Numbered from the stretch's first letter, positions 1-64,000 are shown. The stretch: DNA of 64,000 bases from Chitinispirillaceae bacterium (GCA_016930275.1 JAFGHA010000111.1:19360-83359), one strand, 5' to 3'. Notes: generated by a model not told the origin, from the sequence alone. Numbers and translations: made by a program.

Positions 1-477
1 CTCGTACAATGCACGCGGTAGAAATTCCGGCGAATCGATTTTCTCCTGCAGTATATCATACAGGTGCGAAGCATTCCCCCGGGTGAGTTTTTCGGTGATG
101 CCGAATACTTCGGTGAATTCGTACTGAAGCCACATACTGGTGGGAGTACCCTTGAACAGATAAAAATTATCGGCAAACCGCTGCCAGATCTTCCGGTGAT
201 CACGTTCCACCACTGAACCATCAGAGGTGGGAATACCGAGTTCTTCAAGTGGAGTACCCTGTGAATAGAGCATGCGGAACAGATAATGATCGGGAATGAT
301 AAACAGTTCCGCCGGATCGGGAAAGGGCTTGTTGAATGCGAGCAGTCGTGGATCGACATGACCATGCGGACAGACAATCGGAAGATCTTTGATATGCCGG
401 TAAACATCCCTCGCGCACCCCCTGACTTGCGGATCGGGATCGAAAAAACGGTCGGGATGCAGCAATGAGTCTTTCAT
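1..477 (-). CDS. uxaC: Glucuronate (uronate) isomerase, N-terminal part, runs off the left edge
   Basis: My minus-strand translation from ATG at 477 is open to base 1 (159 codons): MKDSLLHPDRFFDPDPQVRGCARDVYRHIKDLPIVCPHGHVDPRLLAFNKPFPDPAELFIIPDHYLFRMLYSQG... The PHGHVDPR and PDHYLFRMLYSQG motifs are typical of uronate isomerases. Absent from the supplied ORF track because no stop lies in the window. Confidence 0.88.
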   Translation of the reverse strand, partial: MKDSLLHPDRFFDPDPQVRGCARDVYRHIKDLPIVCPHGHVDPRLLAFNKPFPDPAELFIIPDHYLFRMLYSQGTPLEELGIPTSDGSVVERDHRKIWQRFADNFYLFKGTPTSMWLQYEFTEVFGITEKLTRGNASHLYDILQEKIDSPEFLPRALYE

Positions 478-922
478 GATATATTCCTGGTACTGGTTGA
501 ATTCGGGGCAAAAGGGAAAGTAATCCAATCGGAGCGTTTATGGTAGCATTGAGCTGCATGAAGGGTGACCGGTCCTTGATATCCTCATTCTGCAGCAGCA
601 ATTGTCTCCCCGTCAGATCAAAATAGCAACCGGAAACAGGGAAACACAATCGTTCCCCCGAAATATCCTCGCTACAAGTGATAACTCGGGAAAATATCCG
701 GAAACCAGGCGTCAGGATACCGTCATGAATTCCGAATCAAATGTATTCCTGAATTCAGGCAGAATCTTCCACTTTTATATTTTAAAATGCACCCATCGCT
801 TCAGTTGATGAACATTTCGTATTTTCCTGCTACGGGTAGGTACTGCACCTGTGTATACCGGCAGACAGTAAATTCCTGACTCCATATCAATACACCTTTC
901 ATATTCATAAAAGGAGGCGATA

Positions 923-2020
923 ATGCCGCGACTCATTCCAGTATTGAAAATGACGGCGTTCCTGATCATGGCACTGCTTCTAATGCCGATATCTTCATCC
1001 GCTGAAAAAAAACGGGAGAAGTCTTCATCCGTCAAACCTGTCGCGGTTCTTACCATCGACAACATTGATACCCTCAATACGATCATCAGTAATGCAGGCG
1101 ACCGTCTGCTCATGTTCGATCTCTATGCCGACTGGTGCATGCCGTGTAAAATTCTCTCTCCGATGCTCGAAAAAATCGCGGAGAAAAAAAAAGACAATGT
1201 AACCGTTTATAAAATCAATATTGACAAAAACCCGAAGATTGCGGGAGCCTTCGGTGTGACTGGAATTCCGTTCGTCGTATTCGTTAAAAAGCAACAGGGA
1301 GTCTATGCTCTTACCGGTGTGCAGACAAAAGATACCTACCTGCGTACCATTGACCGTTTTGCTGCCGAAGAGTCCGTTCCCGACATTACTCCCGACGGAG
1401 AACTGGTACAAGGTGTGCGAATCATCCGTCTGACCGCCGGCAGCAATCCCGGAAATATTTATGTCTACCGCGGTGAGACCGTATCGCTGGTGATCGATAA
1501 AATTGACTTCCCTTACGCCATCGCGATTCCCGCCTTCGATATCAACCGGAACGGCGAGGTCGGCAAACGTCTCGAGGTCACCTTCAAGGCGAAAGAAACC
1601 GGAGTATTCCCCGTGTTCTGCAACGGCAAATGCCCCTCAGGTAACGGCTCCCAATACGGAAGCGTGGTGGTCATGCAGTACAAATCCTCAGGCAAAGCAC
1701 AGTTTATGGAACTTACTGCAAAGGAGGCACAACAACTGATCGCTGAAAAAAAGCCTCTCATTCTCGATGTACGCACGCCAAATGAATATTACAGCGGCCA
1801 TATAAAAGGTGCCAGGCTCATTCCGCTCCAGCAGCTTGATGCACGACTTTCGGAATTGAATAATTATAAAGAAAAGGATGTCCTTGTCTACTGTCGCAGC
1901 GGTAACCGCAGTACTGTTGCATCGCAGATTCTAATCAGAAACGGTTTCAAAAAACTTCACAATCTGCGCTCCGGTATCCGCGGCTGGGAAGCCGCCGGTA
2001 ACAAACTGACTACCGATTAA
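923..2020 (+). CDS. Exported thioredoxin - cupredoxin-like - rhodanese fusion protein
   Basis: N-terminal signal-like segment; thioredoxin motif DLYADWCMPCKILSP; middle cupredoxin-like region with CNGKC; C-terminal rhodanese with LILDVRTPNEYYSGHIKGA and active-site CRSGNRS. Confidence 0.88.
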   Translation: MPRLIPVLKMTAFLIMALLLMPISSSAEKKREKSSSVKPVAVLTIDNIDTLNTIISNAGDRLLMFDLYADWCMPCKILSPMLEKIAEKKKDNVTVYKINIDKNPKIAGAFGVTGIPFVVFVKKQQGVYALTGVQTKDTYLRTIDRFAAEESVPDITPDGELVQGVRIIRLTAGSNPGNIYVYRGETVSLVIDKIDFPYAIAIPAFDINRNGEVGKRLEVTFKAKETGVFPVFCNGKCPSGNGSQYGSVVVMQYKSSGKAQFMELTAKEAQQLIAEKKPLILDVRTPNEYYSGHIKGARLIPLQQLDARLSELNNYKEKDVLVYCRSGNRSTVASQILIRNGFKKLHNLRSGIRGWEAAGNKLTTD

Positions 2021-2046
2021 TCTGATGAACACCATCGCAACTTGCC

Positions 2047-2086
2047 CGTATCGGCGGGAAAGGGGTATTTTTTACCCGCCGATACG
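2047..2086. terminator. 12-bp inverted repeat hairpin downstream of the thioredoxin-rhodanese gene
   Basis: CGTATCGGCGGG (2047-2058) and CCCGCCGATACG (2075-2086) are perfect reverse complements; the loop contains TTTTTT. Confidence 0.6.
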
Positions 2087-2200
2087 CGACAACCACTCCG
2101 ACTGCACATGGAAATCAACCGCAGATGCATACCCGTATGGTAGATCCGGTAGAACGTGCAATGAGGAGTTCAATCATTTCACCCCATTGAGCAGCCTTAC

Positions 2201-3850
2201 ATGAAAATAGCCCTTTGCCAGCTTAATCCTCTCGTCGGAGATATTGAAGGAAATACTTCGCGTCTAATCACGACCATTGAGGAACATCGGACGGAGCATT
2301 GTGATCTTTTCATTTTTCCGGAGCTGTTTCTGCAGGGATATCCACCGCGGGATCTCCTTGAAAAACAGTGGTTCAATCGCCAGAGCGAAACGGCACTGTT
2401 AAAACTGGTGGAGTATTCGCGTTTAGTACCGGAGACAGGCTTCCTGTTCGGTACCGTTCTACCCAGTAACCGCTCGCACGGAAAACCACTGGTCAATGCG
2501 GCGGTTCTGCTCAGCAACGGCAACATACTGCTGCAGCAACAGAAAACACTACTTCCTACGTATGATGTCTTCGATGAAACACGCTATTTCGAGCCGTCCG
2601 CAGCGGTAGCGGCCGTCAGGTTCAAGGGGGAAATACTAGGCATTTCGATCTGCGAAGATGCATGGAACGATCCCGACCACTGGCAAAGCCGTCTTTATGA
2701 ACGGGAACCGGTATCGGAACTCGCGGCTGCAGGTGCAACCCTGCTTATCAATATCAGCGCCTCTCCCTTTCATATGGGGAAAGAGCAGCTCCGGTATACG
2801 GTCATGCGCAACCATGCCCGCAAACATGGGCTTCCGCTTGTTTTTGTTAATCAGATCGGGGGAAACGACGATCTGATTTTCGACGGTAACAGCATGGTAT
2901 GCGGTCGGGACGGATCGCTGCAGCATATTCTCCCGGCATTCGAAGAATCGGTATTCATCACCGATCTGTCGGTACACGGGAAAACGCAACCCGCACCTGA
3001 GCGTGACGGAATCGGTTCGGTGCACGATGCTCTGGTGCTCGGCGTGCGGGACTACGTCCGGAAATGCGGGTTCTCGAACGTGCTGCTCGGCCTCTCCGGC
3101 GGTATCGACAGCGCCGTCACCGCAGCGATTGCCGCCCGGGCGGTAGGAAAGGAAAACGTCTGGGGAGTGACCATGCCGTCACGATACTCATCCGACGGCA
3201 GCATAGGCGACTCCGAACAACTCACCCGGCATCTCGGCATCCGGTTCTCGACTATTCCAATAGAATCATCGTTCACGGCACTGCTCGAAACGCTTGAACC
3301 GTTTTTTTCAGGAATGCCTCCGTCACTGGCAGAAGAGAATCTTCAGGCACGGATCAGAGGAACGATTCTTATGGGACTGTCCAATAAATTCAATATGCTG
3401 CTGCTCTCAACAGGAAATAAAAGCGAACTGGCAGTAGGATACAGCACGCTCTATGGGGATATGAACGGAGGAATGAGCGTCATCTCCGATCTCCCCAAAA
3501 TGATGGTCTACCAGCTTGCCGCATACATCAACCGTAACGGGGAGGTGATACCCGAAGCCACGATTACCAAAGCTCCATCCGCCGAACTGCGACCGGATCA
3601 GAAGGACCAGGATTCCCTCCCTCCCTATCCGGTACTCGACGCGATACTCGAGCGCCTTGTTGAACGGGGTCGCTCGCTTGACGAAATTATCGCCGAAGGA
3701 TACGATCCGGACACCGTGACCTGGGTGGCACAGGCAATCGCACGCAATGAGTACAAACGACGACAGGCCCCCACCGGACTCAAGGTCACACCGAAAGCGT
3801 TCGGCTCGGGCCGCAGATTTCCCATCGCCAGCAGTTACACCTGGTCATGA
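2201..3850 (+). CDS. nadE: Glutamine-dependent NAD+ synthetase
   Basis: N-terminal nitrilase domain (MKIALCQLNPLVGDIEGN, FPELFLQGYPPRDLL) plus synthetase domain (LGLSGGIDSAVTAAIA, STGNKSELAVGYSTLYGDMNGG). Confidence 0.96.
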   Translation: MKIALCQLNPLVGDIEGNTSRLITTIEEHRTEHCDLFIFPELFLQGYPPRDLLEKQWFNRQSETALLKLVEYSRLVPETGFLFGTVLPSNRSHGKPLVNAAVLLSNGNILLQQQKTLLPTYDVFDETRYFEPSAAVAAVRFKGEILGISICEDAWNDPDHWQSRLYEREPVSELAAAGATLLINISASPFHMGKEQLRYTVMRNHARKHGLPLVFVNQIGGNDDLIFDGNSMVCGRDGSLQHILPAFEESVFITDLSVHGKTQPAPERDGIGSVHDALVLGVRDYVRKCGFSNVLLGLSGGIDSAVTAAIAARAVGKENVWGVTMPSRYSSDGSIGDSEQLTRHLGIRFSTIPIESSFTALLETLEPFFSGMPPSLAEENLQARIRGTILMGLSNKFNMLLLSTGNKSELAVGYSTLYGDMNGGMSVISDLPKMMVYQLAAYINRNGEVIPEATITKAPSAELRPDQKDQDSLPPYPVLDAILERLVERGRSLDEIIAEGYDPDTVTWVAQAIARNEYKRRQAPTGLKVTPKAFGSGRRFPIASSYTWS

Positions 3851-5055
3851 CGCTTCTGATCGGGATAATCCTCATTCCGGCGATACTCACCGCGCTCTGG
3901 TATTGTGGCGCAGTTCTTTTCCTCTCCAGTGGATTGCGCCGTCTGCCGCCTGCCGGTGCTTACAACGATTTACACTACTCGGTTATCATCGCCGCACGGA
4001 ATGAAGCGGTGAATATCGCTGCCTGTCTTGAAGCACTGACCGTACAAACGATCGGGCCGGACCGGTTCGAGGTCATTATTGTCAATGACCGGTCCACCGA
4101 CGATACCGGAAAAATCATCGACGATTACTGCCGCCGGTATCCCCACCTGCAACAGCTCCATATTACAGAAACGCCGGCCGGACTCTCACCTAAAAAATAT
4201 GCCGTCGCGCAGGGAGTCGCCGCGGCCAGGTATGATATCATTGTTTTTACCGATGCGGATTGCATTGTTCCTCCCGCATGGCTCGAAACCATAGGCCGTC
4301 ATTTCTCTGCCGGAGTCGGCCTCGTCCAGGGAATCACCGCCTACCGGCAGGTGGAAGGAATGAACCGGCTTTTTTTCCGTCTGCAGGCCCTTGATTTTCT
4401 CTCTCACGGTGTTGTCGCCGCCGCGGCGATCGGTGCCGACCTGCCGATCAACTCCAACGCGAATAATTTCGCGTTCAGGCGCGAGGCCTTTATCGAAGCC
4501 GGTGGAGTTACCGAATCGATCGGTCATATCGTTTCCGGTGACGACGATCTGCTCCTGCAGAAAATATGGAAGCTCGGAAAATGGAAAATTGTTTATATGA
4601 CCGACCCGAACGGTGCGGTTGCCACACAGCCCACCATGACTCCCGGAGCGCTGCTCCAGCAGCGGGCCCGGTGGGGATCGAAAACCGTCCACTACAGCCC
4701 CCTGCAGGTACTGCTGCTCTCAGGGGTATTTTTCTTTTACCTGATTATCATTCTATCTGCAGCGATGTCATGGGCCGATCCCCGCCTGCTGCTTATTACC
4801 GGCGGGTTATTTCTTGTCAAATACTCCGGAGAATCCCTGCTTATGGTTCCGGGACTCCACCGGTTTGGTCATACCGAATTGCTGCCGCTTCTGCCATTCG
4901 CATCAATCATTCAACTGCCTGTTGTCATTACAGCAGTTTTACTGGGTATATTCGGTAAATTCGTATGGAAAGATCAGTCATTTTCACGCACGGTCAGACA
5001 CAACGATAAAACGCATTCCGCCCGCTCATCTCAATCAACTGCGGAAACGCCATAA
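3847..5055 (+). CDS. Membrane glycosyltransferase family 2
   Basis: GT2 motifs YSVIIAARNEAVNIAACLEAL, VIIVNDRSTDDT, VFTDADC, QQRARWGSK; C-terminal TM segments; overlaps nadE stop by ATGA. Confidence 0.9.
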   Translation: MTLLIGIILIPAILTALWYCGAVLFLSSGLRRLPPAGAYNDLHYSVIIAARNEAVNIAACLEALTVQTIGPDRFEVIIVNDRSTDDTGKIIDDYCRRYPHLQQLHITETPAGLSPKKYAVAQGVAAARYDIIVFTDADCIVPPAWLETIGRHFSAGVGLVQGITAYRQVEGMNRLFFRLQALDFLSHGVVAAAAIGADLPINSNANNFAFRREAFIEAGGVTESIGHIVSGDDDLLLQKIWKLGKWKIVYMTDPNGAVATQPTMTPGALLQQRARWGSKTVHYSPLQVLLLSGVFFFYLIIILSAAMSWADPRLLLITGGLFLVKYSGESLLMVPGLHRFGHTELLPLLPFASIIQLPVVITAVLLGIFGKFVWKDQSFSRTVRHNDKTHSARSSQSTAETP

Positions 5056-5984
5056 TGATCACCACCTGTCATTATACCGATTTCATGCCCGTCGAAGCAT
5101 GTACTGCATTCAAACGCCGATACCGCGAAACAATCAGTGTGGTGCTCCCGACCCTCAACGAAGCGCGGACAATCGGATCGATCGTTGCAGCGATAAAATC
5201 ATTCATGGACGCTTCGGAATTGATTGACGAGATCATTGTCATCGACGGCGGATCGGAAGATGACACCATCCGCCATGCCCTCGAAGCCGGTGCACGGGTT
5301 GTTGAAACGGGTAGAATCATCCCTTCAGTTTCCGCTCCGGGGAAGGGTACCGCCTTGTGGAAATCCCAGTTCATCGTCACGGGATCAATCATCGCTTTCA
5401 TTGATACTGATATCCTCAATTTTGATGAACGGTTTATCGTAGGTCCCGTCGGGGCACTGCTCCGCCACCGGACGCTTGAACTGGTCAAGGCATGCTACCG
5501 GCGTCCGCTGTCAAATGGTGACACCACCATTGACGACAACGGCGGCAGAGTCACCGAACTGTTTCTCCGGCCTCTGCTTAACCAGTTTCTTCCCGACCTC
5601 GCCCAACTCATTCAGCCGCTCGCCGGAGAATATGCCGTACGCCGTGAATCACTCGCCGCGAAAGTGTTCTATTCCGGGTACGGTGTTGAGACCGCCCTTA
5701 TCCTTGCCTACTACTTTGCCCATGGAATTGCATCAATCGGCCAGGTTGATCTGGACATCCGGACACACCGTAACCGGTCACTGCCGGAACTCTCCCGGAT
5801 GGCTTCTGATATCGGTGAAGCCTTTTTCGCACTCCTGGAAGAACACAATGGTTGCATTCTCAGCCGCCCGGGAAATAGAATAATTACGACATGGGAGTCC
5901 GGCGTCCTCAAACAGTATCCGTTTCAAAGCCTCAGACTTCCGCCGAAAAATTCGATCACCGGAGTAGCCGACAATGGTACCTGA
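5055..5984 (+). CDS. Glucosyl-3-phosphoglycerate synthase-like glycosyltransferase (GT81-like)
   Basis: ISVVLPTLNEARTIGSIV, IVIDGGSEDDT, GKGTALWKS, FIDTDI, PLAGEYAVRRE, SGYGVETALI resemble GpgS proteins. Confidence 0.8.
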   Translation: MITTCHYTDFMPVEACTAFKRRYRETISVVLPTLNEARTIGSIVAAIKSFMDASELIDEIIVIDGGSEDDTIRHALEAGARVVETGRIIPSVSAPGKGTALWKSQFIVTGSIIAFIDTDILNFDERFIVGPVGALLRHRTLELVKACYRRPLSNGDTTIDDNGGRVTELFLRPLLNQFLPDLAQLIQPLAGEYAVRRESLAAKVFYSGYGVETALILAYYFAHGIASIGQVDLDIRTHRNRSLPELSRMASDIGEAFFALLEEHNGCILSRPGNRIITTWESGVLKQYPFQSLRLPPKNSITGVADNGT

Positions 5985-6171
5985 TCCATCGCTGATCTTT
6001 CTTGCCGCGGGAGTATTCATTCTGCTGGTGCTTTACATCATCATCCGCAACCTTCATATGCCGCCCTCATTCCGGGAGAAACAGCGGGAGCGGGAGGAAC
6101 TGCGCAGAACCTATCTGAAAAGCAGGATCATACCACCGGATGATCTGTCCGATAGTACCGGAGAGGAATAA
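5974..6171 (+). CDS. Small single-TM protein of unknown function (65 aa)
   Basis: Overlaps the previous CDS by a few bases; N-terminal TM LIFLAAGVFILLVLYIIIRNL and charged tail. Confidence 0.55.
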   Translation: MVPDPSLIFLAAGVFILLVLYIIIRNLHMPPSFREKQREREELRRTYLKSRIIPPDDLSDSTGEE

Positions 6172-6370
6172 CACCCATTTCTTCTTCCCGCATCGACTAT
6201 CGCTGATCCGGGCACCTGAAGAAGTTGAAACACTATCGAACAGCGATACGTCAGATCGCCGGAAACCCTGCATCTGCGTATTAACAGTAAAAGTGCGTAA
6301 ATAACGAAATGGAAAATTTTGAGTCATCACCGGCCGGAACGCCGGAGAGACTGTTTGCAGGCAGGGCGAA

Positions 6371-7225
6371 TCAGGTCAGCTGAATGAACACCGAAGCCTT
6401 CTCGATTTCATCATGAATATTCTCGATAAGTGAGACAAGGTCGACATTGTCAAGTCCAAGATTTTTCCATACCTGGTCGGAAATCATTGGGATGAGGTCA
6501 TCGCCGCTGTTGCCGTAATCAAGGGCCCTCACGAAGATATCCGCGCAATGTACGATCGCGGTAATCATGTAATGATCATGCGACGGTTGCGGATTATGAT
6601 GTAACTTGACCGCGTTCTGCAGATCCATCGGCAGATTCCATCGTTCGGTAAGATATCCGCCGACCTCCTCGTGCGTGGAATCGAACAGTTTCTTTTCCGT
6701 CTCGTAAAACAGCTGCGAGTTTTTTCTGCTCTGGTCCACGGCAAAGTTGAACTCCTGGGGCATATATTGACAAAGTATTATTTTACCGATATCATGAATC
6801 AACCCGGCGATAAAGCACTCTTCCTTTTCATTCGAGCCGAGCTGTTTGGCGATTGAAAGCGACGCCGCTCCGCACGCGATCGAGTGCAGCCAGAAATCCT
6901 CGAGGTTGAATGCGGAGGTTCCCTCCCCCTTGTTGCGGAAAGCATCGAATATCGATGCCGTCAGCACGACGTTTTTCACCGTAGAGAAACCAAGAATGAC
7001 TATCGCATGAGTTATCGTACTGATTCTGCCGGGAAAACCGTAGAACGCAGAATTGACAAGCTTAAGTACTTTTGATGCAAGAGCCTGATCGGTGGTAATC
7101 GCTTTCCCCACCTCCTCCGCCGAAGTTTTCGGATTCTGCAGAAGCCGGGTCAACCGTTCAATCACCGTGGGCAGTGTTGGAATCGATGATATGTTTTCAA
7201 TTTTTTCCAGAATGGCCAGCGGCAT
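6371..7225 (-). CDS. HDOD domain protein
   Basis: IPTLPTVIERLTRLLQNPKTSAEEVGKAITTDQALASKVLKLVNSAFYGFPGRISTITHAIVILGFSTVKNVVL is typical HDOD sequence. Confidence 0.93.
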   Translation of the reverse strand: MPLAILEKIENISSIPTLPTVIERLTRLLQNPKTSAEEVGKAITTDQALASKVLKLVNSAFYGFPGRISTITHAIVILGFSTVKNVVLTASIFDAFRNKGEGTSAFNLEDFWLHSIACGAASLSIAKQLGSNEKEECFIAGLIHDIGKIILCQYMPQEFNFAVDQSRKNSQLFYETEKKLFDSTHEEVGGYLTERWNLPMDLQNAVKLHHNPQPSHDHYMITAIVHCADIFVRALDYGNSGDDLIPMISDQVWKNLGLDNVDLVSLIENIHDEIEKASVFIQLT

Positions 7226-7233
7226 GATATTTC

Positions 7234-7554
7234 CTATTTTCCTAGTTTATGAAGGCGGTACTGAAAAACCGCATCGAAAATTTTTTTCATCTTCGGGTTA
7301 TTGAGTGTTTTTCCGAATTTTGCAGTCAGATGCCCGTCCAGTGCTTCGGGAGATATCGATATCGTGTTTTCTTCGGGAAGTTTCTCTTCCTCGCCCTCTA
7401 CATATACCGATTGAATTCCCCAATTCTGCAGACGTCTGCCGAGCGCATTCGAAAGAACGGTTCCCTTGGTGAGAAGCACATTACCGCCCGCGCCACACAC
7501 GTCCCTTCCAAGAACCATATTATCCTCAACATTTTCGACCAGTATTTTTTGCAT
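7234..7554 (-). CDS. Hypothetical protein in operon with the HDOD protein
   Basis: MQKILVENVEDNMVLGRDVCGAGGNVLLTKGTVLSNALGRRLQNWGIQSVYVEGEE resembles the N-terminal segment often found on HD-GYP/HDOD proteins; internal Met at 7554 preferred over the 7605 start. Confidence 0.7.
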   Translation of the reverse strand: MQKILVENVEDNMVLGRDVCGAGGNVLLTKGTVLSNALGRRLQNWGIQSVYVEGEEEKLPEENTISISPEALDGHLTAKFGKTLNNPKMKKIFDAVFQYRLHKLGK

Positions 7555-7663
7555 AGTGTTGCTTTCAATATTCTGATGCCGGAATATCATTTCCGGTGTA
7601 AACAATGTAACTATATGATACTCTTCAAGCTATTTCAATGCAATACTATTCTTTAAATTGTAC

Positions 7664-7799
7664 TTTAGCACTTTTTGAAAGACAATGTTATAAATCAATG
7701 ACTTACACTGGTTGTATAATGTAAATGCTTTTCCGTAAAAATTGCCGAAATTCGACGATTTTGAGCACTTTTACTTTTCGCGTGCGAAAAAGTGCTAAA
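7664..7799. promoter_or_regulatory. Repeated AGCACTTTT operator-like motifs (one long inverted pair plus a local hairpin)
   Basis: TTTAGCACTTTTT (7664-7676) is the perfect reverse complement of AAAAAGTGCTAAA (7787-7799); AGCACTTTT also at 7764-7772. Lies between divergent HDOD and PilZ transcription units. Confidence 0.5.
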
Positions 7800-7893
7800 C
7801 TACAGTTCTTTAAACCCTCCAAATGCATAAAAAGATATCGACAATACGGTGCTTCGATTATACGCTTGTAGATAAATGGGTTCTGTCCGGAAA

Positions 7894-8105
7894 CCTTTTC
7901 TATTGGCGGAGTATCCGCCAAACGGAAAGACATGCGGAATACGCGGAGATGGTAACAGGTATAGTTACGATACTATGACGATGCAGACGGTTTGTCGTTC
8001 CGGTCTGCGGAAGCAGACCGGCGAAGTTTTTGGAAAGTCACTGAATAACCATCCGATAACCGGTTCGATTTCCGGTAATTCTTTGGAGACACCTGAAGTT
8101 TCTCC
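7894..8105 (+). promoter_or_regulatory. Structured 5' leader upstream of the PilZ gene (candidate regulatory RNA)
   Basis: TTGGCGGA-GTA-TCCGCCAA (7903-7921), CCGGTCTGC-GGAA-GCAGACCGG (8000-8021), ACCGG/CCGGT (8059-8076), GGAGA/TCTCC (8085-8105), all in a stretch without a convincing CDS. Confidence 0.45.
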
Positions 8106-8132
8106 GAGGAAAACAGTTAACTTTCAGCAGAT

Positions 8133-9323
8133 ATGAAAAAAAAATCAACAAATCTGCCTTTGCGGATACAACGGAAAATCTGCAGTGTCAAAACACGTCC
8201 CGTGTTCCTTAACTGGTGCATCGCGGCAAGTGTCGTCGGAGTGCAGGCAGAAAGTCTGATCGAACAGATCGGATGGGAAGGCGCTCCAACACGAATCATT
8301 ATCGCCGTCGGTCTCGTTCTTGTTTCATTGTTGACGATCATGGCCGTGCTGTATTTACGTATGCGGCATAATATGAAGAAAGACCAGTCGGATGTCAGCA
8401 ACCGGCTTTTCAACGAGCTTTGTACAAAATCGGATCTCTATCCTTCCGAGGTTAGAAAACTCCAGCAGCTCCTCACCCACGAGGTAATTACCTTTCCGCA
8501 TACAATATTCCAGTCGGCCGCTCTGTTCGAACGGTGCGTCGATGCCGAAATCCGTCTGCTGCTTCTCGGTACCAGCGACCCGGAAAGTCTTGCCGATGAT
8601 GAAAAAACCATTGCCACCATCCGAAAAAAACTCGGATACAGTTACCTGCCGCTTGAACATCCACTGCTCTCCACCCGTAATCTGGAAATAGGACAAGTGG
8701 TAACCGTTTTCACCCTCAAGAATACCGCTCCGCTCATCCAACGAGCCGTGGTGATCTCGAACAAAGAAACCGGTTTCCGCATCGAATACGACACCGAGAA
8801 GGATGGGCCGTTCCAGATTCTGGCAGGACAGGAAATCAAACTTGCATTCGCCCGACAGGGTGACGGTGTTTACGGTGTCCAGGTTGAAATAGCTGGAGCC
8901 GACGACGCGACAATCGACTGCCTTCATACGCTTGATTTCCGCCGTAATCAGATGCGACAGTACGCCCGGATCGAATTGAACTTACCGATTCGTGTTAGAC
9001 CGGTACCGGCTCAGAAAACAGGGGTCACCGAAGCGTTTCCGCAGCATGTCGATGCGAAACTCTGCGATATCAGTGGCGGTGGTTTGAGCTTTATTTACGA
9101 AAAACCGTTCGTCCCGGGAGACGACATCCTTATGCACTTCTCTCTCAGCACCGGTAAATTCTCGGCAATACCGGGCAGAATTCTTCGTGTCAATCTCCAG
9201 GAAGGAAAAACGACCACCTGGTACCGTCATCATATTCAATTTATCGACATTGCGCCACAACATCGGGATCGTATCATTAAATATATTTTTGAGAAACAGC
9301 GTCAGATCAATCAGATGCGCTGA
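8133..9323 (+). CDS. Membrane-anchored PilZ domain protein
   Basis: N-terminal TM (IIIAVGLVLVSLLTIMAVLYL); C-terminal RRNQMRQYARIELNLPIRVRPV... CDISGGGLSFIYEKPFVPGDDILMHF matches RxxxR and D/NxSxxG PilZ motifs. Confidence 0.88.
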   Translation: MKKKSTNLPLRIQRKICSVKTRPVFLNWCIAASVVGVQAESLIEQIGWEGAPTRIIIAVGLVLVSLLTIMAVLYLRMRHNMKKDQSDVSNRLFNELCTKSDLYPSEVRKLQQLLTHEVITFPHTIFQSAALFERCVDAEIRLLLLGTSDPESLADDEKTIATIRKKLGYSYLPLEHPLLSTRNLEIGQVVTVFTLKNTAPLIQRAVVISNKETGFRIEYDTEKDGPFQILAGQEIKLAFARQGDGVYGVQVEIAGADDATIDCLHTLDFRRNQMRQYARIELNLPIRVRPVPAQKTGVTEAFPQHVDAKLCDISGGGLSFIYEKPFVPGDDILMHFSLSTGKFSAIPGRILRVNLQEGKTTTWYRHHIQFIDIAPQHRDRIIKYIFEKQRQINQMR

Positions 9324-9361
9324 TCGTTCGATATCACATTCAACAACGGAAAAATCCCCCC

Positions 9362-9784
9362 ATGCAAATGAACGCCAGCATTTATTCCCGTACACGCGCA
9401 CAATCAGGCGGTATCCGTTTTCGAGTGCTCATCGTACTTGTCACCTTATGCATCGTCGGTTTCGCCATTTACCAGCTTCTGCATACCCTTGGACAGAATC
9501 AGCAGACCAATCACCGGAAAGCACTCGCGATCAGTGAGTATGGATTGATGATGGCCCTGCAAGAGGTACCGTCCGGGGCCACCCCCCCTTCTGCCATCGC
9601 CCGTACCGAATATGATGAAGGTTGGTATCAGGTGACGGTAAAAAATCATTCGCGGGAAGATACGCTTTTCTGCACGGTAACCTCCGTTGGTCATTTCGGT
9701 TCGGCAACAGAACGACGTGAATGTATTCTGCGACTGGAGATCTCGGACTCCGACACTTCATGGATTCGGAAAAGCATGCGTTAA
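9362..9784 (+). CDS. Hypothetical membrane-anchored protein, pilin/PilX-like
   Basis: Short basic N-terminus, single TM RVLIVLVTLCIVGFAIYQLL, then soluble region; sits just upstream of pilM. Confidence 0.5.
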   Translation: MQMNASIYSRTRAQSGGIRFRVLIVLVTLCIVGFAIYQLLHTLGQNQQTNHRKALAISEYGLMMALQEVPSGATPPSAIARTEYDEGWYQVTVKNHSREDTLFCTVTSVGHFGSATERRECILRLEISDSDTSWIRKSMR

Positions 9785-9898
9785 AAAACCTGCTGCACAG
9801 TTGATCCCGGTCACACGACCGCCATCCCCGACAGGACGCTTAAAACGATTTTTCCATCGGAACGCCTGCGATATCACTCCCAGCTTCCCATTTTTATA

Positions 9899-9927
9899 TT
9901 GACATATTTGTGGCGCATTGTTACAAC
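9899..9927 (+). promoter_or_regulatory. Putative sigma70-type promoter for the pilM operon
   Basis: TTGACA (9899-9904), 17-nt spacer, TACAAC (9922-9927). Confidence 0.5.
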
Positions 9928-10023
9928 TATAGAAGTATCAAGCCACATCACTCTGCCTGCCTTAGGGTAAAAGCGTGATGAATTACGCTGTAATCGGGCG
10001 TCTCCTTTACAGGGAAAGCGTGC

Positions 10024-11094
10024 ATGAATTTACTCGGAAAACTCCGCGGTCAATCGACAACTGCCGCTCTGGACATAGGCAACCATTCAATCAAGCTGGT
10101 CAAGCTGCGTCATCTCAAAGGCGGATATTTTCTCGAAGCAACCGGAATCAAGGAACTGCCGCCGGGCACCATCGAAGGTAGTGACATAAAAAAAAGAGAT
10201 GTTCTGATCGAGGTTCTCACCACACTCATCAATCAGTGCGACCCGTCGATCGTCGAAGTAGTCTTTTCCATGTCCGGTCATGGAATCATCTCCGATAAGT
10301 TCACCTTCAAAATCGATCCCGGAGAAAACGCCGAAGAGCTGATCCTGTGGGAAGCCGGACAGCGCAGCCCGTTCGATGTCGACGACATCACGCTCGATTA
10401 TAAAATTCTTCACCGTAATACCGAAACCAATGAGATAGAGGTATTGCTCGTAGCAGCTAAAAATCAGGTCATGCAGAATTACATCGATCTTCTGTACGAT
10501 GCCGGTCTCAAACCGGTGATCGTTGACGTCGACGCCTTCGCTATTAATAACTGTTACGCACTTGAATCGTCGGGAATGCCTCCTGCGGGGGTTACGGCGC
10601 TTATCAATATCGGCCATGATCTGACCAATGTCACGTTCATCAAGGACGGTATCTACCATAGTGCACGCGACATCTCTACCGCCGGTGATTTTTTCAATAA
10701 AACGCTGCAGAGAAATCTTGGTCTGAGCATGGATGATGCAACGCTCGCTCTCAAGGGACGCTCAACCACCTCCATCGACCAGACGAAACTTTCGCAGAGC
10801 ATTGAGTACGCCGCGGAAGAACTTTCATCCGGAATCGACCTTGCGTTTTCCTACTTTAAAAGTTCCGAGAAAAGTGATTCGATTGACCGGATCATTCTCT
10901 CCGGTGGAGGTGCATACATTCCGCATATTGTCGATTTCCTCGGGAAACGTCACGAGGCGAATGTACAACTTTCAAACCCTCTCGCATTTATCCAGTATGA
11001 TCCCGGCCTGTTCGGAGCGATCGATCCGCAAAACATTTCTGCATTGCTGACGGTTGCCGTCGGCCTTGCCCTGCGGAAGGTGGAAATCGAATGA
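10024..11094 (+). CDS. pilM: Type IV pilus assembly ATPase-like protein PilM
   Basis: AALDIGNHSIKLVKLRHLKGGYFLEATGIKELPPGTIEG... IILSGGGAYIPHIVDFL; actin-fold signature, followed by PilN/PilO. Confidence 0.94.
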   Translation: MNLLGKLRGQSTTAALDIGNHSIKLVKLRHLKGGYFLEATGIKELPPGTIEGSDIKKRDVLIEVLTTLINQCDPSIVEVVFSMSGHGIISDKFTFKIDPGENAEELILWEAGQRSPFDVDDITLDYKILHRNTETNEIEVLLVAAKNQVMQNYIDLLYDAGLKPVIVDVDAFAINNCYALESSGMPPAGVTALINIGHDLTNVTFIKDGIYHSARDISTAGDFFNKTLQRNLGLSMDDATLALKGRSTTSIDQTKLSQSIEYAAEELSSGIDLAFSYFKSSEKSDSIDRIILSGGGAYIPHIVDFLGKRHEANVQLSNPLAFIQYDPGLFGAIDPQNISALLTVAVGLALRKVEIE

Positions 11095-11702
11095 TTGAAC
11101 GGATCGAAATCAATCTGCTGCCCGCCGAATACCGGGTACACCATAAAAAATTCCAGATCAAACGCGAGGTCGCCTACCCGATTCTCGTTGCCTGCGCCAT
11201 TGCCGGAGTGCTGTCCTTCCTCACGTTCAACATTCAGAATACCAACCGGATTTCCCGTAATGAAATTCAGTCACTCAGGCAGAACATCGAACAGAATCGT
11301 CCGATTCAAAACGAAATCAATCAGCTTCGCAATGACAAGCAGACGATCCTGCAGAAAATACATGCCCTCGAACTCATAAACGTCAACAGGGAGAAATGGG
11401 TCCGACTCATGGAAGAGTTTTCCAATCGCCTTCCCGACTACACCTGGCTGGTCACCCTCAAAGAAGAAGCAAGCACGCCGCCGGTGATTCACATTGAAGG
11501 AAGAACCTACTCCTTTCCGGAAGTCGCCAACTATATGTCGAACCTTAAAGAGTGTGACTATATTCAGTCCGTCGACCTTTCGGAAATCGAGCAGACGTCT
11601 CCCAAAGAACGCATTTTCAAGTTTTCCATTTCGTGTGCGATTAATCCGAATGCCTACCTTTCCGGTAATTCTTCTAAGTCAAACGGGGCGGTACGGCAAT
11701 GA
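11091..11702 (+). CDS. pilN: Type IV pilus assembly protein PilN
   Basis: MIERIEINLLPAEYR start, one TM, coiled region, NRLPDYTWLVTLKEE; overlaps pilM by ATGA. Confidence 0.88.
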   Translation: MIERIEINLLPAEYRVHHKKFQIKREVAYPILVACAIAGVLSFLTFNIQNTNRISRNEIQSLRQNIEQNRPIQNEINQLRNDKQTILQKIHALELINVNREKWVRLMEEFSNRLPDYTWLVTLKEEASTPPVIHIEGRTYSFPEVANYMSNLKECDYIQSVDLSEIEQTSPKERIFKFSISCAINPNAYLSGNSSKSNGAVRQ

Positions 11703-12289
11703 AAAAACCATCAATCAATCTGAAGGATCCCAGGCTCCGTGTTCCTCTTCTCATGCTGATAATTGTGATCGCCGGGTGTTATTACTGGTATAACCAGGTT
11801 TACTCGCCGCTTAAAATCGAGAAAACAAAACTTGAAAAAGAACTTACGGCAAAGAAGGACACGCTCCGGATCATTCAGGCACTCAAACCCCAGCTCGCAC
11901 AGCTGCGTATGGAACTCAATGCGGCCCAGAACAAGCTTGATTCTCTCAAATCCATTTTTCCCGATCAGAAGGAAGTACCGAAACTCATACGTGAGATCAC
12001 TTCGGTCGCCCGGGCATCCGGTATCACCACCACACGATTCAATCCGATGCCCGATGTCGAACGGGAATATTATATCGAGAACCGTTATTCCATAATGGTT
12101 GAAGGACGATATCACGATCTGGCTAACTTTTACGCATTTCTCGCCAACTTCACCCTGATCATCAACCTGTCGTCAATGCATATCGCCACCAACCCCTCCA
12201 TTTCCATTTCAAGAGAAATCTCGGGGAGCGATCTTGCATCAACAGTACTGGCATCATTTCAAATGACAACATTCTCATCGAGAAAATAA
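11699..12289 (+). CDS. pilO: Type IV pilus assembly protein PilO
   Basis: One TM (VPLLMLIIVIAGCYYWYNQVY), coiled coil, IFPDQKEVPKLIREITSVARASGITTTRFNP, IMVEGRYHDLANFYAFLANF. Confidence 0.9.
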   Translation: MKKPSINLKDPRLRVPLLMLIIVIAGCYYWYNQVYSPLKIEKTKLEKELTAKKDTLRIIQALKPQLAQLRMELNAAQNKLDSLKSIFPDQKEVPKLIREITSVARASGITTTRFNPMPDVEREYYIENRYSIMVEGRYHDLANFYAFLANFTLIINLSSMHIATNPSISISREISGSDLASTVLASFQMTTFSSRK

Positions 12290-12293
12290 CGGT

Positions 12294-14141
12294 ATGAAAC
12301 GAATTATTCGTAACATTTTTTCACCTGCCGGACGCCCCGGATTATTTCCGGTATGGTTATATGTGGTGTTGTGCGTCGTATTTCACGCTGATGCACTACC
12401 AGTGGTCAGTGACCTCAGTATCATTGCCGGCGAACGGGGAGTGGCGGTTTCGATTACTTCCGACGGTCCGTTTAAAGCCACCTTCTCCGGAAACGGAAAG
12501 ACCGCCCGCATGCTTCTTTCCGGATGCGTATACGGTCTTCCGGAATTTTCCTATTCCGATTTTCCCCCTGCTTCACCGATACGAAGCATTACCGCGAGAG
12601 AAATTTCTTCCGGGACCACCGATATTTCAGTTGTTCTCAAACAGTCACTTACACTGCCGGTTAAAGCGGTACAGAAAAAGAATCAATGGATGGCCCTTCT
12701 CAGCGAAAACGCGGTATCCCAGTATAAATGGAGTGCAGCCACCGCTGCTCCCCCTGCAAAACAGACCGCCGAAGAGGCCCCGGTTCCATCCGCAACTGCG
12801 GCAACTGCGCAACCCCGGGAAGAAAAACCGTTGGTGGGAGGAACGTTGCGTAACATCAGATTGCTTCAAAGGGGTCAAATTTGTGAACTGGCCTTTGAAT
12901 TTGATAAAGAGGTCACTTCGAGTATCCGGAAAAAAGGCAACACTGTGGTTTTTACCGCCGAGAACATATCCAACGGTACAGGATCGAACCTTCTCACCCT
13001 TCCCGCCAGGTCGGTTTTCAGAAAAATCGCCATAACCCAACGGGGAGTCGCTGGTGCACCGCTCCTTAACACTGTAATTACCATTGATACGACCCTTGCG
13101 GAATCAAATTTCAATGTTGCATTCACAAGAGGAACGGTTCTTTCCTTTTTCCTGATGCAGCGCAAACAGCAGAAAGCCACCTTGTGGACCTCGGGTCATG
13201 GTCTCGTATGGAATTACCAGTTTTATGATGTTCCTTCATACAATATCGATCTCGAAACAATCGGCAGTAAGGCACGTCGCGATGCGCAGCAGCAGCTCTC
13301 TCCGAACCAGACATTCGCCATCAAAGAGACTCCTGCACGCCCGAAACAAACTGCAGATACACCGCAGCGTGAAACAGTACCCGCTGATGATACCCCCGCT
13401 CCGCCGCCACCGGAAGTGGTAATCGCCCCGGAAGAAACTACTGCCACAATGGTGGTAATCGCAGACAGAGTAAATATCAGGGGTACCCCCTCTCTCAAAG
13501 GAAACATCACCGGGAAACTGCAAGAGGGTGATACGGTTCATGTCGTTAACACCTCCGACAAATGGTACAAGATTCATTCGAAAGAAGCCCGCGGATTCAT
13601 TTTTTCCTCACTGGTACGATCTGTCGATATGGCAATCGCCGTCCCGTCAACCATCGCCATCAACAACAACAGCTCACCTGAGGTATCTGCAACCCCTTCG
13701 GCACCGGCGACGCCTTCGGTTACTCAGGTTTCAACGACCGTTTCCGGCGACAGTCCCCTACCCTCGCCTTCACCTTCGGTCAACAGCAGGGACGAAGTGA
13801 ATTCCAAGGCGAAAAAAGGAATCAGATACACCGGCGTTGGAAGAGATCCCTTTGAACCGATCGTTCCAAGCTCCGTTTCGGCCAGTGGTCTCCCCTTTGC
13901 GGAACATTTACATCTGGTCGGAATTTTATACGATGACGCGGATCGTATCGCGCTCTGTGAAGACACGCACAATGACAACCAGCCGTTCGCGCTCCGTGAG
14001 CATGACGCCGTTGAAAAAGGAAAAGTTCTTAAAATTTATCAGGATAAAGTGGTATTTCTGATCACGGAGTTCGGGATTTCCCGATCGTTTACTCTTCAGC
14101 TTTCAAAAGCCACCGACGAGCAGGAAGTGAGTAAAAAATGA
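12294..14141 (+). CDS. AMIN - AMIN - SH3b - PilP-like fusion protein of the pilus operon
   Basis: Signal-like N-terminus; two AMIN-like beta regions (VVSDLSIIAGERGVAVSITSDGPF...; GTLRNIRLLQRGQICELAFEFDKEV...); SH3b (VVIADRVNIRGTPSLKGNITGKLQEGDTVHVV); C-terminal GVGRDPFEPIVPS...HLHLVGILYDDADRIAL PilP-like. Confidence 0.78.
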   Translation: MKRIIRNIFSPAGRPGLFPVWLYVVLCVVFHADALPVVSDLSIIAGERGVAVSITSDGPFKATFSGNGKTARMLLSGCVYGLPEFSYSDFPPASPIRSITAREISSGTTDISVVLKQSLTLPVKAVQKKNQWMALLSENAVSQYKWSAATAAPPAKQTAEEAPVPSATAATAQPREEKPLVGGTLRNIRLLQRGQICELAFEFDKEVTSSIRKKGNTVVFTAENISNGTGSNLLTLPARSVFRKIAITQRGVAGAPLLNTVITIDTTLAESNFNVAFTRGTVLSFFLMQRKQQKATLWTSGHGLVWNYQFYDVPSYNIDLETIGSKARRDAQQQLSPNQTFAIKETPARPKQTADTPQRETVPADDTPAPPPPEVVIAPEETTATMVVIADRVNIRGTPSLKGNITGKLQEGDTVHVVNTSDKWYKIHSKEARGFIFSSLVRSVDMAIAVPSTIAINNNSSPEVSATPSAPATPSVTQVSTTVSGDSPLPSPSPSVNSRDEVNSKAKKGIRYTGVGRDPFEPIVPSSVSASGLPFAEHLHLVGILYDDADRIALCEDTHNDNQPFALREHDAVEKGKVLKIYQDKVVFLITEFGISRSFTLQLSKATDEQEVSKK

Positions 14142-15421
14142 AACGTCATCTGTTGTTGAGTCTATTCCTTTTCATCGTCTGCTGCATGGTCGCCCCGGAT
14201 CTCTTCAGTGCCGATTTGCAGGGAAGGACCGCACTGATCGACCACTTCGAAGTGAACAATGCGAAGATCAGTTCAGTATGTAAACAACTCAGTGCCTTCA
14301 GCGGAGTCGACATTATCGTCAACGAAAGAATCAAAGGTTCGGTTTCCATATCGGTTTCACGAAAAACATGGCGTGAAATTCTAGAGATTGTCTGCCGCAT
14401 CAACAATCTTTCCATTTCCAATGAAGGATCGTACATTTATGTTCTCTCAAGTGACGAACTCGCAAAAACAGCCACTACCGTACAGGCGGCACAGGAACTC
14501 GGTCCGCTCAAACGTGAAGTAATCAGCATAAAACATGCTTCTGCCGGCGAAATGGAAAAATCGATTCAGTCCCTTCTTTCGTCACGAGGTAAAGTCACCG
14601 TCGTTGCTCATACCAATGCGCTGATAATTTTTGATACTGAAGAAAATATCAGACAAATCAGACAGATGATCACCCAGCTTGATATCGAAACCGCCCAGAT
14701 TTCCATTTCCTGTAAAATTATCGAAGTGTCATCGGGCGTGGTGCAACGTATGGGAATACACTGGGGGTATGCGGCCGATGCAGTTGAAGCGCAACATCTA
14801 CCGCAACCTGCAAATGCCGGCGAGCTTGTTACCGGAGCGATCGACCGAATCACTTATGGTATACTGAATGCTCAGAACTTCACCGCCGCTCTTGAGTACC
14901 TTTACGGTGACAATAAAGGAGAGATCGTCGCACAACCGCAGATCACTACCGTAGATAACAAGGAAGCACGGATTTTCATGGGTCAGCAGATTCCGGTCAA
15001 ATATCTCGACGAGGCCGGAAATACCGTTGTGAAGATGATCAATGCGGGTACGGAACTGATTGTCAAACCGCATATCAGCGGAGAAGGCCGTATCCTGCTT
15101 GAACTTAATCCCAAAAAGGAATCGTATGTCCGCCAGGCGGATGGAACGCCGATCATCAATCAGCAGAGTGCATCCACCAACGTCGTGGTGAACAATGGCG
15201 AAACGGTTGTTATCGCCGGACTTACCTCCAACGAATATACCACCGCGGAATCAGGAATTCCGGTACTCAAGGACATTCCGCTCTTAGGCAATCTTTTCAA
15301 ACGTTCCGAAAAAAACAGGGAGAAAAAAGATCTTATTATTTTCGTAACTCCTTACATTTTAAACAGCCAGCTCACGACCGCAGCAGCAGAAACTTCCGCT
15401 GACGGTTCCTCTGGAAAATAA
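14138..15421 (+). CDS. pilQ: Type IV pilus secretin PilQ (short form, STN + secretin)
   Basis: STN-like N-terminus (FEVNNAKISSVCKQLSAFSGVDIIVNERIKGSVSISVSRKTW) and secretin core (IVAQPQITTVDNKEARIFMGQQIPV, VVVNNGETVVIAGL, GIPVLKDIPLLGNLFKRSEKNREKKDLIIFVTPYIL). Confidence 0.94.
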   Translation: MKRHLLLSLFLFIVCCMVAPDLFSADLQGRTALIDHFEVNNAKISSVCKQLSAFSGVDIIVNERIKGSVSISVSRKTWREILEIVCRINNLSISNEGSYIYVLSSDELAKTATTVQAAQELGPLKREVISIKHASAGEMEKSIQSLLSSRGKVTVVAHTNALIIFDTEENIRQIRQMITQLDIETAQISISCKIIEVSSGVVQRMGIHWGYAADAVEAQHLPQPANAGELVTGAIDRITYGILNAQNFTAALEYLYGDNKGEIVAQPQITTVDNKEARIFMGQQIPVKYLDEAGNTVVKMINAGTELIVKPHISGEGRILLELNPKKESYVRQADGTPIINQQSASTNVVVNNGETVVIAGLTSNEYTTAESGIPVLKDIPLLGNLFKRSEKNREKKDLIIFVTPYILNSQLTTAAAETSADGSSGK

Positions 15422-15430
15422 CCGCCACAT

Positions 15431-15466
15431 GGTACCGGACCGGTTTCCATATACCGTTCCGGTACC
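15431..15466. terminator. Hairpin downstream of pilQ
   Basis: GGTACCGGA (15431-15439) and TCCGGTACC (15458-15466) perfect inverted repeat with an inner CGGT/ACCG pair; no strong T-tract. Confidence 0.5.
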
Positions 15467-15561
15467 CGGGGTATCCTACTATAAATTCCCGGGAACTGAA
15501 AAGTGTATTCCGGTTCCATAAAAGCATTGAAACTATCGAAAAATAGAGTTATCTTTACACT

Positions 15562-15693
15562 ATGACTGAGAAATTCACCGACATGAATCATTTTGCCCGC
15601 AAACCATTCTCATGGCGTGTTGTAACTATGCTACTGATCGTTAAGACTATCGGACGCGACAATAGCAGTCAATTCCGGCGGTGGATTACCTGA
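15562..15693 (+). CDS. Putative attenuator leader peptide (43 aa, or 36 aa from the 15583 ATG)
   Basis: Translates as MTEKFTDMNHFARKPFSWRVVTMLLIVKTIGRDNSSQFRRWIT*, with a dense run of Val/Leu/Ile/Thr codons, ending just upstream of a terminator hairpin. No strong Shine-Dalgarno sequence. Too short for the ORF track. Confidence 0.4.
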   Translation: MTEKFTDMNHFARKPFSWRVVTMLLIVKTIGRDNSSQFRRWIT

Positions 15694-15753
15694 TAGAACA
15701 GACATAACCTTGATATCATAACCCGCTGCCGGATCTTCCGACAGCGGGTTTTT
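15675..15753 (+). promoter_or_regulatory. Transcription attenuator: antiterminator/terminator pair before the EamA transporter
   Basis: Terminator: ACCCGCTG (15721-15728) pairs CAGCGGGT (15742-15749), with inner CGGA/TCCG, then TTTTT (15749-15753). Competing: CCGGCGGTGG (15675-15684) can form 10 bp (two G-U) with CCGCTGCCGG (15723-15732). Confidence 0.6.
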
Positions 15754-15772
15754 GCTTTTATATGGAGTTTAT

Positions 15773-16630
15773 ATGTCCAACACGACAACACGGGGTATCG
15801 TATTGATGCTCTGCGCAAATCTGGCTTTCTGCATCATGGCCTGCCTGGTCAGACATCTTTCCGGATGCAGCACCTGGATTACCACATTATTCAGATTCCT
15901 CATGGGCATCGGCATCATCAGTATCGTCGCGATGAGTGGGCGGACCAGATTGCATTTCGTAAACAACCGCGGGTTGTTTCTTCGTGGCCTCGTCGGCGGT
16001 ACCGCCACCGCCATATTCTTTTTTTCCATCTCACGAATCGGTCTGGTACGGGCGGGATTCATCGCCAGCCTTTATCCGGCTTTCGCGACCTGTTTCGGTG
16101 TTGCTTTTCTGGGTGAACGACTTTCCATCAGGAAAGTCGCGGCACTCGGCGGTGCACTCGCCGGAGTCGTTGTCCTGATGTACAACCCTTCGGTAACGGG
16201 CGGTCTCATGCACAACCTCAACCGGTATGACCTCCTTGCGGTTTGCGGTGCGATGTTGGCAGGACTGGCGGTTGTCTCGATTAAAAAACTTCAGGCAACT
16301 GATTCAACGGTAGCCATCTTTTTCGCCCAGTGCCTTGTGGGTTCGTTAATGGTATTCATCCCCGCAAGTTTCACGGTGACGGTAATGGCTCCACGATCGC
16401 TTATGGTCCTGCTCGCCATAGGTATTCTCGCGACCATCGGACAGTTGTTGCTGACCGACAGCTACCGCTATCTCACGTTGTCCACCGGATCGATACTCGT
16501 GATGACGACCCCAGTATTCAACTGTATCGCAGGAGTTCTTTTTTTCCATGAACCAATGTCCATACAATCGGGAGTCGGAGCCCTGGTTATTCTCGGTTCC
16601 TCATCAGGATTGCTCATGGATAAAGGATGA
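15773..16630 (+). CDS. EamA/DMT-family transporter
   Basis: About ten TM segments in two EamA-like repeats (GIVLMLCANLAFCIMACLVRHL..., FLGERLSIRKVAALGGALAGVVVLM..., FFHEPMSIQSGVGALVILGSS). Start at 15773 follows GGAG at 15764. Confidence 0.85.
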   Translation: MSNTTTRGIVLMLCANLAFCIMACLVRHLSGCSTWITTLFRFLMGIGIISIVAMSGRTRLHFVNNRGLFLRGLVGGTATAIFFFSISRIGLVRAGFIASLYPAFATCFGVAFLGERLSIRKVAALGGALAGVVVLMYNPSVTGGLMHNLNRYDLLAVCGAMLAGLAVVSIKKLQATDSTVAIFFAQCLVGSLMVFIPASFTVTVMAPRSLMVLLAIGILATIGQLLLTDSYRYLTLSTGSILVMTTPVFNCIAGVLFFHEPMSIQSGVGALVILGSSSGLLMDKG

Positions 16631-16641
16631 ATAACTTGCCA

Positions 16642-16684
16642 GGAGTCAGAATTCATCCCGCTTGGCGGGAAGTATTCTAACTCC
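16642..16684. terminator. Bipartite hairpin between EamA and MFS genes
   Basis: GGAGTCAGAAT (16642-16652) vs ATTCTAACTCC (16674-16684), one mismatch, enclosing CCCGC-TTG-GCGGG (16657-16669). Confidence 0.55.
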
Positions 16685-16724
16685 CGGATTCTGGATACCT
16701 ATATAATTACAAGGATAATCATAC

Positions 16725-17912
16725 ATGTATCGTCTGTATCTTTATAAATTTCTGATCGATTTCTGGACGATTGTTCCGGTAATCGTTCCATTCTATAAAG
16801 CCCATGGTATGAGTGCCACGCGGATACTGACCATTCAGGCCGCATTCTCTCTGTCGCAGTTGGTGTTCGAAATACCCTCGGGATATCTCTCCGATGTCAT
16901 CGGCCGACGTCGTACGCTCATTCTCGCCGCTGCATTCATGATCACCGGAATCGGGCTGTATACCGTTTCGGACGGTTTCTGGTGGTTCATAGCCGCGGAA
17001 ACCATTCTCGGTGCCGCCGGAGCATTACGCAGCGGCACCGACTCTGCTTTGCTGTATGATCACCTGAAAAACATCCGTGACGAACACCTGTACCGGAAGT
17101 ATGAGGGGCATGCTGAATTCTGGAGCAGAACAGGTACCGCGGTAAGTTCGATTACCGGTGGAATACTCGGAGCCTACGTAACATTACGACTTCCTTTTTA
17201 TGTGAACCTGGTTTCAGCGGGAATTATGCTCATCACCGGAATCTCCCTGTGTGAACCACCGCGTGAACAACGCCCCCAGGGAAATCCTCTGCGCAATATC
17301 CTCAGGACTGCCGGCAGATCAGTCTCCAATCCGGGAATGCTGTCGTTGATGCTGCAGATGGGACTCTTTTTCAGTACCGGAGTGACTGCCATCTGGGGTT
17401 TTTTTATACTCTTTCGTCAGTTTCGGCTGCCCCTTTTCTGGCATGGTTTCATTTTTGCCGTCATGCAACTTGCCTCGGCATTCACCGCCCGCCATGCCGC
17501 TGCAGTGGAATCGCTTTTGGGACGGAAAGCAACCGGAGTGTTGTTGATCGTTCCTGGCGCATGTCTTGTTCTGATCGGTTATTCGAACAGTATCGGTTTC
17601 ATATTGCCGCTCGTCATGCTGCATGCCGCCATATGGGGGTTTTCAACCCCGATTCTGCTTGAAAAACTGCAGCAGTTGACAACCTCCGATATACGTGCGA
17701 CCACCCTTTCCGTAGGATCGATGATCGGCCGTATCCTCACCTTCACTATCGGACCGGTTTTCGGCCATCTCATTGACCGGCACTCCACCGTATGCGCATT
17801 TGTCATTCTTGGTATTTTCTTCTGCATCGGCTTTCCCGCCGCAACGCTCTTATCAGTTGCACAGCGCCGCTCCGGTGACACATTTTTATCACTGCAACAG
17901 GACAGCACCTGA
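16725..17912 (+). CDS. Major facilitator superfamily transporter
   Basis: Multi-TM protein with FEIPSGYLSDVIGRRRTLILAA, the MFS loop 2-3 motif; preceded by AAGGA. Confidence 0.85.
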   Translation: MYRLYLYKFLIDFWTIVPVIVPFYKAHGMSATRILTIQAAFSLSQLVFEIPSGYLSDVIGRRRTLILAAAFMITGIGLYTVSDGFWWFIAAETILGAAGALRSGTDSALLYDHLKNIRDEHLYRKYEGHAEFWSRTGTAVSSITGGILGAYVTLRLPFYVNLVSAGIMLITGISLCEPPREQRPQGNPLRNILRTAGRSVSNPGMLSLMLQMGLFFSTGVTAIWGFFILFRQFRLPLFWHGFIFAVMQLASAFTARHAAAVESLLGRKATGVLLIVPGACLVLIGYSNSIGFILPLVMLHAAIWGFSTPILLEKLQQLTTSDIRATTLSVGSMIGRILTFTIGPVFGHLIDRHSTVCAFVILGIFFCIGFPAATLLSVAQRRSGDTFLSLQQDST

Positions 17913-17970
17913 CACCGGGTATCCTGCTCGCTCTGCATCCTTCCCGAACACCCCGGAAATGGAGTGCCGC

Positions 17971-19058
17971 ATGCGCTATCTTTTTCTGTTGCACGGTATC
18001 GGTATCAGCCCTCCCGGCTGGAGTGCAAAAGTGCAAACGTTCATTTCCGAAAAATCCGCCTTCTATGCGGCGCAATCACAGCATCTGCCGCAACCGGTTA
18101 CCTTTATCGAGCTCCGTTACGACCACATTCTCGAACGTAACATGGGAGTGTTCCTTGACGGAGGCAGTTTTCTCGGTCATATCAACGATTGGCTTAAAGA
18201 GGGATGGGAAAGCCGCGGCCCGAATGCGAAGCTGACAGTCAACAGTTTTATCAGAGACTATGCACTTGATGTCGGGTGTTATTTATGGGGATGAGACACC
18301 ATGGTCGAGGTGCTCGAATCCATTGCCGCCACCATGGTGAAAACCATTATGCCGTCTCCCAAAAAGAACGATTTTTTTCTCCTCTGTCACAGCCTCGGTA
18401 CGAAAGTCGGTTTCGACCTGCTCAATCTTCTGTACAAACCCGCCGGTAACGGCAATCCCGCCTATCCGAACATCAACAAGCTTCATCCGCTCTTTTCACT
18501 GCGTCCCAACGGTGACCCGACGCGCACTTCCCCCGACTTTCCGGCCTGTATATGATCGCCAACGTCGCTCCGCTGCTCAGCCTGTTTGACAATCAGTCAT
18601 ACGATGCCAACACCTCTCCGGTACGTATAAGTATTCCCGGCGCTCAGGGCGGTATTGTCCGCAATTATTTCAGGGTTTTCAACAATCATTACGACCCCGT
18701 TGCTCGATGCGGCGGAACCAACCGGATCAACCCGTCGGCATATTCCTACCATACCGTTCTCGCTCAGGCCAATACCTGGTTGATGCATTATCTGGAACAG
18801 TACCTTGATCATCCGCTCGTCCACATCCCGATTATCGAAGACCTTTACGGTCTGTCACTTCCCGAACAGATCAAACAGCAGGCAGTAAACGATTATGAGT
18901 CCCGATGTCATAAACCGGCGATAGAGGCTGCTCTCGAAACCGTACTGTCGCTTCTTCCGGATTTTCAGATGACCAGTTCACCAAAAGATCTGCTTACGTT
19001 TCTTTTTGACACAGCCCGGAAGCTCCGGACAATAAGCGAAAACACTCAGTCGGATTGA
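17971..19058 (+). pseudogene. Alpha/beta hydrolase-like gene, interrupted
   Basis: MRYLFLLHGIGISPPGWSAKV... then in-frame TGA at 18292-18294 with the same frame continuing as DTMVEVLESIAATMVKTIMPSPKKNDFFLLCHSLGTKVGF; then a frame change (frame 1 to 3) near the CCCCC run at 18530-18534 continuing as RLSGLYMIANVAPLLSLFDNQ... to 19058. Confidence 0.75.
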
Positions 19059-19066
19059 GGTATACC

Positions 19067-20106
19067 ATGCGAAATCGTTTCATTATCTCAATCGCCCTCC
19101 TGATTATTACTGCGGCGGCACCCCGGAACGCGACGGCGCAGCTTGACTCCTGTTACCGGCTTCTCGAAGCGTATACGCTCGATGCGAGTGAAAAGTACCG
19201 TACGGCGTCAACGCTTTTCATGGACCTGAGTTATACCTTCTGCGGTGGCCGTGCCGACAGCACGCCGGTTCCGGAACATGTTGTTCGAACCGACAGCCTG
19301 TTTACCGGTCCGTCGCGGGGAGAGAAGAGTGGAAGAACTACTGTTTTTCCGTTATTCATGCAATCTACAAAGAAGATAACCGCAGAGCGAAAGTCAGGCC
19401 GGTTGCAGGTCGCGTATACGACGTCGATGACCGGCAACGTTTTTTCAAAGCGGTCCAACTGGCAGGTACCGACAGCGCCGAACTGCCATGGTACAATATT
19501 GCCGATTCGCTCTGGGGTGATACCGCCCGGACACTCACGGATGCGAAAATCCCGTATATTGCCAGTCAGATAGTCGACCTTGTCGTCGACAGTACCGATC
19601 TTGTGGCACGCAAAAAAGCGGCGGCACTTCTCGACACGATCCACAAAATAAAAGCGCTCTACGAACGCAAGTACCGCACCGGGTTCCGTAATCGTAATAT
19701 CCTTGAGTACTTCGTTGCCGGAACGTTTGAAACATTCATCGCAAAAAAGCAGCGGCAGCTACTTTCCCCGCCGTCACCGTTTGAACTCATTCTTCTGAGT
19801 AAACCGATGATGACTGCCGGTACCGGCTCTCTTTTCAACGGTGGCGCCGACAGCAACAATGTGTATGTCCTGATTCCGATGGCGGGAGTTGACCGTTTCA
19901 TTTCCGGGTATAAGCAGTACTTCGGTGCTTCGGTTTTTTCCGCAGTTCCAGTTGTCTCGAAACCATACCGCAACGCTTACTGGGGGTTGGAAGTTCATTT
20001 TTCCAACAAAGCACTCATCGGTTACGGATGGAAAATCCCCGATTTTTCGATGCAGAAAATTTTTATAACCATTCCTATCGTGAGCGGTTGGGGCTGGTTT
20101 GATTGA
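19067..20106 (+). pseudogene. Exported hypothetical protein, frameshifted
   Basis: Signal peptide MRNRFIISIALLIITAAAPRNATAQ in frame 2; continuation REEWKNYCFSVIHAIYKEDNRRAKVRPVAGRVYDVDDRQRFFKAVQLAG... in frame 1, joining ORF 19603-20106. Frame change at or near GGGG 19317-19320. Confidence 0.72.
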
Positions 20107-20157
20107 ATGAGAAGAAGTACGCTGCCATACCTGACAGCGTACCTTCAAACTGCCTGT

Positions 20158-20658
20158 TTACGACACGGCGATAAATTTGTTCCCCGGAACGGTGCATATC
20201 GGACAGCTCTCGGGAACCTCGCCTTCAACGGTATTTCCACACACCGGACAAACGTAAATCGCCTTCTCCGGAAGATCCCCGCCGCCCTTTACCGCTTCAA
20301 GAGCTTTCGAATAAAGATCATAATGAATCTTCTCGACCGCTATGGCATTTTTAAAAGAATTCAGAGCCGGTTTATTTCCTTCCTCTTCCGCTGCGGTAAC
20401 CATGGCTGGATACATCTCCTTGAATTCCGCCCCTTCACCCGTGATAGCAGCCTCGAGGTTTTCCACCGTACCCTTGATACCTCCCATTACCCGGAGATGA
20501 GCGTGGGCATGAATGGTCTCGGATTCGGCGGCGGCACGGAACAGTTTCGCCACCTGCAAAAAACCGTCGCTTTCCGCTTTTTTCGCGAATGCAAGATATT
20601 TACGATTCGCCTGACTTTCGCCTGCGAAAGCCTTTGCAAGATTATCCATCGTTGTCAT
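20158..20658 (-). CDS. Rubrerythrin
   Basis: MTTMDNLAKAFAGESQANRKYLAFAKKAES... ferritin-like domain with C-terminal rubredoxin-like YVCPVCGNTVEGEVPESCPICTVPGNKF. Confidence 0.95.
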   Translation of the reverse strand: MTTMDNLAKAFAGESQANRKYLAFAKKAESDGFLQVAKLFRAAAESETIHAHAHLRVMGGIKGTVENLEAAITGEGAEFKEMYPAMVTAAEEEGNKPALNSFKNAIAVEKIHYDLYSKALEAVKGGGDLPEKAIYVCPVCGNTVEGEVPESCPICTVPGNKFIAVS

Positions 20659-20843
20659 TAGATACTCCTTTGAAAAGTGAAATCTTCAGCAAACACCGCA
20701 GAAGGAATATACTATCCCCGGGCCCGTCGATCTCCGTATCCGCGGCAGTCTCCCCGGACACCGGCACTTAGGTTCACTCACTCCCCTGCCGAAAACTATT
20801 TTTACGACCTTACGGAAGTATTACCAACCACGAAAGCACAATA

Positions 20844-23504
20844 ATGGAAAAAACCTACAATCCAGCGCAGGTAGAAGAAAAATGGTACGCCGACTGGCTG
20901 TCGAAAAAACTTTTTCATGCCGATCCAGCATCGGAGAAACCAGCTTACTCGATCGTCATTCCCCCTCCCAACGTCACCGGCGTTCTCCATATGGGACACG
21001 CGCTCAATGATTCCATTCAGGACATTCTGATCAGATATAAAAAAATGTCGGGTTTCGAGACACTCTGGATGCCGGGTACCGATCATGCAGGCATCGCCAC
21101 TCAGAACGTGGTGGAACGAAAACTTGCCCGGGAAAAGAAAACCCGGCATGATCTTGGGCGCGAAGCGTTCATCGATGAAGTATGGAAATGGAAAGAGGAA
21201 CACCACGCCACCATCACCAGCCAGCTCAAGAAACTCGGGTGCGCATGCGACTGGGACCGGGAGCGATTCACCATGGACGAGGGCCTTTCCCGCGCCGTTC
21301 GCAAGGTTTTTGTGGAACTCTATAAAAAAGGACTCATCTATAAAGGTAAATACATCATCAACTGGTGCCCGCGCTGCCGCACCGCACTTTCCGACGAAGA
21401 AGCCGAGCATAAGGAAACCGGCGGAAAACTCTACCACTTCAACTACCCGTATGCCGACGGATCGGGATATGTGACCGTTGCCACCACCCGCCCCGAAACA
21501 ATGCTCGGAGATACGGCGGTTGCGGTGAATCCCAAAGACGAACGGTATACCGGATGCGCCGGAAAGATGCTCACCCTCCCGCTGGTCAATCGTGCGATAC
21601 CGGTTATCACCGACGATTTCGTTGACCGTGAGTTCGGCACCGGCGCAGTGAAAGTCACTCCGGCACATGATCCCAACGATTTTCAGATGGGACTGCGCCA
21701 TTCGATGGAGCCGGTGGTGGTGATGGATGAATCCGGACAAATGACCGGTCCGGTCCCCGAGCACTATCAGGGAGTCGACCGGTTCGCGGCCCGTAAAATG
21801 GTGGTCGAAGAGATGACCGCCCTCGGGCTCGTCGAAAAAATTGACGAACACACTCATTCGGTGGGGCACTGCTACCGCTGCAATACCGTTGTTGAACCTT
21901 ACTATTCCGATCAGTGGTTTGTAAAAATGAAGCCGCTCGCGGAGGAGGCGCTCAAACCGGCCAACCACGACCGGATCTCGATCTTTCCGCAGCGATGGCA
22001 GAAAACCTATACCGACTGGATGGAGAACATACGTGACTGGTGCATCTCCCGTCAGATCTGGTGGGGACACCGCATACCGGTCTGGTACTGCACCTGCGGT
22101 GCCGTGGTGGTGGAAGAAACTGATCCCGATGTGTGTCCCGTCTGCGGCGGCAACTCGCTCACGCAGGACGACGATGTACTTGACACGTGGTTCTCCTCGT
22201 GGCTCTGGCCTTTTTCAACCATGGGATGGCCCGAAACCACCGGTACCATGAATAAGTTCTACCCGACCGACGTACTCGTTACCGCACCGGAAATACTCTT
22301 CTTCTGGGTTGCCCGGATGATCATGGCCGGACTGCAGTTCACCGACGACCTTCCCTTTACCGATGTTATCCTGCACGGAACGGTCCGTGATAAAACCGGA
22401 CGCAAAATGAGCAAGTCTCTCGGGAATGCGATCGATCCGCTGGAGATCATTAAAGTAAGCGGTGCCGATGCACTGCGTTTTTCCCTCATCATGATTACCG
22501 CATCGGGCGCCGATGTCTATCTCGGTAAAGATACGTTCGACATCGGCCGCAATTTCTCCAACAAACTCTGGAATGCAGCCCGGTTTCTGTTGAGTACGGT
22601 CAATGAACCGGTATCCTTCGACGTGCTGCCGCCGGTCGAACGCTTCAAAGCGGAAGACCGGTGGATGATCAACAAACTGCAGGAAATCATTGATTTGGTA
22701 ACGAAAGCCATCGACGGATACCGGTTCAACGAAGCATGTCACCTGCTGTACGATTTCACCTGGCATGAATTCTGCGACTGGTATATCGAAGCGAAAAAAG
22801 CGGATCTTTACCAGACCGATGATCCTTTGCTGCGCAGCGATGCGATATGCCTTGCCGGCTATACGCTTTCAACCATCCTCAAACTGCTGCATCCGGTCAT
22901 GCCGTTTATCACCGAGGAGATTTTCACTCATCTGCGCGAGCAGGTCCGCTTTGCCGGAGTCACCGACGAAGGTTCCATCATGCAGAGTGCATGGCCCGTT
23001 CCAAATGCATCATTGACGGATACCGGCATCGATACGAAATTTTCACTCGTGAAAGAGTGCATTACCGCCCTGCGGACCATCCGCTCGGAAAACAATATTC
23101 CGCCCGACAAATGGGGCACTGCGGTAATCGTCACCACCGATGACCCGACGGCTGAATGGCTCAGATCGCAGGTCGCGCTGATCAACCGGTTCACGAAGCT
23201 ATCCGAAACCGTCATCGGAACCACAGTCGAAAAACCCGCATTCGCCGGTTCGGCTGTCGTTGGCGGCAACCAGCTCTACATCAGTTTTGAAGGTCTTATC
23301 GACAAGGCAGTCGAAATTGACCGGCTAACCAAAGAGTTCGAACGTATCGGCAAACTGGTCGAAAGTACCAAAACCCGTCTGGAGAACAGCAGTTTTGTCG
23401 ACCGGGCACCTGCCGCGATTGTTGCGAAGGAACGCGAAAAACTCGAAGGGCTCCTTCTCAATCTTGAAAAAGTGGAACACAACCTGGCCATGCTGCCTAG
23501 ATAA
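20844..23504 (+). CDS. valS: Valyl-tRNA synthetase
   Basis: PPPNVTGVLHMGHALNDSIQDILIRYKKMSG, TDHAGIATQ, NWCPRCRTALSDEE, KMSKSLGNAIDPLEII, C-terminal coiled-coil arm. Confidence 0.97.
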   Translation: MEKTYNPAQVEEKWYADWLSKKLFHADPASEKPAYSIVIPPPNVTGVLHMGHALNDSIQDILIRYKKMSGFETLWMPGTDHAGIATQNVVERKLAREKKTRHDLGREAFIDEVWKWKEEHHATITSQLKKLGCACDWDRERFTMDEGLSRAVRKVFVELYKKGLIYKGKYIINWCPRCRTALSDEEAEHKETGGKLYHFNYPYADGSGYVTVATTRPETMLGDTAVAVNPKDERYTGCAGKMLTLPLVNRAIPVITDDFVDREFGTGAVKVTPAHDPNDFQMGLRHSMEPVVVMDESGQMTGPVPEHYQGVDRFAARKMVVEEMTALGLVEKIDEHTHSVGHCYRCNTVVEPYYSDQWFVKMKPLAEEALKPANHDRISIFPQRWQKTYTDWMENIRDWCISRQIWWGHRIPVWYCTCGAVVVEETDPDVCPVCGGNSLTQDDDVLDTWFSSWLWPFSTMGWPETTGTMNKFYPTDVLVTAPEILFFWVARMIMAGLQFTDDLPFTDVILHGTVRDKTGRKMSKSLGNAIDPLEIIKVSGADALRFSLIMITASGADVYLGKDTFDIGRNFSNKLWNAARFLLSTVNEPVSFDVLPPVERFKAEDRWMINKLQEIIDLVTKAIDGYRFNEACHLLYDFTWHEFCDWYIEAKKADLYQTDDPLLRSDAICLAGYTLSTILKLLHPVMPFITEEIFTHLREQVRFAGVTDEGSIMQSAWPVPNASLTDTGIDTKFSLVKECITALRTIRSENNIPPDKWGTAVIVTTDDPTAEWLRSQVALINRFTKLSETVIGTTVEKPAFAGSAVVGGNQLYISFEGLIDKAVEIDRLTKEFERIGKLVESTKTRLENSSFVDRAPAAIVAKEREKLEGLLLNLEKVEHNLAMLPR

Positions 23505-23529
23505 CCGGACGGAAATACTTCTTTCAATT

Positions 23530-23598
23530 CTGCACTTCTCCGGCTCTGGGAAGTGCAGTTACACCATCAGGTGTTTCCGCACGCGCCTCTACCTGATG
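23530..23598. terminator. Tandem hairpins downstream of valS
   Basis: CTGCACTTC (23530-23538)/GAAGTGCAG (23550-23558) perfect 9-bp; CATCAGGT (23565-23572)/ACCTGATG (23591-23598) perfect 8-bp. Confidence 0.55.
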
Positions 23599-23753
23599 AG
23601 CAATCCACTCAACTTCACGAATATTCCGGTCCTGCTTTTTATTTGTGAAAAACATCCACATAAGCTATAATTATCCATTACCCGCATATTCTATAACTAT
23701 TCGAACTGCACGGTAAAAAGACGTTTCAACATTAAACAAGAAAGATCTTCCGC

Positions 23754-24953
23754 ATGTATACCCCGGATCCGAAAGTACTGGAAAATTATGCTGATATACT
23801 GATAAATTTCGCTCTCAATGACGGCAACGGTATTAAAAAAGGTGACGTCGTCTATCTTGTTTCCCAGCTTCCGGGTCTCCCACTGGCCAAGGCAACCTAT
23901 CGCTCAATCATTAAAAGCGGTGGCCAGCCGATCATACAACTGCAGGATGATACGTTCAGGCTCATCCAGTTACAGGAAGGCAGCGATGAGCAGATCGGGT
24001 TCTTCCCCGATAAGTATTACCACGGACTCGCCGACAATATCGACCACTATGTAAGAATTCTTGCCGAGGAAGATCCGCTTTTTCTGGCAAATGCCGATCC
24101 ACGTAAAGTGATTCTTTCCAGCAGAAGCACCAAACCTTTCCGGGATTGGCTTGATGCGAAGGAGGATGTTGGCCGTTTCACCTGGACACTCTGCCTTTAC
24201 GGTACCGAAGGTGCCGCCCGTGAAGCGAATATTTCAATCGAGGAATACTGGCAACAGATACGGCGCGCCTGTTTTCTTGATGATGTGAACCCGCTTGAAA
24301 CGTGGCGGCAGGTCTATCTGCAGATGAATCATGTTATTGAATCCCTTAATGCTCTACCGATTGAAAAGCTGCATGTCGAGGCTCTGGAAACGGATCTGTG
24401 GGTAAGCCTTGGAAAAAACCGGAAATGGCTGGGGGGCAGAGGTCGCAATATTCCCAGTTTCGAGATTTTCACCTCACCCGACTGGCGAAACATGGAGGGA
24501 ACCGTTTTCTTCGACCTCCCGCTCTACCGTTACGGCAATATTATTAAGGATATCCGGTTGGAAATACGGAATGGTCTGATTGCCAAGGCGACTGCAGCAC
24601 AGAATGAAGCGCTGCTTCGAGAGATGATTGCACAGAAAAACGCGGATAAAATCGGTGAGTTTTCCCTGACCGACCGGCGGTTCTCGAAAATTAACCGGTT
24701 CATGGCAAATACGCTTTTCGATGAAAATTTCGGTGGTGACCATGGAAACACGCATCTTGCCGTCGGTAAAGCCTACCATGATGCCTGCACCTGTAACCTC
24801 AAAGAAATGACCGACGAAAAATTCGCCGAACTCGGCTACAATGACTCTCCGGAACATACCGATATCATCGCCACCGGAAACCGGACCGTAACAGCACATC
24901 TTGCTGATGGTTCAACCAGAATCATCTATCGGGACGGTGAATTTCAGTTCTGA
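23754..24953 (+). CDS. Aminopeptidase, M29 (thermophilic aminopeptidase) family
   Basis: YADILINFALNDGNGIKKGDVVYLVS, GRGRNIPSFEIFTSPDW, NGLIAKATAAQNEALL, GGDHGNTHLAVGKAY; His/Glu-rich C-terminus typical of M29. Confidence 0.9.
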   Translation: MYTPDPKVLENYADILINFALNDGNGIKKGDVVYLVSQLPGLPLAKATYRSIIKSGGQPIIQLQDDTFRLIQLQEGSDEQIGFFPDKYYHGLADNIDHYVRILAEEDPLFLANADPRKVILSSRSTKPFRDWLDAKEDVGRFTWTLCLYGTEGAAREANISIEEYWQQIRRACFLDDVNPLETWRQVYLQMNHVIESLNALPIEKLHVEALETDLWVSLGKNRKWLGGRGRNIPSFEIFTSPDWRNMEGTVFFDLPLYRYGNIIKDIRLEIRNGLIAKATAAQNEALLREMIAQKNADKIGEFSLTDRRFSKINRFMANTLFDENFGGDHGNTHLAVGKAYHDACTCNLKEMTDEKFAELGYNDSPEHTDIIATGNRTVTAHLADGSTRIIYRDGEFQF

Positions 24954-25128
24954 ACAACTTCCCCCATGCCGATTTGTCGAGGCGCCAGGCAACAACCCTT
25001 GATTATTTACACATTGTACACCCTGTAACCTGTACCAGCCTGACGACAATTTCCCCCATTATGGTTGTCCGCTCCGCTCTCGGCACCCACTAACAGCACC
25101 GTATTGCATAAATTTTTTTGTTAAACGA

Positions 25129-25218
25129 TTAAACTATTTATTTGTTTCTTCGGTTCATAACTGTATAATAAAAACAGCCGGATAAACGGGTTGTTAACCG
25201 GTTTTTCGGATAGTTTAA
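25129..25218. promoter_or_regulatory. AT-rich region with a TTAAACTAT/ATAGTTTAA inverted repeat
   Basis: TTAAACTAT (25129-25137) and ATAGTTTAA (25210-25218) perfect reverse complements; further GTTAAAC-like copies nearby. Confidence 0.35.
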
Positions 25219-25272
25219 CAGGTTTCAATTCAATGTGTTAGATAATAATTCAATATAGTGTATAACAGATGG

Positions 25273-25302
25273 CCCACCAACACCATATATGGTATTGGTG
25301 GG
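25273..25302 (+). promoter_or_regulatory. Near-perfect palindrome in the leader of the MerR-like gene (operator or attenuator)
   Basis: CCCACCAACACC-ATATAT-GGTATTGGTGGG; 12-bp arms with one mismatch, followed by TTT, shortly before AAGGAGG and ATG. Confidence 0.5.
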
Positions 25303-25330
25303 TTTGCGTTCGCAATAAGGAGGTTGTTGT

Positions 25331-25564
25331 ATGAATCGGCATTACACTAGTGGGCAGGCCGCTAAAAAACTCAGGGTTTCCATATCCACACTGAAAAGGT
25401 GGCTGGATGATCCTGAACTGGCGATCAAGGAACGGCGTAACTACAACGGCTGGCGTCTCTTCTCGGATTCCGATATTACGACGCTCAGAGAGTACAAGCG
25501 GCAGATGCGACGTAACGGCAAACGGTTCAATGATACGACCCTGATTCCTGTAGTCAATCATTAA
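25331..25564 (+). CDS. Small MerR-type helix-turn-helix DNA-binding protein
   Basis: YTSGQAAKKLRVSISTLKRWLDDPELAIKERRNYNGWRLFSDSDITTLREYKRQ; strong AAGGAGG upstream. Confidence 0.8.
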   Translation: MNRHYTSGQAAKKLRVSISTLKRWLDDPELAIKERRNYNGWRLFSDSDITTLREYKRQMRRNGKRFNDTTLIPVVNH

Positions 25565-25600
25565 ACACGAAGCCCGACGAACACAGACGGATCTGATGAA

Positions 25601-26680
25601 ATGACTATTTCAATGAAAATCGCCGTTTTTCTTTGCATACTACTGTCCTCATTGACTTACGGACAAATAAAACGCGGAAGAAATGAGGGAACGTTCAATA
25701 TACCTGCATCGAACGTTCTGGGTAACGGCAATATCATTGTTTCAGCGGCGTTCGCAGGCAGCGCGGCCCCTTCAGGCATCCGCCTCGATCCCGGAGTGTA
25801 TCTGAACGTGGGTATCGCCGATATCATGCAACTTTCAGGAAAAACCTCCTTTACCAATTTCCGTACCCTCGGCACTACCGAAGGGCATTTCCAGCTTACC
25901 CTGCCGGGAAACGACCATTTGCGTTTTTTCGGAATCGCCGCATCGGGAGACCTGTATCTCTCAACTGAAATGGACACCTTGAGCGGTGCCGCGACCTCCG
26001 GGCGACCGGAATACCACGCGTATATCCGCCCGTCAATCATTGCCGATCTCGACTGGATCGCGAAAAATAAATCACTGCCGATGAAAACCTATGCCATGTT
26101 CAGTATGGCCGACAACCCCGATCTGCTCTACCTGTACTCACAGCTTTCCTTCCGCCTGGGAGCGGAACTGAAGCTCAACAAAAACAGCTATTCCATTGAT
26201 TTCGGTGCCGGTTTCTACAAGGAACTCCAACGAAAAGAGACCGCATACACCGGCGACGACACGTACCGTCAGCAGCGTTTCTGGATAGAGCCGGCCGTCC
26301 GGTATCGTCTTTTCGACCGCTACAGCCTTCTCGGTGCCGTACGCATTCTCCTTCTTCAACGCGTCAAGTCTGAACGTCCCTTAGAACCGACGTATCTGAG
26401 AATCTCGGCAGCTCTGGACGTACCGCTGCTGTTCAGGGAAACGAATACCGAAGCCATCCGCACCATGATCTTCGTCGAAAAACATAAACAGGTTCAACCG
26501 AACGCCATTGATGCATCGGTAAAAAAGGGAGTCAGTCTCGAATCGGTGTCGGACCTGGATTTAGAAGGGCTGAATCTTTCGACTCAGGAAGAGGAATCGG
26601 AAGAGGAAGTACTGAAACGTCGAGAGGAAATACAGAAGAAAATGGAAGAGATAGAACGTCTTCTGGAGGATCTTGAATAA
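25601..26680 (+). CDS. Exported outer-membrane beta-barrel-like protein (paralogue A)
   Basis: Signal peptide MTISMKIAVFLCILLSSLTYGQ; RGRNEGTFNIPASNVLGNGNIIVSAAF; beta-rich body; Glu/Arg-rich coiled C-terminal tail. Confidence 0.6.
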   Translation: MTISMKIAVFLCILLSSLTYGQIKRGRNEGTFNIPASNVLGNGNIIVSAAFAGSAAPSGIRLDPGVYLNVGIADIMQLSGKTSFTNFRTLGTTEGHFQLTLPGNDHLRFFGIAASGDLYLSTEMDTLSGAATSGRPEYHAYIRPSIIADLDWIAKNKSLPMKTYAMFSMADNPDLLYLYSQLSFRLGAELKLNKNSYSIDFGAGFYKELQRKETAYTGDDTYRQQRFWIEPAVRYRLFDRYSLLGAVRILLLQRVKSERPLEPTYLRISAALDVPLLFRETNTEAIRTMIFVEKHKQVQPNAIDASVKKGVSLESVSDLDLEGLNLSTQEEESEEEVLKRREEIQKKMEEIERLLEDLE

Positions 26681-27897
26681 TGAACGCATTATCTGCCGGT
26701 GTATCTATTTGTATCACCCTGCTGACGGTGCAGATAGTTTATCCTCAGCAGAACCAGCGAAGAAACCGCGGTGAGACATTCTATCAGTGTCAGAATTCCA
26801 ACACACCCGGCAAGGGAAATATCTGGGTTTCGCTTCGTGCGGTAGGACACCTCTGGGATGATGCACCGATCTCCCTTTCCGAGCAGGAGAATCAGTCAAC
26901 GGATCAGTCTCCTCGCCGCTGGATATCTAATGTACGGGCGTTCCCGGAAATAATGCTTCAGGCGGGGATACTCGATTTTCTCTCCATCAATGCCGAATCC
27001 CGGGTGCTTTCCTATGGTTTTACTCCGGGATATTTCGGAGGCGGTATCAAAGCAACCTGGCCGAACAATCAGGAGCTGCGGCTGCACGGAGTCGGGTTGT
27101 CGCTCCAGTACCGTTACCAGATGCGGGAATCGGCACCCAGTCTCGGGGGCTATATCGGATTTATGCCCGAAGGATTCGTGGTAAAAGGAAGCAATATTGA
27201 AACCAGAGTACACTACGAACTTGATCTGCTGCCGCGTCTGACCATACTTCCCATACGCCTGCTCGCATCGACGGGATTCCGTGTTCCGTTCCGGCGCAGA
27301 AACCTATCCCAGTTGCTTACCGAAGCGGCAGTCGTTTACAGCGGGCACGGATTTGACTTTTTCGCGCAATACTCACTCGAGTCATTCGCCAACCTTTTTC
27401 ACCCGATTGAGGTGTCTCAACCGGAAAAGCGGTTTCTGGTCTGGTTTTCCGAAAATCCGATGTACGCGACACTGGGAGGGAATGTCCGGTACGACAACGG
27501 GATCACGCTTTCTCTCGCCGTCCCCATTTTGCTCAGTGTCAATCAGGGATCACGCATGCGTCGGGAGGATCTGGTTGAATTACATCGCAACGAATCTCCC
27601 GGTCTCTTCACGGAGGAAAAAGAACGGAATATCGTTGATCCGTTCGACCCCTGGTTTGTCAAATGGAAAGTCGCCGGCACCCTAACGTTTCCCCTCCGTT
27701 TCAAAATGACCGGTACTGAATTGATGCGGAATTATCTGCTGCTCAAAAACCGCAGGCAGGAGAAGAAAATCGATATCGATAACCGGATTCAGCTCAAAGA
27801 GGAATCTCCACAGGAGCAAGAGAAACAACAGGAAGAGGAAGACGCGAATCGCCGACTTGAAGAAATCAGAAAAAAAAGAGAAAAAGCACTGAAATAA
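26680..27897 (+). CDS. Exported outer-membrane beta-barrel-like protein (paralogue B)
   Basis: Signal peptide; RRNRGETFYQCQNSNTPGKGNIWVSLRA parallels paralogue A; same architecture with a Glu/Lys-rich C-terminal tail. Confidence 0.6.
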   Translation: MNALSAGVSICITLLTVQIVYPQQNQRRNRGETFYQCQNSNTPGKGNIWVSLRAVGHLWDDAPISLSEQENQSTDQSPRRWISNVRAFPEIMLQAGILDFLSINAESRVLSYGFTPGYFGGGIKATWPNNQELRLHGVGLSLQYRYQMRESAPSLGGYIGFMPEGFVVKGSNIETRVHYELDLLPRLTILPIRLLASTGFRVPFRRRNLSQLLTEAAVVYSGHGFDFFAQYSLESFANLFHPIEVSQPEKRFLVWFSENPMYATLGGNVRYDNGITLSLAVPILLSVNQGSRMRREDLVELHRNESPGLFTEEKERNIVDPFDPWFVKWKVAGTLTFPLRFKMTGTELMRNYLLLKNRRQEKKIDIDNRIQLKEESPQEQEKQQEEEDANRRLEEIRKKREKALK

Positions 27898-27916
27898 GGA
27901 TACCTGAGATACTATC

Positions 27917-30900
27917 ATGAACCATCGTCCCGACAGCATTCATACCACCTTAACGGTTGCAGCAGTAACCTTACTTCTACTGCTGCCGCTGCATGATTGC
28001 CTCGAGGCGAAAAAACAAGAGACTGATTACTGGACCGCCAAAGAAAACCTTACTCTTCGCCTGGGTGCGGAATGGCATAAAATCGGTGTTCTACGCAAGG
28101 AATCAGCCGCAGTGGGTGATGTTATCAACGCCATCCGTATGTTTGAACTCTATCCGCCGGAGTTGACCGGATTTGATGACGGCAAGCTGGTGGCATTCGA
28201 TAAATCGATTGAAATACTGGAAAAACGAAATCAGCGAATCCGGGATAAAATCAACGGATTCAAGGCACCACTCGGTGACGCCATCGCCATCCTTCGCGAA
28301 ATGGTCACCGGAGAACCGGTGGAGAGTATGTTCGAAACGCTTGAAAAAGGCGACCTCAAACGGATTACGACAATGCTTTCGGTCAAGCATGACATCGATA
28401 CTCTCTGGCAGCGGGTCGATTCGCTCCTGAACGGAACAATGGCCGCAATCGGCATGCCGCCGCGGGAGGAAAAAGAAAATCCGATGGAAAATGATTTTTT
28501 CACCATACTTAAGGCGAACCTCGGCCTGCAATCCGAAACCTATTACGAGCGGCTCGGACAGATTGAATCATTCATCATCACCAAAGCGAACCCAGAACAG
28601 ATCACCCAGATAAAGCGTATCGAACAACATCGCATACGTGAGTATCTTTCCGCCGGACAACCGGCACTGGCCCGGCGAAAAACACTCGATGCAATCTCTC
28701 TGCTATCCGGGAAAACGGATCATTCCGACTTCATCATGCTTCTTGTCAGGGCTGAATTCATGGATGGAAACTATCAGGAAGCGCTGAGTACGCTCGACAA
28801 ACTCCCGGAAACGAAGCCTTACCGGGAGTTCCGTACACGATACCGTCTGCAAAGTCTCTATGCACTGCATGACTATCAGACCATTATCAGGGACACCTCA
28901 CGGATCACCATCGAGGACTATCATGGGGCTCCCCGGAATCTTATCCTTTGGATACTCATCGAAAGTGCACTCGCTGAAGGAGCATACGATGAGATCATTC
29001 GGAGGGCGGCATATATCGAAAAAGGGAAACCTTTCAGCCTTCATGTCATGCATGCACTTGCACGCAGTTATCTTGCTCGCAATGATGATTCCACGGCGCT
29101 ATCGATACTTGAACAGGCGCAACGGTACAAAACCACGACTGATGACGACCGTACTGCACTTAAGAAAATCAATATAGCGGTGGCACAACTCTACTACGAA
29201 CTGGGTAACTACGACAAATCAATCGAGCGGTTCTACGAACTGCTCAACGAACCGGACCTCTTTGAGCAGGCACTGTTCGGAATCGCATGGTGCTATCTGC
29301 AATCGGGACGATATGAAAAAGCTGAAACCGCTTTACGCAAAATCATCAATCAGGCGCCCGAAACGTCACTCGGTGCCGAGGGTATTCTGGTACTGGCGCG
29401 TCGTTATCTGCAGAAAGCGGAATTCGCCTGGAAAAAACACACGTATATCGACCGGGAAAAATACCGTCTCAGAGCGCTGATCATCAAACTCGACAAACGT
29501 CTCGCCTCCGACAGTGCCTCAGAGCGGTCGATCACCATACGTAACGCCCGTATGGAAACGGCCAGCCTGTTGACAAAAGTTGAAGGTGAAAAAATCGCCG
29601 ACTATGCAACGATTTCCTCTTACTACGATAATATTGACCGGCTCTGTTCATTCATCACCTCCCATTACTACACCGGAACGTTTCAGGAAGCCAGCTTCTC
29701 AAAGAAACGGGAAACAATACTCGGCATCATCGATTCCATCCAGCTGGAAATCGGACAGAAACAGCAGAGAGGCACTCCAGAGCTGCAGGTTTCAAATGCG
29801 CGACAGGAAAGATTGAAAATCAAGTCAGTGGTCGATAAAACCAATATTTTTTCAACGATCTGCCTTATCGACCGGTACCGGTGGGAACGTGCCTTCATCG
29901 ACTGGCGGAAAAACACGCTCAGGAAAAACGCTGCAAACGGCAGCGATACCGCCTTCGCCAACCGTCGCACCCTCAAGGAAACCATCGACGCAGTGTTGCT
30001 CAGAGAGGACTCATTGCAGCAGTATTACTCCGGAACACTGCAGAACAATATCAGCCGGCTACTCGAAGCGAACATTGACAGTTCCGACGCCTGCTATCTC
30101 AGCTATCAGTTGGGGGAACTGTATTATCATTCGGAAAACACCGCTTATGCCAGGGCGTACGACACCTATGAGAAAAAAGTACAGCACTTTGAAAAGGTCA
30201 TAAGCGAATTCCGTAACGGTACTGGAGATAAAATTCCACATCAGCCGGCTCCGCCGGTTCTCGACCATCGCCGCAGCATGGATATGTACCGAAGGGCAAT
30301 GAAAGCGCAACCCGATTCACCGTTCAGAGCAGCAGCGGAATACAGTCTTGCCTGGTGTTACAACGACCTCGCCCGGTTCGACAGCGCCTATACGCATATG
30401 CATACGGTCGCAACACAATTTCCTGAACATCCGCATGCTCCTCAGGCGTGGATGTTCTGCGGTGAATTCCATTTCGATAAAACTAATCTCAAGGATGCAC
30501 TTGCAGCTTTTTACGCGGTCATGAAATACCCTGAAAGCGAATGGTTCGATGAAGCACTCTATAAAGTCGCATGGACGCAATACCGGCTGTCAAATCCCGA
30601 AAAAGCCATCAGTTCGTTTCTCGCGCTGGTCGACCTTGGCGGCGGAAAGTTCGGACACGCACTCCTCGAAAAAGAATCAATGGATTACATCGCCATCAGT
30701 TTCAGTGAAACAGATGCCACCGGTCAGAAGGGACTCACCCGTGCGGCAGCATTTGCCCGCAAACTAGGCGATCCGGAACGGGGTTGCCAGATTCTCCACC
30801 GCCTTGCGCAGGTATTTCGCGATCAGGGACGCAACGACATGGCGAAAAAAACCTTTAATCACATCCTCTCGAACTACCCGGCCTACCGGCAGAATCCTAC

Positions 30901-31369
30901 TGTCGAAGCGGAACTGCTCGCGGTACTCGAACGCGACGTCAATACCGAAACATCAATCAGTCAGAAGTATGAGTATTTCAAGAAATACAACAGCCACAGT
31001 AAATGGGCGGAACATCAGTCGGACTCAATACGAATCCGGGCGGACAGTACCGCCGCAAAAATGCTTTACGATGCAGCGATCAGCTATCATCAGCTCGCGC
31101 TGCAGAAAAACAACGATTCACTATATCATCAGGCGATTGCATCGTATACCGACTACATCAACCATTATCCCCGTTCGCCTTTAGCGAACGAATGTCATTA
31201 CAACCTCGCGGAAATTCAATTTTCGACTGGTAATTACCGTGAGGCTGCGGAAGAGTACATCGCAGTGTCCAAGCGTTATCCGGACAGTAAATACAAGGAA
31301 ACTGCGGCCTGGAATGCCATCGTCGCGTCTCAGAATCTGCTCAAGCTTGAGACCGGCGATAGCCGGTAG
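27917..31369 (+). CDS. Large exported TPR-repeat protein (1150 aa)
   Basis: N-terminal signal; many TPR-like units, e.g. YYELGNYDKSIERFYELLNEPDLFEQALFGIAWCYLQSGRYEKAETALRKIINQAPE and ECHYNLAEIQFSTGNYREAAEEYIAVSKRYPDSKYKETAAWNAI. Confidence 0.88.
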   Translation: MNHRPDSIHTTLTVAAVTLLLLLPLHDCLEAKKQETDYWTAKENLTLRLGAEWHKIGVLRKESAAVGDVINAIRMFELYPPELTGFDDGKLVAFDKSIEILEKRNQRIRDKINGFKAPLGDAIAILREMVTGEPVESMFETLEKGDLKRITTMLSVKHDIDTLWQRVDSLLNGTMAAIGMPPREEKENPMENDFFTILKANLGLQSETYYERLGQIESFIITKANPEQITQIKRIEQHRIREYLSAGQPALARRKTLDAISLLSGKTDHSDFIMLLVRAEFMDGNYQEALSTLDKLPETKPYREFRTRYRLQSLYALHDYQTIIRDTSRITIEDYHGAPRNLILWILIESALAEGAYDEIIRRAAYIEKGKPFSLHVMHALARSYLARNDDSTALSILEQAQRYKTTTDDDRTALKKINIAVAQLYYELGNYDKSIERFYELLNEPDLFEQALFGIAWCYLQSGRYEKAETALRKIINQAPETSLGAEGILVLARRYLQKAEFAWKKHTYIDREKYRLRALIIKLDKRLASDSASERSITIRNARMETASLLTKVEGEKIADYATISSYYDNIDRLCSFITSHYYTGTFQEASFSKKRETILGIIDSIQLEIGQKQQRGTPELQVSNARQERLKIKSVVDKTNIFSTICLIDRYRWERAFIDWRKNTLRKNAANGSDTAFANRRTLKETIDAVLLREDSLQQYYSGTLQNNISRLLEANIDSSDACYLSYQLGELYYHSENTAYARAYDTYEKKVQHFEKVISEFRNGTGDKIPHQPAPPVLDHRRSMDMYRRAMKAQPDSPFRAAAEYSLAWCYNDLARFDSAYTHMHTVATQFPEHPHAPQAWMFCGEFHFDKTNLKDALAAFYAVMKYPESEWFDEALYKVAWTQYRLSNPEKAISSFLALVDLGGGKFGHALLEKESMDYIAISFSETDATGQKGLTRAAAFARKLGDPERGCQILHRLAQVFRDQGRNDMAKKTFNHILSNYPAYRQNPTVEAELLAVLERDVNTETSISQKYEYFKKYNSHSKWAEHQSDSIRIRADSTAAKMLYDAAISYHQLALQKNNDSLYHQAIASYTDYINHYPRSPLANECHYNLAEIQFSTGNYREAAEEYIAVSKRYPDSKYKETAAWNAIVASQNLLKLETGDSR

Positions 31370-31380
31370 GATATATCACG

Positions 31381-34371
31381 ATGCACATCACCACTTCCGA
31401 TCTATTCTGCCGAAACATTCGCCGGGCATTGCCGGTACTGGTGGTCATGATCCTGTTATCGGCAGGTTGCGCGGGAAAGAAAACCGTCTCCGATACCGTC
31501 TCCGGCGGAACATCACAGAAACCCGCTTCGGAAGAACACACGCCCGCGAATGATACCGCAGCCCACACTGCCGATACACCACATGCAGATTCCGGATTGT
31601 CACCTGCAACACGGTTACTGATAAGCGCCTGCAACAATTATCTTTCCGTCAATCCGGACAATCAGAAAACACCGGAAGTGCTGACGATCAAGGCATCGCT
31701 GTATTTCAATAATAGACGATTCGATTCCTCCCGGACGGTGTATGAAACGATTCTTGGAAAATACCCGGAAAGTAACCACGCATTCGAATCGATACGAATG
31801 ATCGCCCAATCGTTTTATGAGGAAAAACGGTTTGATGAGGCAGGTACCTGGTACAAAAAGCTCAGCGAAGCGACGCCGGAAGGTGCCGACAAAACGGAAG
31901 CCATCGCCCGTATAGCCGAATCGATCTTCAGGATGGCGGAGCTGTTCGAAACGCAGAGCAGATTCAAAGATGCGGCGGAACAGTATGAACGGGTTGCCAT
32001 AGAATATCCCGACACGCGAATCGCCGATGTGGCTCTCTTCAATGCGGGGGTAGCCTATGAAAAACAGGCGGAATGGTCACGTGCCATTCTCGTTTTTCAG
32101 CGGCTCCTCACCAAATATCCCGATTCAAAACTGCTCCCTAAAACTTCATTCCGCATTGCCAAGAGCCACGAAAAACTTCTGCAGTGGGATCTTGCCGCCG
32201 AAACCTATCTGCGACTTGCCGCCAACTATCCTTCGCATGAACTGACACCGTCGGCCCTCTACAACGCGGGTTTCTGTTTCGAAAACAGCGGAAAAAACCG
32301 TGAGGCAGCCGCCACCTTTGAAAAGATGGTACAACTCTTTCCACAGTCGGAAGATGCCGCCGATGTGTTGTTCCGGGCCGGTGAACTCTACGGAAAAGAA
32401 AAGGACTGGGATGCGGTAAGCAGAGTCACCCGGATCTTCACCGACCGGTTCGGAAACGATCAGAGTCGAGCCATTCAGGCACTCTGCATGAACGGTATAG
32501 CCTTGTATATGCGGAACCGGAATGATGAAGCGATTGTGCAGTTGACTAACGCCGCTGCCACCTTCAAAAAAATGAAAAATCCCGGTGAGATGAATGCTTA
32601 TTATGCGGCGAAAGCACTCTTTACCGTCGCCGAAATAAATCATACCGCCATGAGTGCCGTCACATTGGGTACCCCCCGCAAGCGTTACAAAAAGCAGCTC
32701 TCCCAAAAATCGGATCTGCTCGATAAAACCGTTGACGCCTATGTGAAGGTCGTCGCATTCAACATTCAGGACTGGACCACGCGTGCAATCTACCAGATCG
32801 GTCAGGTCTACGAGGATTTCGCGCTCGGTATCTTCAGCCAGGACCGACCGTCGGGACTCTCCATCGACCAAAGGATCGCCTTTGAACTCGGGATTGCCGA
32901 AGCCGTCGAAAAATATTTCATCGATAAAGCACTCCCGTTTCATGAACGGAACGTCAAACTCGGTATCAAGCAGAACATCGAAGACAAATACATTCTTCAG
33001 TCCCGTCAGAAACTCGCCTATCTCCCCTCGATCGCCGCCGAAAATTACCTGGCTCTGGTCGAGATAACCAAAACTTCGCAACAGCGGGAGCAGCTGGACG
33101 GATTCGCACTGATCGCCCGCAAACTGCAGCTCTTCCAGAAAATCGCACCGTTTCAGGAACGTGCGATCGCCCTTTTTCTCCGCTGTCTCGAGCTGGGAAC
33201 CACCTACCAGGAATTGGATGATTTTTATAAAAAAGCAAGTGAAGCAATCACCGGCATATCATTCAACGTCGGAGAAACCTATGCAGATGTAGTGAAAATC
33301 GCACGTGACGCTCCCATTCCCGGAGGATTTGACGACTACGAACGGTTTGTCTACAAATCCAAACTGCTCAAGCAGATTGCGGGATATGAGGATCAGGCCC
33401 TCGAAAACTATCTGAAAACCATTAAAATCGCCGAAGCCTATAAACTTGATGATCAGAGCGTCAAGGAAGCCCGCGAGCGAATTGCCGAATTACTGTTCAA
33501 TCGGGGCAGATGTTACGACCTGCTCTGTATCAATGCCTTCTCCCGTCCTCCCTATCCCGCCGGTATCAGCGAAGCGGAGAAAGAAGAATACCGGGCCCGG
33601 TTCGAAGAGATCGGTTTACGTTACCAGGAGCAGGCCTTTGACATCTACAAATATGCGCTGAGTCTGGCCGAACAATCGTATGCGACCGGCAAGTACATCA
33701 CGCACGCTTACATTCGACTCTATCAGAATTATCCGGAAGAATATGGATCAAAAGAAGAAAAAATGACTCAGACGGCAATCAGTTCGGGATCACAGTGGCT
33801 GGTCCGGGCTGACTCGGCAAGCAATTGGAATTCCCTTAACTACAACGATTCGGGATGGAATAAGGCTCAGCGTGCGGCAGTCACCACACAAACCATGGAA
33901 GGATTCCCGGGAAACATCCCCATTCCCATGTGGTTCGGCAGTGGAAACCCCGACAGTGCCGCAACGTATACGCCGAATTCGACGGTATACTTCCGGCGCT
34001 CGTTCACCACCGATCAGATGCCGCACAAAGCCATGTTCTATCTGGCGGCAAACGGTTTAATAGACCTGTACATCAACGGTGATTTTCTCGGCTCGCACGC
34101 TTTTCTGCCGGATGAACAGAAAACCGCCGCAACCTATAATCTTATGGGCAAAATTCGTACCGGTACGAATGTTATTGCCGTCAAGGCCAGGTGTAATGAA
34201 AATCCCCATGCACTCTATCCCCTGCTGCTGCTGACGGTGGGAACCGATGTTCCTCTTCCGAAACCACCGGGTTTCACCGAGGCAATGGCTCCGGAAGCTG
34301 CCCGGGTTGACAACTATGTTTTTCCATCGATTAAAAATTTCACTATTGAACAGTCGGAGACCAGCCGATGA
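31381..34371 (+). CDS. Large TPR lipoprotein with a C-terminal galactose-binding-like domain
   Basis: Lipobox LLSAGC; TPR/YbgF-like repeats (ADVALFNAGVAYEKQAEWSRAILVFQRLLTKYPDSKLLPKTSFRIAKSHEKL); C-terminal NWNSLNYNDSGWNKAQ...VYFRRSFTT...FYLAANGLIDLYINGDFLGS...GTNVIAVKA. Confidence 0.82.
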   Translation: MHITTSDLFCRNIRRALPVLVVMILLSAGCAGKKTVSDTVSGGTSQKPASEEHTPANDTAAHTADTPHADSGLSPATRLLISACNNYLSVNPDNQKTPEVLTIKASLYFNNRRFDSSRTVYETILGKYPESNHAFESIRMIAQSFYEEKRFDEAGTWYKKLSEATPEGADKTEAIARIAESIFRMAELFETQSRFKDAAEQYERVAIEYPDTRIADVALFNAGVAYEKQAEWSRAILVFQRLLTKYPDSKLLPKTSFRIAKSHEKLLQWDLAAETYLRLAANYPSHELTPSALYNAGFCFENSGKNREAAATFEKMVQLFPQSEDAADVLFRAGELYGKEKDWDAVSRVTRIFTDRFGNDQSRAIQALCMNGIALYMRNRNDEAIVQLTNAAATFKKMKNPGEMNAYYAAKALFTVAEINHTAMSAVTLGTPRKRYKKQLSQKSDLLDKTVDAYVKVVAFNIQDWTTRAIYQIGQVYEDFALGIFSQDRPSGLSIDQRIAFELGIAEAVEKYFIDKALPFHERNVKLGIKQNIEDKYILQSRQKLAYLPSIAAENYLALVEITKTSQQREQLDGFALIARKLQLFQKIAPFQERAIALFLRCLELGTTYQELDDFYKKASEAITGISFNVGETYADVVKIARDAPIPGGFDDYERFVYKSKLLKQIAGYEDQALENYLKTIKIAEAYKLDDQSVKEARERIAELLFNRGRCYDLLCINAFSRPPYPAGISEAEKEEYRARFEEIGLRYQEQAFDIYKYALSLAEQSYATGKYITHAYIRLYQNYPEEYGSKEEKMTQTAISSGSQWLVRADSASNWNSLNYNDSGWNKAQRAAVTTQTMEGFPGNIPIPMWFGSGNPDSAATYTPNSTVYFRRSFTTDQMPHKAMFYLAANGLIDLYINGDFLGSHAFLPDEQKTAATYNLMGKIRTGTNVIAVKARCNENPHALYPLLLLTVGTDVPLPKPPGFTEAMAPEAARVDNYVFPSIKNFTIEQSETSR

Positions 34372-34706
34372 ATGCCACATTGTTCCGGATGGGTTATTGC
34401 ATACGACATGCGGTTATAATGCCCACTATCATATTCTCGATCTGCAGTGTATCGTTTTTTCCCGCCGTCACCGCCGCCACCCCCGCAGACTCGACTTCAA
34501 TCGCGGCTGCAGATCAAGGATACCGGATTGATCAACCCGGTACCATTACCTTTACTGTCGGAGTTAAAATAAGCGGAAAAGTTGAAAAACCCCAGGTTAT
34601 GATATTTCTGCCGAAAGAAAAAACCCAGTATCGTGAAGAAGTCATGAGTCGTTCTTTCATAGAAGAACTCTCACAACCGCTTCCCTTCACACCAATCACA
34701 GAATGA
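34368..34706 (+). CDS. Small exported hypothetical protein
   Basis: Overlaps the previous stop by ATGA; signal-like N-terminus; GTITFTVGVKISGKVEKPQVMIFLPKEKTQYREEV. Confidence 0.6.
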   Translation: MNATLFRMGYCIRHAVIMPTIIFSICSVSFFPAVTAATPADSTSIAAADQGYRIDQPGTITFTVGVKISGKVEKPQVMIFLPKEKTQYREEVMSRSFIEELSQPLPFTPITE

Positions 34707-34812
34707 ACCACCATGGATATACTTCCAGCGGTTTCCTTGGGAGTGACACCCCGGTATCAGTGTAAGCGACTGTTTTTACTTGCTGAATTATCGTCTGAAG
34801 GGTCTCAGTTTA

Positions 34813-34842
34813 TTGACAGCACCAGCTATAAGATGGTACACT
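34813..34842 (+). promoter_or_regulatory. Putative sigma70-type promoter for the ExbB/ExbD block
   Basis: TTGACA (34813-34818), 18-nt spacer, TACACT (34837-34842). Confidence 0.4.
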
Positions 34843-34931
34843 ATCATAGAAATATCGATAATTTTTTCCGATACGGACGTTTGTTGAATAGCGAAACCAG
34901 GATTTGATCAAGTAATTAATAATGAGGAGGA

Positions 34932-35567
34932 TTGATGGACAGCGTCATACGTTTTTTCAAAGAGGGTGGAACCTGGATGTACCCGCTGATTGTCATTTCC
35001 GCTTTTGCATTCGCGGTGATTATTGAACGGCTTTTTTACTATTATATTCACTGCAGAATCAATGCCAAAGCGCTTCTGACACAGATTACACGACTTGTCC
35101 GGAACGGCGACGTTGAAAAAGCGCGGCAGCTCTGTGCCAAAACCAAAACCCCGCTCTCTTCGATTCTGGAATCGGCTCTCTGGCATTTTCAGCAGCAGGA
35201 GCCTGACCATGAAATTCAGAATGCCGTTGACGAAATCGCACTTCGGGAACTTCCGCGTATTCAGCGGCGGACCCATTATCTTTCACTCTTCGCCAACATC
35301 GCGACCCTTCTCGGTCTACTCGGTACCATTTTCGGACTCCAGCAGGCATTCGGTGCACTTTCAGCGGCCGATCCATCGCAAAAAGCAACGGTACTCGCAC
35401 GAGGCATCGCCATTGCTATGAATACCACCGCTCTGGGACTGATCGTTGCGGTTCCCTGCATGATTTTCTTTTCGATTCTCGGCTCCAAGGCGAATACCAT
35501 TATAGAAGAAATCGATGAAAGTTCGGTACGACTCCTTAACTTTCTCTACGCACAGCGTCGATCGTAA
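34932..35567 (+). CDS. MotA/TolQ/ExbB proton channel family protein
   Basis: MYPLIVISAFAFAVIIERLFYYY, ANIATLLGLLGTIFGLQQAFGAL, AMNTTALGLIVAVPCMIFFSILGSKAN. Confidence 0.94.
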   Translation: MMDSVIRFFKEGGTWMYPLIVISAFAFAVIIERLFYYYIHCRINAKALLTQITRLVRNGDVEKARQLCAKTKTPLSSILESALWHFQQQEPDHEIQNAVDEIALRELPRIQRRTHYLSLFANIATLLGLLGTIFGLQQAFGALSAADPSQKATVLARGIAIAMNTTALGLIVAVPCMIFFSILGSKANTIIEEIDESSVRLLNFLYAQRRS

Positions 35568-35624
35568 CCGGATACCGGAACACGGTCGGAAACAACCACC
35601 GTTGAAGGAACCAGATAGATCACC

Positions 35625-36098
35625 ATGGCATTTCCAGCAACCAAACGGGCAAAAAAAGCGACATCAAACGACATCGAGTTGATCGATCTCGATGTCACTC
35701 CCGTCATGAACCTGTTCATGGTACTCATACCGTTTCTTGTGTCAATGGCAGTGTTTACACATATCGCCGCGATTGATTTCTCACTGCCTCCCGCTCAGGA
35801 GGAAGGTGCCGATCCCGGCGACAGCAAGGAACTCGACATCTCGATTGTCGTAACAACAAACGGGTTCAGGATCGTCGGTACCGGGAAAAAACTCGATCTT
35901 ATCCCTCGTGTAAAAGGACAATACCAGTACGAGCAGCTACGCGTTCTTCTTAAAGCGATAAAATTCGAGTACCCGTCCCAGAAGAGTGTCGTTCTCGTCC
36001 TTGAATCGGATATTCTGTATGACGACATAATAAAATTCATGGACATCTGCCGGGATTCACAATTTCCCGACATCGGTCTTTCGGGAGAGATCGGATGA
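35625..36098 (+). CDS. ExbD/TolR-like protein with Asn at the canonical TM Asp position
   Basis: IDLDVTPVMNLFMVLIPFLVSMAVFTHIAAIDFSLP aligns with ExbD INVTPFIDVMLVLLIIFMVAAPLATVDVKVNLP; periplasmic domain follows. Confidence 0.82.
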   Translation: MAFPATKRAKKATSNDIELIDLDVTPVMNLFMVLIPFLVSMAVFTHIAAIDFSLPPAQEEGADPGDSKELDISIVVTTNGFRIVGTGKKLDLIPRVKGQYQYEQLRVLLKAIKFEYPSQKSVVLVLESDILYDDIIKFMDICRDSQFPDIGLSGEIG

Positions 36099-36421
36099 GC
36101 TTCAAGCTAAAAATCAGAAAAACGAACGCCGCGGTTATCCTCGCGCTTTCAGGAGATATCACCGGCAACAGTGTCGGAAAGATATCCGCCAAACTCGAAA
36201 GTATCCAGAAAATGTACCAGGGAACCATTGCCATCGATCTGAGTGAAACGACCTTCATTGACAGCCATGGTCTGGGAGTATTCGTCTTTTTTTACCGCAG
36301 GCTGTCTGAAGAAAAGCGGAAACTGGTGTTTCTCAATCCGTCGGAATTCATTCTCGATCTTTTTTCCGGATCAAATCTGGTGAAAATATTTTCCATTGTT
36401 AACAGCGAAGAAGAGTTATGA
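36095..36421 (+). CDS. STAS domain protein (anti-sigma factor antagonist-like)
   Basis: AVILALSGDITGNSVGKISAKLESIQKMYQGTIAIDLSETTFIDSHGLGVFVFFYRRL is a clear STAS motif; ATGA overlaps on both sides. Confidence 0.9.
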   Translation: MSFKLKIRKTNAAVILALSGDITGNSVGKISAKLESIQKMYQGTIAIDLSETTFIDSHGLGVFVFFYRRLSEEKRKLVFLNPSEFILDLFSGSNLVKIFSIVNSEEEL

Positions 36422-36936
36422 GTTTTCCTGCGTCAAAATCTCCGCAGAAACAGGTACGGAAGACACGCGGCAACCGGAAAATAAAAACCTTCAAGCCGCA
36501 ACTCACCTCGCTTGTTGACGTGATGACCATTCTCCTGATTTATCTCCTTCAGAGTTTCTCTTCCGAAGGAGATATCGTCACCGTTCATAAAGACCTCATT
36601 CTTCCGGAGTCGACGGCAAAAAAATCACCCGAACTGCGTGTTACCATCACCGTCAACAATACCTTCATTCTTGCGGAGGACATCCGGGTGGCATCGGTAG
36701 ACGAGGTACTCACTTCAGAAGAACTGGTGATTCCGGGTCTCTACGATTGGCTGCAGCAGCGCCGGGAAGCCACCGAAAAGATCGAACGTTACTCGACAAA
36801 AACTAAATTCAAGGGTGAGGTTACCATTCACGGCGACAAGCGGATCCGTTTCCGTTTACTGAAAAAAATAATGTATACCTGCGGACAGCAGGGATACAAC
36901 AATTTCTCTCTGGCAGTGAGGCGACGTGAAGGATGA
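36418..36936 (+). CDS. ExbD/TolR-like protein with canonical Asp
   Basis: FKPQLTSLVDVMTILLIYLLQSFSSEGDIV...LILPES; C-terminal RLLKKIMYTCGQQGYNNFSLAV. Confidence 0.84.
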   Translation: MSFPASKSPQKQVRKTRGNRKIKTFKPQLTSLVDVMTILLIYLLQSFSSEGDIVTVHKDLILPESTAKKSPELRVTITVNNTFILAEDIRVASVDEVLTSEELVIPGLYDWLQQRREATEKIERYSTKTKFKGEVTIHGDKRIRFRLLKKIMYTCGQQGYNNFSLAVRRREG

Positions 36937-37994
36937 GCATGGTTCCGCAACAACACCGGGTGATTGTCGCCGGTCAGTATGCCTCAACGCCGCTTGATCC
37001 GGCACTCATTCGTTCGGTTCGGAGCAAAAATGTTTCGATAATCGACCGGAGTTTTCTGATTATCGCTACCCTGTCAATTGTTATTCATTTCGTTTTCATT
37101 TTTCTCGTGAAAGTATATGTGGTACCCCCACAGCAGGCAACCGTTATCGAGGAGGTCCCCGAAAGGTTCGCGAAGCTTATCATCGAAAAACCGTTACCCA
37201 AAACCGAAACGACAAAAAAGGCAACCGAAAAAACCAGCGAGACGGCAAAAACCGCAATTGAAAAAACCGACAGTAAACCTGCACCCACCGGTCCCGTAAC
37301 CACCCAGCAACGGACAAAGGCTCGTAAATCAGTCGATGCTCGGGTAGCCCGTGTCGAACAGAAAATCAGAACCGTGGGTGTTCTCGGCATGCTCACCGGT
37401 GTCGGAACGACGGCCAAAGGCCCGTCGGTCGTTGATGTACTGGGTACACTCAAAGACCGCAAGGAACATAAGGTCGATCTTGAGAGTGCTCTTGATAAAA
37501 TGACCGGCCTGCAGAAAACCAAGCAGGTCGATCTGCTTGACCGCAAACTGGTGAAAAGTAAAGATGTGGCGATTTCACACAAAGAGGATATCGACGACCT
37601 GCTTGCGAACGTCGGTGGTGCGAAAACCGTTGACCTGGCGAAAAAAGGTTCTTTTATAATTCAGAAACCGCAAAGCATCGAAGGTGCGGCTTCCTCCAAT
37701 GCCAAACGTGACAATGACGCAATCAGCGCGATTGTTTCGTCACACAAAACAAGTATCCGGATGAGCTACGAACGGTACCTCAAACGGGAACCGACGCTCG
37801 CCGGTAAAATCACCGTCAGGTTTACTATAGCTGCATCGGGAAGTGTCGCGATGGTAACTATTGTGGAAAACACGACGGGAAACACGGAACTTGAAAAAGA
37901 AATAATGAGAAAAATCAGGATGTGGCGTTTTGAAACCATTACCGATGGTGATGTAACCGTAACCTATCCGTTCGTTTTCGCGCCTGCCGGATAG
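36933..37994 (+). CDS. TonB-like protein with AgmX/PglI-type C-terminal domain
   Basis: N-terminal TM (LIIATLSIVIHFVFIFLVKVYV), charged linker, C-terminal VSSHKTSIRMSYERYLKREPTLAGKITVRFTIAASGSVAMVTIVENTTGNTELEKEIMRKIRMWRFE. Confidence 0.85.
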   Translation: MSMVPQQHRVIVAGQYASTPLDPALIRSVRSKNVSIIDRSFLIIATLSIVIHFVFIFLVKVYVVPPQQATVIEEVPERFAKLIIEKPLPKTETTKKATEKTSETAKTAIEKTDSKPAPTGPVTTQQRTKARKSVDARVARVEQKIRTVGVLGMLTGVGTTAKGPSVVDVLGTLKDRKEHKVDLESALDKMTGLQKTKQVDLLDRKLVKSKDVAISHKEDIDDLLANVGGAKTVDLAKKGSFIIQKPQSIEGAASSNAKRDNDAISAIVSSHKTSIRMSYERYLKREPTLAGKITVRFTIAASGSVAMVTIVENTTGNTELEKEIMRKIRMWRFETITDGDVTVTYPFVFAPAG

Positions 37995-38016
37995 TCTCAA
38001 AACATAAGGAACCGTT

Positions 38017-38919
38017 ATGCTTCTGCACCGATTCACCTTTTCATTCACGGGTATACTGCTTATGGTCGGTACACTTGCCGCGGCGATCATAAAAAACGGC
38101 GACGTCATCGACATTCAGGTGGTCGGTCATCCCGAGTTCTCTGGTCATTATACGGTTGACGATCACGGTTTTGTGGAGCATCCACTGCTTGCCGATGAAT
38201 CAATTGTCAACGTTAGTACCGTTGAACTCATGAATGACCTCACGTTCCGGCTCGCACGTCATTTTGACAATCCGCTTGTACTTGTTTCGATTATCAATAA
38301 ACCGGAAATTACCGTAACGGTCCTCGGCCAGGTGATGGCACCCGGACCGATTACCACCTTCAAAGGAGCCACGATACAGGAGGTGCTAAAAAAAGCAGGA
38401 GGACCGACTTCCGCCGGTGCCGATCTGTCACGTATCAAAATCATTCACAGCAACTCCTCCGATGCACCCGAACTTTTCGATATGGAATTATTCCTCTCAA
38501 AAGGGAATGTCGAAGACCTCCCCCGACTTCAGGCCGACGACATCGTTATCGTCCTGGCACTCGAAAAGTCAAAAAAAGTCAAGGTAATCGGAGCGGTCCA
38601 GAAACCGGGTTTGTTCACTCTGGAAGAAAAAATGAATCTTTTTGAGGTCATCTATCTTGCGGGTGGTCCTACCGAAAAGTCGGATTTTTCCCGGATCCGC
38701 CGCTTCACCCGGCAGGAAAACGGCAAGGTCACCGAAGAGATCATCGACATGCAGGGATACATCGACAAAGGTCGCATGGAAGATATTCCCGACGTGCTCG
38801 AAGGAGACGTCATCATCGTGTACAATCGGTGGTTCGACTGGAGAACGGTCCTGACGGTACTGAACAATACCCTGCTCTTCATCGTGACGATCCAGGCTTT
38901 CGCGGGAATATTCAACTGA
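38017..38919 (+). CDS. Polysaccharide export protein (Wza-like, Poly_export/SLBB)
   Basis: IKNGDVIDIQVVGHPEFSGHYTVDDHGFVEHPLLAD; SLBB repeats TVTVLGQVMAPGPITTFKGATIQEVLKKAGGPT and KVKVIGAVQKPGLFTLEEKMNLFEVIYLAGG. Confidence 0.92.
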   Translation: MLLHRFTFSFTGILLMVGTLAAAIIKNGDVIDIQVVGHPEFSGHYTVDDHGFVEHPLLADESIVNVSTVELMNDLTFRLARHFDNPLVLVSIINKPEITVTVLGQVMAPGPITTFKGATIQEVLKKAGGPTSAGADLSRIKIIHSNSSDAPELFDMELFLSKGNVEDLPRLQADDIVIVLALEKSKKVKVIGAVQKPGLFTLEEKMNLFEVIYLAGGPTEKSDFSRIRRFTRQENGKVTEEIIDMQGYIDKGRMEDIPDVLEGDVIIVYNRWFDWRTVLTVLNNTLLFIVTIQAFAGIFN

Positions 38920-41078
38920 TGGCTTTGACTAGCAACATCCGCATACAGAACCGGACGGGAATTCGTGATTACATCGCCGTTCTCATCCGCCGGTGGCTGG
39001 TCATCATCATTTCATTTCTCAGTGTACTCGCATCGACGTTCTTTTACGCACGCAGAATTCCCGATTCATTTGAATCCTACTCCACACTCGTCATCGAGGA
39101 ACAGACGACCGTCGTCAATCAGATGGTCGGCAGTGCCTCCCGCTCACTCTCATTCTTCGAGGGTATTCTCAACAGTCGAACCTTTCAACAGGCACTTATC
39201 GACAGTATCGGCACCGATCAGTTCCTGCGCGACTTACCGAAATACACCCATGAGGACATTCTCTCTTTCATCAATTCGAACCTTTCTCTCCGGAAGACCT
39301 CCTACGCCTCGTTTCTCCGGCTTGTCGCACGTGCTCCGACAAAAGAGCTCGCCTATGCCATGGCCACTATCGGAACGACTCTGTTCCGGGCCCGCTGTCT
39401 CGAAGTGACAAATGAGGAATCACGCCGCGGCGTCTCGGAAATCGAAAAACAGCTCCTGCTGATCAGAAAGACCCTAGAGCAGGCGGAATATGATTACCGC
39501 AGTTTCATCGATACGACCGGACAGATTGAAGAAGGTACGACCCCCGAGCTTAAAACCCTCACCGAGGCGTATGCATCAAGTCTGGCGCAGCTCGGCATCA
39601 AGGAGGCCGACCTCTCCGCGGAAAAGAAGCAACTTGCCCGACTCGAATTAAAAATCGCCCCGGAAAACAAATCCCGCTCACCGGAATACCTCCAGCTGCG
39701 GTCCAGGTTGCGCGAACTGGAGAAAGAAAGGCTCCGTCTGGAGGGACTGGGGATACGGTTTTCCGGCATATCAACCGTCGACCGTGAGATTCAGGGCATC
39801 GAACAGCAGTTGCTCAAATTCAAAGAAACGAAAAACACGCAAGTTGATCCGGCCACGATGCATCAGTGGCAGGAGTTGCGCAAATCGGTTATTGCCAAAG
39901 AAGGTGACCTTGAGCTCTTCAAACGACGCATGGAATCGTACGAAAAAGCAATCGGCAGCTACAAGAAAGGAAATCCCGATATTCTGTCCCAGTCACTTGA
40001 ACTGCTGCGACTGAAACGTTCAAAAGAGGTATATGAGAATCTTTATACACTCCTTCTTGAAAAGGCCGAAGAAGAACGGATTAAAAGTGCTTCAAGCAAC
40101 ATAGGTGTGAAAATCGTCGACCTCGCGGCCATGCCGACCAGTCCCGTCCCGAAAAATCAGACGCAACTCTACCTCGCCGGAATCCTCCTCGGGCTGCTGC
40201 TGGGCCTCGGCCTTGCCTTTCTGATCGAATTCAACGACACGACCATCAAATCCAACGATGATATCGAGCGCTACGTCGAACTGCCGGTACTGGGTACGAT
40301 ACCGCACATCATCCACAAGAAAAATGATATCGCCATCCGGCGACGCTCTTCAAAATCACATAAAGGAGTCACCGTAACACAATACCCCCGCCAGGTGTTC
40401 AATTTCGATGGTGACGATTCGGTAAGCACCGAAGCCTACCGGTCACTGCGGACCAATATTCTGTTCACCAGTCCCGACAAACCGCTGCAGGTACTCGCCG
40501 TCACCAGCGCAGGTCCCTCTGAGGGAAAGTCCCTTACGATCTCCAACCTGGCCCTCGCCTATGCGCAGATGGGAAAACGCACACTGCTCATCGACACCGA
40601 CCTGCGTCGTCCGGTGCTGCACCATATCTTTAATGTCAAGCGTGAACCCGGATTCACCGATCTGTTCATTGCACACCCCGATTTCGACCGTTGTATTCGC
40701 AAAGATATCAAACCGAATCTTTCACTCCTGAGCGCGGGGATTTTCTCCCCCAATCCCGCCGAACTGCTCGGGTCCCATAAACTCGAACAGCTGCTCGAAT
40801 ACTTCAGGACAAATTATGATATGATCTTTTTTGACACTCCGCCGATTGTGGCAGTGACCGATGCGACCCTGCTCGGTAAAAAAATCGACGGTATGCTCAT
40901 TGTCGCAAAATCCCACCATATCGACCGTGACATACTGCTGCGGGCGGTCAACACCTTGAGAAATGTCGGCGTCAATGTTGCCGGAGCAGTGCTCAACGAC
41001 ATAAATTTATCGCACCGGTATTCAAGTTACGGCTATTACAAATACTATTATCATTATTATAAAACCAAAAAAGACTGA
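38919..41078 (+). CDS. Polysaccharide biosynthesis BY-kinase (Wzc-like)
   Basis: Wzz-like N-terminus, coiled coil, Walker A SAGPSEGKSLTISNLA, Walker A' LLIDTDLRRP, Walker B MIFFDTPP, Tyr-rich tail YSSYGYYKYYYHYYKTKKD. ATG at 38919 overlaps the previous stop. Confidence 0.94.
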   Translation: MALTSNIRIQNRTGIRDYIAVLIRRWLVIIISFLSVLASTFFYARRIPDSFESYSTLVIEEQTTVVNQMVGSASRSLSFFEGILNSRTFQQALIDSIGTDQFLRDLPKYTHEDILSFINSNLSLRKTSYASFLRLVARAPTKELAYAMATIGTTLFRARCLEVTNEESRRGVSEIEKQLLLIRKTLEQAEYDYRSFIDTTGQIEEGTTPELKTLTEAYASSLAQLGIKEADLSAEKKQLARLELKIAPENKSRSPEYLQLRSRLRELEKERLRLEGLGIRFSGISTVDREIQGIEQQLLKFKETKNTQVDPATMHQWQELRKSVIAKEGDLELFKRRMESYEKAIGSYKKGNPDILSQSLELLRLKRSKEVYENLYTLLLEKAEEERIKSASSNIGVKIVDLAAMPTSPVPKNQTQLYLAGILLGLLLGLGLAFLIEFNDTTIKSNDDIERYVELPVLGTIPHIIHKKNDIAIRRRSSKSHKGVTVTQYPRQVFNFDGDDSVSTEAYRSLRTNILFTSPDKPLQVLAVTSAGPSEGKSLTISNLALAYAQMGKRTLLIDTDLRRPVLHHIFNVKREPGFTDLFIAHPDFDRCIRKDIKPNLSLLSAGIFSPNPAELLGSHKLEQLLEYFRTNYDMIFFDTPPIVAVTDATLLGKKIDGMLIVAKSHHIDRDILLRAVNTLRNVGVNVAGAVLNDINLSHRYSSYGYYKYYYHYYKTKKD

Positions 41079-41084
41079 CGGCTG

Positions 41085-42902
41085 ATGCAGCAGGACGACC
41101 GCAGGTTTTCCCGTGCGCAGTATCTTTCGGGGCGCTGGCATACCACCGTACTCCGACGGAGTCATCCGTTACTCACCCGGCTGCTGAAATCGATCTCTTT
41201 CAAATACGAGGAAATGGATCGATTTACCTCACGGTGTTTCCCGGGTGCGCTCGTAGTCGACCTTGGAGCGGGTATCGGCAGTTACGCCGGTTTCTTTCTT
41301 CGGCACACTGCAGCAACACTTATTGCAGTCGACTGGTCGCCTGAAGCATTGGGGCGTATTTCAGTTTCGACAGAAGAACCACTCTGGAAAATCTGTGCCG
41401 ATGCACACTTTCTTCCATTCAAACCGGCAACGATTGATGCACTGTACAGCATAGATACCCTCGGTCATCTGCGTCGTCAGGAACAGGCACTCGATGAGAT
41501 CCATCGCGTCTGCCGGAGCGGCGCGCCGCTATTTCTCCACAGTGAATGCGCCGATTACCGTAGTCGCTGGCCCGACCGGATGCTTATCAGAAAACTCGGA
41601 TCGGACCGGATCGCCGAACTCGACGGCCATGTCGGTATTCGCCCCGCAGCCGACATGCGCATACTCTATGAACGCCGTTTTTCCATAGATCGTTTTTTCA
41701 GCCCGGCCGGAATGTCCGGATGGCTGACGGGATACCCCGAAAAATACCTCCCACTCTTTCTGAAGAGCCGTACCCTGCTTCCGGTACTACCGACGTTAAT
41801 TTGCGCCGTTTTCAGGAAACTTCCGTTCTGCAAACCGATTATGCGGCTGCTGAACACCTTCACCAACAGGGTCGAACTGTTTTTGGGACTTCAGGGAGGT
41901 GGTTCATGCTTTGCACAGGGAAGAACCCTCATCGCTGATCCGTCCACCGATGATTTCGTACCCCCTTCCATTGACGTGATTATACCAACGTACAACCGCC
42001 CGGACCTGCCGGGACGACTCATTCTTTCACTACTTTATCAACTGCGTAAAAACGACCGTATTTTCGTAATCTGGCAGGGAAACCAGCGCCCGTCGGTTAC
42101 GACTGATGACCGCCGTATTGTTCTATTGCATCAGCCGAAGCCCAATCTCCCGGCTGCCCGAAATACCGGCTTGCACGCCGGCGGAAACCCGATCATCCTG
42201 TATAGTGATGACGACTGTATTGCTGATGAACATCTGCTCGATGAACACCGTACGATATATAAAGAACCGGGTATCGGAGCAACCGCCGGCTATACCGACG
42301 ATCCGCTTTTCCCCTCCGACGCAAAGGTTCCATCCCGCTTTGATCCCGCCACCGGAGAACTGGTGCAGCACTTCGCACTGCCGCAGAGCGGCCCCAGCCT
42401 CTCGGTTATGGGAGCGAACATGTCGTTCAGACGAACGGCGCTGGAACAGGTCGGGGGATTCGATACGAACTTCCATCGCAACGCGCTCTGGGAGGAGATC
42501 GATGTCTCCTTCCGTTTACAGAACGCCGGTTTTCTGATCCGATACTCCTGTGACGCGAAAGTTAAGCACCTGCGCGAATGCTCGGGAGGCTGCCGGCAGG
42601 ACCGTTCAGCCAGATACCTTTTTCATCAATTCGCCAACACCGCCTATTTCGCGTGTACCTACATGCCCCGGCAGTATCTGCGCTCCTGGATAACCTACTG
42701 GAAATACCGGCTCGAATTTTCCGCGAGAAGAGACGAGGCACCGAAGACCGCCGGGAAAATTCTCCGCTATCGACCGTTCCTTATCGTTGCAGGTATCGCC
42801 GGTACCCTTTCAGGCTGCATCCGATTCCTTGTTTATGGGAAACGAGTCGGTCTGCCACCAATCACGTCTGTTGCGCAACCGGAAAACGGGGAACAACGCT
42901 GA
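41085..42902 (+). CDS. SAM-dependent methyltransferase - GT2 glycosyltransferase fusion
   Basis: N-terminal VVDLGAGIGSYAGFFLR (motif I) and methyltransferase-like region; C-terminal SIDVIIPTYNRPDLPGRLILSLLYQL... YSDDDCIADEH... GGFDTNFHRNALWEEIDVSFRLQNAG. Confidence 0.88.
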   Translation: MQQDDRRFSRAQYLSGRWHTTVLRRSHPLLTRLLKSISFKYEEMDRFTSRCFPGALVVDLGAGIGSYAGFFLRHTAATLIAVDWSPEALGRISVSTEEPLWKICADAHFLPFKPATIDALYSIDTLGHLRRQEQALDEIHRVCRSGAPLFLHSECADYRSRWPDRMLIRKLGSDRIAELDGHVGIRPAADMRILYERRFSIDRFFSPAGMSGWLTGYPEKYLPLFLKSRTLLPVLPTLICAVFRKLPFCKPIMRLLNTFTNRVELFLGLQGGGSCFAQGRTLIADPSTDDFVPPSIDVIIPTYNRPDLPGRLILSLLYQLRKNDRIFVIWQGNQRPSVTTDDRRIVLLHQPKPNLPAARNTGLHAGGNPIILYSDDDCIADEHLLDEHRTIYKEPGIGATAGYTDDPLFPSDAKVPSRFDPATGELVQHFALPQSGPSLSVMGANMSFRRTALEQVGGFDTNFHRNALWEEIDVSFRLQNAGFLIRYSCDAKVKHLRECSGGCRQDRSARYLFHQFANTAYFACTYMPRQYLRSWITYWKYRLEFSARRDEAPKTAGKILRYRPFLIVAGIAGTLSGCIRFLVYGKRVGLPPITSVAQPENGEQR

Positions 42903-44029
42903 TGGTTATCGGATGGATATACCCCCACCGCGAGAAATGCGGTATCGCACGGTATTCACTCGACTATGCCGAAGCGCTTGAAACGATTGCAACGGTTCAC
43001 CGTATTGATCCGGAGTGGTTATTTACCGACCGTAAGCGTTTTCGGGAAACGCTGCGCGAATGTACCATTGCGCATCTGCAATACGATACTACCGCCTTCA
43101 TGCACGGATCAACTGATTTCTACCGGAAACTGGTACTGCGGATTCCGGTTCCCCTGATCGTGTCGCTCCATGAAGTGTACGATGAAAACCCGTTTATTTT
43201 TCCGCGCAGTGCACTGCACGGAAACCCTCTTTCACTCTTCCTCAAACATATACTATGGAATCATACGCATCCGGTCGATAAAGCCTTTCTCAACCATCTT
43301 GCCGGAAAATTCAATGCTTCCCATCTGCTGGTCCATCACCTGCATCACCGCGAAATTCTTATCGGGAAAGGTATTGACGGAAACCGAATATCAATATTTC
43401 CCATGCCGATGCACCGGATACAACCGCCTCAACCCCTTGACGTAGCATCCGACGGCTGTCTGCATCTCGGCGCACACGGATTCATCCAGTCCGCGTACGA
43501 TTTCGAACTGCTCTTTGCGGTGTTGCGGAAATTGCAGCTGCCCTGGCGTTTCACCTGGATCGGTGGAACCAGAACCGACGACAATAAGCCCCTGCATGTC
43601 GAACTGATACGTCGCATTGATGAACTCGGTTGGAACGACCGGTTCACCATTACCGGATGGATCACCGAAAAGGAACTTGGCGATCGTCTTGCCGGTATCG
43701 ACCTCATACTGGCTCTTTTCAGACACCGGAGTTCTTCCGCAAGTATCGCACGGGCGCTCAGCCATGGAAAACCGGTTATCGCCAACGAGCTGCCGCTGAC
43801 AATGGAAATAGCCGACGGCAACCGGCATTCTCACCGATCAACGGCAGCTCCCCTGCTCACCACACCGGCCGAACCTTCCGCCATCACGGATCGAATTATG
43901 GAATTCAATTCCAACGGCAACGTCCGCCTGCGACTTTACGAAGGAATCAATGCCTATGTGGAAAATCATTCGTTCGAAAAAATGGCCCGCCGGTTGCTTG
44001 ACCTTTACCGGGGCCAACTTTCACGATGA
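42902..44029 (+). CDS. Glycosyltransferase, GT4/GT1-like
   Basis: MVIGWIYPHREKCGIARYSLDYAEAL, HLGAHGFIQSAYDFELLFAVLRKL, GWITEKELGDRLAGIDLILALFRHRSSSASIARALSHGKPVIA. Confidence 0.82.
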   Translation: MVIGWIYPHREKCGIARYSLDYAEALETIATVHRIDPEWLFTDRKRFRETLRECTIAHLQYDTTAFMHGSTDFYRKLVLRIPVPLIVSLHEVYDENPFIFPRSALHGNPLSLFLKHILWNHTHPVDKAFLNHLAGKFNASHLLVHHLHHREILIGKGIDGNRISIFPMPMHRIQPPQPLDVASDGCLHLGAHGFIQSAYDFELLFAVLRKLQLPWRFTWIGGTRTDDNKPLHVELIRRIDELGWNDRFTITGWITEKELGDRLAGIDLILALFRHRSSSASIARALSHGKPVIANELPLTMEIADGNRHSHRSTAAPLLTTPAEPSAITDRIMEFNSNGNVRLRLYEGINAYVENHSFEKMARRLLDLYRGQLSR

Positions 44030-45120
44030 ATATTCTATGGGACATGCGTCTTTATTCCACCGGATACGAAAACCGGGGAGTCGGCAGATACTGCCTTGAA
44101 GTCGCCCGGTCGATGCTCACGAAAAATCCCGATTGTTCGATTTATATCTGGGCCGATACGCAGCACCTTCCACCACAGTTGCGTACATCGCAGGTAACAA
44201 TAATTCCCTACCATAAGGGTACCTGGAAGAGTTCCGTTTTTCGTCTTCCGCATCTCGTTCTGAAATACCGTATTGATCTGCTTCACTACTGGGTTACGCT
44301 GGGCCCGTTGACTTCGATCGGCATAACCCCCTTTCCAACAGCTCCTTCCGTTGCCACCGTTCATGATCTTGGTGTCGAACTCTGGGACACGCCACATTCC
44401 TGTTTCATCCGGAGAACACCGTACTGGCACATGCAACGACGATTCTTTAAAGCTGTTTCCGCAATCATGACCAACTCCGCCGCCACGTGCAGCAATGTTG
44501 TCACGCACCTTCCGACAGACGGGAAACCTCATATCACGGCCTATCCGCCGTTTTCTCCATCCGATATATTGCCGGTAGGTGCAACCGGAAGAAAACCGTA
44601 CCTTATCACACTCGGCGGAGCTCCCCACAAAAACCTCCGCCGTACCATTGCAGCATTCGCCGAAGTTCGCACTTTCAGACCCGATGCACAACTCATCCTT
44701 CTGGGAAATACGGATCCTTCGGAAAACCTGCCGAACCCCCTCCCCGACGGTGTTGTTCATGCCCCCTCTATGGAACATTACGCCCAGCACCTCCGTCAAT
44801 CAGGCGGACTGGCTTTCTGCTCCCTTCACGAAGGTCTGGGACTTCCTCCGATTGAAGCGATGCATCACGGATGCCCGCTTCTGCTGGCCGACCTCCCGCC
44901 GCACCGAGAAACCTGCGGAGCCGGCGCCCGATTCGTTGATCCGCTGTCGGAGAGCAGTATCGCCGAGGGTATGCGGGATATCCTTGAACACACTGATGCA
45001 TGGTGCCGGAAATCCGTCGAAGGTGCAGAAGCATATTCCAGACAGTGCAAAGATACTCCGCTACGCATCTTCCGCCTGTACGAACAAATCACCGGACAGT
45101 ACATACACCTTGACACCTGA
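44026..45120 (+). CDS. Glycosyltransferase family 4 protein
   Basis: MNILWDMRLYSTGYENRGVGRYCLEVARSML, YLITLGGAPHKNLRRTIAAFAEV, AFCSLHEGLGLPPIEAMHHGCPLLLAD. Confidence 0.92.
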   Translation: MNILWDMRLYSTGYENRGVGRYCLEVARSMLTKNPDCSIYIWADTQHLPPQLRTSQVTIIPYHKGTWKSSVFRLPHLVLKYRIDLLHYWVTLGPLTSIGITPFPTAPSVATVHDLGVELWDTPHSCFIRRTPYWHMQRRFFKAVSAIMTNSAATCSNVVTHLPTDGKPHITAYPPFSPSDILPVGATGRKPYLITLGGAPHKNLRRTIAAFAEVRTFRPDAQLILLGNTDPSENLPNPLPDGVVHAPSMEHYAQHLRQSGGLAFCSLHEGLGLPPIEAMHHGCPLLLADLPPHRETCGAGARFVDPLSESSIAEGMRDILEHTDAWCRKSVEGAEAYSRQCKDTPLRIFRLYEQITGQYIHLDT

Positions 45121-45222
45121 ACGTTCCTGCCGTTAATACAGGAAGCGAGTCTTTTTTCTTCCCGGTATTTTCCGATATCCCGAAACTTTTTTTCCGCCGA
45201 AGTAATGGTATATTTTATCAGT

Positions 45223-46317
45223 ATGCGAATATGGTTTGCCGCATCCGCTCCCGCTGTACCACCGTACAGTCTCCGCTGGTCGATGAGTTCCCTCGCCAGC
45301 GAACTGCGTCGTTACGGTCATAGAGTAACACTTATATTCTCTCCCACTACAACGACCTACCGACCGGTCCGGTTCGCATTCTTACTTGCGGTGCGGCTTT
45401 TCCTGCTTTTCTGGAAAAGGCCCCGATGGATAATCGCTCATTCAACCGATGGAATAGTGTGTGCCTTTCTGGCATCATTTTTCCGTATGAAAACCAGGGT
45501 GGCCCTCTTCGCTGACGGATGGGAACCACATACCACCGTCATCGAGCATCGCCTTCCCAGGTCACTCATCGTTGCACATGCCCCCTGGCATCACCGCCTC
45601 ATTAAAAGTCTGTTTCTGAAGACGGCGCTCCGGCGATCGGCAATCTGCATCTGCGGTACACTCGATGAGGCACGCTGGCTGCGACGCCGCATCCCGGCCG
45701 TTACGCCAAAAACCATCGTCATTCCTTCTGGTGTTCCCGAACGACGGCAACCGTTCTGGCCCTTCCAGGAGGAGTTTCCTCCGAGTTTCCTGCTGACCGG
45801 TCAATTTTCATGGAAGAAACACATCGAATACGGAATCGAGATTTTCCGCCGAGTCCTTGCCGTCAACAAATCCGCCCGGCTTTTCATTGTCGGATGCGGT
45901 ACTCTTTCAGAACAGAAACGGCAACTGCTTTACCCTCTCGGCGACGCTGTATTTACCGTCGAGAACGAATCGTCCGTAAAAATGTTCCGGTGGTTTGAGT
46001 CGTGTCCATTTTTACTGGTTCCTTCCCGATATGAATCACAGCATCCTCCGGCGCTCCTTGAAGCACAAAGCAGAGGATGCATTGTATTCACTGCGGACAT
46101 CCCCCCTGCCAGGGAATGTATTACTCACGGTATCAACGGATATTTCATTTCGGGAGTCAACCCTGTCGGGGATGCGGAACTGATTCGAAGTGTCTTCGGC
46201 AATCGTGATCTGCTCTTGCGAACCAGTAATGCGGCGTGGAAACGAGCATCCCGTCAGAGCATCCGGCGCCAGGGAAACCGGCTCTTGCGTGCGTTACTAC
46301 GAAAATCTCTTTCCTGA
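45223..46317 (+). CDS. Glycosyltransferase family 4-like protein
   Basis: MRIWFAASAPAVPPYSLRWSMSSLASELRRYGHRVTLIF, LTGQFSWKKHIEYGIEIFRRVL, LLVPSRYESQHPPALLEAQSRGCIVFTAD. Confidence 0.87.
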   Translation: MRIWFAASAPAVPPYSLRWSMSSLASELRRYGHRVTLIFSPTTTTYRPVRFAFLLAVRLFLLFWKRPRWIIAHSTDGIVCAFLASFFRMKTRVALFADGWEPHTTVIEHRLPRSLIVAHAPWHHRLIKSLFLKTALRRSAICICGTLDEARWLRRRIPAVTPKTIVIPSGVPERRQPFWPFQEEFPPSFLLTGQFSWKKHIEYGIEIFRRVLAVNKSARLFIVGCGTLSEQKRQLLYPLGDAVFTVENESSVKMFRWFESCPFLLVPSRYESQHPPALLEAQSRGCIVFTADIPPARECITHGINGYFISGVNPVGDAELIRSVFGNRDLLLRTSNAAWKRASRQSIRRQGNRLLRALLRKSLS

Positions 46318-46318
46318 A

Positions 46319-46337
46319 CCGGTTCTCTGCGAACCGG
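46319..46337. terminator. Hairpin downstream of the glycosyltransferase block
   Basis: CCGGTTC-TCTGC-GAACCGG perfect 7-bp stem directly after the stop codon. Confidence 0.45.
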
Positions 46338-46613
46338 ACACATACAGTCAGCTGGTAACGATCAGATCCTGAGTCCCTGAATAGTTGACAAGATCGCCTA
46401 TTTTTCTTCCCTTTCAGCCGTTTCCGGCGTATAATGATGATTCAATACGCCTATCGGAGGTCAGCTACTCCGGGAGGAAAAATGGATTTCTTTTCTTTCC
46501 AGATCGACAGGAAATGACGACATTCTCCACCTTCGTGCATCGGGTTCTCAGAAGCACCTGCCGCCGTGATGCAAACAGTTTCAGGACTTCCACGATGAAT
46601 CATCAAGAAAGGT

Positions 46614-47006
46614 ATGTCTGACATCATGTCCGCGATACTTATTATCGACGACGATGCAACCATGCGCGATGTGCTTTATGAAATGATGCATATGGAAGGG
46701 TTTTCGGCGATGGTGGCTGAAGACGGACTGCAGGCGCAGAAGCTTCTGGAACAGTATGAATTCAACTGTATTATTACCGATATCGTTATGCCGGAAAAAG
46801 AGGGGCTCGAAACCATTCTTTACGTAAGAAAAAACCATCCGAACATCCCGATTATCGCCATCAGCGGCGGCGCCCGCATAAAACCTGAATCATACCTCGA
46901 TATCGCACAACAGTTCGGAGCCCGTTACGTTTTTGCGAAACCGTTCGTGAGAAAAGATCTTACCGAAGCCGTAAAAAAGTGTCTTGCCGAACCATCTCCG
47001 GAGTAA
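46614..47006 (+). CDS. Single-domain response regulator (REC only)
   Basis: AILIIDDDATMRDVLYEMMHMEGFSAMVAEDG... IITDIVMPEKEGLETI... IIAISGG... YVFAKPF; DD, D, S and K positions conserved. Confidence 0.93.
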   Translation: MSDIMSAILIIDDDATMRDVLYEMMHMEGFSAMVAEDGLQAQKLLEQYEFNCIITDIVMPEKEGLETILYVRKNHPNIPIIAISGGARIKPESYLDIAQQFGARYVFAKPFVRKDLTEAVKKCLAEPSPE

Positions 47007-47117
47007 GCAGCCACCGTCCTCCTCCTGACAATCGCGGCATTCAGCCGTTGAATTTTCGGATACATCCGGTGAGAGTCTATTCAGAGCGGAATACCCCGTA
47101 CGCCGCGCGGGAAGAAC

Positions 47118-48032
47118 TCACGGATACAGTGAAATCAGTTTTTCAGCAGCCGTAAATTCCTCTTCGAGTTCAGACAACACCTCGTTATAGTGATCGCCGC
47201 GCTCCCGGGGCAATTGAATCGCCAGTCGCCATGCGATCACCTGAACATAATGCACCGCCAGCCTGAAATTGAAGATATTCCGGTCAACTGGAAGTCCATA
47301 AGCCGCGAAAAACCGATCCCGCCGCTCTCCTTCAAGATGATATGCTTTCACGAAGGTGGCGAGATCGGCTTCGGGAACATCATACCGTGCACCTTCCCAG
47401 TCAATAATCCGTAAAGACCCGGAAGGATGCGCGATAATATTGCGCGGTGTCAGATCGCCATGCACCAGTACTGATTTTCCGGAATCCGGTACCATTCCCT
47501 CGCGGTCGGCATTTGCAAGCAATAAAGAGTAGAGCCGATCAAAACGGTCACAATATCCCTCTACTCCTCCATAGTTGCGCACCCGGAGAATTCTTCCGGA
47601 TATGAAACTGACCCCGTGTTCTTCGGGTACTTCACCGATTTTCTCCCTGCAGGTATGATAAGCGGCAATCGCCCGGCCCGCGGCACGCAATCCTGCATCA
47701 TCAAGTACAAACGGATGCACCCCATCCAACTGTTCGACCAACAGCACCTGCAAACCCGAACGGACATCATCAAAATAATCAACCGGTACCGGCCCTACGG
47801 CCCCGGCATGACACAGGACAGCATATTCAATATGCAACTGGCGATAGAATGGATTCATACCGATTTTAGCGAGCAATGGTCTACCGGCAATGTAAAAACG
47901 GTAGAGTGCATTGTTCGCGCCCTGAGCAATGAGTTCAGGTACCTGACGGATGGACCCCCTGCGGGTCCACAAATAGCGCCGGAGAATTTTGCGGTGACGA
48001 TCGATAAGCTCGGGATTGAGAAAAGTCTGCAC
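47118..48032 (-). CDS. Aminoglycoside/choline phosphotransferase-family kinase
   Basis: VLVHGDLTPRNIIAHPSGSLRIIDWEGARYDVPEADLATFVKAYHL is the APH catalytic and metal-binding motif. Confidence 0.88.
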   Translation of the reverse strand: MQTFLNPELIDRHRKILRRYLWTRRGSIRQVPELIAQGANNALYRFYIAGRPLLAKIGMNPFYRQLHIEYAVLCHAGAVGPVPVDYFDDVRSGLQVLLVEQLDGVHPFVLDDAGLRAAGRAIAAYHTCREKIGEVPEEHGVSFISGRILRVRNYGGVEGYCDRFDRLYSLLLANADREGMVPDSGKSVLVHGDLTPRNIIAHPSGSLRIIDWEGARYDVPEADLATFVKAYHLEGERRDRFFAAYGLPVDRNIFNFRLAVHYVQVIAWRLAIQLPRERGDHYNEVLSELEEEFTAAEKLISLYP

Positions 48033-48086
48033 GCTGTTCTCCGGTAATCGCCCGCAGCGTGGCTACGAACGGCATGAAGGGGTTGT

Positions 48087-49295
48087 TTACGTATGATACT
48101 CGGCATTGATTTTTACGTAATCGTAACTGAAATCGCAGGTATGCGCTATCGCCATGGCCTGCCCCACGCCGAGATCAACGGCAACGGTTACCACTTTCTG
48201 CCGCAGAGCCTCATGCGCTGCTTTCTGATCGAATTTGAGCGGCTGCAGATTTCTGAATACCGGGAAACCGCACAGTCTGATCGACATTTTCTCATCTGAA
48301 AACTTCGCCCCCGAATACCCCACCGCACAGGCGATACGACCCCAGTTCGGATCATTACCGAACAACGCGCATTTCGTCAGATTCGAATTGGCAATCGCCC
48401 GAGCGGCCATTTTGGCTTCCGCTTCGGTTGCACCTCCCTTGATCAGAATCTCCACGCGTTTTGTCGCGCCCTCACCATCGGCGGCAATCTGTTTACACAG
48501 ATCGTTACATACCGTAAAAAGTCCCGCTTCGAAATCGGCAAGTTGCGCGGCATCCGTTATTCTGATGCCCGAAGCACCGTTGGCCACCACCAGTACCATA
48601 TCATTGGTGGAAGTGTCCCCGTCAACCGTAAGATTATTGAATGTCCGGTCGACCACACGTTTCAGCACCGCACTGAGGCGTGACGGAGCGATCGAGGCAT
48701 CCGTCGTAATGAAACCGAGCATCGTGGCCATATTAGGGCAGATCATCCCCGACCCTTTGGTGCAGCCGCCGATCGTGTAGCGCTGTCTGCCGCGAACCAC
48801 GTCGACCGCAGCCTCCTTTTTAACCAGATCCGTGGTCATGATCGCCTCTGCGAAGGCGCTTCCTCCATCCGCCTCGAGACCGTCGTACAACCCCGGGAGT
48901 GCAGTGGCAATCATGTCAAGTGGAAGAAAATGACCGATTACTCCGGTAGACGCGACAAGTACCGTATCAATATCAATCCCGCATTCACGGGCGGTCAGCG
49001 TCGCCATTGCCGCAGTATCCTTCACCCCCCGTTTTCCCGTACATGCATTGGCACATCCACTGTTGCAGATTACCGCACGGATCGCCTTGGACGGCAGACG
49101 GTATTCGCACCAGTCAACGCTTGATGCGCGTATACTGTTGGCCGTGAACGTCCCCGCCGCCGCACAGGGGCGGTCACTGCAGAGCAATGCGAGATCCTTA
49201 CCGCCGCTTGCCTTGATTCCCGCTTTCACTCCGCCGGCGACAAACCCTGCCGCTGCGGTAACGCCGCCATTTTTTATCTGTATTTTTACAGCCAT
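48087..49295 (-). CDS. argJ: Bifunctional glutamate N-acetyltransferase / amino-acid acetyltransferase ArgJ
   Basis: GVTAAAGFVAGGVKAGIKASGGKDLALL, NSGCANACTGKRG, STGVIGHFLPLDMI, CTKGSGMICPNMATMLGFITTDASI, NLTVDGDTSTND. Confidence 0.96.
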   Translation of the reverse strand: MAVKIQIKNGGVTAAAGFVAGGVKAGIKASGGKDLALLCSDRPCAAAGTFTANSIRASSVDWCEYRLPSKAIRAVICNSGCANACTGKRGVKDTAAMATLTARECGIDIDTVLVASTGVIGHFLPLDMIATALPGLYDGLEADGGSAFAEAIMTTDLVKKEAAVDVVRGRQRYTIGGCTKGSGMICPNMATMLGFITTDASIAPSRLSAVLKRVVDRTFNNLTVDGDTSTNDMVLVVANGASGIRITDAAQLADFEAGLFTVCNDLCKQIAADGEGATKRVEILIKGGATEAEAKMAARAIANSNLTKCALFGNDPNWGRIACAVGYSGAKFSDEKMSIRLCGFPVFRNLQPLKFDQKAAHEALRQKVVTVAVDLGVGQAMAIAHTCDFSYDYVKINAEYHT

Positions 49296-49504
49296 TCCAT
49301 GTACTCCCACCGTTGCACTGAAGTTTCGAGGCTATCTCAACTGTTTGATTACCGCCGCCACCAGGCTCTTCAGCCATGAGTGAACTGCGGCAGATGAAAA
49401 TGCATTTTCCGGCAGTTCCATTTCCCCCTCAAAATACCATCTCCCCATAAGAACCGAAATCATTTATTGACTGTTTACGGCCGGAATCATATAAATAAAG
49501 TAAT

Positions 49505-50704
49505 ATGGCTACTCTACATAAAATCATGGTCGCCACCTGCTGTTGTATCCTCAGTGTCACCCTCGCCGGAGCACAATATGACTGGGAAGAGGAAAATGGC
49601 AGCACTTCATGGCAGGAACCTTCCACCGAAACCACCGATGCCGCTACCTCAACCTACGAGACATCGACCAGTGCCGAACCCGATGCCACGTATGTCATCA
49701 AAAAAGGCGACACGCTCTGGGATCTGGCATTTCAATTTTTAGGCGACCCTTTCCTGTGGCAGCAGATATGGCAAGCCAACAGTTACATCGCAAACCCTGA
49801 TCTCATTTATCCTGGAAACAAACTCATCATACCGGGGCGGGAACCGTACCCTGCGGCAGAAAACAACGACCGTTTCACCTCTGAAACCAGTGAAGCTCTT
49901 TCAGCAACGGATTCTCTGAAAGACACCACCACTGATGCGGAGGATTTTCCATCGGACAGTATCTTGCTCTCACTGATGCGCCAGAAAGAGGTCCTTTCAT
50001 CGGGATATCTGGGTGCTGTTCCTTTTTTATGGTTCGAACGGGATCGTAAGGGAAATATCTACCCGGGCAATGCAACGGTTAATTCTCCCTCCTTGGGGTC
50101 GGCATACCAGCTTTTTACGACACTCAGCTTCACCCCGTTCGAACAGGGGGTATATCAAGAAAACGATACCGTCTCGATTTTTTCATCAATCCGGATTCTC
50201 CGGTTCAACAACAAGCCGGCCAATCTTATCAAACGCACCGGAAGAGCGGTGATTAAAAAAATCGGTCCCCGACAGATCGATGCGCTTCTTTTCGAGATGT
50301 CCGATGCCATCAACGGTAAAGAGCGGGTAATGACCATACCGGGACCACAACAACAGATCATCGACACCCTTATAGACCCTCCTGCAGCCATCTCAGGTGA
50401 AGTTTTCTGCCGCGTTGAACAAACTCAAACCCCTTACCCCTTCCAAATGATTATATTAGATGTTGGAAGTACGCAGGGTGTTGTGATCGGCGACGTATTC
50501 GGCATTTATCATTCCGACGAAAAAAGCCCTGCCCGTCTGAATGTCATCGGCAGTATCGGACATGTCGGCACCGGATCATCCACTTTGAATATGATTATCA
50601 TGAAAGATAATTGTGTCGAAGAGGGCGACAAAGCGGTACTTCTGCGTCGGGCCCGAATGAAGCCTCCCGTTTCTGGGGGAGACGCTTCTTCCATAGCCCG
50701 GTAA
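49505..50704 (+). CDS. Exported LysM domain protein
   Basis: Signal peptide; YVIKKGDTLWDLAFQFLGDPFLWQQIWQANSYIANPDLIYPGNKLIIPG. Confidence 0.9.
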   Translation: MATLHKIMVATCCCILSVTLAGAQYDWEEENGSTSWQEPSTETTDAATSTYETSTSAEPDATYVIKKGDTLWDLAFQFLGDPFLWQQIWQANSYIANPDLIYPGNKLIIPGREPYPAAENNDRFTSETSEALSATDSLKDTTTDAEDFPSDSILLSLMRQKEVLSSGYLGAVPFLWFERDRKGNIYPGNATVNSPSLGSAYQLFTTLSFTPFEQGVYQENDTVSIFSSIRILRFNNKPANLIKRTGRAVIKKIGPRQIDALLFEMSDAINGKERVMTIPGPQQQIIDTLIDPPAAISGEVFCRVEQTQTPYPFQMIILDVGSTQGVVIGDVFGIYHSDEKSPARLNVIGSIGHVGTGSSTLNMIIMKDNCVEEGDKAVLLRRARMKPPVSGGDASSIAR

Positions 50705-50783
50705 CAGTATCCCATTTTCATATACTCCAGACTGTCAGTAGCTCTTTACACAGCAGATATCCAGCCTCAGGAGCAGTCAGACT

Positions 50784-50999
50784 ATGAGCAGATCCATTTT
50801 AGATATCGGGCAGCGACTCGTCATCAGCAACCGTCATAAGAGTGTCCGCAGAGGTATCATCTTTTTTATGACCAACATTCTGCTTTTCGCGGCCCTCGTA
50901 TTTGCCGTTGAAATCGCACTCATCCTTCTGGGTATCGGCAATATTTTTCTCCCCTGGACCCGCCAGGCGCTCAACTTCATGAATGCGATTCTTTTTTAA
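50784..50999 (+). CDS. Small membrane protein of unknown function (71 aa)
   Basis: Hydrophobic GIIFFMTNILLFAALVFAVEIALILLGIGNIFLPWT; isolated ORF. Confidence 0.5.
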   Translation: MSRSILDIGQRLVISNRHKSVRRGIIFFMTNILLFAALVFAVEIALILLGIGNIFLPWTRQALNFMNAILF

Positions 51000-51147
51000 T
51001 CCGGTAGAAATTCCTCCACAATTGTAGCAATCGAAACCGAGAGATCTTTGCCTGCAGCAACCCTCCGATAGCTAACGAGATTACCAATTCCGATCAAGGC
51101 GGTACCTCCAGCCCGGTCAATCATGACTGCAGGAATACCACTTTAGT

Positions 51148-52605
51148 TCATTTCGTCACATTGACGATTCTGTCGGTACCCGATACAACATTCCGGATAA
51201 TGTACAAACCCGTCCTGTATCCCGTTTTTCCAAATGTACCGGTGTGACGGTCATTCACTCTACGTCCACTTAGATCGTATACCGAAAATATCGACAACTC
51301 CTTCGCGGGAACTATCGCGGGAACGACCTGTTTCCCTTTTTCCTGAACAACAATTCCGGTACCGGTAACCGTACCTGCCCAGGTGGACACGCTTTTTGAC
51401 TCAAGTGTTCCTGAAAAAGTACCGCCTGAAGAAACGGTCGCGTTACCCTCTTCCGCAATACTTTTACTTGCGGAAGTGGTGTACTTGGTAAGCGATGTTG
51501 CGATTCCGCCTTTGATGGTAAAATTAACCGTCTGGGAGGAGCTGGTAGTATTGACCGCAACGATCACGAGACTATCGGCATTTTTACTTTTATAAGCGGA
51601 AACATTTACGCCGTTGACCGGATTTTTCGTGGCATCGACCCGCAATGCGCCGGGCCGAACGAATTTCGTATAATGCGCAATGCAATATCCGCGCTTGGTG
51701 ATCGCCCCGTTGTTGATAAACCCATAGTTCCGTTTAATGTACCACCACGTGTAAACATTAAACTGGCCCTCGACCATTGAGTTATGCACATCGGTTGCCA
51801 CTCCAAGGGCATCGGGCCACTGATTCGCATCGGTGTTGCTGTTCGTGTAGACCTCGGTCATCCAGCGCTCCTTGCCGGCGGGAATACCTTTCTGATCAAA
51901 GAGCGGATACGGATAATCCCGCAGCTGGGTTCCGTAGGTGTGAGCCCCCAGAATATCCCAGTTCGCGAGTGCCCTCGCATCATTGAGCAGATCATCATAA
52001 TAATTCTTCCGGTACTGAAACGACTCGGCGGTCATCAGCCGGGTCGAGATCTGGTCGCCGTAGTTGATGATGAAGTCGCGGACATCGGCTGCGGTCCAGT
52101 GCCGCCAGTCGCCATAGTCCGGTTCGTTCTGGACACTGATGGCATAGAGCTCCGCACCCTGACCCTTCATATAGACGGCGAAACTGTTGAGATGCTCCGC
52201 GTAGGAGGCGAACTGGGACGAACTCATGTTCCCGCCACTGTTCCATGGTGAGGCGAAGACGAGGCCGCCGGCCGCTATGGCAACCTTAGCCGTAGCCACG
52301 TAGCTGGACGTACTCGTGTTGCCGTCCGGCACCGCGATCCGAAGGACCGTCAATCCAAGCTGCGTTGGCCCATTACCAAAGGCGAGGGTTCGCTCGGAGG
52401 CACTCAGGTCTCCTATCCACGGTATATGAACCATGCCGCCAAACCCGCGGACCAGCTGTTTTTCACTGTTCAAATCGACTATGCAGTTTTGTGCACTACT
52501 AAGTTTAACCGCTAAAATTGCGACGGCTGCAACTGCCATTACCGCACTATTCATGCGAAAAGTCACCATAACGTACCCACTTTCAACTATCTGAGCATGG
52601 TACAC
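51148..52605 (-). CDS. GH30 (subfamily 8-like) glucuronoxylanase with C-terminal type A sorting-like domain
   Basis: RGFGGMVHIPWIGDL, SVQNEPDYGDW (acid/base), WMTEVYTNSNTDANQWPDALGVATDVHNSM (nucleophile), WWYIKRNYGFINNGAITKRGYCIAHYTKFVRPGALRVDATKNP; C-terminal FSVYDLSGRRVN...GLYIIRNVVSGTDRIVNV. Confidence 0.92.
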   Translation of the reverse strand: MYHAQIVESGYVMVTFRMNSAVMAVAAVAILAVKLSSAQNCIVDLNSEKQLVRGFGGMVHIPWIGDLSASERTLAFGNGPTQLGLTVLRIAVPDGNTSTSSYVATAKVAIAAGGLVFASPWNSGGNMSSSQFASYAEHLNSFAVYMKGQGAELYAISVQNEPDYGDWRHWTAADVRDFIINYGDQISTRLMTAESFQYRKNYYDDLLNDARALANWDILGAHTYGTQLRDYPYPLFDQKGIPAGKERWMTEVYTNSNTDANQWPDALGVATDVHNSMVEGQFNVYTWWYIKRNYGFINNGAITKRGYCIAHYTKFVRPGALRVDATKNPVNGVNVSAYKSKNADSLVIVAVNTTSSSQTVNFTIKGGIATSLTKYTTSASKSIAEEGNATVSSGGTFSGTLESKSVSTWAGTVTGTGIVVQEKGKQVVPAIVPAKELSIFSVYDLSGRRVNDRHTGTFGKTGYRTGLYIIRNVVSGTDRIVNVTK

Positions 52606-52922
52606 CGCTCAGGAAATCCTTGAAACTATTACAGTTTGAATTCAGATTTTTATCTTTAAGCAATATACCAAAAATGACCCGGAAATGACTTATTTTCAGC
52701 GATTATGGGGTTTTTTGGTTCATGATCAGGGATTGATATCATTCTATCGGGTCGAAAAATTTCAGGAGAAATAAATCCCGAACCGTGGTTTGATAACTAT
52801 GAAAAGGAGAGGAACAACAAGTAATTTTATTTTAAATCAATCTGTCCGTGGGAAGTGTAGAGAGTGCCACGGTCGTCATCTGTACCGGAGGACATCATTT
52901 GATCCGAGAGAATAACCGTCGT

Positions 52923-54815
52923 ATGCATCTGCGGTTTCATATCCTCATTGCATTTTCCGTTTTTATTCCGTCTTCCCTTTCCGCCTACTGGCAAGCGGAA
53001 ATTATCGATACCGATTCCGACGAGCTGCTCAGAAGCGTTATGATACATTCCTCAGGGAATATCATCCTTTCCGGCGAGGACAACACGATTCTGGTGTCCA
53101 AAGATCAGGGGAAAAACTGGGAAGAAGCGGAAATACCCGATGTTTCCGGCTTCGGGGAGAGTGACGATATCTCCATCCGCAGAATTGTCGAATTGCGGGG
53201 TTCGAAAAAGCTCCTCGCCCTGGGGGTTATTAATAAGTCACACCAGAGTGGTCCGGTTGGCATGGTCAGCGGGCCGGGACCGTCTTGGCATACTTCACGC
53301 ACTGAAAAATGGACTGCAGTACTCACCAGTTCCGATGGTGGTACCACCTGGACTCTTGCGGAGAAAATTGACGAAGCCGCCCTGTACTGGCCGTTTATTT
53401 TTTCCGACGGTCAGTGTATCCTTTTCGGGTACGCCGACAGTACGTATGAATTCAGAAACGGGCGCATTTTCACCACCGCAGCAAACAGACTCCCCAACAA
53501 AAACGGTAGCCGGATTTCTCCGATCCCGTTTTTCGGTTCTGCCGCCATAAACGACACACGACTCGTTACCCAATACCGTGATTACCTTTTCGCGGTGGAA
53601 GAGCATAGCGTAATCGGTGTTTCGCTCGACCGGGGGCACTCATGGTCGGTGCTGCAAAGCGAGAATTACCCGGACGATATCAATGCGATTGCCGTTCTGG
53701 ATGAACGACGCATCATCGCCGCCTGCGATAACGGTACGGTCGCCATATCGGAAGATGCGGGTAACTCATGGAGAACAACAACCATTACCGAACATGACCT
53801 GAATGCTGTTTATGCTTCCCCGCAATGTGACTGGTGGCTGGCCGGCGATGAAGGATACATCGCATTTTCATCGAACTCGGGAGCAGACTGGACCCGACTT
53901 GAAACGGATTCGGACGAAGACCTTTCCGCTGTGCACTTCAACAGTGGCTGCAGCAACGGCTGGGTGCTCGGTAACGACGGTACGGCAATTCATATTTTTG
54001 ACAAAAGGAACTCTTCTCCCGTTCTACCCCTGAAAACACCGGACGAGGCAATCACCTGGTCCGAACGTGCGAAAAACGACCGGAACACGTGGTACGTCCC
54101 CACCGAAAAAGAAAAAGGTCTTAAACAGGGTCTTTCACTGAGTGTGCGACCACCGGATGCGACCGTCAGAATCGGCGACCGTACCTATTCCGGAAGTCAA
54201 CTATTCGTACCGCTTCCTCCCGGAAAACACTATCTGAGAGTGGAAAAAAAAGGATGCTTTCCCGAAGAAGATTCCATCGAGATCGAATTCGGCAGCGTTG
54301 AAGAGGAAAATGTAACCCTTCGTCCGCTGAAAATTACCGTTTCTCCTTCCGGGGCACTTTTTACCGACCTCTCCACCTACGGCCTGTTATTTTCAATTCA
54401 AGCCGGCATTCTCGGAAACAGCCGCAACGGTACGGGGATACTTCTTGACGCGGGAGTAAGCATTTCTGAACAGAGCAGCGTCATAGACCTTTGCGGTTTT
54501 TACAGCCATCGTTTTGACATAGGCAACTCTTTTTTCATATCTCCCTTTTGTGCGGCCGGTGCACTGAACGTCCGCACGGTAGCCGATTCCATGTTCATCG
54601 ACAGCAGCGGACTCCCCTATGAGTCGGCCCATCCCGACACCATCGAAGACGCCCTGCGGGATGAATATTACGACGTCGCCCTTCAGGCGGGATTTGATAT
54701 ACAGATCCGTAAACATCAAAACTGGGGATTTTCAATCAAACCTTCGCTGCTCTGGGCTCCAAAGTACGGGCTGCACTGTATCCTCAGATTCGGTGCCGTC
54801 ATCTGGATTCTCTGA
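52923..54815 (+). CDS. Exported YCF48/Asp-box repeat protein with PEGA-like domain and C-terminal barrel-like region
   Basis: Five Asp-box-like motifs (SKDQGKNW, SSDGGTTW, SLDRGHSW, SEDAGNSW, SSNSGADW); PEGA-like LSVRPPDATVRIGDRTYSGSQLFVPLPPGKHYLRVEKKGCFP. ATG at 52923 precedes a signal peptide. Confidence 0.8.
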   Translation: MHLRFHILIAFSVFIPSSLSAYWQAEIIDTDSDELLRSVMIHSSGNIILSGEDNTILVSKDQGKNWEEAEIPDVSGFGESDDISIRRIVELRGSKKLLALGVINKSHQSGPVGMVSGPGPSWHTSRTEKWTAVLTSSDGGTTWTLAEKIDEAALYWPFIFSDGQCILFGYADSTYEFRNGRIFTTAANRLPNKNGSRISPIPFFGSAAINDTRLVTQYRDYLFAVEEHSVIGVSLDRGHSWSVLQSENYPDDINAIAVLDERRIIAACDNGTVAISEDAGNSWRTTTITEHDLNAVYASPQCDWWLAGDEGYIAFSSNSGADWTRLETDSDEDLSAVHFNSGCSNGWVLGNDGTAIHIFDKRNSSPVLPLKTPDEAITWSERAKNDRNTWYVPTEKEKGLKQGLSLSVRPPDATVRIGDRTYSGSQLFVPLPPGKHYLRVEKKGCFPEEDSIEIEFGSVEEENVTLRPLKITVSPSGALFTDLSTYGLLFSIQAGILGNSRNGTGILLDAGVSISEQSSVIDLCGFYSHRFDIGNSFFISPFCAAGALNVRTVADSMFIDSSGLPYESAHPDTIEDALRDEYYDVALQAGFDIQIRKHQNWGFSIKPSLLWAPKYGLHCILRFGAVIWIL

Positions 54816-55031
54816 CAGTTACTGCCGGCGACCTGTTTTGTTACCAAAGGAAATGTGGAATCCGACGCAGACCTTGTGATGGCCAACGCCATCGTGCGAG
54901 ATCATGGAGGGACCCTGCATACAGGGGATGTACCAGACCCTTCCCGGCAGAGACATGATCGCGCGGAGGGAAGAAAACCGGCAGAACCGTACGGTTTCTT
55001 CCACCTGCACTGAAATCGGCAATTCCCGTAC

Positions 55032-55598
55032 TTATTTCCTTTGATATTTCCCCATCAGGACCGCGTCGGCAATCACATGTCCCTTTATCGCATCCAGCAG
55101 CTTCTTCTTTGTCATTCCGGCATCAACCGGCAGCTCAGTGTCGAGCGCATACAATTTGAAGAAATACCGGTGTACTCCTCCCGGCGGACAGGGACCGCCG
55201 TACCCTGTTTTTCTGAAATCATTGATCCCCTGACGCGTTCCGTCGGCCAGAGATTCGGTCGGCGGCATTTTCTGCGATAGTCCCTTCACATCAGCCGGAA
55301 TATTGTACACTACCCAGTGTACCCAGTCGCCGATCGGGGCATCGGGATCGTCACAGATGAGAGCGAACGATAGTACTTCTTCGGGTGCTCCCTTCCATTC
55401 CAGCGGCGGGGAGCTATCGACACCGTCACACGTAAACGCCGAAGGAATCAGTGTTCCTTCACCAAAGACACTACTGGAGAGTATCATGTCTGCACCTCCT
55501 TTTTTAAAATTCGGGACTTTGTCACCCGCAATAACGTTCATCGCTCCGCAACAGATTACCGCCAGCAGCATTCGCGCAATGTTCTTTTTGCTATCCAT
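55032..55598 (-). CDS. YbhB/YbcL family (PEBP, Raf kinase inhibitor-like) protein, probably exported
   Basis: IPSAFTCDGVDSSPPLEWKGAPEEVLSFALICDDPDAPIGDWVHWVVYNIPAD... GGPCPPGGVHRYFFKLYALD. Confidence 0.95.
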   Translation of the reverse strand: MDSKKNIARMLLAVICCGAMNVIAGDKVPNFKKGGADMILSSSVFGEGTLIPSAFTCDGVDSSPPLEWKGAPEEVLSFALICDDPDAPIGDWVHWVVYNIPADVKGLSQKMPPTESLADGTRQGINDFRKTGYGGPCPPGGVHRYFFKLYALDTELPVDAGMTKKKLLDAIKGHVIADAVLMGKYQRK

Positions 55599-55874
55599 AT
55601 ATACCCCCTGCTATTTGTATCCGGATGACCGTTACTCATCTGCTCTTCGCACCTCTTGGAAAATATATTTTTTCTGACTTCCACCACGTTTCTCCCGCAC
55701 CCATGAACCATCGGTGGTTTCAGAAATAACTCCGGAAGCCGACCTTTGGATATATCACTGCGGGAAAACCGTTATCGAATAATCCCGGGAACCGGCGGTT
55801 CGGATCAGGGTGTGTTTCCATTCACATTTTCCGTCACCTTTATATCCAGCCTTTCCCGGTACTATTTTTCGATT

Positions 55875-58070
55875 ATGGATCCTTCCCTGTTTTTACCGAC
55901 CGCTTCGCTCGATGATGCCACCACCTATTTCGTGCAGAAAGTCCAGGAAGTCAATCCGAAAATACCAAGTGACCTCATCGAAAAAGCGTTCCGATTCTCA
56001 TGGGAGGCACACCACAACCAGATCCGCAAATCCGGCGAACCGTTTCTCGCACACCCGGTTGCAGTCGCCCTGATTCTCGCGGAACAGCGCCTCGACGCCG
56101 TTACCATTGCCGCAGGACTTTTACATGATGTGGTGGAAGACACGCCGGTCACACGGAAAGTGATCGAGGAAGAGTTCGGCGAGGAAATCGCACTGCTGGT
56201 TGACGGCGTCACCAAAATAAAAACATTTCAAATGAAATCCAACCAGGAGCGGCAGGCGGAAACCTACCGGAAAATGCTGCTTTCGATGTCAAAGGATCTC
56301 AGGGTCATCATCATCAAATTCGCCGACCGGCTTCATAACCTCCGGACGCTCAAATACCTCAATCCGGAACGTATCAAGGCAATCGCCGCCGAGACTCTGG
56401 ATATCTACGCACCATTGGCCCACAGGCTCGGTATGGCACGCATAAAATGGGAGCTTGAAGATCTCGCCTTCAAACACCTTGAATGGGAACAGTACCGCGA
56501 CCTCGTCACGAAAGTGGTTACCAGCCGCAGCGAACGGGAAACGATTATCGACGGTTTTGTTTTCCCGCTCCGGGAACGGCTTGACCACGAGCATATCGAG
56601 GCAACTATTGTCGGACGCCCGAAACACTTCTACTCGATTTACCGGAAAATGCAGTCACGCAACAAACCGTTCGAGGAGATCTACGACCTGCTCGCGATCC
56701 GCGTGATCGTTCAGACCGTTCGGGACTGCTACCATGTACTCGGCCTTATCCATTCGCTCTGGACTCCCATTCAGGACCGGTTCAAGGATTATATCAGCAC
56801 TCCGAAATCAAACGGCTATCAGTCACTCCATACGACGGTATTCGGTGAAAAAGGAACCATCGTCGAGATGCAGATACGGACGTGGGAGATGAACCAGGTG
56901 GCCGAAGACGGTATCGCCGCTCACTGGCTTTACAAGAGCGGGCAGGAAAAACCCGATCGGGAGGACTACGCGCTTACCTGGCTGAAAAATCTCATCGACT
57001 GGCAGAAAGACCTTACCGACTCCACCGAATTTTTCGAGTTCTTCAAAATCGATCTCTTTCATGCCGAGATTTTTGTCTTTACACCCAAAGGCGACCTTAT
57101 TTCCCTCCCGAAAGGAGCCACGATTCTCGACTTCGCCTTCTCGGTACACACTGATCTGGGGCTTCATTGCATTGGTGCGAAGGTGGACGGTAAAATCGAG
57201 CCCATCAGCAAGGAACTTAAAAGCGGCCAGACCGTCGAGATCCTCAAACTCAATTCCAAAAAGCCTTCCATCGACTGGCTGCGCGAGGTGAAAACACCCA
57301 AGGCGCGCAGTGCCATAAAGCACTGGCTGAAAACCACCGGCAGGCAGGAGAGCATTGAACTCGGCAAAAAAATCATTCTGACTTCCTACCGAAGACTCAA
57401 CGCGACTACCGCATTTTCCGACCATCTGCCGGGACTGCTCCAGCATCTCGGTATCGCCAGTCCCGAGCGGCTTTACGAGCAACTCGGAAACGGTGAACTC
57501 TCCACCTCGAAGGTTATGGATTTCTTTCAGGTTTTCAAGATCAAGAAAACCAAACCCACCAACATGGTTTCGCGGATTGTCGACAGTTTCACCGGAAAAA
57601 AAATGCCGGGAGTTCTGGTGGGCGGAAACGAAGATCTCATGGTGCGTTTCGCGAAATGCTGCAATCCGATTCCCGGAGACGAAATCATCGGGTTCGTCAC
57701 CCGCGGCAGAGGTATCAGCGTCCATCGCAGCGACTGTACCAACGTGGCGCTTTTCGCCGACGACCAGGAACGCATGATTGATGTTTCGTGGGAGAGCAGC
57801 GAACAGAAGAAGTATATGGTAACGCTTGAAATTACCGGCACCGACCGTACCGGATTGCTTCAGGAGATCAGCAGTGTGTTCACCCAGTTTAAAGTCAACA
57901 TCAACGAGGGATCGATAAAAACAAGTGACCGGCTGGCGAAATCAGTCTTCAACATCGAAATCGCCCACCGGAATCAACTCAAACCGATTTTCAGGGCGAT
58001 TCAGAAAATTAAGGGAATTGAGAATGTCAGTCGTGTAAAAGAGTATATTACTTCCGACGGCAGACAGTAA
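55875..58070 (+). CDS. RelA/SpoT bifunctional (p)ppGpp synthetase/hydrolase
   Basis: HD domain (AGLLHDVVEDTPVT, KFADRLHNLRTL), synthetase (GRPKHFYSIYRKMQSR, YDLLAIRVIV, TPKSNGYQSLHTTV), TGS, ACT. Start at 55875 preferred over 55746. Confidence 0.95.
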   Translation: MDPSLFLPTASLDDATTYFVQKVQEVNPKIPSDLIEKAFRFSWEAHHNQIRKSGEPFLAHPVAVALILAEQRLDAVTIAAGLLHDVVEDTPVTRKVIEEEFGEEIALLVDGVTKIKTFQMKSNQERQAETYRKMLLSMSKDLRVIIIKFADRLHNLRTLKYLNPERIKAIAAETLDIYAPLAHRLGMARIKWELEDLAFKHLEWEQYRDLVTKVVTSRSERETIIDGFVFPLRERLDHEHIEATIVGRPKHFYSIYRKMQSRNKPFEEIYDLLAIRVIVQTVRDCYHVLGLIHSLWTPIQDRFKDYISTPKSNGYQSLHTTVFGEKGTIVEMQIRTWEMNQVAEDGIAAHWLYKSGQEKPDREDYALTWLKNLIDWQKDLTDSTEFFEFFKIDLFHAEIFVFTPKGDLISLPKGATILDFAFSVHTDLGLHCIGAKVDGKIEPISKELKSGQTVEILKLNSKKPSIDWLREVKTPKARSAIKHWLKTTGRQESIELGKKIILTSYRRLNATTAFSDHLPGLLQHLGIASPERLYEQLGNGELSTSKVMDFFQVFKIKKTKPTNMVSRIVDSFTGKKMPGVLVGGNEDLMVRFAKCCNPIPGDEIIGFVTRGRGISVHRSDCTNVALFADDQERMIDVSWESSEQKKYMVTLEITGTDRTGLLQEISSVFTQFKVNINEGSIKTSDRLAKSVFNIEIAHRNQLKPIFRAIQKIKGIENVSRVKEYITSDGRQ

Positions 58071-58111
58071 TACTATATGGGGTACACGGCAGCCCCGCAG
58101 GTACATGACCT

Positions 58112-58594
58112 ATGAATGGTATACACCAGCAACTGATTATATTCGCGGCAATCGGACTCGGCAGTGGAATCGGCGTCGCTCTGAGTATCGTTTTTTCGAT
58201 CCGTTCCTCCCGGCTGAAAAAACAACCTTCCGGCCAATATCTTACCACATTCGTATTTTCCGGCAACCTCAAACAGACAACCCTGCTCGATGCGATTCAG
58301 TTTCTGGAAATAGGCCAGCGTGAGGGCATTCTGCATATCTACTCCGGAAGAAGAAAAGGATACCTGACGTTTATCAAGGGACAGGTGGTCGATGCTTTTT
58401 TCCGGAATGAAACCGGCAAAGAAGCCATATTTCAGATTCTGACACTCGAAGAAGGCGACTTCTACTTTGAACCGAAAACCATTTCCCAACCGCGACTCAT
58501 TTCCGAATCGATCATGGATATCGCTTTCGAATGGGACGCCCGCAACAACGGTAACATCGATGATTTCGGTGATGAGGAGGAACCGGAAGAATAA
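58112..58594 (+). CDS. Membrane-anchored DUF4388 (PATAN-like) domain protein
   Basis: N-terminal TM; FSGNLKQTTLLDAIQFLEIGQREGILHIYSGRRKGYLTFIKGQVVDAFFRNETGKEAIFQILTLEEGDFYFEP. Confidence 0.8.
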   Translation: MNGIHQQLIIFAAIGLGSGIGVALSIVFSIRSSRLKKQPSGQYLTTFVFSGNLKQTTLLDAIQFLEIGQREGILHIYSGRRKGYLTFIKGQVVDAFFRNETGKEAIFQILTLEEGDFYFEPKTISQPRLISESIMDIAFEWDARNNGNIDDFGDEEEPEE

Positions 58595-58639
58595 CTCCGC
58601 TTCCGCAGTCCTCACCCGTTCGCCATTACCCCTTTCCTT

Positions 58640-59608
58640 ATGATCGACTTTCAGGAAATCACCATCGGCAGCGAAGAGGACGGTTGCCGTACCGACCGTA
58701 TCGTACGGAAACGACTCCCGCTCATGCCGCTCTCTTCCATATATATGCTCTTCCGTAAAGGGAAAGTGCGGGTGGGAGACCGGCGGGCAAAACAGGACTA
58801 CCGGCTCAAGGCCGGAGACATTCTCAGAATCGGCGTTGATGCGGCCGAAGTCGCCGTACCGAAGGGCACCGATTCTTCACTTGCCCAACTGACGGGCACC
58901 TCCTTTTTCCGTAAAAACTTTTCCATCATCTTTGAAGACGCCAACCTGCTTGCCTGCAATAAACCAACGGGACTCGTCGTCCACCCCGGCAGCGGCCATA
59001 CCCGCCACGATTCGCTTATCGAACTCGCGACCGCCTATCTTCTCACTACCGGAAAATCCGTTCCCGGGGAAGAAATCGCGCTGGTGCACCGGATCGACCG
59101 CGACACATCGGGAGTTATTCTCATCGCTAAAAACAAACGCACGCTCAGACTGCTGCACGATCAGTTCAGGGAACGGACACTGACAAAAGAATATCTCGCA
59201 CTCTGTCACCATCGTCCGCCGGCCGACGAAGGTACGCTGCACACGCAGCTTAAAAGAGACGACCGCCGCAACACCGGTATGAAAATGCGGGTACAGAAGG
59301 GAGGCACCGATGCGATTTGCAGATACCATATCGACTCATTCAACGGAACCTTCTCGAAAGTGGCGGTCTTCCTTGACACCGGCAAAACCCATCAGATCAG
59401 GGTACAGATGGCCGAGGCGGGAGCCCCGATTATCGGCGATGTACGCTACGGAAACGAAAAAGCCGACCGTGACCTTTTCGGCGGCGATACAGCACCCCGT
59501 CTTTTTCTTCATGCGGTGCGCCTGCGTCTGCGACACCCCCATTCCGGCAAACCCCTCACCATCAAAGCCCCCATCCCCGAACCGTTCAACCGCCTTATCA
59601 ACAGGTAA
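58640..59608 (+). CDS. RluA family pseudouridine synthase
   Basis: S4-like N-terminus, NKPTGLVVHPGSGH, VHRIDRDTSGVILIAKN, YLALCHH, DTGKTHQIRVQMAEAGAPIIGDVRYG. Confidence 0.96.
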   Translation: MIDFQEITIGSEEDGCRTDRIVRKRLPLMPLSSIYMLFRKGKVRVGDRRAKQDYRLKAGDILRIGVDAAEVAVPKGTDSSLAQLTGTSFFRKNFSIIFEDANLLACNKPTGLVVHPGSGHTRHDSLIELATAYLLTTGKSVPGEEIALVHRIDRDTSGVILIAKNKRTLRLLHDQFRERTLTKEYLALCHHRPPADEGTLHTQLKRDDRRNTGMKMRVQKGGTDAICRYHIDSFNGTFSKVAVFLDTGKTHQIRVQMAEAGAPIIGDVRYGNEKADRDLFGGDTAPRLFLHAVRLRLRHPHSGKPLTIKAPIPEPFNRLINR

Positions 59609-59842
59609 GCCGGGTATTCAGGTTCCACCCCTTCATTGCATCGACACAAAAAGGATGATAGTATTACTATGAGAATCGCCATGGAAAATCAGAGAGTGTT
59701 TTCACGGTAATATTCCGGTGTTTCCGTATTGTTCCCGCTCCTGATGGATTACCCGAAGAGGAGTACACCTCCGATCAGTATCGGAAAATAACCGGATTGT
59801 TTATATCAACATCTCGCAACAGCAGGGAAACAGGCATACATC

Positions 59843-62620
59843 GTGGATGAAGCAATCCCGTCGGAAAACCGGCCACTGAAAACCCCCGATAAAGGCAGTA
59901 TCCGTATACGGAACATGCTCGCTTCGATCGAGCGTACGTTTCTGCCGGTAGGATCACAAATCGGCAAATACCGGATTATCGAAGAGATAGACCGGGGCGG
60001 TATGGCGGTGGTCTACAAAGCTCTGCAGCTCGACCTCGACCGGGAAGTTGCACTCAAAGTGATGCCCGCCAATATCACGATCAACCGGCGGTTCGTTGAA
60101 CGGTTCCTCACCGAGGCGCATGCGGTTGCCAAACTCAATCATCCCAATATCGTCAACATCCACGAAGTCGCCGTGGAGAACAACATCTATTACCTGGCAA
60201 TGGACTACATTCCCGGCAAAAACCTCTACTACCACCTGCATTACCACAAACCGAAGCTCGTTGACGTACTGGAAATCGTCGCGCGCCTGGCCGACGCCCT
60301 CCAGTATGCGCACGACCAGAAAATCATCCACCGTGATCTCAAACTCAACAATGTAATCATGAACGACCGGCTCTCACCGGTACTGATCGATTTCGGCCTG
60401 GCAAAAGCGCTCGAAAAGGAGGACACGGGAGGAGGTATCACCCGCACCGGCGAGATCATGGGATCACCCTCGTACATGGCTCCGGAGCGGATTCTGGGCG
60501 GTCTCGTGGATCATCGCAGCGATATCTGTTCACTGGGAATCATGCTTTACGAGATGCTGACCTTCAAAAACCCGTATCTCGACCAGCGCAATCTTCACCA
60601 GACCACCATGAATGTCATGGAGGCCAATCCCATTCCCCCGAGGAAACTGGTGCCGTGGCTGCCGGTAGAAATCGAGGCGATAACGCTCAAGGCAATGTCG
60701 CGGGATGCCGTCGATCGCTACCAGTCGATGGCAGCGTTCAAGGCTGATATCAACCGGTATCAGCGCGGAGACCCCGTTGAAGCACGACCGCCGTCGAAAG
60801 TTGCGAAAGTCCGTCGTTTTATCAAGCAACACTGGGCTCAACTGGTCATCGGAGGTCTTATCATTATTTTTTCGGGATTATTCGGGCTCTCGATGTATTT
60901 GCAGAGCAGACGGGAACAGTCACACTGGCAACTGGTATATACCGAAAAATTCAGCGGAAAAACAGATCATGAGGAATGGTCCTTTTTTCCCGACGCCCTG
61001 GAAAACGATACCTGCTGGCGGCTCTCCGACGGCGAACTGCACGGCAGTTCCAAAACGCTCTCCTTCATACGGCTGCAACGCCGCTTCAACCGTGACATCT
61101 TCATCGAATTCGATATCGCCGCCGATACCGCCGACCTTTTCAACGCCGGCCTCTACCTTTTCGGCTCCCATCCCGACAGCGGCTACCGGTTCTTTTTCAA
61201 CCAAAACGGCAGCGGCACACACGGTATCAGTTTTCCCGGAAGTAATTTCATCTTCCGTGATGTCGACCCCGAAGAGATACCTATCTTCGATGTCAATCAT
61301 ATCGTCATCGAACGCATTCAGCACGCCATCTCGTATTCCATCAACGGCGTTTCCGTCGCCCGTGTGTGGGATTTTCTTCCACCGGTGGGAAAAACTCATG
61401 AACATATCGGATTTTTCGTCAACGGCAGCAGCGCCGTATTCGATAACATCCGTATTTACCGGCGCGCCATCCCGCAGGCACCGAGTCCCACGCTGATAGC
61501 CGACCGGTTTCTCGAACGGGGGGATTTCGAATCGGCACTCGATGAATACCGCGGACTTCTGGTTGATTTTTCCGATGCGGATATCACGTTCGAAATCATG
61601 ATTAAAATCGCGGACTGCCTCGTCCGCCTCAAACGACTCGATGAGGCACTGGAAGTCTTGGATAAAGGGATTCCCGTCAGAAATCGTGATGAAACGCTCG
61701 TCGCACGACGCTATTTTCTCAAGGGTCTGGTCTTCAGTCTCGGCGGCAAAGAAAATGAAGCCGACAGCATCTACCGGCGCCTTGCCACCCGCTACCCCGC
61801 GAGCCCCGTGAATATCGCCGCCGTGTCGACGGCACTGCTGCGCAGTTATAACGCCATCGATACGGGAAACCCCGGCTTCGCCTTCCGGGAAATCAATGCG
61901 ATGTCCGATTTTTACAAACGATATCCGCAGCTGTGGGGGCGCCTGCAGCTTGCGCTTGCCGATTACTACATCGATCATCTCGATCTCGACAGTGCCTTTG
62001 CCGTAACGAAGGAGTTGCTGCGTTTCTACACCCGCGACGAAGAAACCACCGCCGCCGCGCAAATTGTCCAGGGAACCATTTATCTCCACCGGGGACAGAA
62101 GGAAAAGGCGAAAGAACTCTTCGACCTCTGCATTACCGCTCACATCAACGTCAATCACGTGTGGGAGGGGTGGATGGCTCTTGCCGACATTTATAAATAC
62201 GACTTCAAATACCGTGATGCACTTACTATTTACCAGAAAATCCACCGGGAATCCCCTCCGTCGACCGAACTCAACTGGATGGCTGCGGTAGAAGCAGCCG
62301 ACCTCATCGGCAGACAGAATGTCGTGCAGCGCGACTCGATACTCAGATCGGTTATCACGGGACATCACCCCTTTCCCGTTCCGCGACTGATCGCCCGCTT
62401 TTACGTCGACAGTCTCCGGGAAAATGAATTCAAGGAACGATGGGAACGATTTTTCCCCGGCGACCGTTCATACCTGTTCTACTTTGCCCGCAAAGCAATC
62501 ATGAACAACGAGCAGGTGGTTGCGGGCATCTACCTCAATGACCTCAGACGTAAACTTACCAAACAGCGCTGGGATTATTTCAAGGTGATAAAAATCATCA
62601 ACAACATCGAGAACTGGTGA
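59843..62620 (+). CDS. Transmembrane Ser/Thr protein kinase with extracytoplasmic lectin-like and TPR regions
   Basis: IGKYRIIEEIDRGGMAVVYKA, VALKVMP, IIHRDLKLNNVIM, LIDFGLAKAL, GSPSYMAPERI; TM LVIGGLIIIFSGLFGLSMYL; then lamin-G/DUF1080-like and TPR segments. GTG start. Confidence 0.92.
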   Translation: MDEAIPSENRPLKTPDKGSIRIRNMLASIERTFLPVGSQIGKYRIIEEIDRGGMAVVYKALQLDLDREVALKVMPANITINRRFVERFLTEAHAVAKLNHPNIVNIHEVAVENNIYYLAMDYIPGKNLYYHLHYHKPKLVDVLEIVARLADALQYAHDQKIIHRDLKLNNVIMNDRLSPVLIDFGLAKALEKEDTGGGITRTGEIMGSPSYMAPERILGGLVDHRSDICSLGIMLYEMLTFKNPYLDQRNLHQTTMNVMEANPIPPRKLVPWLPVEIEAITLKAMSRDAVDRYQSMAAFKADINRYQRGDPVEARPPSKVAKVRRFIKQHWAQLVIGGLIIIFSGLFGLSMYLQSRREQSHWQLVYTEKFSGKTDHEEWSFFPDALENDTCWRLSDGELHGSSKTLSFIRLQRRFNRDIFIEFDIAADTADLFNAGLYLFGSHPDSGYRFFFNQNGSGTHGISFPGSNFIFRDVDPEEIPIFDVNHIVIERIQHAISYSINGVSVARVWDFLPPVGKTHEHIGFFVNGSSAVFDNIRIYRRAIPQAPSPTLIADRFLERGDFESALDEYRGLLVDFSDADITFEIMIKIADCLVRLKRLDEALEVLDKGIPVRNRDETLVARRYFLKGLVFSLGGKENEADSIYRRLATRYPASPVNIAAVSTALLRSYNAIDTGNPGFAFREINAMSDFYKRYPQLWGRLQLALADYYIDHLDLDSAFAVTKELLRFYTRDEETTAAAQIVQGTIYLHRGQKEKAKELFDLCITAHINVNHVWEGWMALADIYKYDFKYRDALTIYQKIHRESPPSTELNWMAAVEAADLIGRQNVVQRDSILRSVITGHHPFPVPRLIARFYVDSLRENEFKERWERFFPGDRSYLFYFARKAIMNNEQVVAGIYLNDLRRKLTKQRWDYFKVIKIINNIENW

Positions 62621-62625
62621 TTTCC

Positions 62626-62952
62626 TCAGATCGCCTTTTGTTCCTTGGCGATCCAGGCGAGCAGCAGGTAACAGCCGAGTATGATCACCACGGCAAGCAG
62701 ATTCGACGAGGAACGGATCAGTTGAATAACGCCGCTGTAGATGACATGTGCAAGCACCGTATACCCGCCGGTGCACAGCAGAATGAAAACGGCGTACCGC
62801 ACATACCAGGCGAACTTCCGGGTGAGCCTCCTGACGCTCCTGTTGAGATGCGGTCCGAAGAGCATCAGCGTGACGGCGGTGATGCCGAAACTGATCTCGT
62901 TGCGATACAGACGTATGAAGGACGCAATATAGTTGAGCAGCGTTTCCACCAT
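62626..62952 (-). CDS. Small integral membrane protein of unknown function
   Basis: MVETLLNYIASFIRLYRNEISFGITAVTLMLFGPHLNRSVRRLTRKF...; four-TM-like; starts 5 bases below the PgpA stop. Confidence 0.65.
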   Translation of the reverse strand: MVETLLNYIASFIRLYRNEISFGITAVTLMLFGPHLNRSVRRLTRKFAWYVRYAVFILLCTGGYTVLAHVIYSGVIQLIRSSSNLLAVVIILGCYLLLAWIAKEQKAI

Positions 62953-62956
62953 GGTA

Positions 62957-63481
62957 TCAGAGATATCCCCGCATCCATTGATAACAGGCAAGAACCGCCA
63001 GAAGCGCAAGATTCGCATACACACCGGCAAGAACATCGTCCATCGTTATGCCGACGTTGTCATCGAGCTGCTGCATGTCATTGACCGGAAACGGCTTGAT
63101 GATATCGAAAAAACGGAACAGAAAAAATCCCGCAAGAAGCGTGCGCCAGGTGATCGGCACCATGAAAAACGTGATGAACTGTCCCGCCACCTCGTCGATT
63201 ACCACCGGTCCGGGGTCCTCTTTCCCGAAAGTCTCCCGGGCATGCGACGAGAAAAACAGGCTCACCCCCACGAGCGCTATTGACAGTATCCACCAACTGA
63301 GCGGCTGCTGTGGAGAAACGAAGCGGGAGAGCTGCTCGTGCCGGCTCAGATACCAGATACCGGCTATTGTTGCGGCAGACCCGACCGTTCCCGGAGCACC
63401 GGGAATAAACCCCAGAAACATCAGGCTCGCGCCCGCCTTGCGGATCCAGTAGAGACGTGATCGCGTTTCAGTCTTTGCCAT
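62957..63481 (-). CDS. pgpA: Phosphatidylglycerophosphatase A
   Basis: GFIPGAPGTVGSAATI, DPGPVVIDEVAGQFI, FFLFRFFDIIKPFPVNDMQQLDDNVGITMDDVLAGVYANL. Confidence 0.95.
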   Translation of the reverse strand: MAKTETRSRLYWIRKAGASLMFLGFIPGAPGTVGSAATIAGIWYLSRHEQLSRFVSPQQPLSWWILSIALVGVSLFFSSHARETFGKEDPGPVVIDEVAGQFITFFMVPITWRTLLAGFFLFRFFDIIKPFPVNDMQQLDDNVGITMDDVLAGVYANLALLAVLACYQWMRGYL

Positions 63482-64000
63482 AGTGTATATCCGTCCGTTC
63501 GTTAAGTGCCTGACTCAGGGTAATCTGATCGGCATATTCAAGTTCCATTCCCGCGGGAAGCCCGCGCGCGAGTCGTGTTATCCGCAACGACGTTTTATCT
63601 TTGAACAATCGTGCAAGATAGAGGGCTGTCGCTTCCGCGTCTGCAGAACCGCCGAGCGCGATGATGAGTTCCTCCGGCTGACCGGTTTCGATGCGCCCGG
63701 AAAGCTCCCGTATGCGAAGTTTCTCAACCGTGATGCCGTGCAGCGGAGCGAGTACCCCGCCGAGAATATGATACACTCCCCGATAGCGCCCCCCGCGTTC
63801 CATTGCAAAAACATCAACCGGCTTCTCCACCACACAGATACATCTGCCGTCACGCCCGGGCGCGCTGCAGATGGCGCATATTTCATCTTCACTGTAATTG
63901 AAGCAACGGCAGCAGTGACGCAGCCTGCCGCGTGCGGTGGTGAGGGCATCGGCAAGATGCTGTGCCTCGGACGGCGGCTGTTCCATCAGGTAAAGCGCCA
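63468..64000 (-). CDS. recR: Recombination protein RecR, N-terminus beyond the window
   Basis: HCCRCFNYSEDEICAICSAPGRDGRCICVVEKPVDVFAMERGGRYRGVYHILGGVLAPLHGI...; the frame stays open to the window edge (ALYLMEQPPSE), so the 63986 Met is internal. Confidence 0.93.
   Translation of the reverse strand, partial: ALYLMEQPPSEAQHLADALTTARGRLRHCCRCFNYSEDEICAICSAPGRDGRCICVVEKPVDVFAMERGGRYRGVYHILGGVLAPLHGITVEKLRIRELSGRIETGQPEELIIALGGSADAEATALYLARLFKDKTSLRITRLARGLPAGMELEYADQITLSQALNERTDIHYGKD

Follow-up and report, generated by a model that had tools for sequence, protein, structure and literature searches.

What does a motor of the ExbB/ExbD family do with two different ExbD proteins, only one of which can carry a proton? 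The question is raised by a five-gene module in the window, a stretch of 64,000 nt from a Chitinispirillaceae bacterium of the Fibrobacterota (GCA_016930275.1, JAFGHA010000111.1:19360-83359), in which a STAS gene lies between two ExbD genes. In this motor family five ring subunits surround two axle helices, the TM Asp is essential, and the two Asp occupy different environments (PMC12905483, PMC12215075, PMC9389320). Current rotary models let the two Asp alternate, each proton giving a step of 36 degrees, but this alternation still lacks an in vitro assay (PMC12905483). A preliminary description of the locus proposed that the two ExbDs form an obligate heterodimer with a single active protonation site, switched on and off by the STAS protein.

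Motor genes of the window

Five motor genes were located on the plus strand: an ExbB/TolQ-like ring protein (34935..35567), ExbD-1 (35625..36098), a single-domain STAS protein of the anti-sigma-antagonist type (36095..36421), ExbD-2 (36418..36936), and an AgmX/PglI/GltG-type TonB-like arm spanning the periplasm (36933..37994). ExbB matched PF01618 with 93.8 bits (cut-off 22.9), the STAS protein matched PF01740 (53.0 bits), and ExbD-1 and ExbD-2 both matched PF02472 (42.6 and 51.1 bits, respectively). The arm contained a TonB_C domain (28.1 bits, Pfam) and matched the AgmX/PglI C-terminal model NF033768 with 96.2 bits (cut-off 40), while scoring below the full GltG and GltJ equivalog models of NCBIfam. 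The Pfam and NCBIfam matches bear out the five genes of the preliminary description, and ATGA overlaps do occur at 36095, 36418, and 36933. Its ExbB gene is likewise there, with a probably shifted start: position 34932 is a TTG, and the ATG one codon on, at 34935, is the likelier start.

The codons confirmed that the TM Asp is replaced by Asn in ExbD-1 and kept in ExbD-2. The TM stretch of ExbD-1 reads DVTPVMN29LFMVLIPFL, with N29 encoded by AAC (35709-35711) and a TM proline, P36, at 35730-35732; that of ExbD-2 reads LTSLVD34VMTILL, with D34 encoded by GAC (36517-36519). By these readings ExbD-1 is annotated as a non-protonatable axle protein and ExbD-2 as the proton-carrying one. In an alignment to PDB chain 5sv0_B, I160 of the window ExbB (codon 35412-35414) aligned with E176 of Escherichia coli ExbB, and Thr was found opposite both ring threonines of the E. 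coli protein, T148 and T181, with T165 being the match of T181.

The motor gene order recurs in 12 other assemblies, and selection on all four core genes is strongly purifying (omega 0.065-0.095 in a comparison of the two closest relatives), so the order is not due to chance. The junctions between module genes in related loci are mostly joined by short overlaps.

Conservation of the N/D pairing in tandem modules

Tandem ExbB-ExbD-ExbD modules were gathered from related loci and from the whole genomes of three groups; after duplicates were dropped, 154 distinct modules remained (Fibrobacterota, Myxococcota, and Desulfobacterota), and their residues were read from profile alignments. The second ExbD carried Asp in every module (154/154). 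The first ExbD was non-Asp in 123 modules (112 Asn, six Ser, three Ala, one Gly, and one Cys) and Asp in 31, a class ratio (123:31) that does not represent a natural frequency because most seeds of the module search were of the Asn type. Even so, it is informative that the second subunit never varies and that Asn is nearly constant in the first.

Every homologue of the window module has Asn in ExbD-1, confirming that the N/D split is conserved in homologous loci, and the residue is retained down to about 28-36% whole-protein identity. An assembly error or a strain oddity was ruled out as the source of the Asn since all relatives of the module share it, and the window's genome carries further modules with the same split. 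We also considered whether another acidic residue of the ExbD-1 TM might compensate; NLFMVLIPFLVSMAVF contains none, and the Asp/Asn that immediately precedes the helix is unconserved. As read from sequence, the lopsided non-Asp/Asp pairing is widespread in at least three bacterial groups, and the split is wider than the single-locus account of the preliminary description.

A TM proline and the loss of an ExbB glutamate

Two further residues were associated with the N/D class. A Pro at +7 from the lost-Asp site in the ExbD-1 TM was found in 112/123 non-Asp modules and in 1/31 Asp modules, and in none of the 154 second ExbDs; the non-Asp ExbD-1 proteins without it have Ser, Thr or, in one case, Val instead. 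The position of ExbB E176 was non-Glu in 118 of the 123 non-Asp modules, as against 2 of the 31 D/D modules. Glu loss is not diagnostic by itself, because five N/D modules keep the Glu and, among the ordinary single-ExbD systems in the loci collected, only 10/21 have it. Neither the Pro nor the Glu-loss mark had appeared in the preliminary description.

A Fisher test gave p = 6e-24; this value is descriptive only, and was dropped as proof of coupled evolution, because a tree of the concatenated proteins, built with the trait residues masked, shows no more than about 3-4 switches of the N-versus-D class. Supported branches gave three independent class-change pairs, with which a sign test cannot reach 0.05. 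The ExbB residue shifted the same way in about 2.5 of the three pairs and the opposite way in none. The associations of Glu and Pro with the N/D class are thus consistent, resting on few independent events.

These patterns bear on the possibility that the Asn in ExbD-1 arose by neutral decay after gene duplication and has no mechanistic meaning. The minority of ExbD-1 proteins with S, A, G, or C would fit such decay. However, the residue is exactly Asn in 112/123 modules, and the TM Pro occurs in 112/123, over three phyla; an omega of 0.07 also speaks against neutral decay, which we regard as very improbable.

A proposed axle of two different ExbD proteins

In one sub-type of module, present in the window's genome, in other Fibrobacterota, and in Desulfobacterota, ExbD-1 is fused to the end of a second ExbB. 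All six fusion modules (6/6) carry N, G, or S in the fused ExbD, with a free Asp ExbD following. Such natural ExbB::ExbD-1 fusions argue for a place of the non-Asp ExbD within the ring. The constancy of the N/D pairing, helped by the ExbB::ExbD(non-Asp) fusions, favours the putative heterodimer with one active site that the preliminary description had put forward.

Alternatively, ExbD-2 might form a homodimer as a normal two-Asp axle, leaving ExbD-1 as a separate, proton-inactive plug, inhibitor, or peptidoglycan anchor beside the ring or competing for it. The canonical Asp of ExbD-2 would suit this arrangement, as would five Asn-type ExbD-1 genes without a recognisable ExbB or ExbD-2 beside them and the greater length (261-299 aa) of some Fibrobacter-type ExbD-1 proteins. 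We nevertheless consider it less likely: in the modules ExbD-1 adjoins ExbD-2 and is translationally coupled to it, the natural fusions put ExbD-1 in the ring, and the TM is the best conserved part of ExbD-1, which fits a helix in the pore.

The STAS gene

The STAS protein matched TIGR00377 (60.6 bits versus a cut-off of 53.45; NCBIfam) and the PDB entries 1sbo and 1th8 (TM1442, SpoIIAA). D56-S57 is invariant, and S57 (codon 36263-36265) is kept in all 12 aligned sequences. S57 aligns to FMDSSGLG of SpoIIAA, in the place of Ser58, which we take to be the phosphorylation site of that protein. The window protein is like the single-domain STAS proteins SpoIIAA, RsbV, and TM1442 in fold and D-S motif, but differs in gene context, having an ExbD gene on either side and no adjoining kinase gene. 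No RsbW/SpoIIAB-type kinase gene was found beside it, the HATPase_c_2 matches of the genome all lying on other contigs, and no kinase or sigma factor gene was found within the operon.

The preliminary description had placed a STAS gene between the two ExbDs. This arrangement held in 18 of the 21 Fibrobacterota genomes with the module, two of which belong to separate families of the phylum, and failed in three (L039, L047, and L055; two of them in one family) that keep the N/D split. Full-length reading of two STAS-less operons (L194 and L201) showed everything else in place, N/D included, and no STAS gene was seen between the ExbDs of the Myxococcota and Desulfobacterota modules. STAS was therefore rejected as the cause of the N/D split, and the asymmetric motor is independent of it, because the split is intact in the three STAS-less modules and in other phyla. 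Judged by this distribution, the STAS gene is an old but dispensable addition with a putative accessory role, and it evolves faster than the motor genes.

That the STAS protein may be an on/off switch of the motor is a plausible guess; its docking on the complex is suggested by the position of the gene. The protein could instead regulate gene expression as a usual anti-sigma-factor antagonist, or be a passenger unrelated to the motor, in either case neither part nor switch of it. We rate this as quite possible, if somewhat below even: the protein is of the SpoIIAA/TM1442 type, the window's genome has 23 STAS matches in all and eight RsbW-type kinase matches over the cut-off, three operons that are otherwise alike lack the gene, and it evolves faster than its motor neighbours. 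Against it, the operon is without a kinase or sigma factor, overlaps couple the STAS gene to both ExbDs in nearly all STAS-bearing loci, and its position is kept over distant families of the phylum. A phospho-dependent STAS regulator docking on the complex is preferred, only narrowly, over an ordinary sigma-factor regulator.

The operon and its probable function

The motor genes are part of a longer operon on the plus strand. The first conserved gene (25601..26680) and the next one (26680..27897) encode proteins of 359 and 405 aa with signal peptides, and for neither is there a Pfam family. On the basis of synteny, AF2 models, and Foldseek searches, both are predicted outer-membrane beta-barrels. 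The AF2 models are of moderate confidence (pLDDT 70, with 12 long strands, for barrel 1 and pLDDT 72 for barrel 2), and both show C-terminal helices. Foldseek matched barrel 1 to the outer-membrane barrels FapF, NanC, and OmpG, and barrel 2 to FapF, porins, and Tsx.

The barrel genes are followed by a large secreted TPR protein (27917..31369; Pfam TPR, synteny), a TPR lipoprotein recognised by Pfam TPR, synteny, and an N-terminus with the lipobox LLSAGC (31381..34371), and a small secreted protein (34368..34706). The last is conserved by synteny, with about 35-81% identity among relatives, and had no Pfam or NCBIfam match over the cut-off. Downstream of the motor genes lie a Wza-like polysaccharide export protein with Poly_export and SLBB domains (38017..38919; Pfam, synteny) and a Wzc-like chain-length/tyrosine kinase (38829..41078; Pfam, NCBIfam, synteny), whose true start is probably downstream of the listed GTG. 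Glycosyltransferase genes come after Wzc. This gene neighbourhood indicates that the operon probably handles surface polysaccharide. The linked Wza, Wzc, and glycosyltransferases suggest polysaccharide as the moved cargo, as with the Exo spore-coat polymer, which once exported is moved by Agl-Nfs (PMC3858216).

A different function has been put forward for a related set of genes. Fibrobacter succinogenes FSU_2400-2403, from the same phylum, has the order ExbB, two ExbD, TonB; its protein levels are up on cellulose, and it was published as a TonB importer, with cellodextrin import proposed (PMC6851124). Its probable match to the Fibrobacter modules of this analysis is by gene order. The window module could likewise be a TonB-type nutrient importer, and the TonB_C domain of its arm would agree with that. 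We find this unlikely, since the TonB-like arm falls in the AgmX/GltG group, the operon neighbours are TPR proteins and Wza/Wzc, no gene for a 22-strand plugged TonB-dependent receptor was found across 25601 to 41078, and the two barrels were modelled with about 12-14 strands and without a plug.

Comparison with known systems

The window operon most resembles the Agl-Glt/Nfs machinery for gliding and spore coat formation in Myxococcus xanthus in having one TolQ-like and two TolR-like proteins, an AgmX/GltG-type arm, TPR proteins, outer-membrane barrels, and a link to exported polysaccharide. AglRQS consists of one TolQ and two TolR homologues, and Luciano and others found the Agl-Glt/Nfs core in scattered bacteria including one Fibrobacteres (PMC3169522). 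The AglQ substitution D28N abolishes the Myxococcus motor (PMC3858216); a TM Asp is ascribed to both AglQ and AglS, and a review left open whether these pair with each other (PMC9389320). As both axle proteins of AglRQS are said to carry Asp, the window motor is not AglRQS as described: its ExbD-1 has Asn and a TM Pro, its ExbB is without the TM3 Glu, and Wza/Wzc and a STAS gene belong to its operon too. No NCBIfam equivalog for recognising AglR/Q/S by name gave a match, so the Myxococcota loci go without the AglRQS label.

The window motor shares PF01618, PF02472, the ring Thr residues, and (in ExbD-2) the TM Asp with E. coli ExbBD-TonB and TolQRA, but its two ExbDs are distinct and one of them lacks Asp, its ExbB has another residue in place of Glu at E176, and its arm is of the AgmX type instead of TonB or TolA. 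Xanthomonas campestris tonB-exbB-exbD1-exbD2 also has tandem exbD genes after one exbB, a likeness in gene order; there, by contrast, exbD2 is dispensable for iron uptake and the context is iron uptake and signalling (PMC3551730).

Proposed mechanism

In the model that we propose, the operon specifies a machine akin to Agl-Glt/Nfs that spans the envelope, runs on protons, and has an asymmetric axle and an optional STAS regulator; we give this model as a whole a probability of roughly 0.5. Its groundwork, read in the sequences themselves, is the N/D split, the Pro and ExbB marks, the fusions, and the operon structure; from there we infer the heterodimer, the step size, the polysaccharide substrate, and the binding of the STAS protein. 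Five ExbB would form a ring around a two-helix axle made of one ExbD-1 and one ExbD-2, with a protonatable Asp on ExbD-2 only. The Asn of ExbD-1 and the nearby TM Pro may act as a fixed mimic of the protonated state, making ExbD-1 the structural half. The single Asp would then give about one proton per 72 degrees, with five steps per turn, or some other asymmetric stroke, as expected if only one axle helix can load and unload. The AgmX-like arm would hand the force to the TPR proteins and the two outer-membrane barrels, probably so as to shift or thread a surface polysaccharide whose synthesis and export fall to the linked Wza/Wzc and glycosyltransferases. The STAS protein would be an optional cytoplasmic regulator, probably docking on the complex according to the phosphorylation state of Ser57.

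A possible asymmetric motor class

What is unusual about the locus is not the STAS gene but the class of asymmetric axles, marked by the Pro and the ExbB residue. In open-access text we found no description of the non-Asp/Asp ExbD pairing as a class, no ExbB/ExbD system with an embedded STAS gene, and no usable report on MotB one-site mutants or on E176; limited to such text, these negative results are weak evidence. The odds seem about evenly balanced that these modules represent an undescribed, widespread 5:2 motor class pairing an Asp helix with an Asn/TM-Pro helix in a ring without the TM3 Glu. Such a class would have a single protonation site, so that the two-Asp alternating cycle would be no general requirement, and would have gained a STAS phospho-switch in the Fibrobacterota.

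Two equivalent Asp are a premise of the current models for ExbBD, TolQR, and MotAB, and a natural class of one-Asp axles would amount to a ready-made mutant experiment. Rotation of a one-Asp motor would mean that the alternating two-site cycle can be dispensed with; a failure to rotate would point to another use of the same parts. Distinct subunits allow the two axle positions to be labelled, ordered, and measured apart, which is impossible with a homodimer, and stoichiometry could be approached through the natural ExbB::ExbD fusions. Through the asymmetric class, a standing question on these motors becomes directly testable.

Variants of the ExbB-ExbD module

A fusion of ExbB with ExbD-1 is encoded in the genome containing the window (contig C129, locus L034, 1653-2975), and further fusions were found at L108, L110, L111, L222 and L223. 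These six proteins are approximately 440 aa in size and carry N, G or S at the transmembrane position of the proton-carrying Asp, and each gene is flanked by a free ExbB and a free ExbD with Asp. For the Asn-type ExbD-1 at L159, L162, L177, L185 and L106, no adjoining ExbB or ExbD-2 was recognisable; their partners may be encoded elsewhere in the respective genomes.

The Myxococcota loci L156, L160, L161, L170 and L171 have paired neighbouring ExbB-ExbD-ExbD modules in divergent orientation, with Asp in both ExbDs. The residue aligned to E. coli ExbB E176 is Glu in these modules, the sole exception being His. At L119 and L120, in Fibrobacter-type genomes, the Asp position of ExbD-1 is occupied by Ala or Gly. 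A relationship of these loci to FSU_2400-2403 of F. succinogenes, whose levels rise on cellulose (PMC6851124), is probable.

Cytoplasmic motif and operon context

Both module ExbDs of the window begin with a cytoplasmic FPA(S/T)K motif (35625-35660 and 36418-36445), which is a possible docking site. Among Fibrobacterota loci without a STAS gene between the ExbDs, it is mostly retained at L047 and gone at L055. Elsewhere in the genome containing the window, a cluster of STAS and RsbW-type kinase domains on contig C215 (5932-7520) forms a seemingly complete partner-switch locus.

The window also encodes two adjoining predicted outer-membrane beta-barrels, each with C-terminal helices (25601-27897); neither matched a Pfam family, and their genes are conserved at the operon head. 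The C-terminal part of the TPR lipoprotein (31381-34371) weakly matches the alpha-L-rhamnosidase N-terminal (jelly-roll) domain and may be a sugar-binding end.
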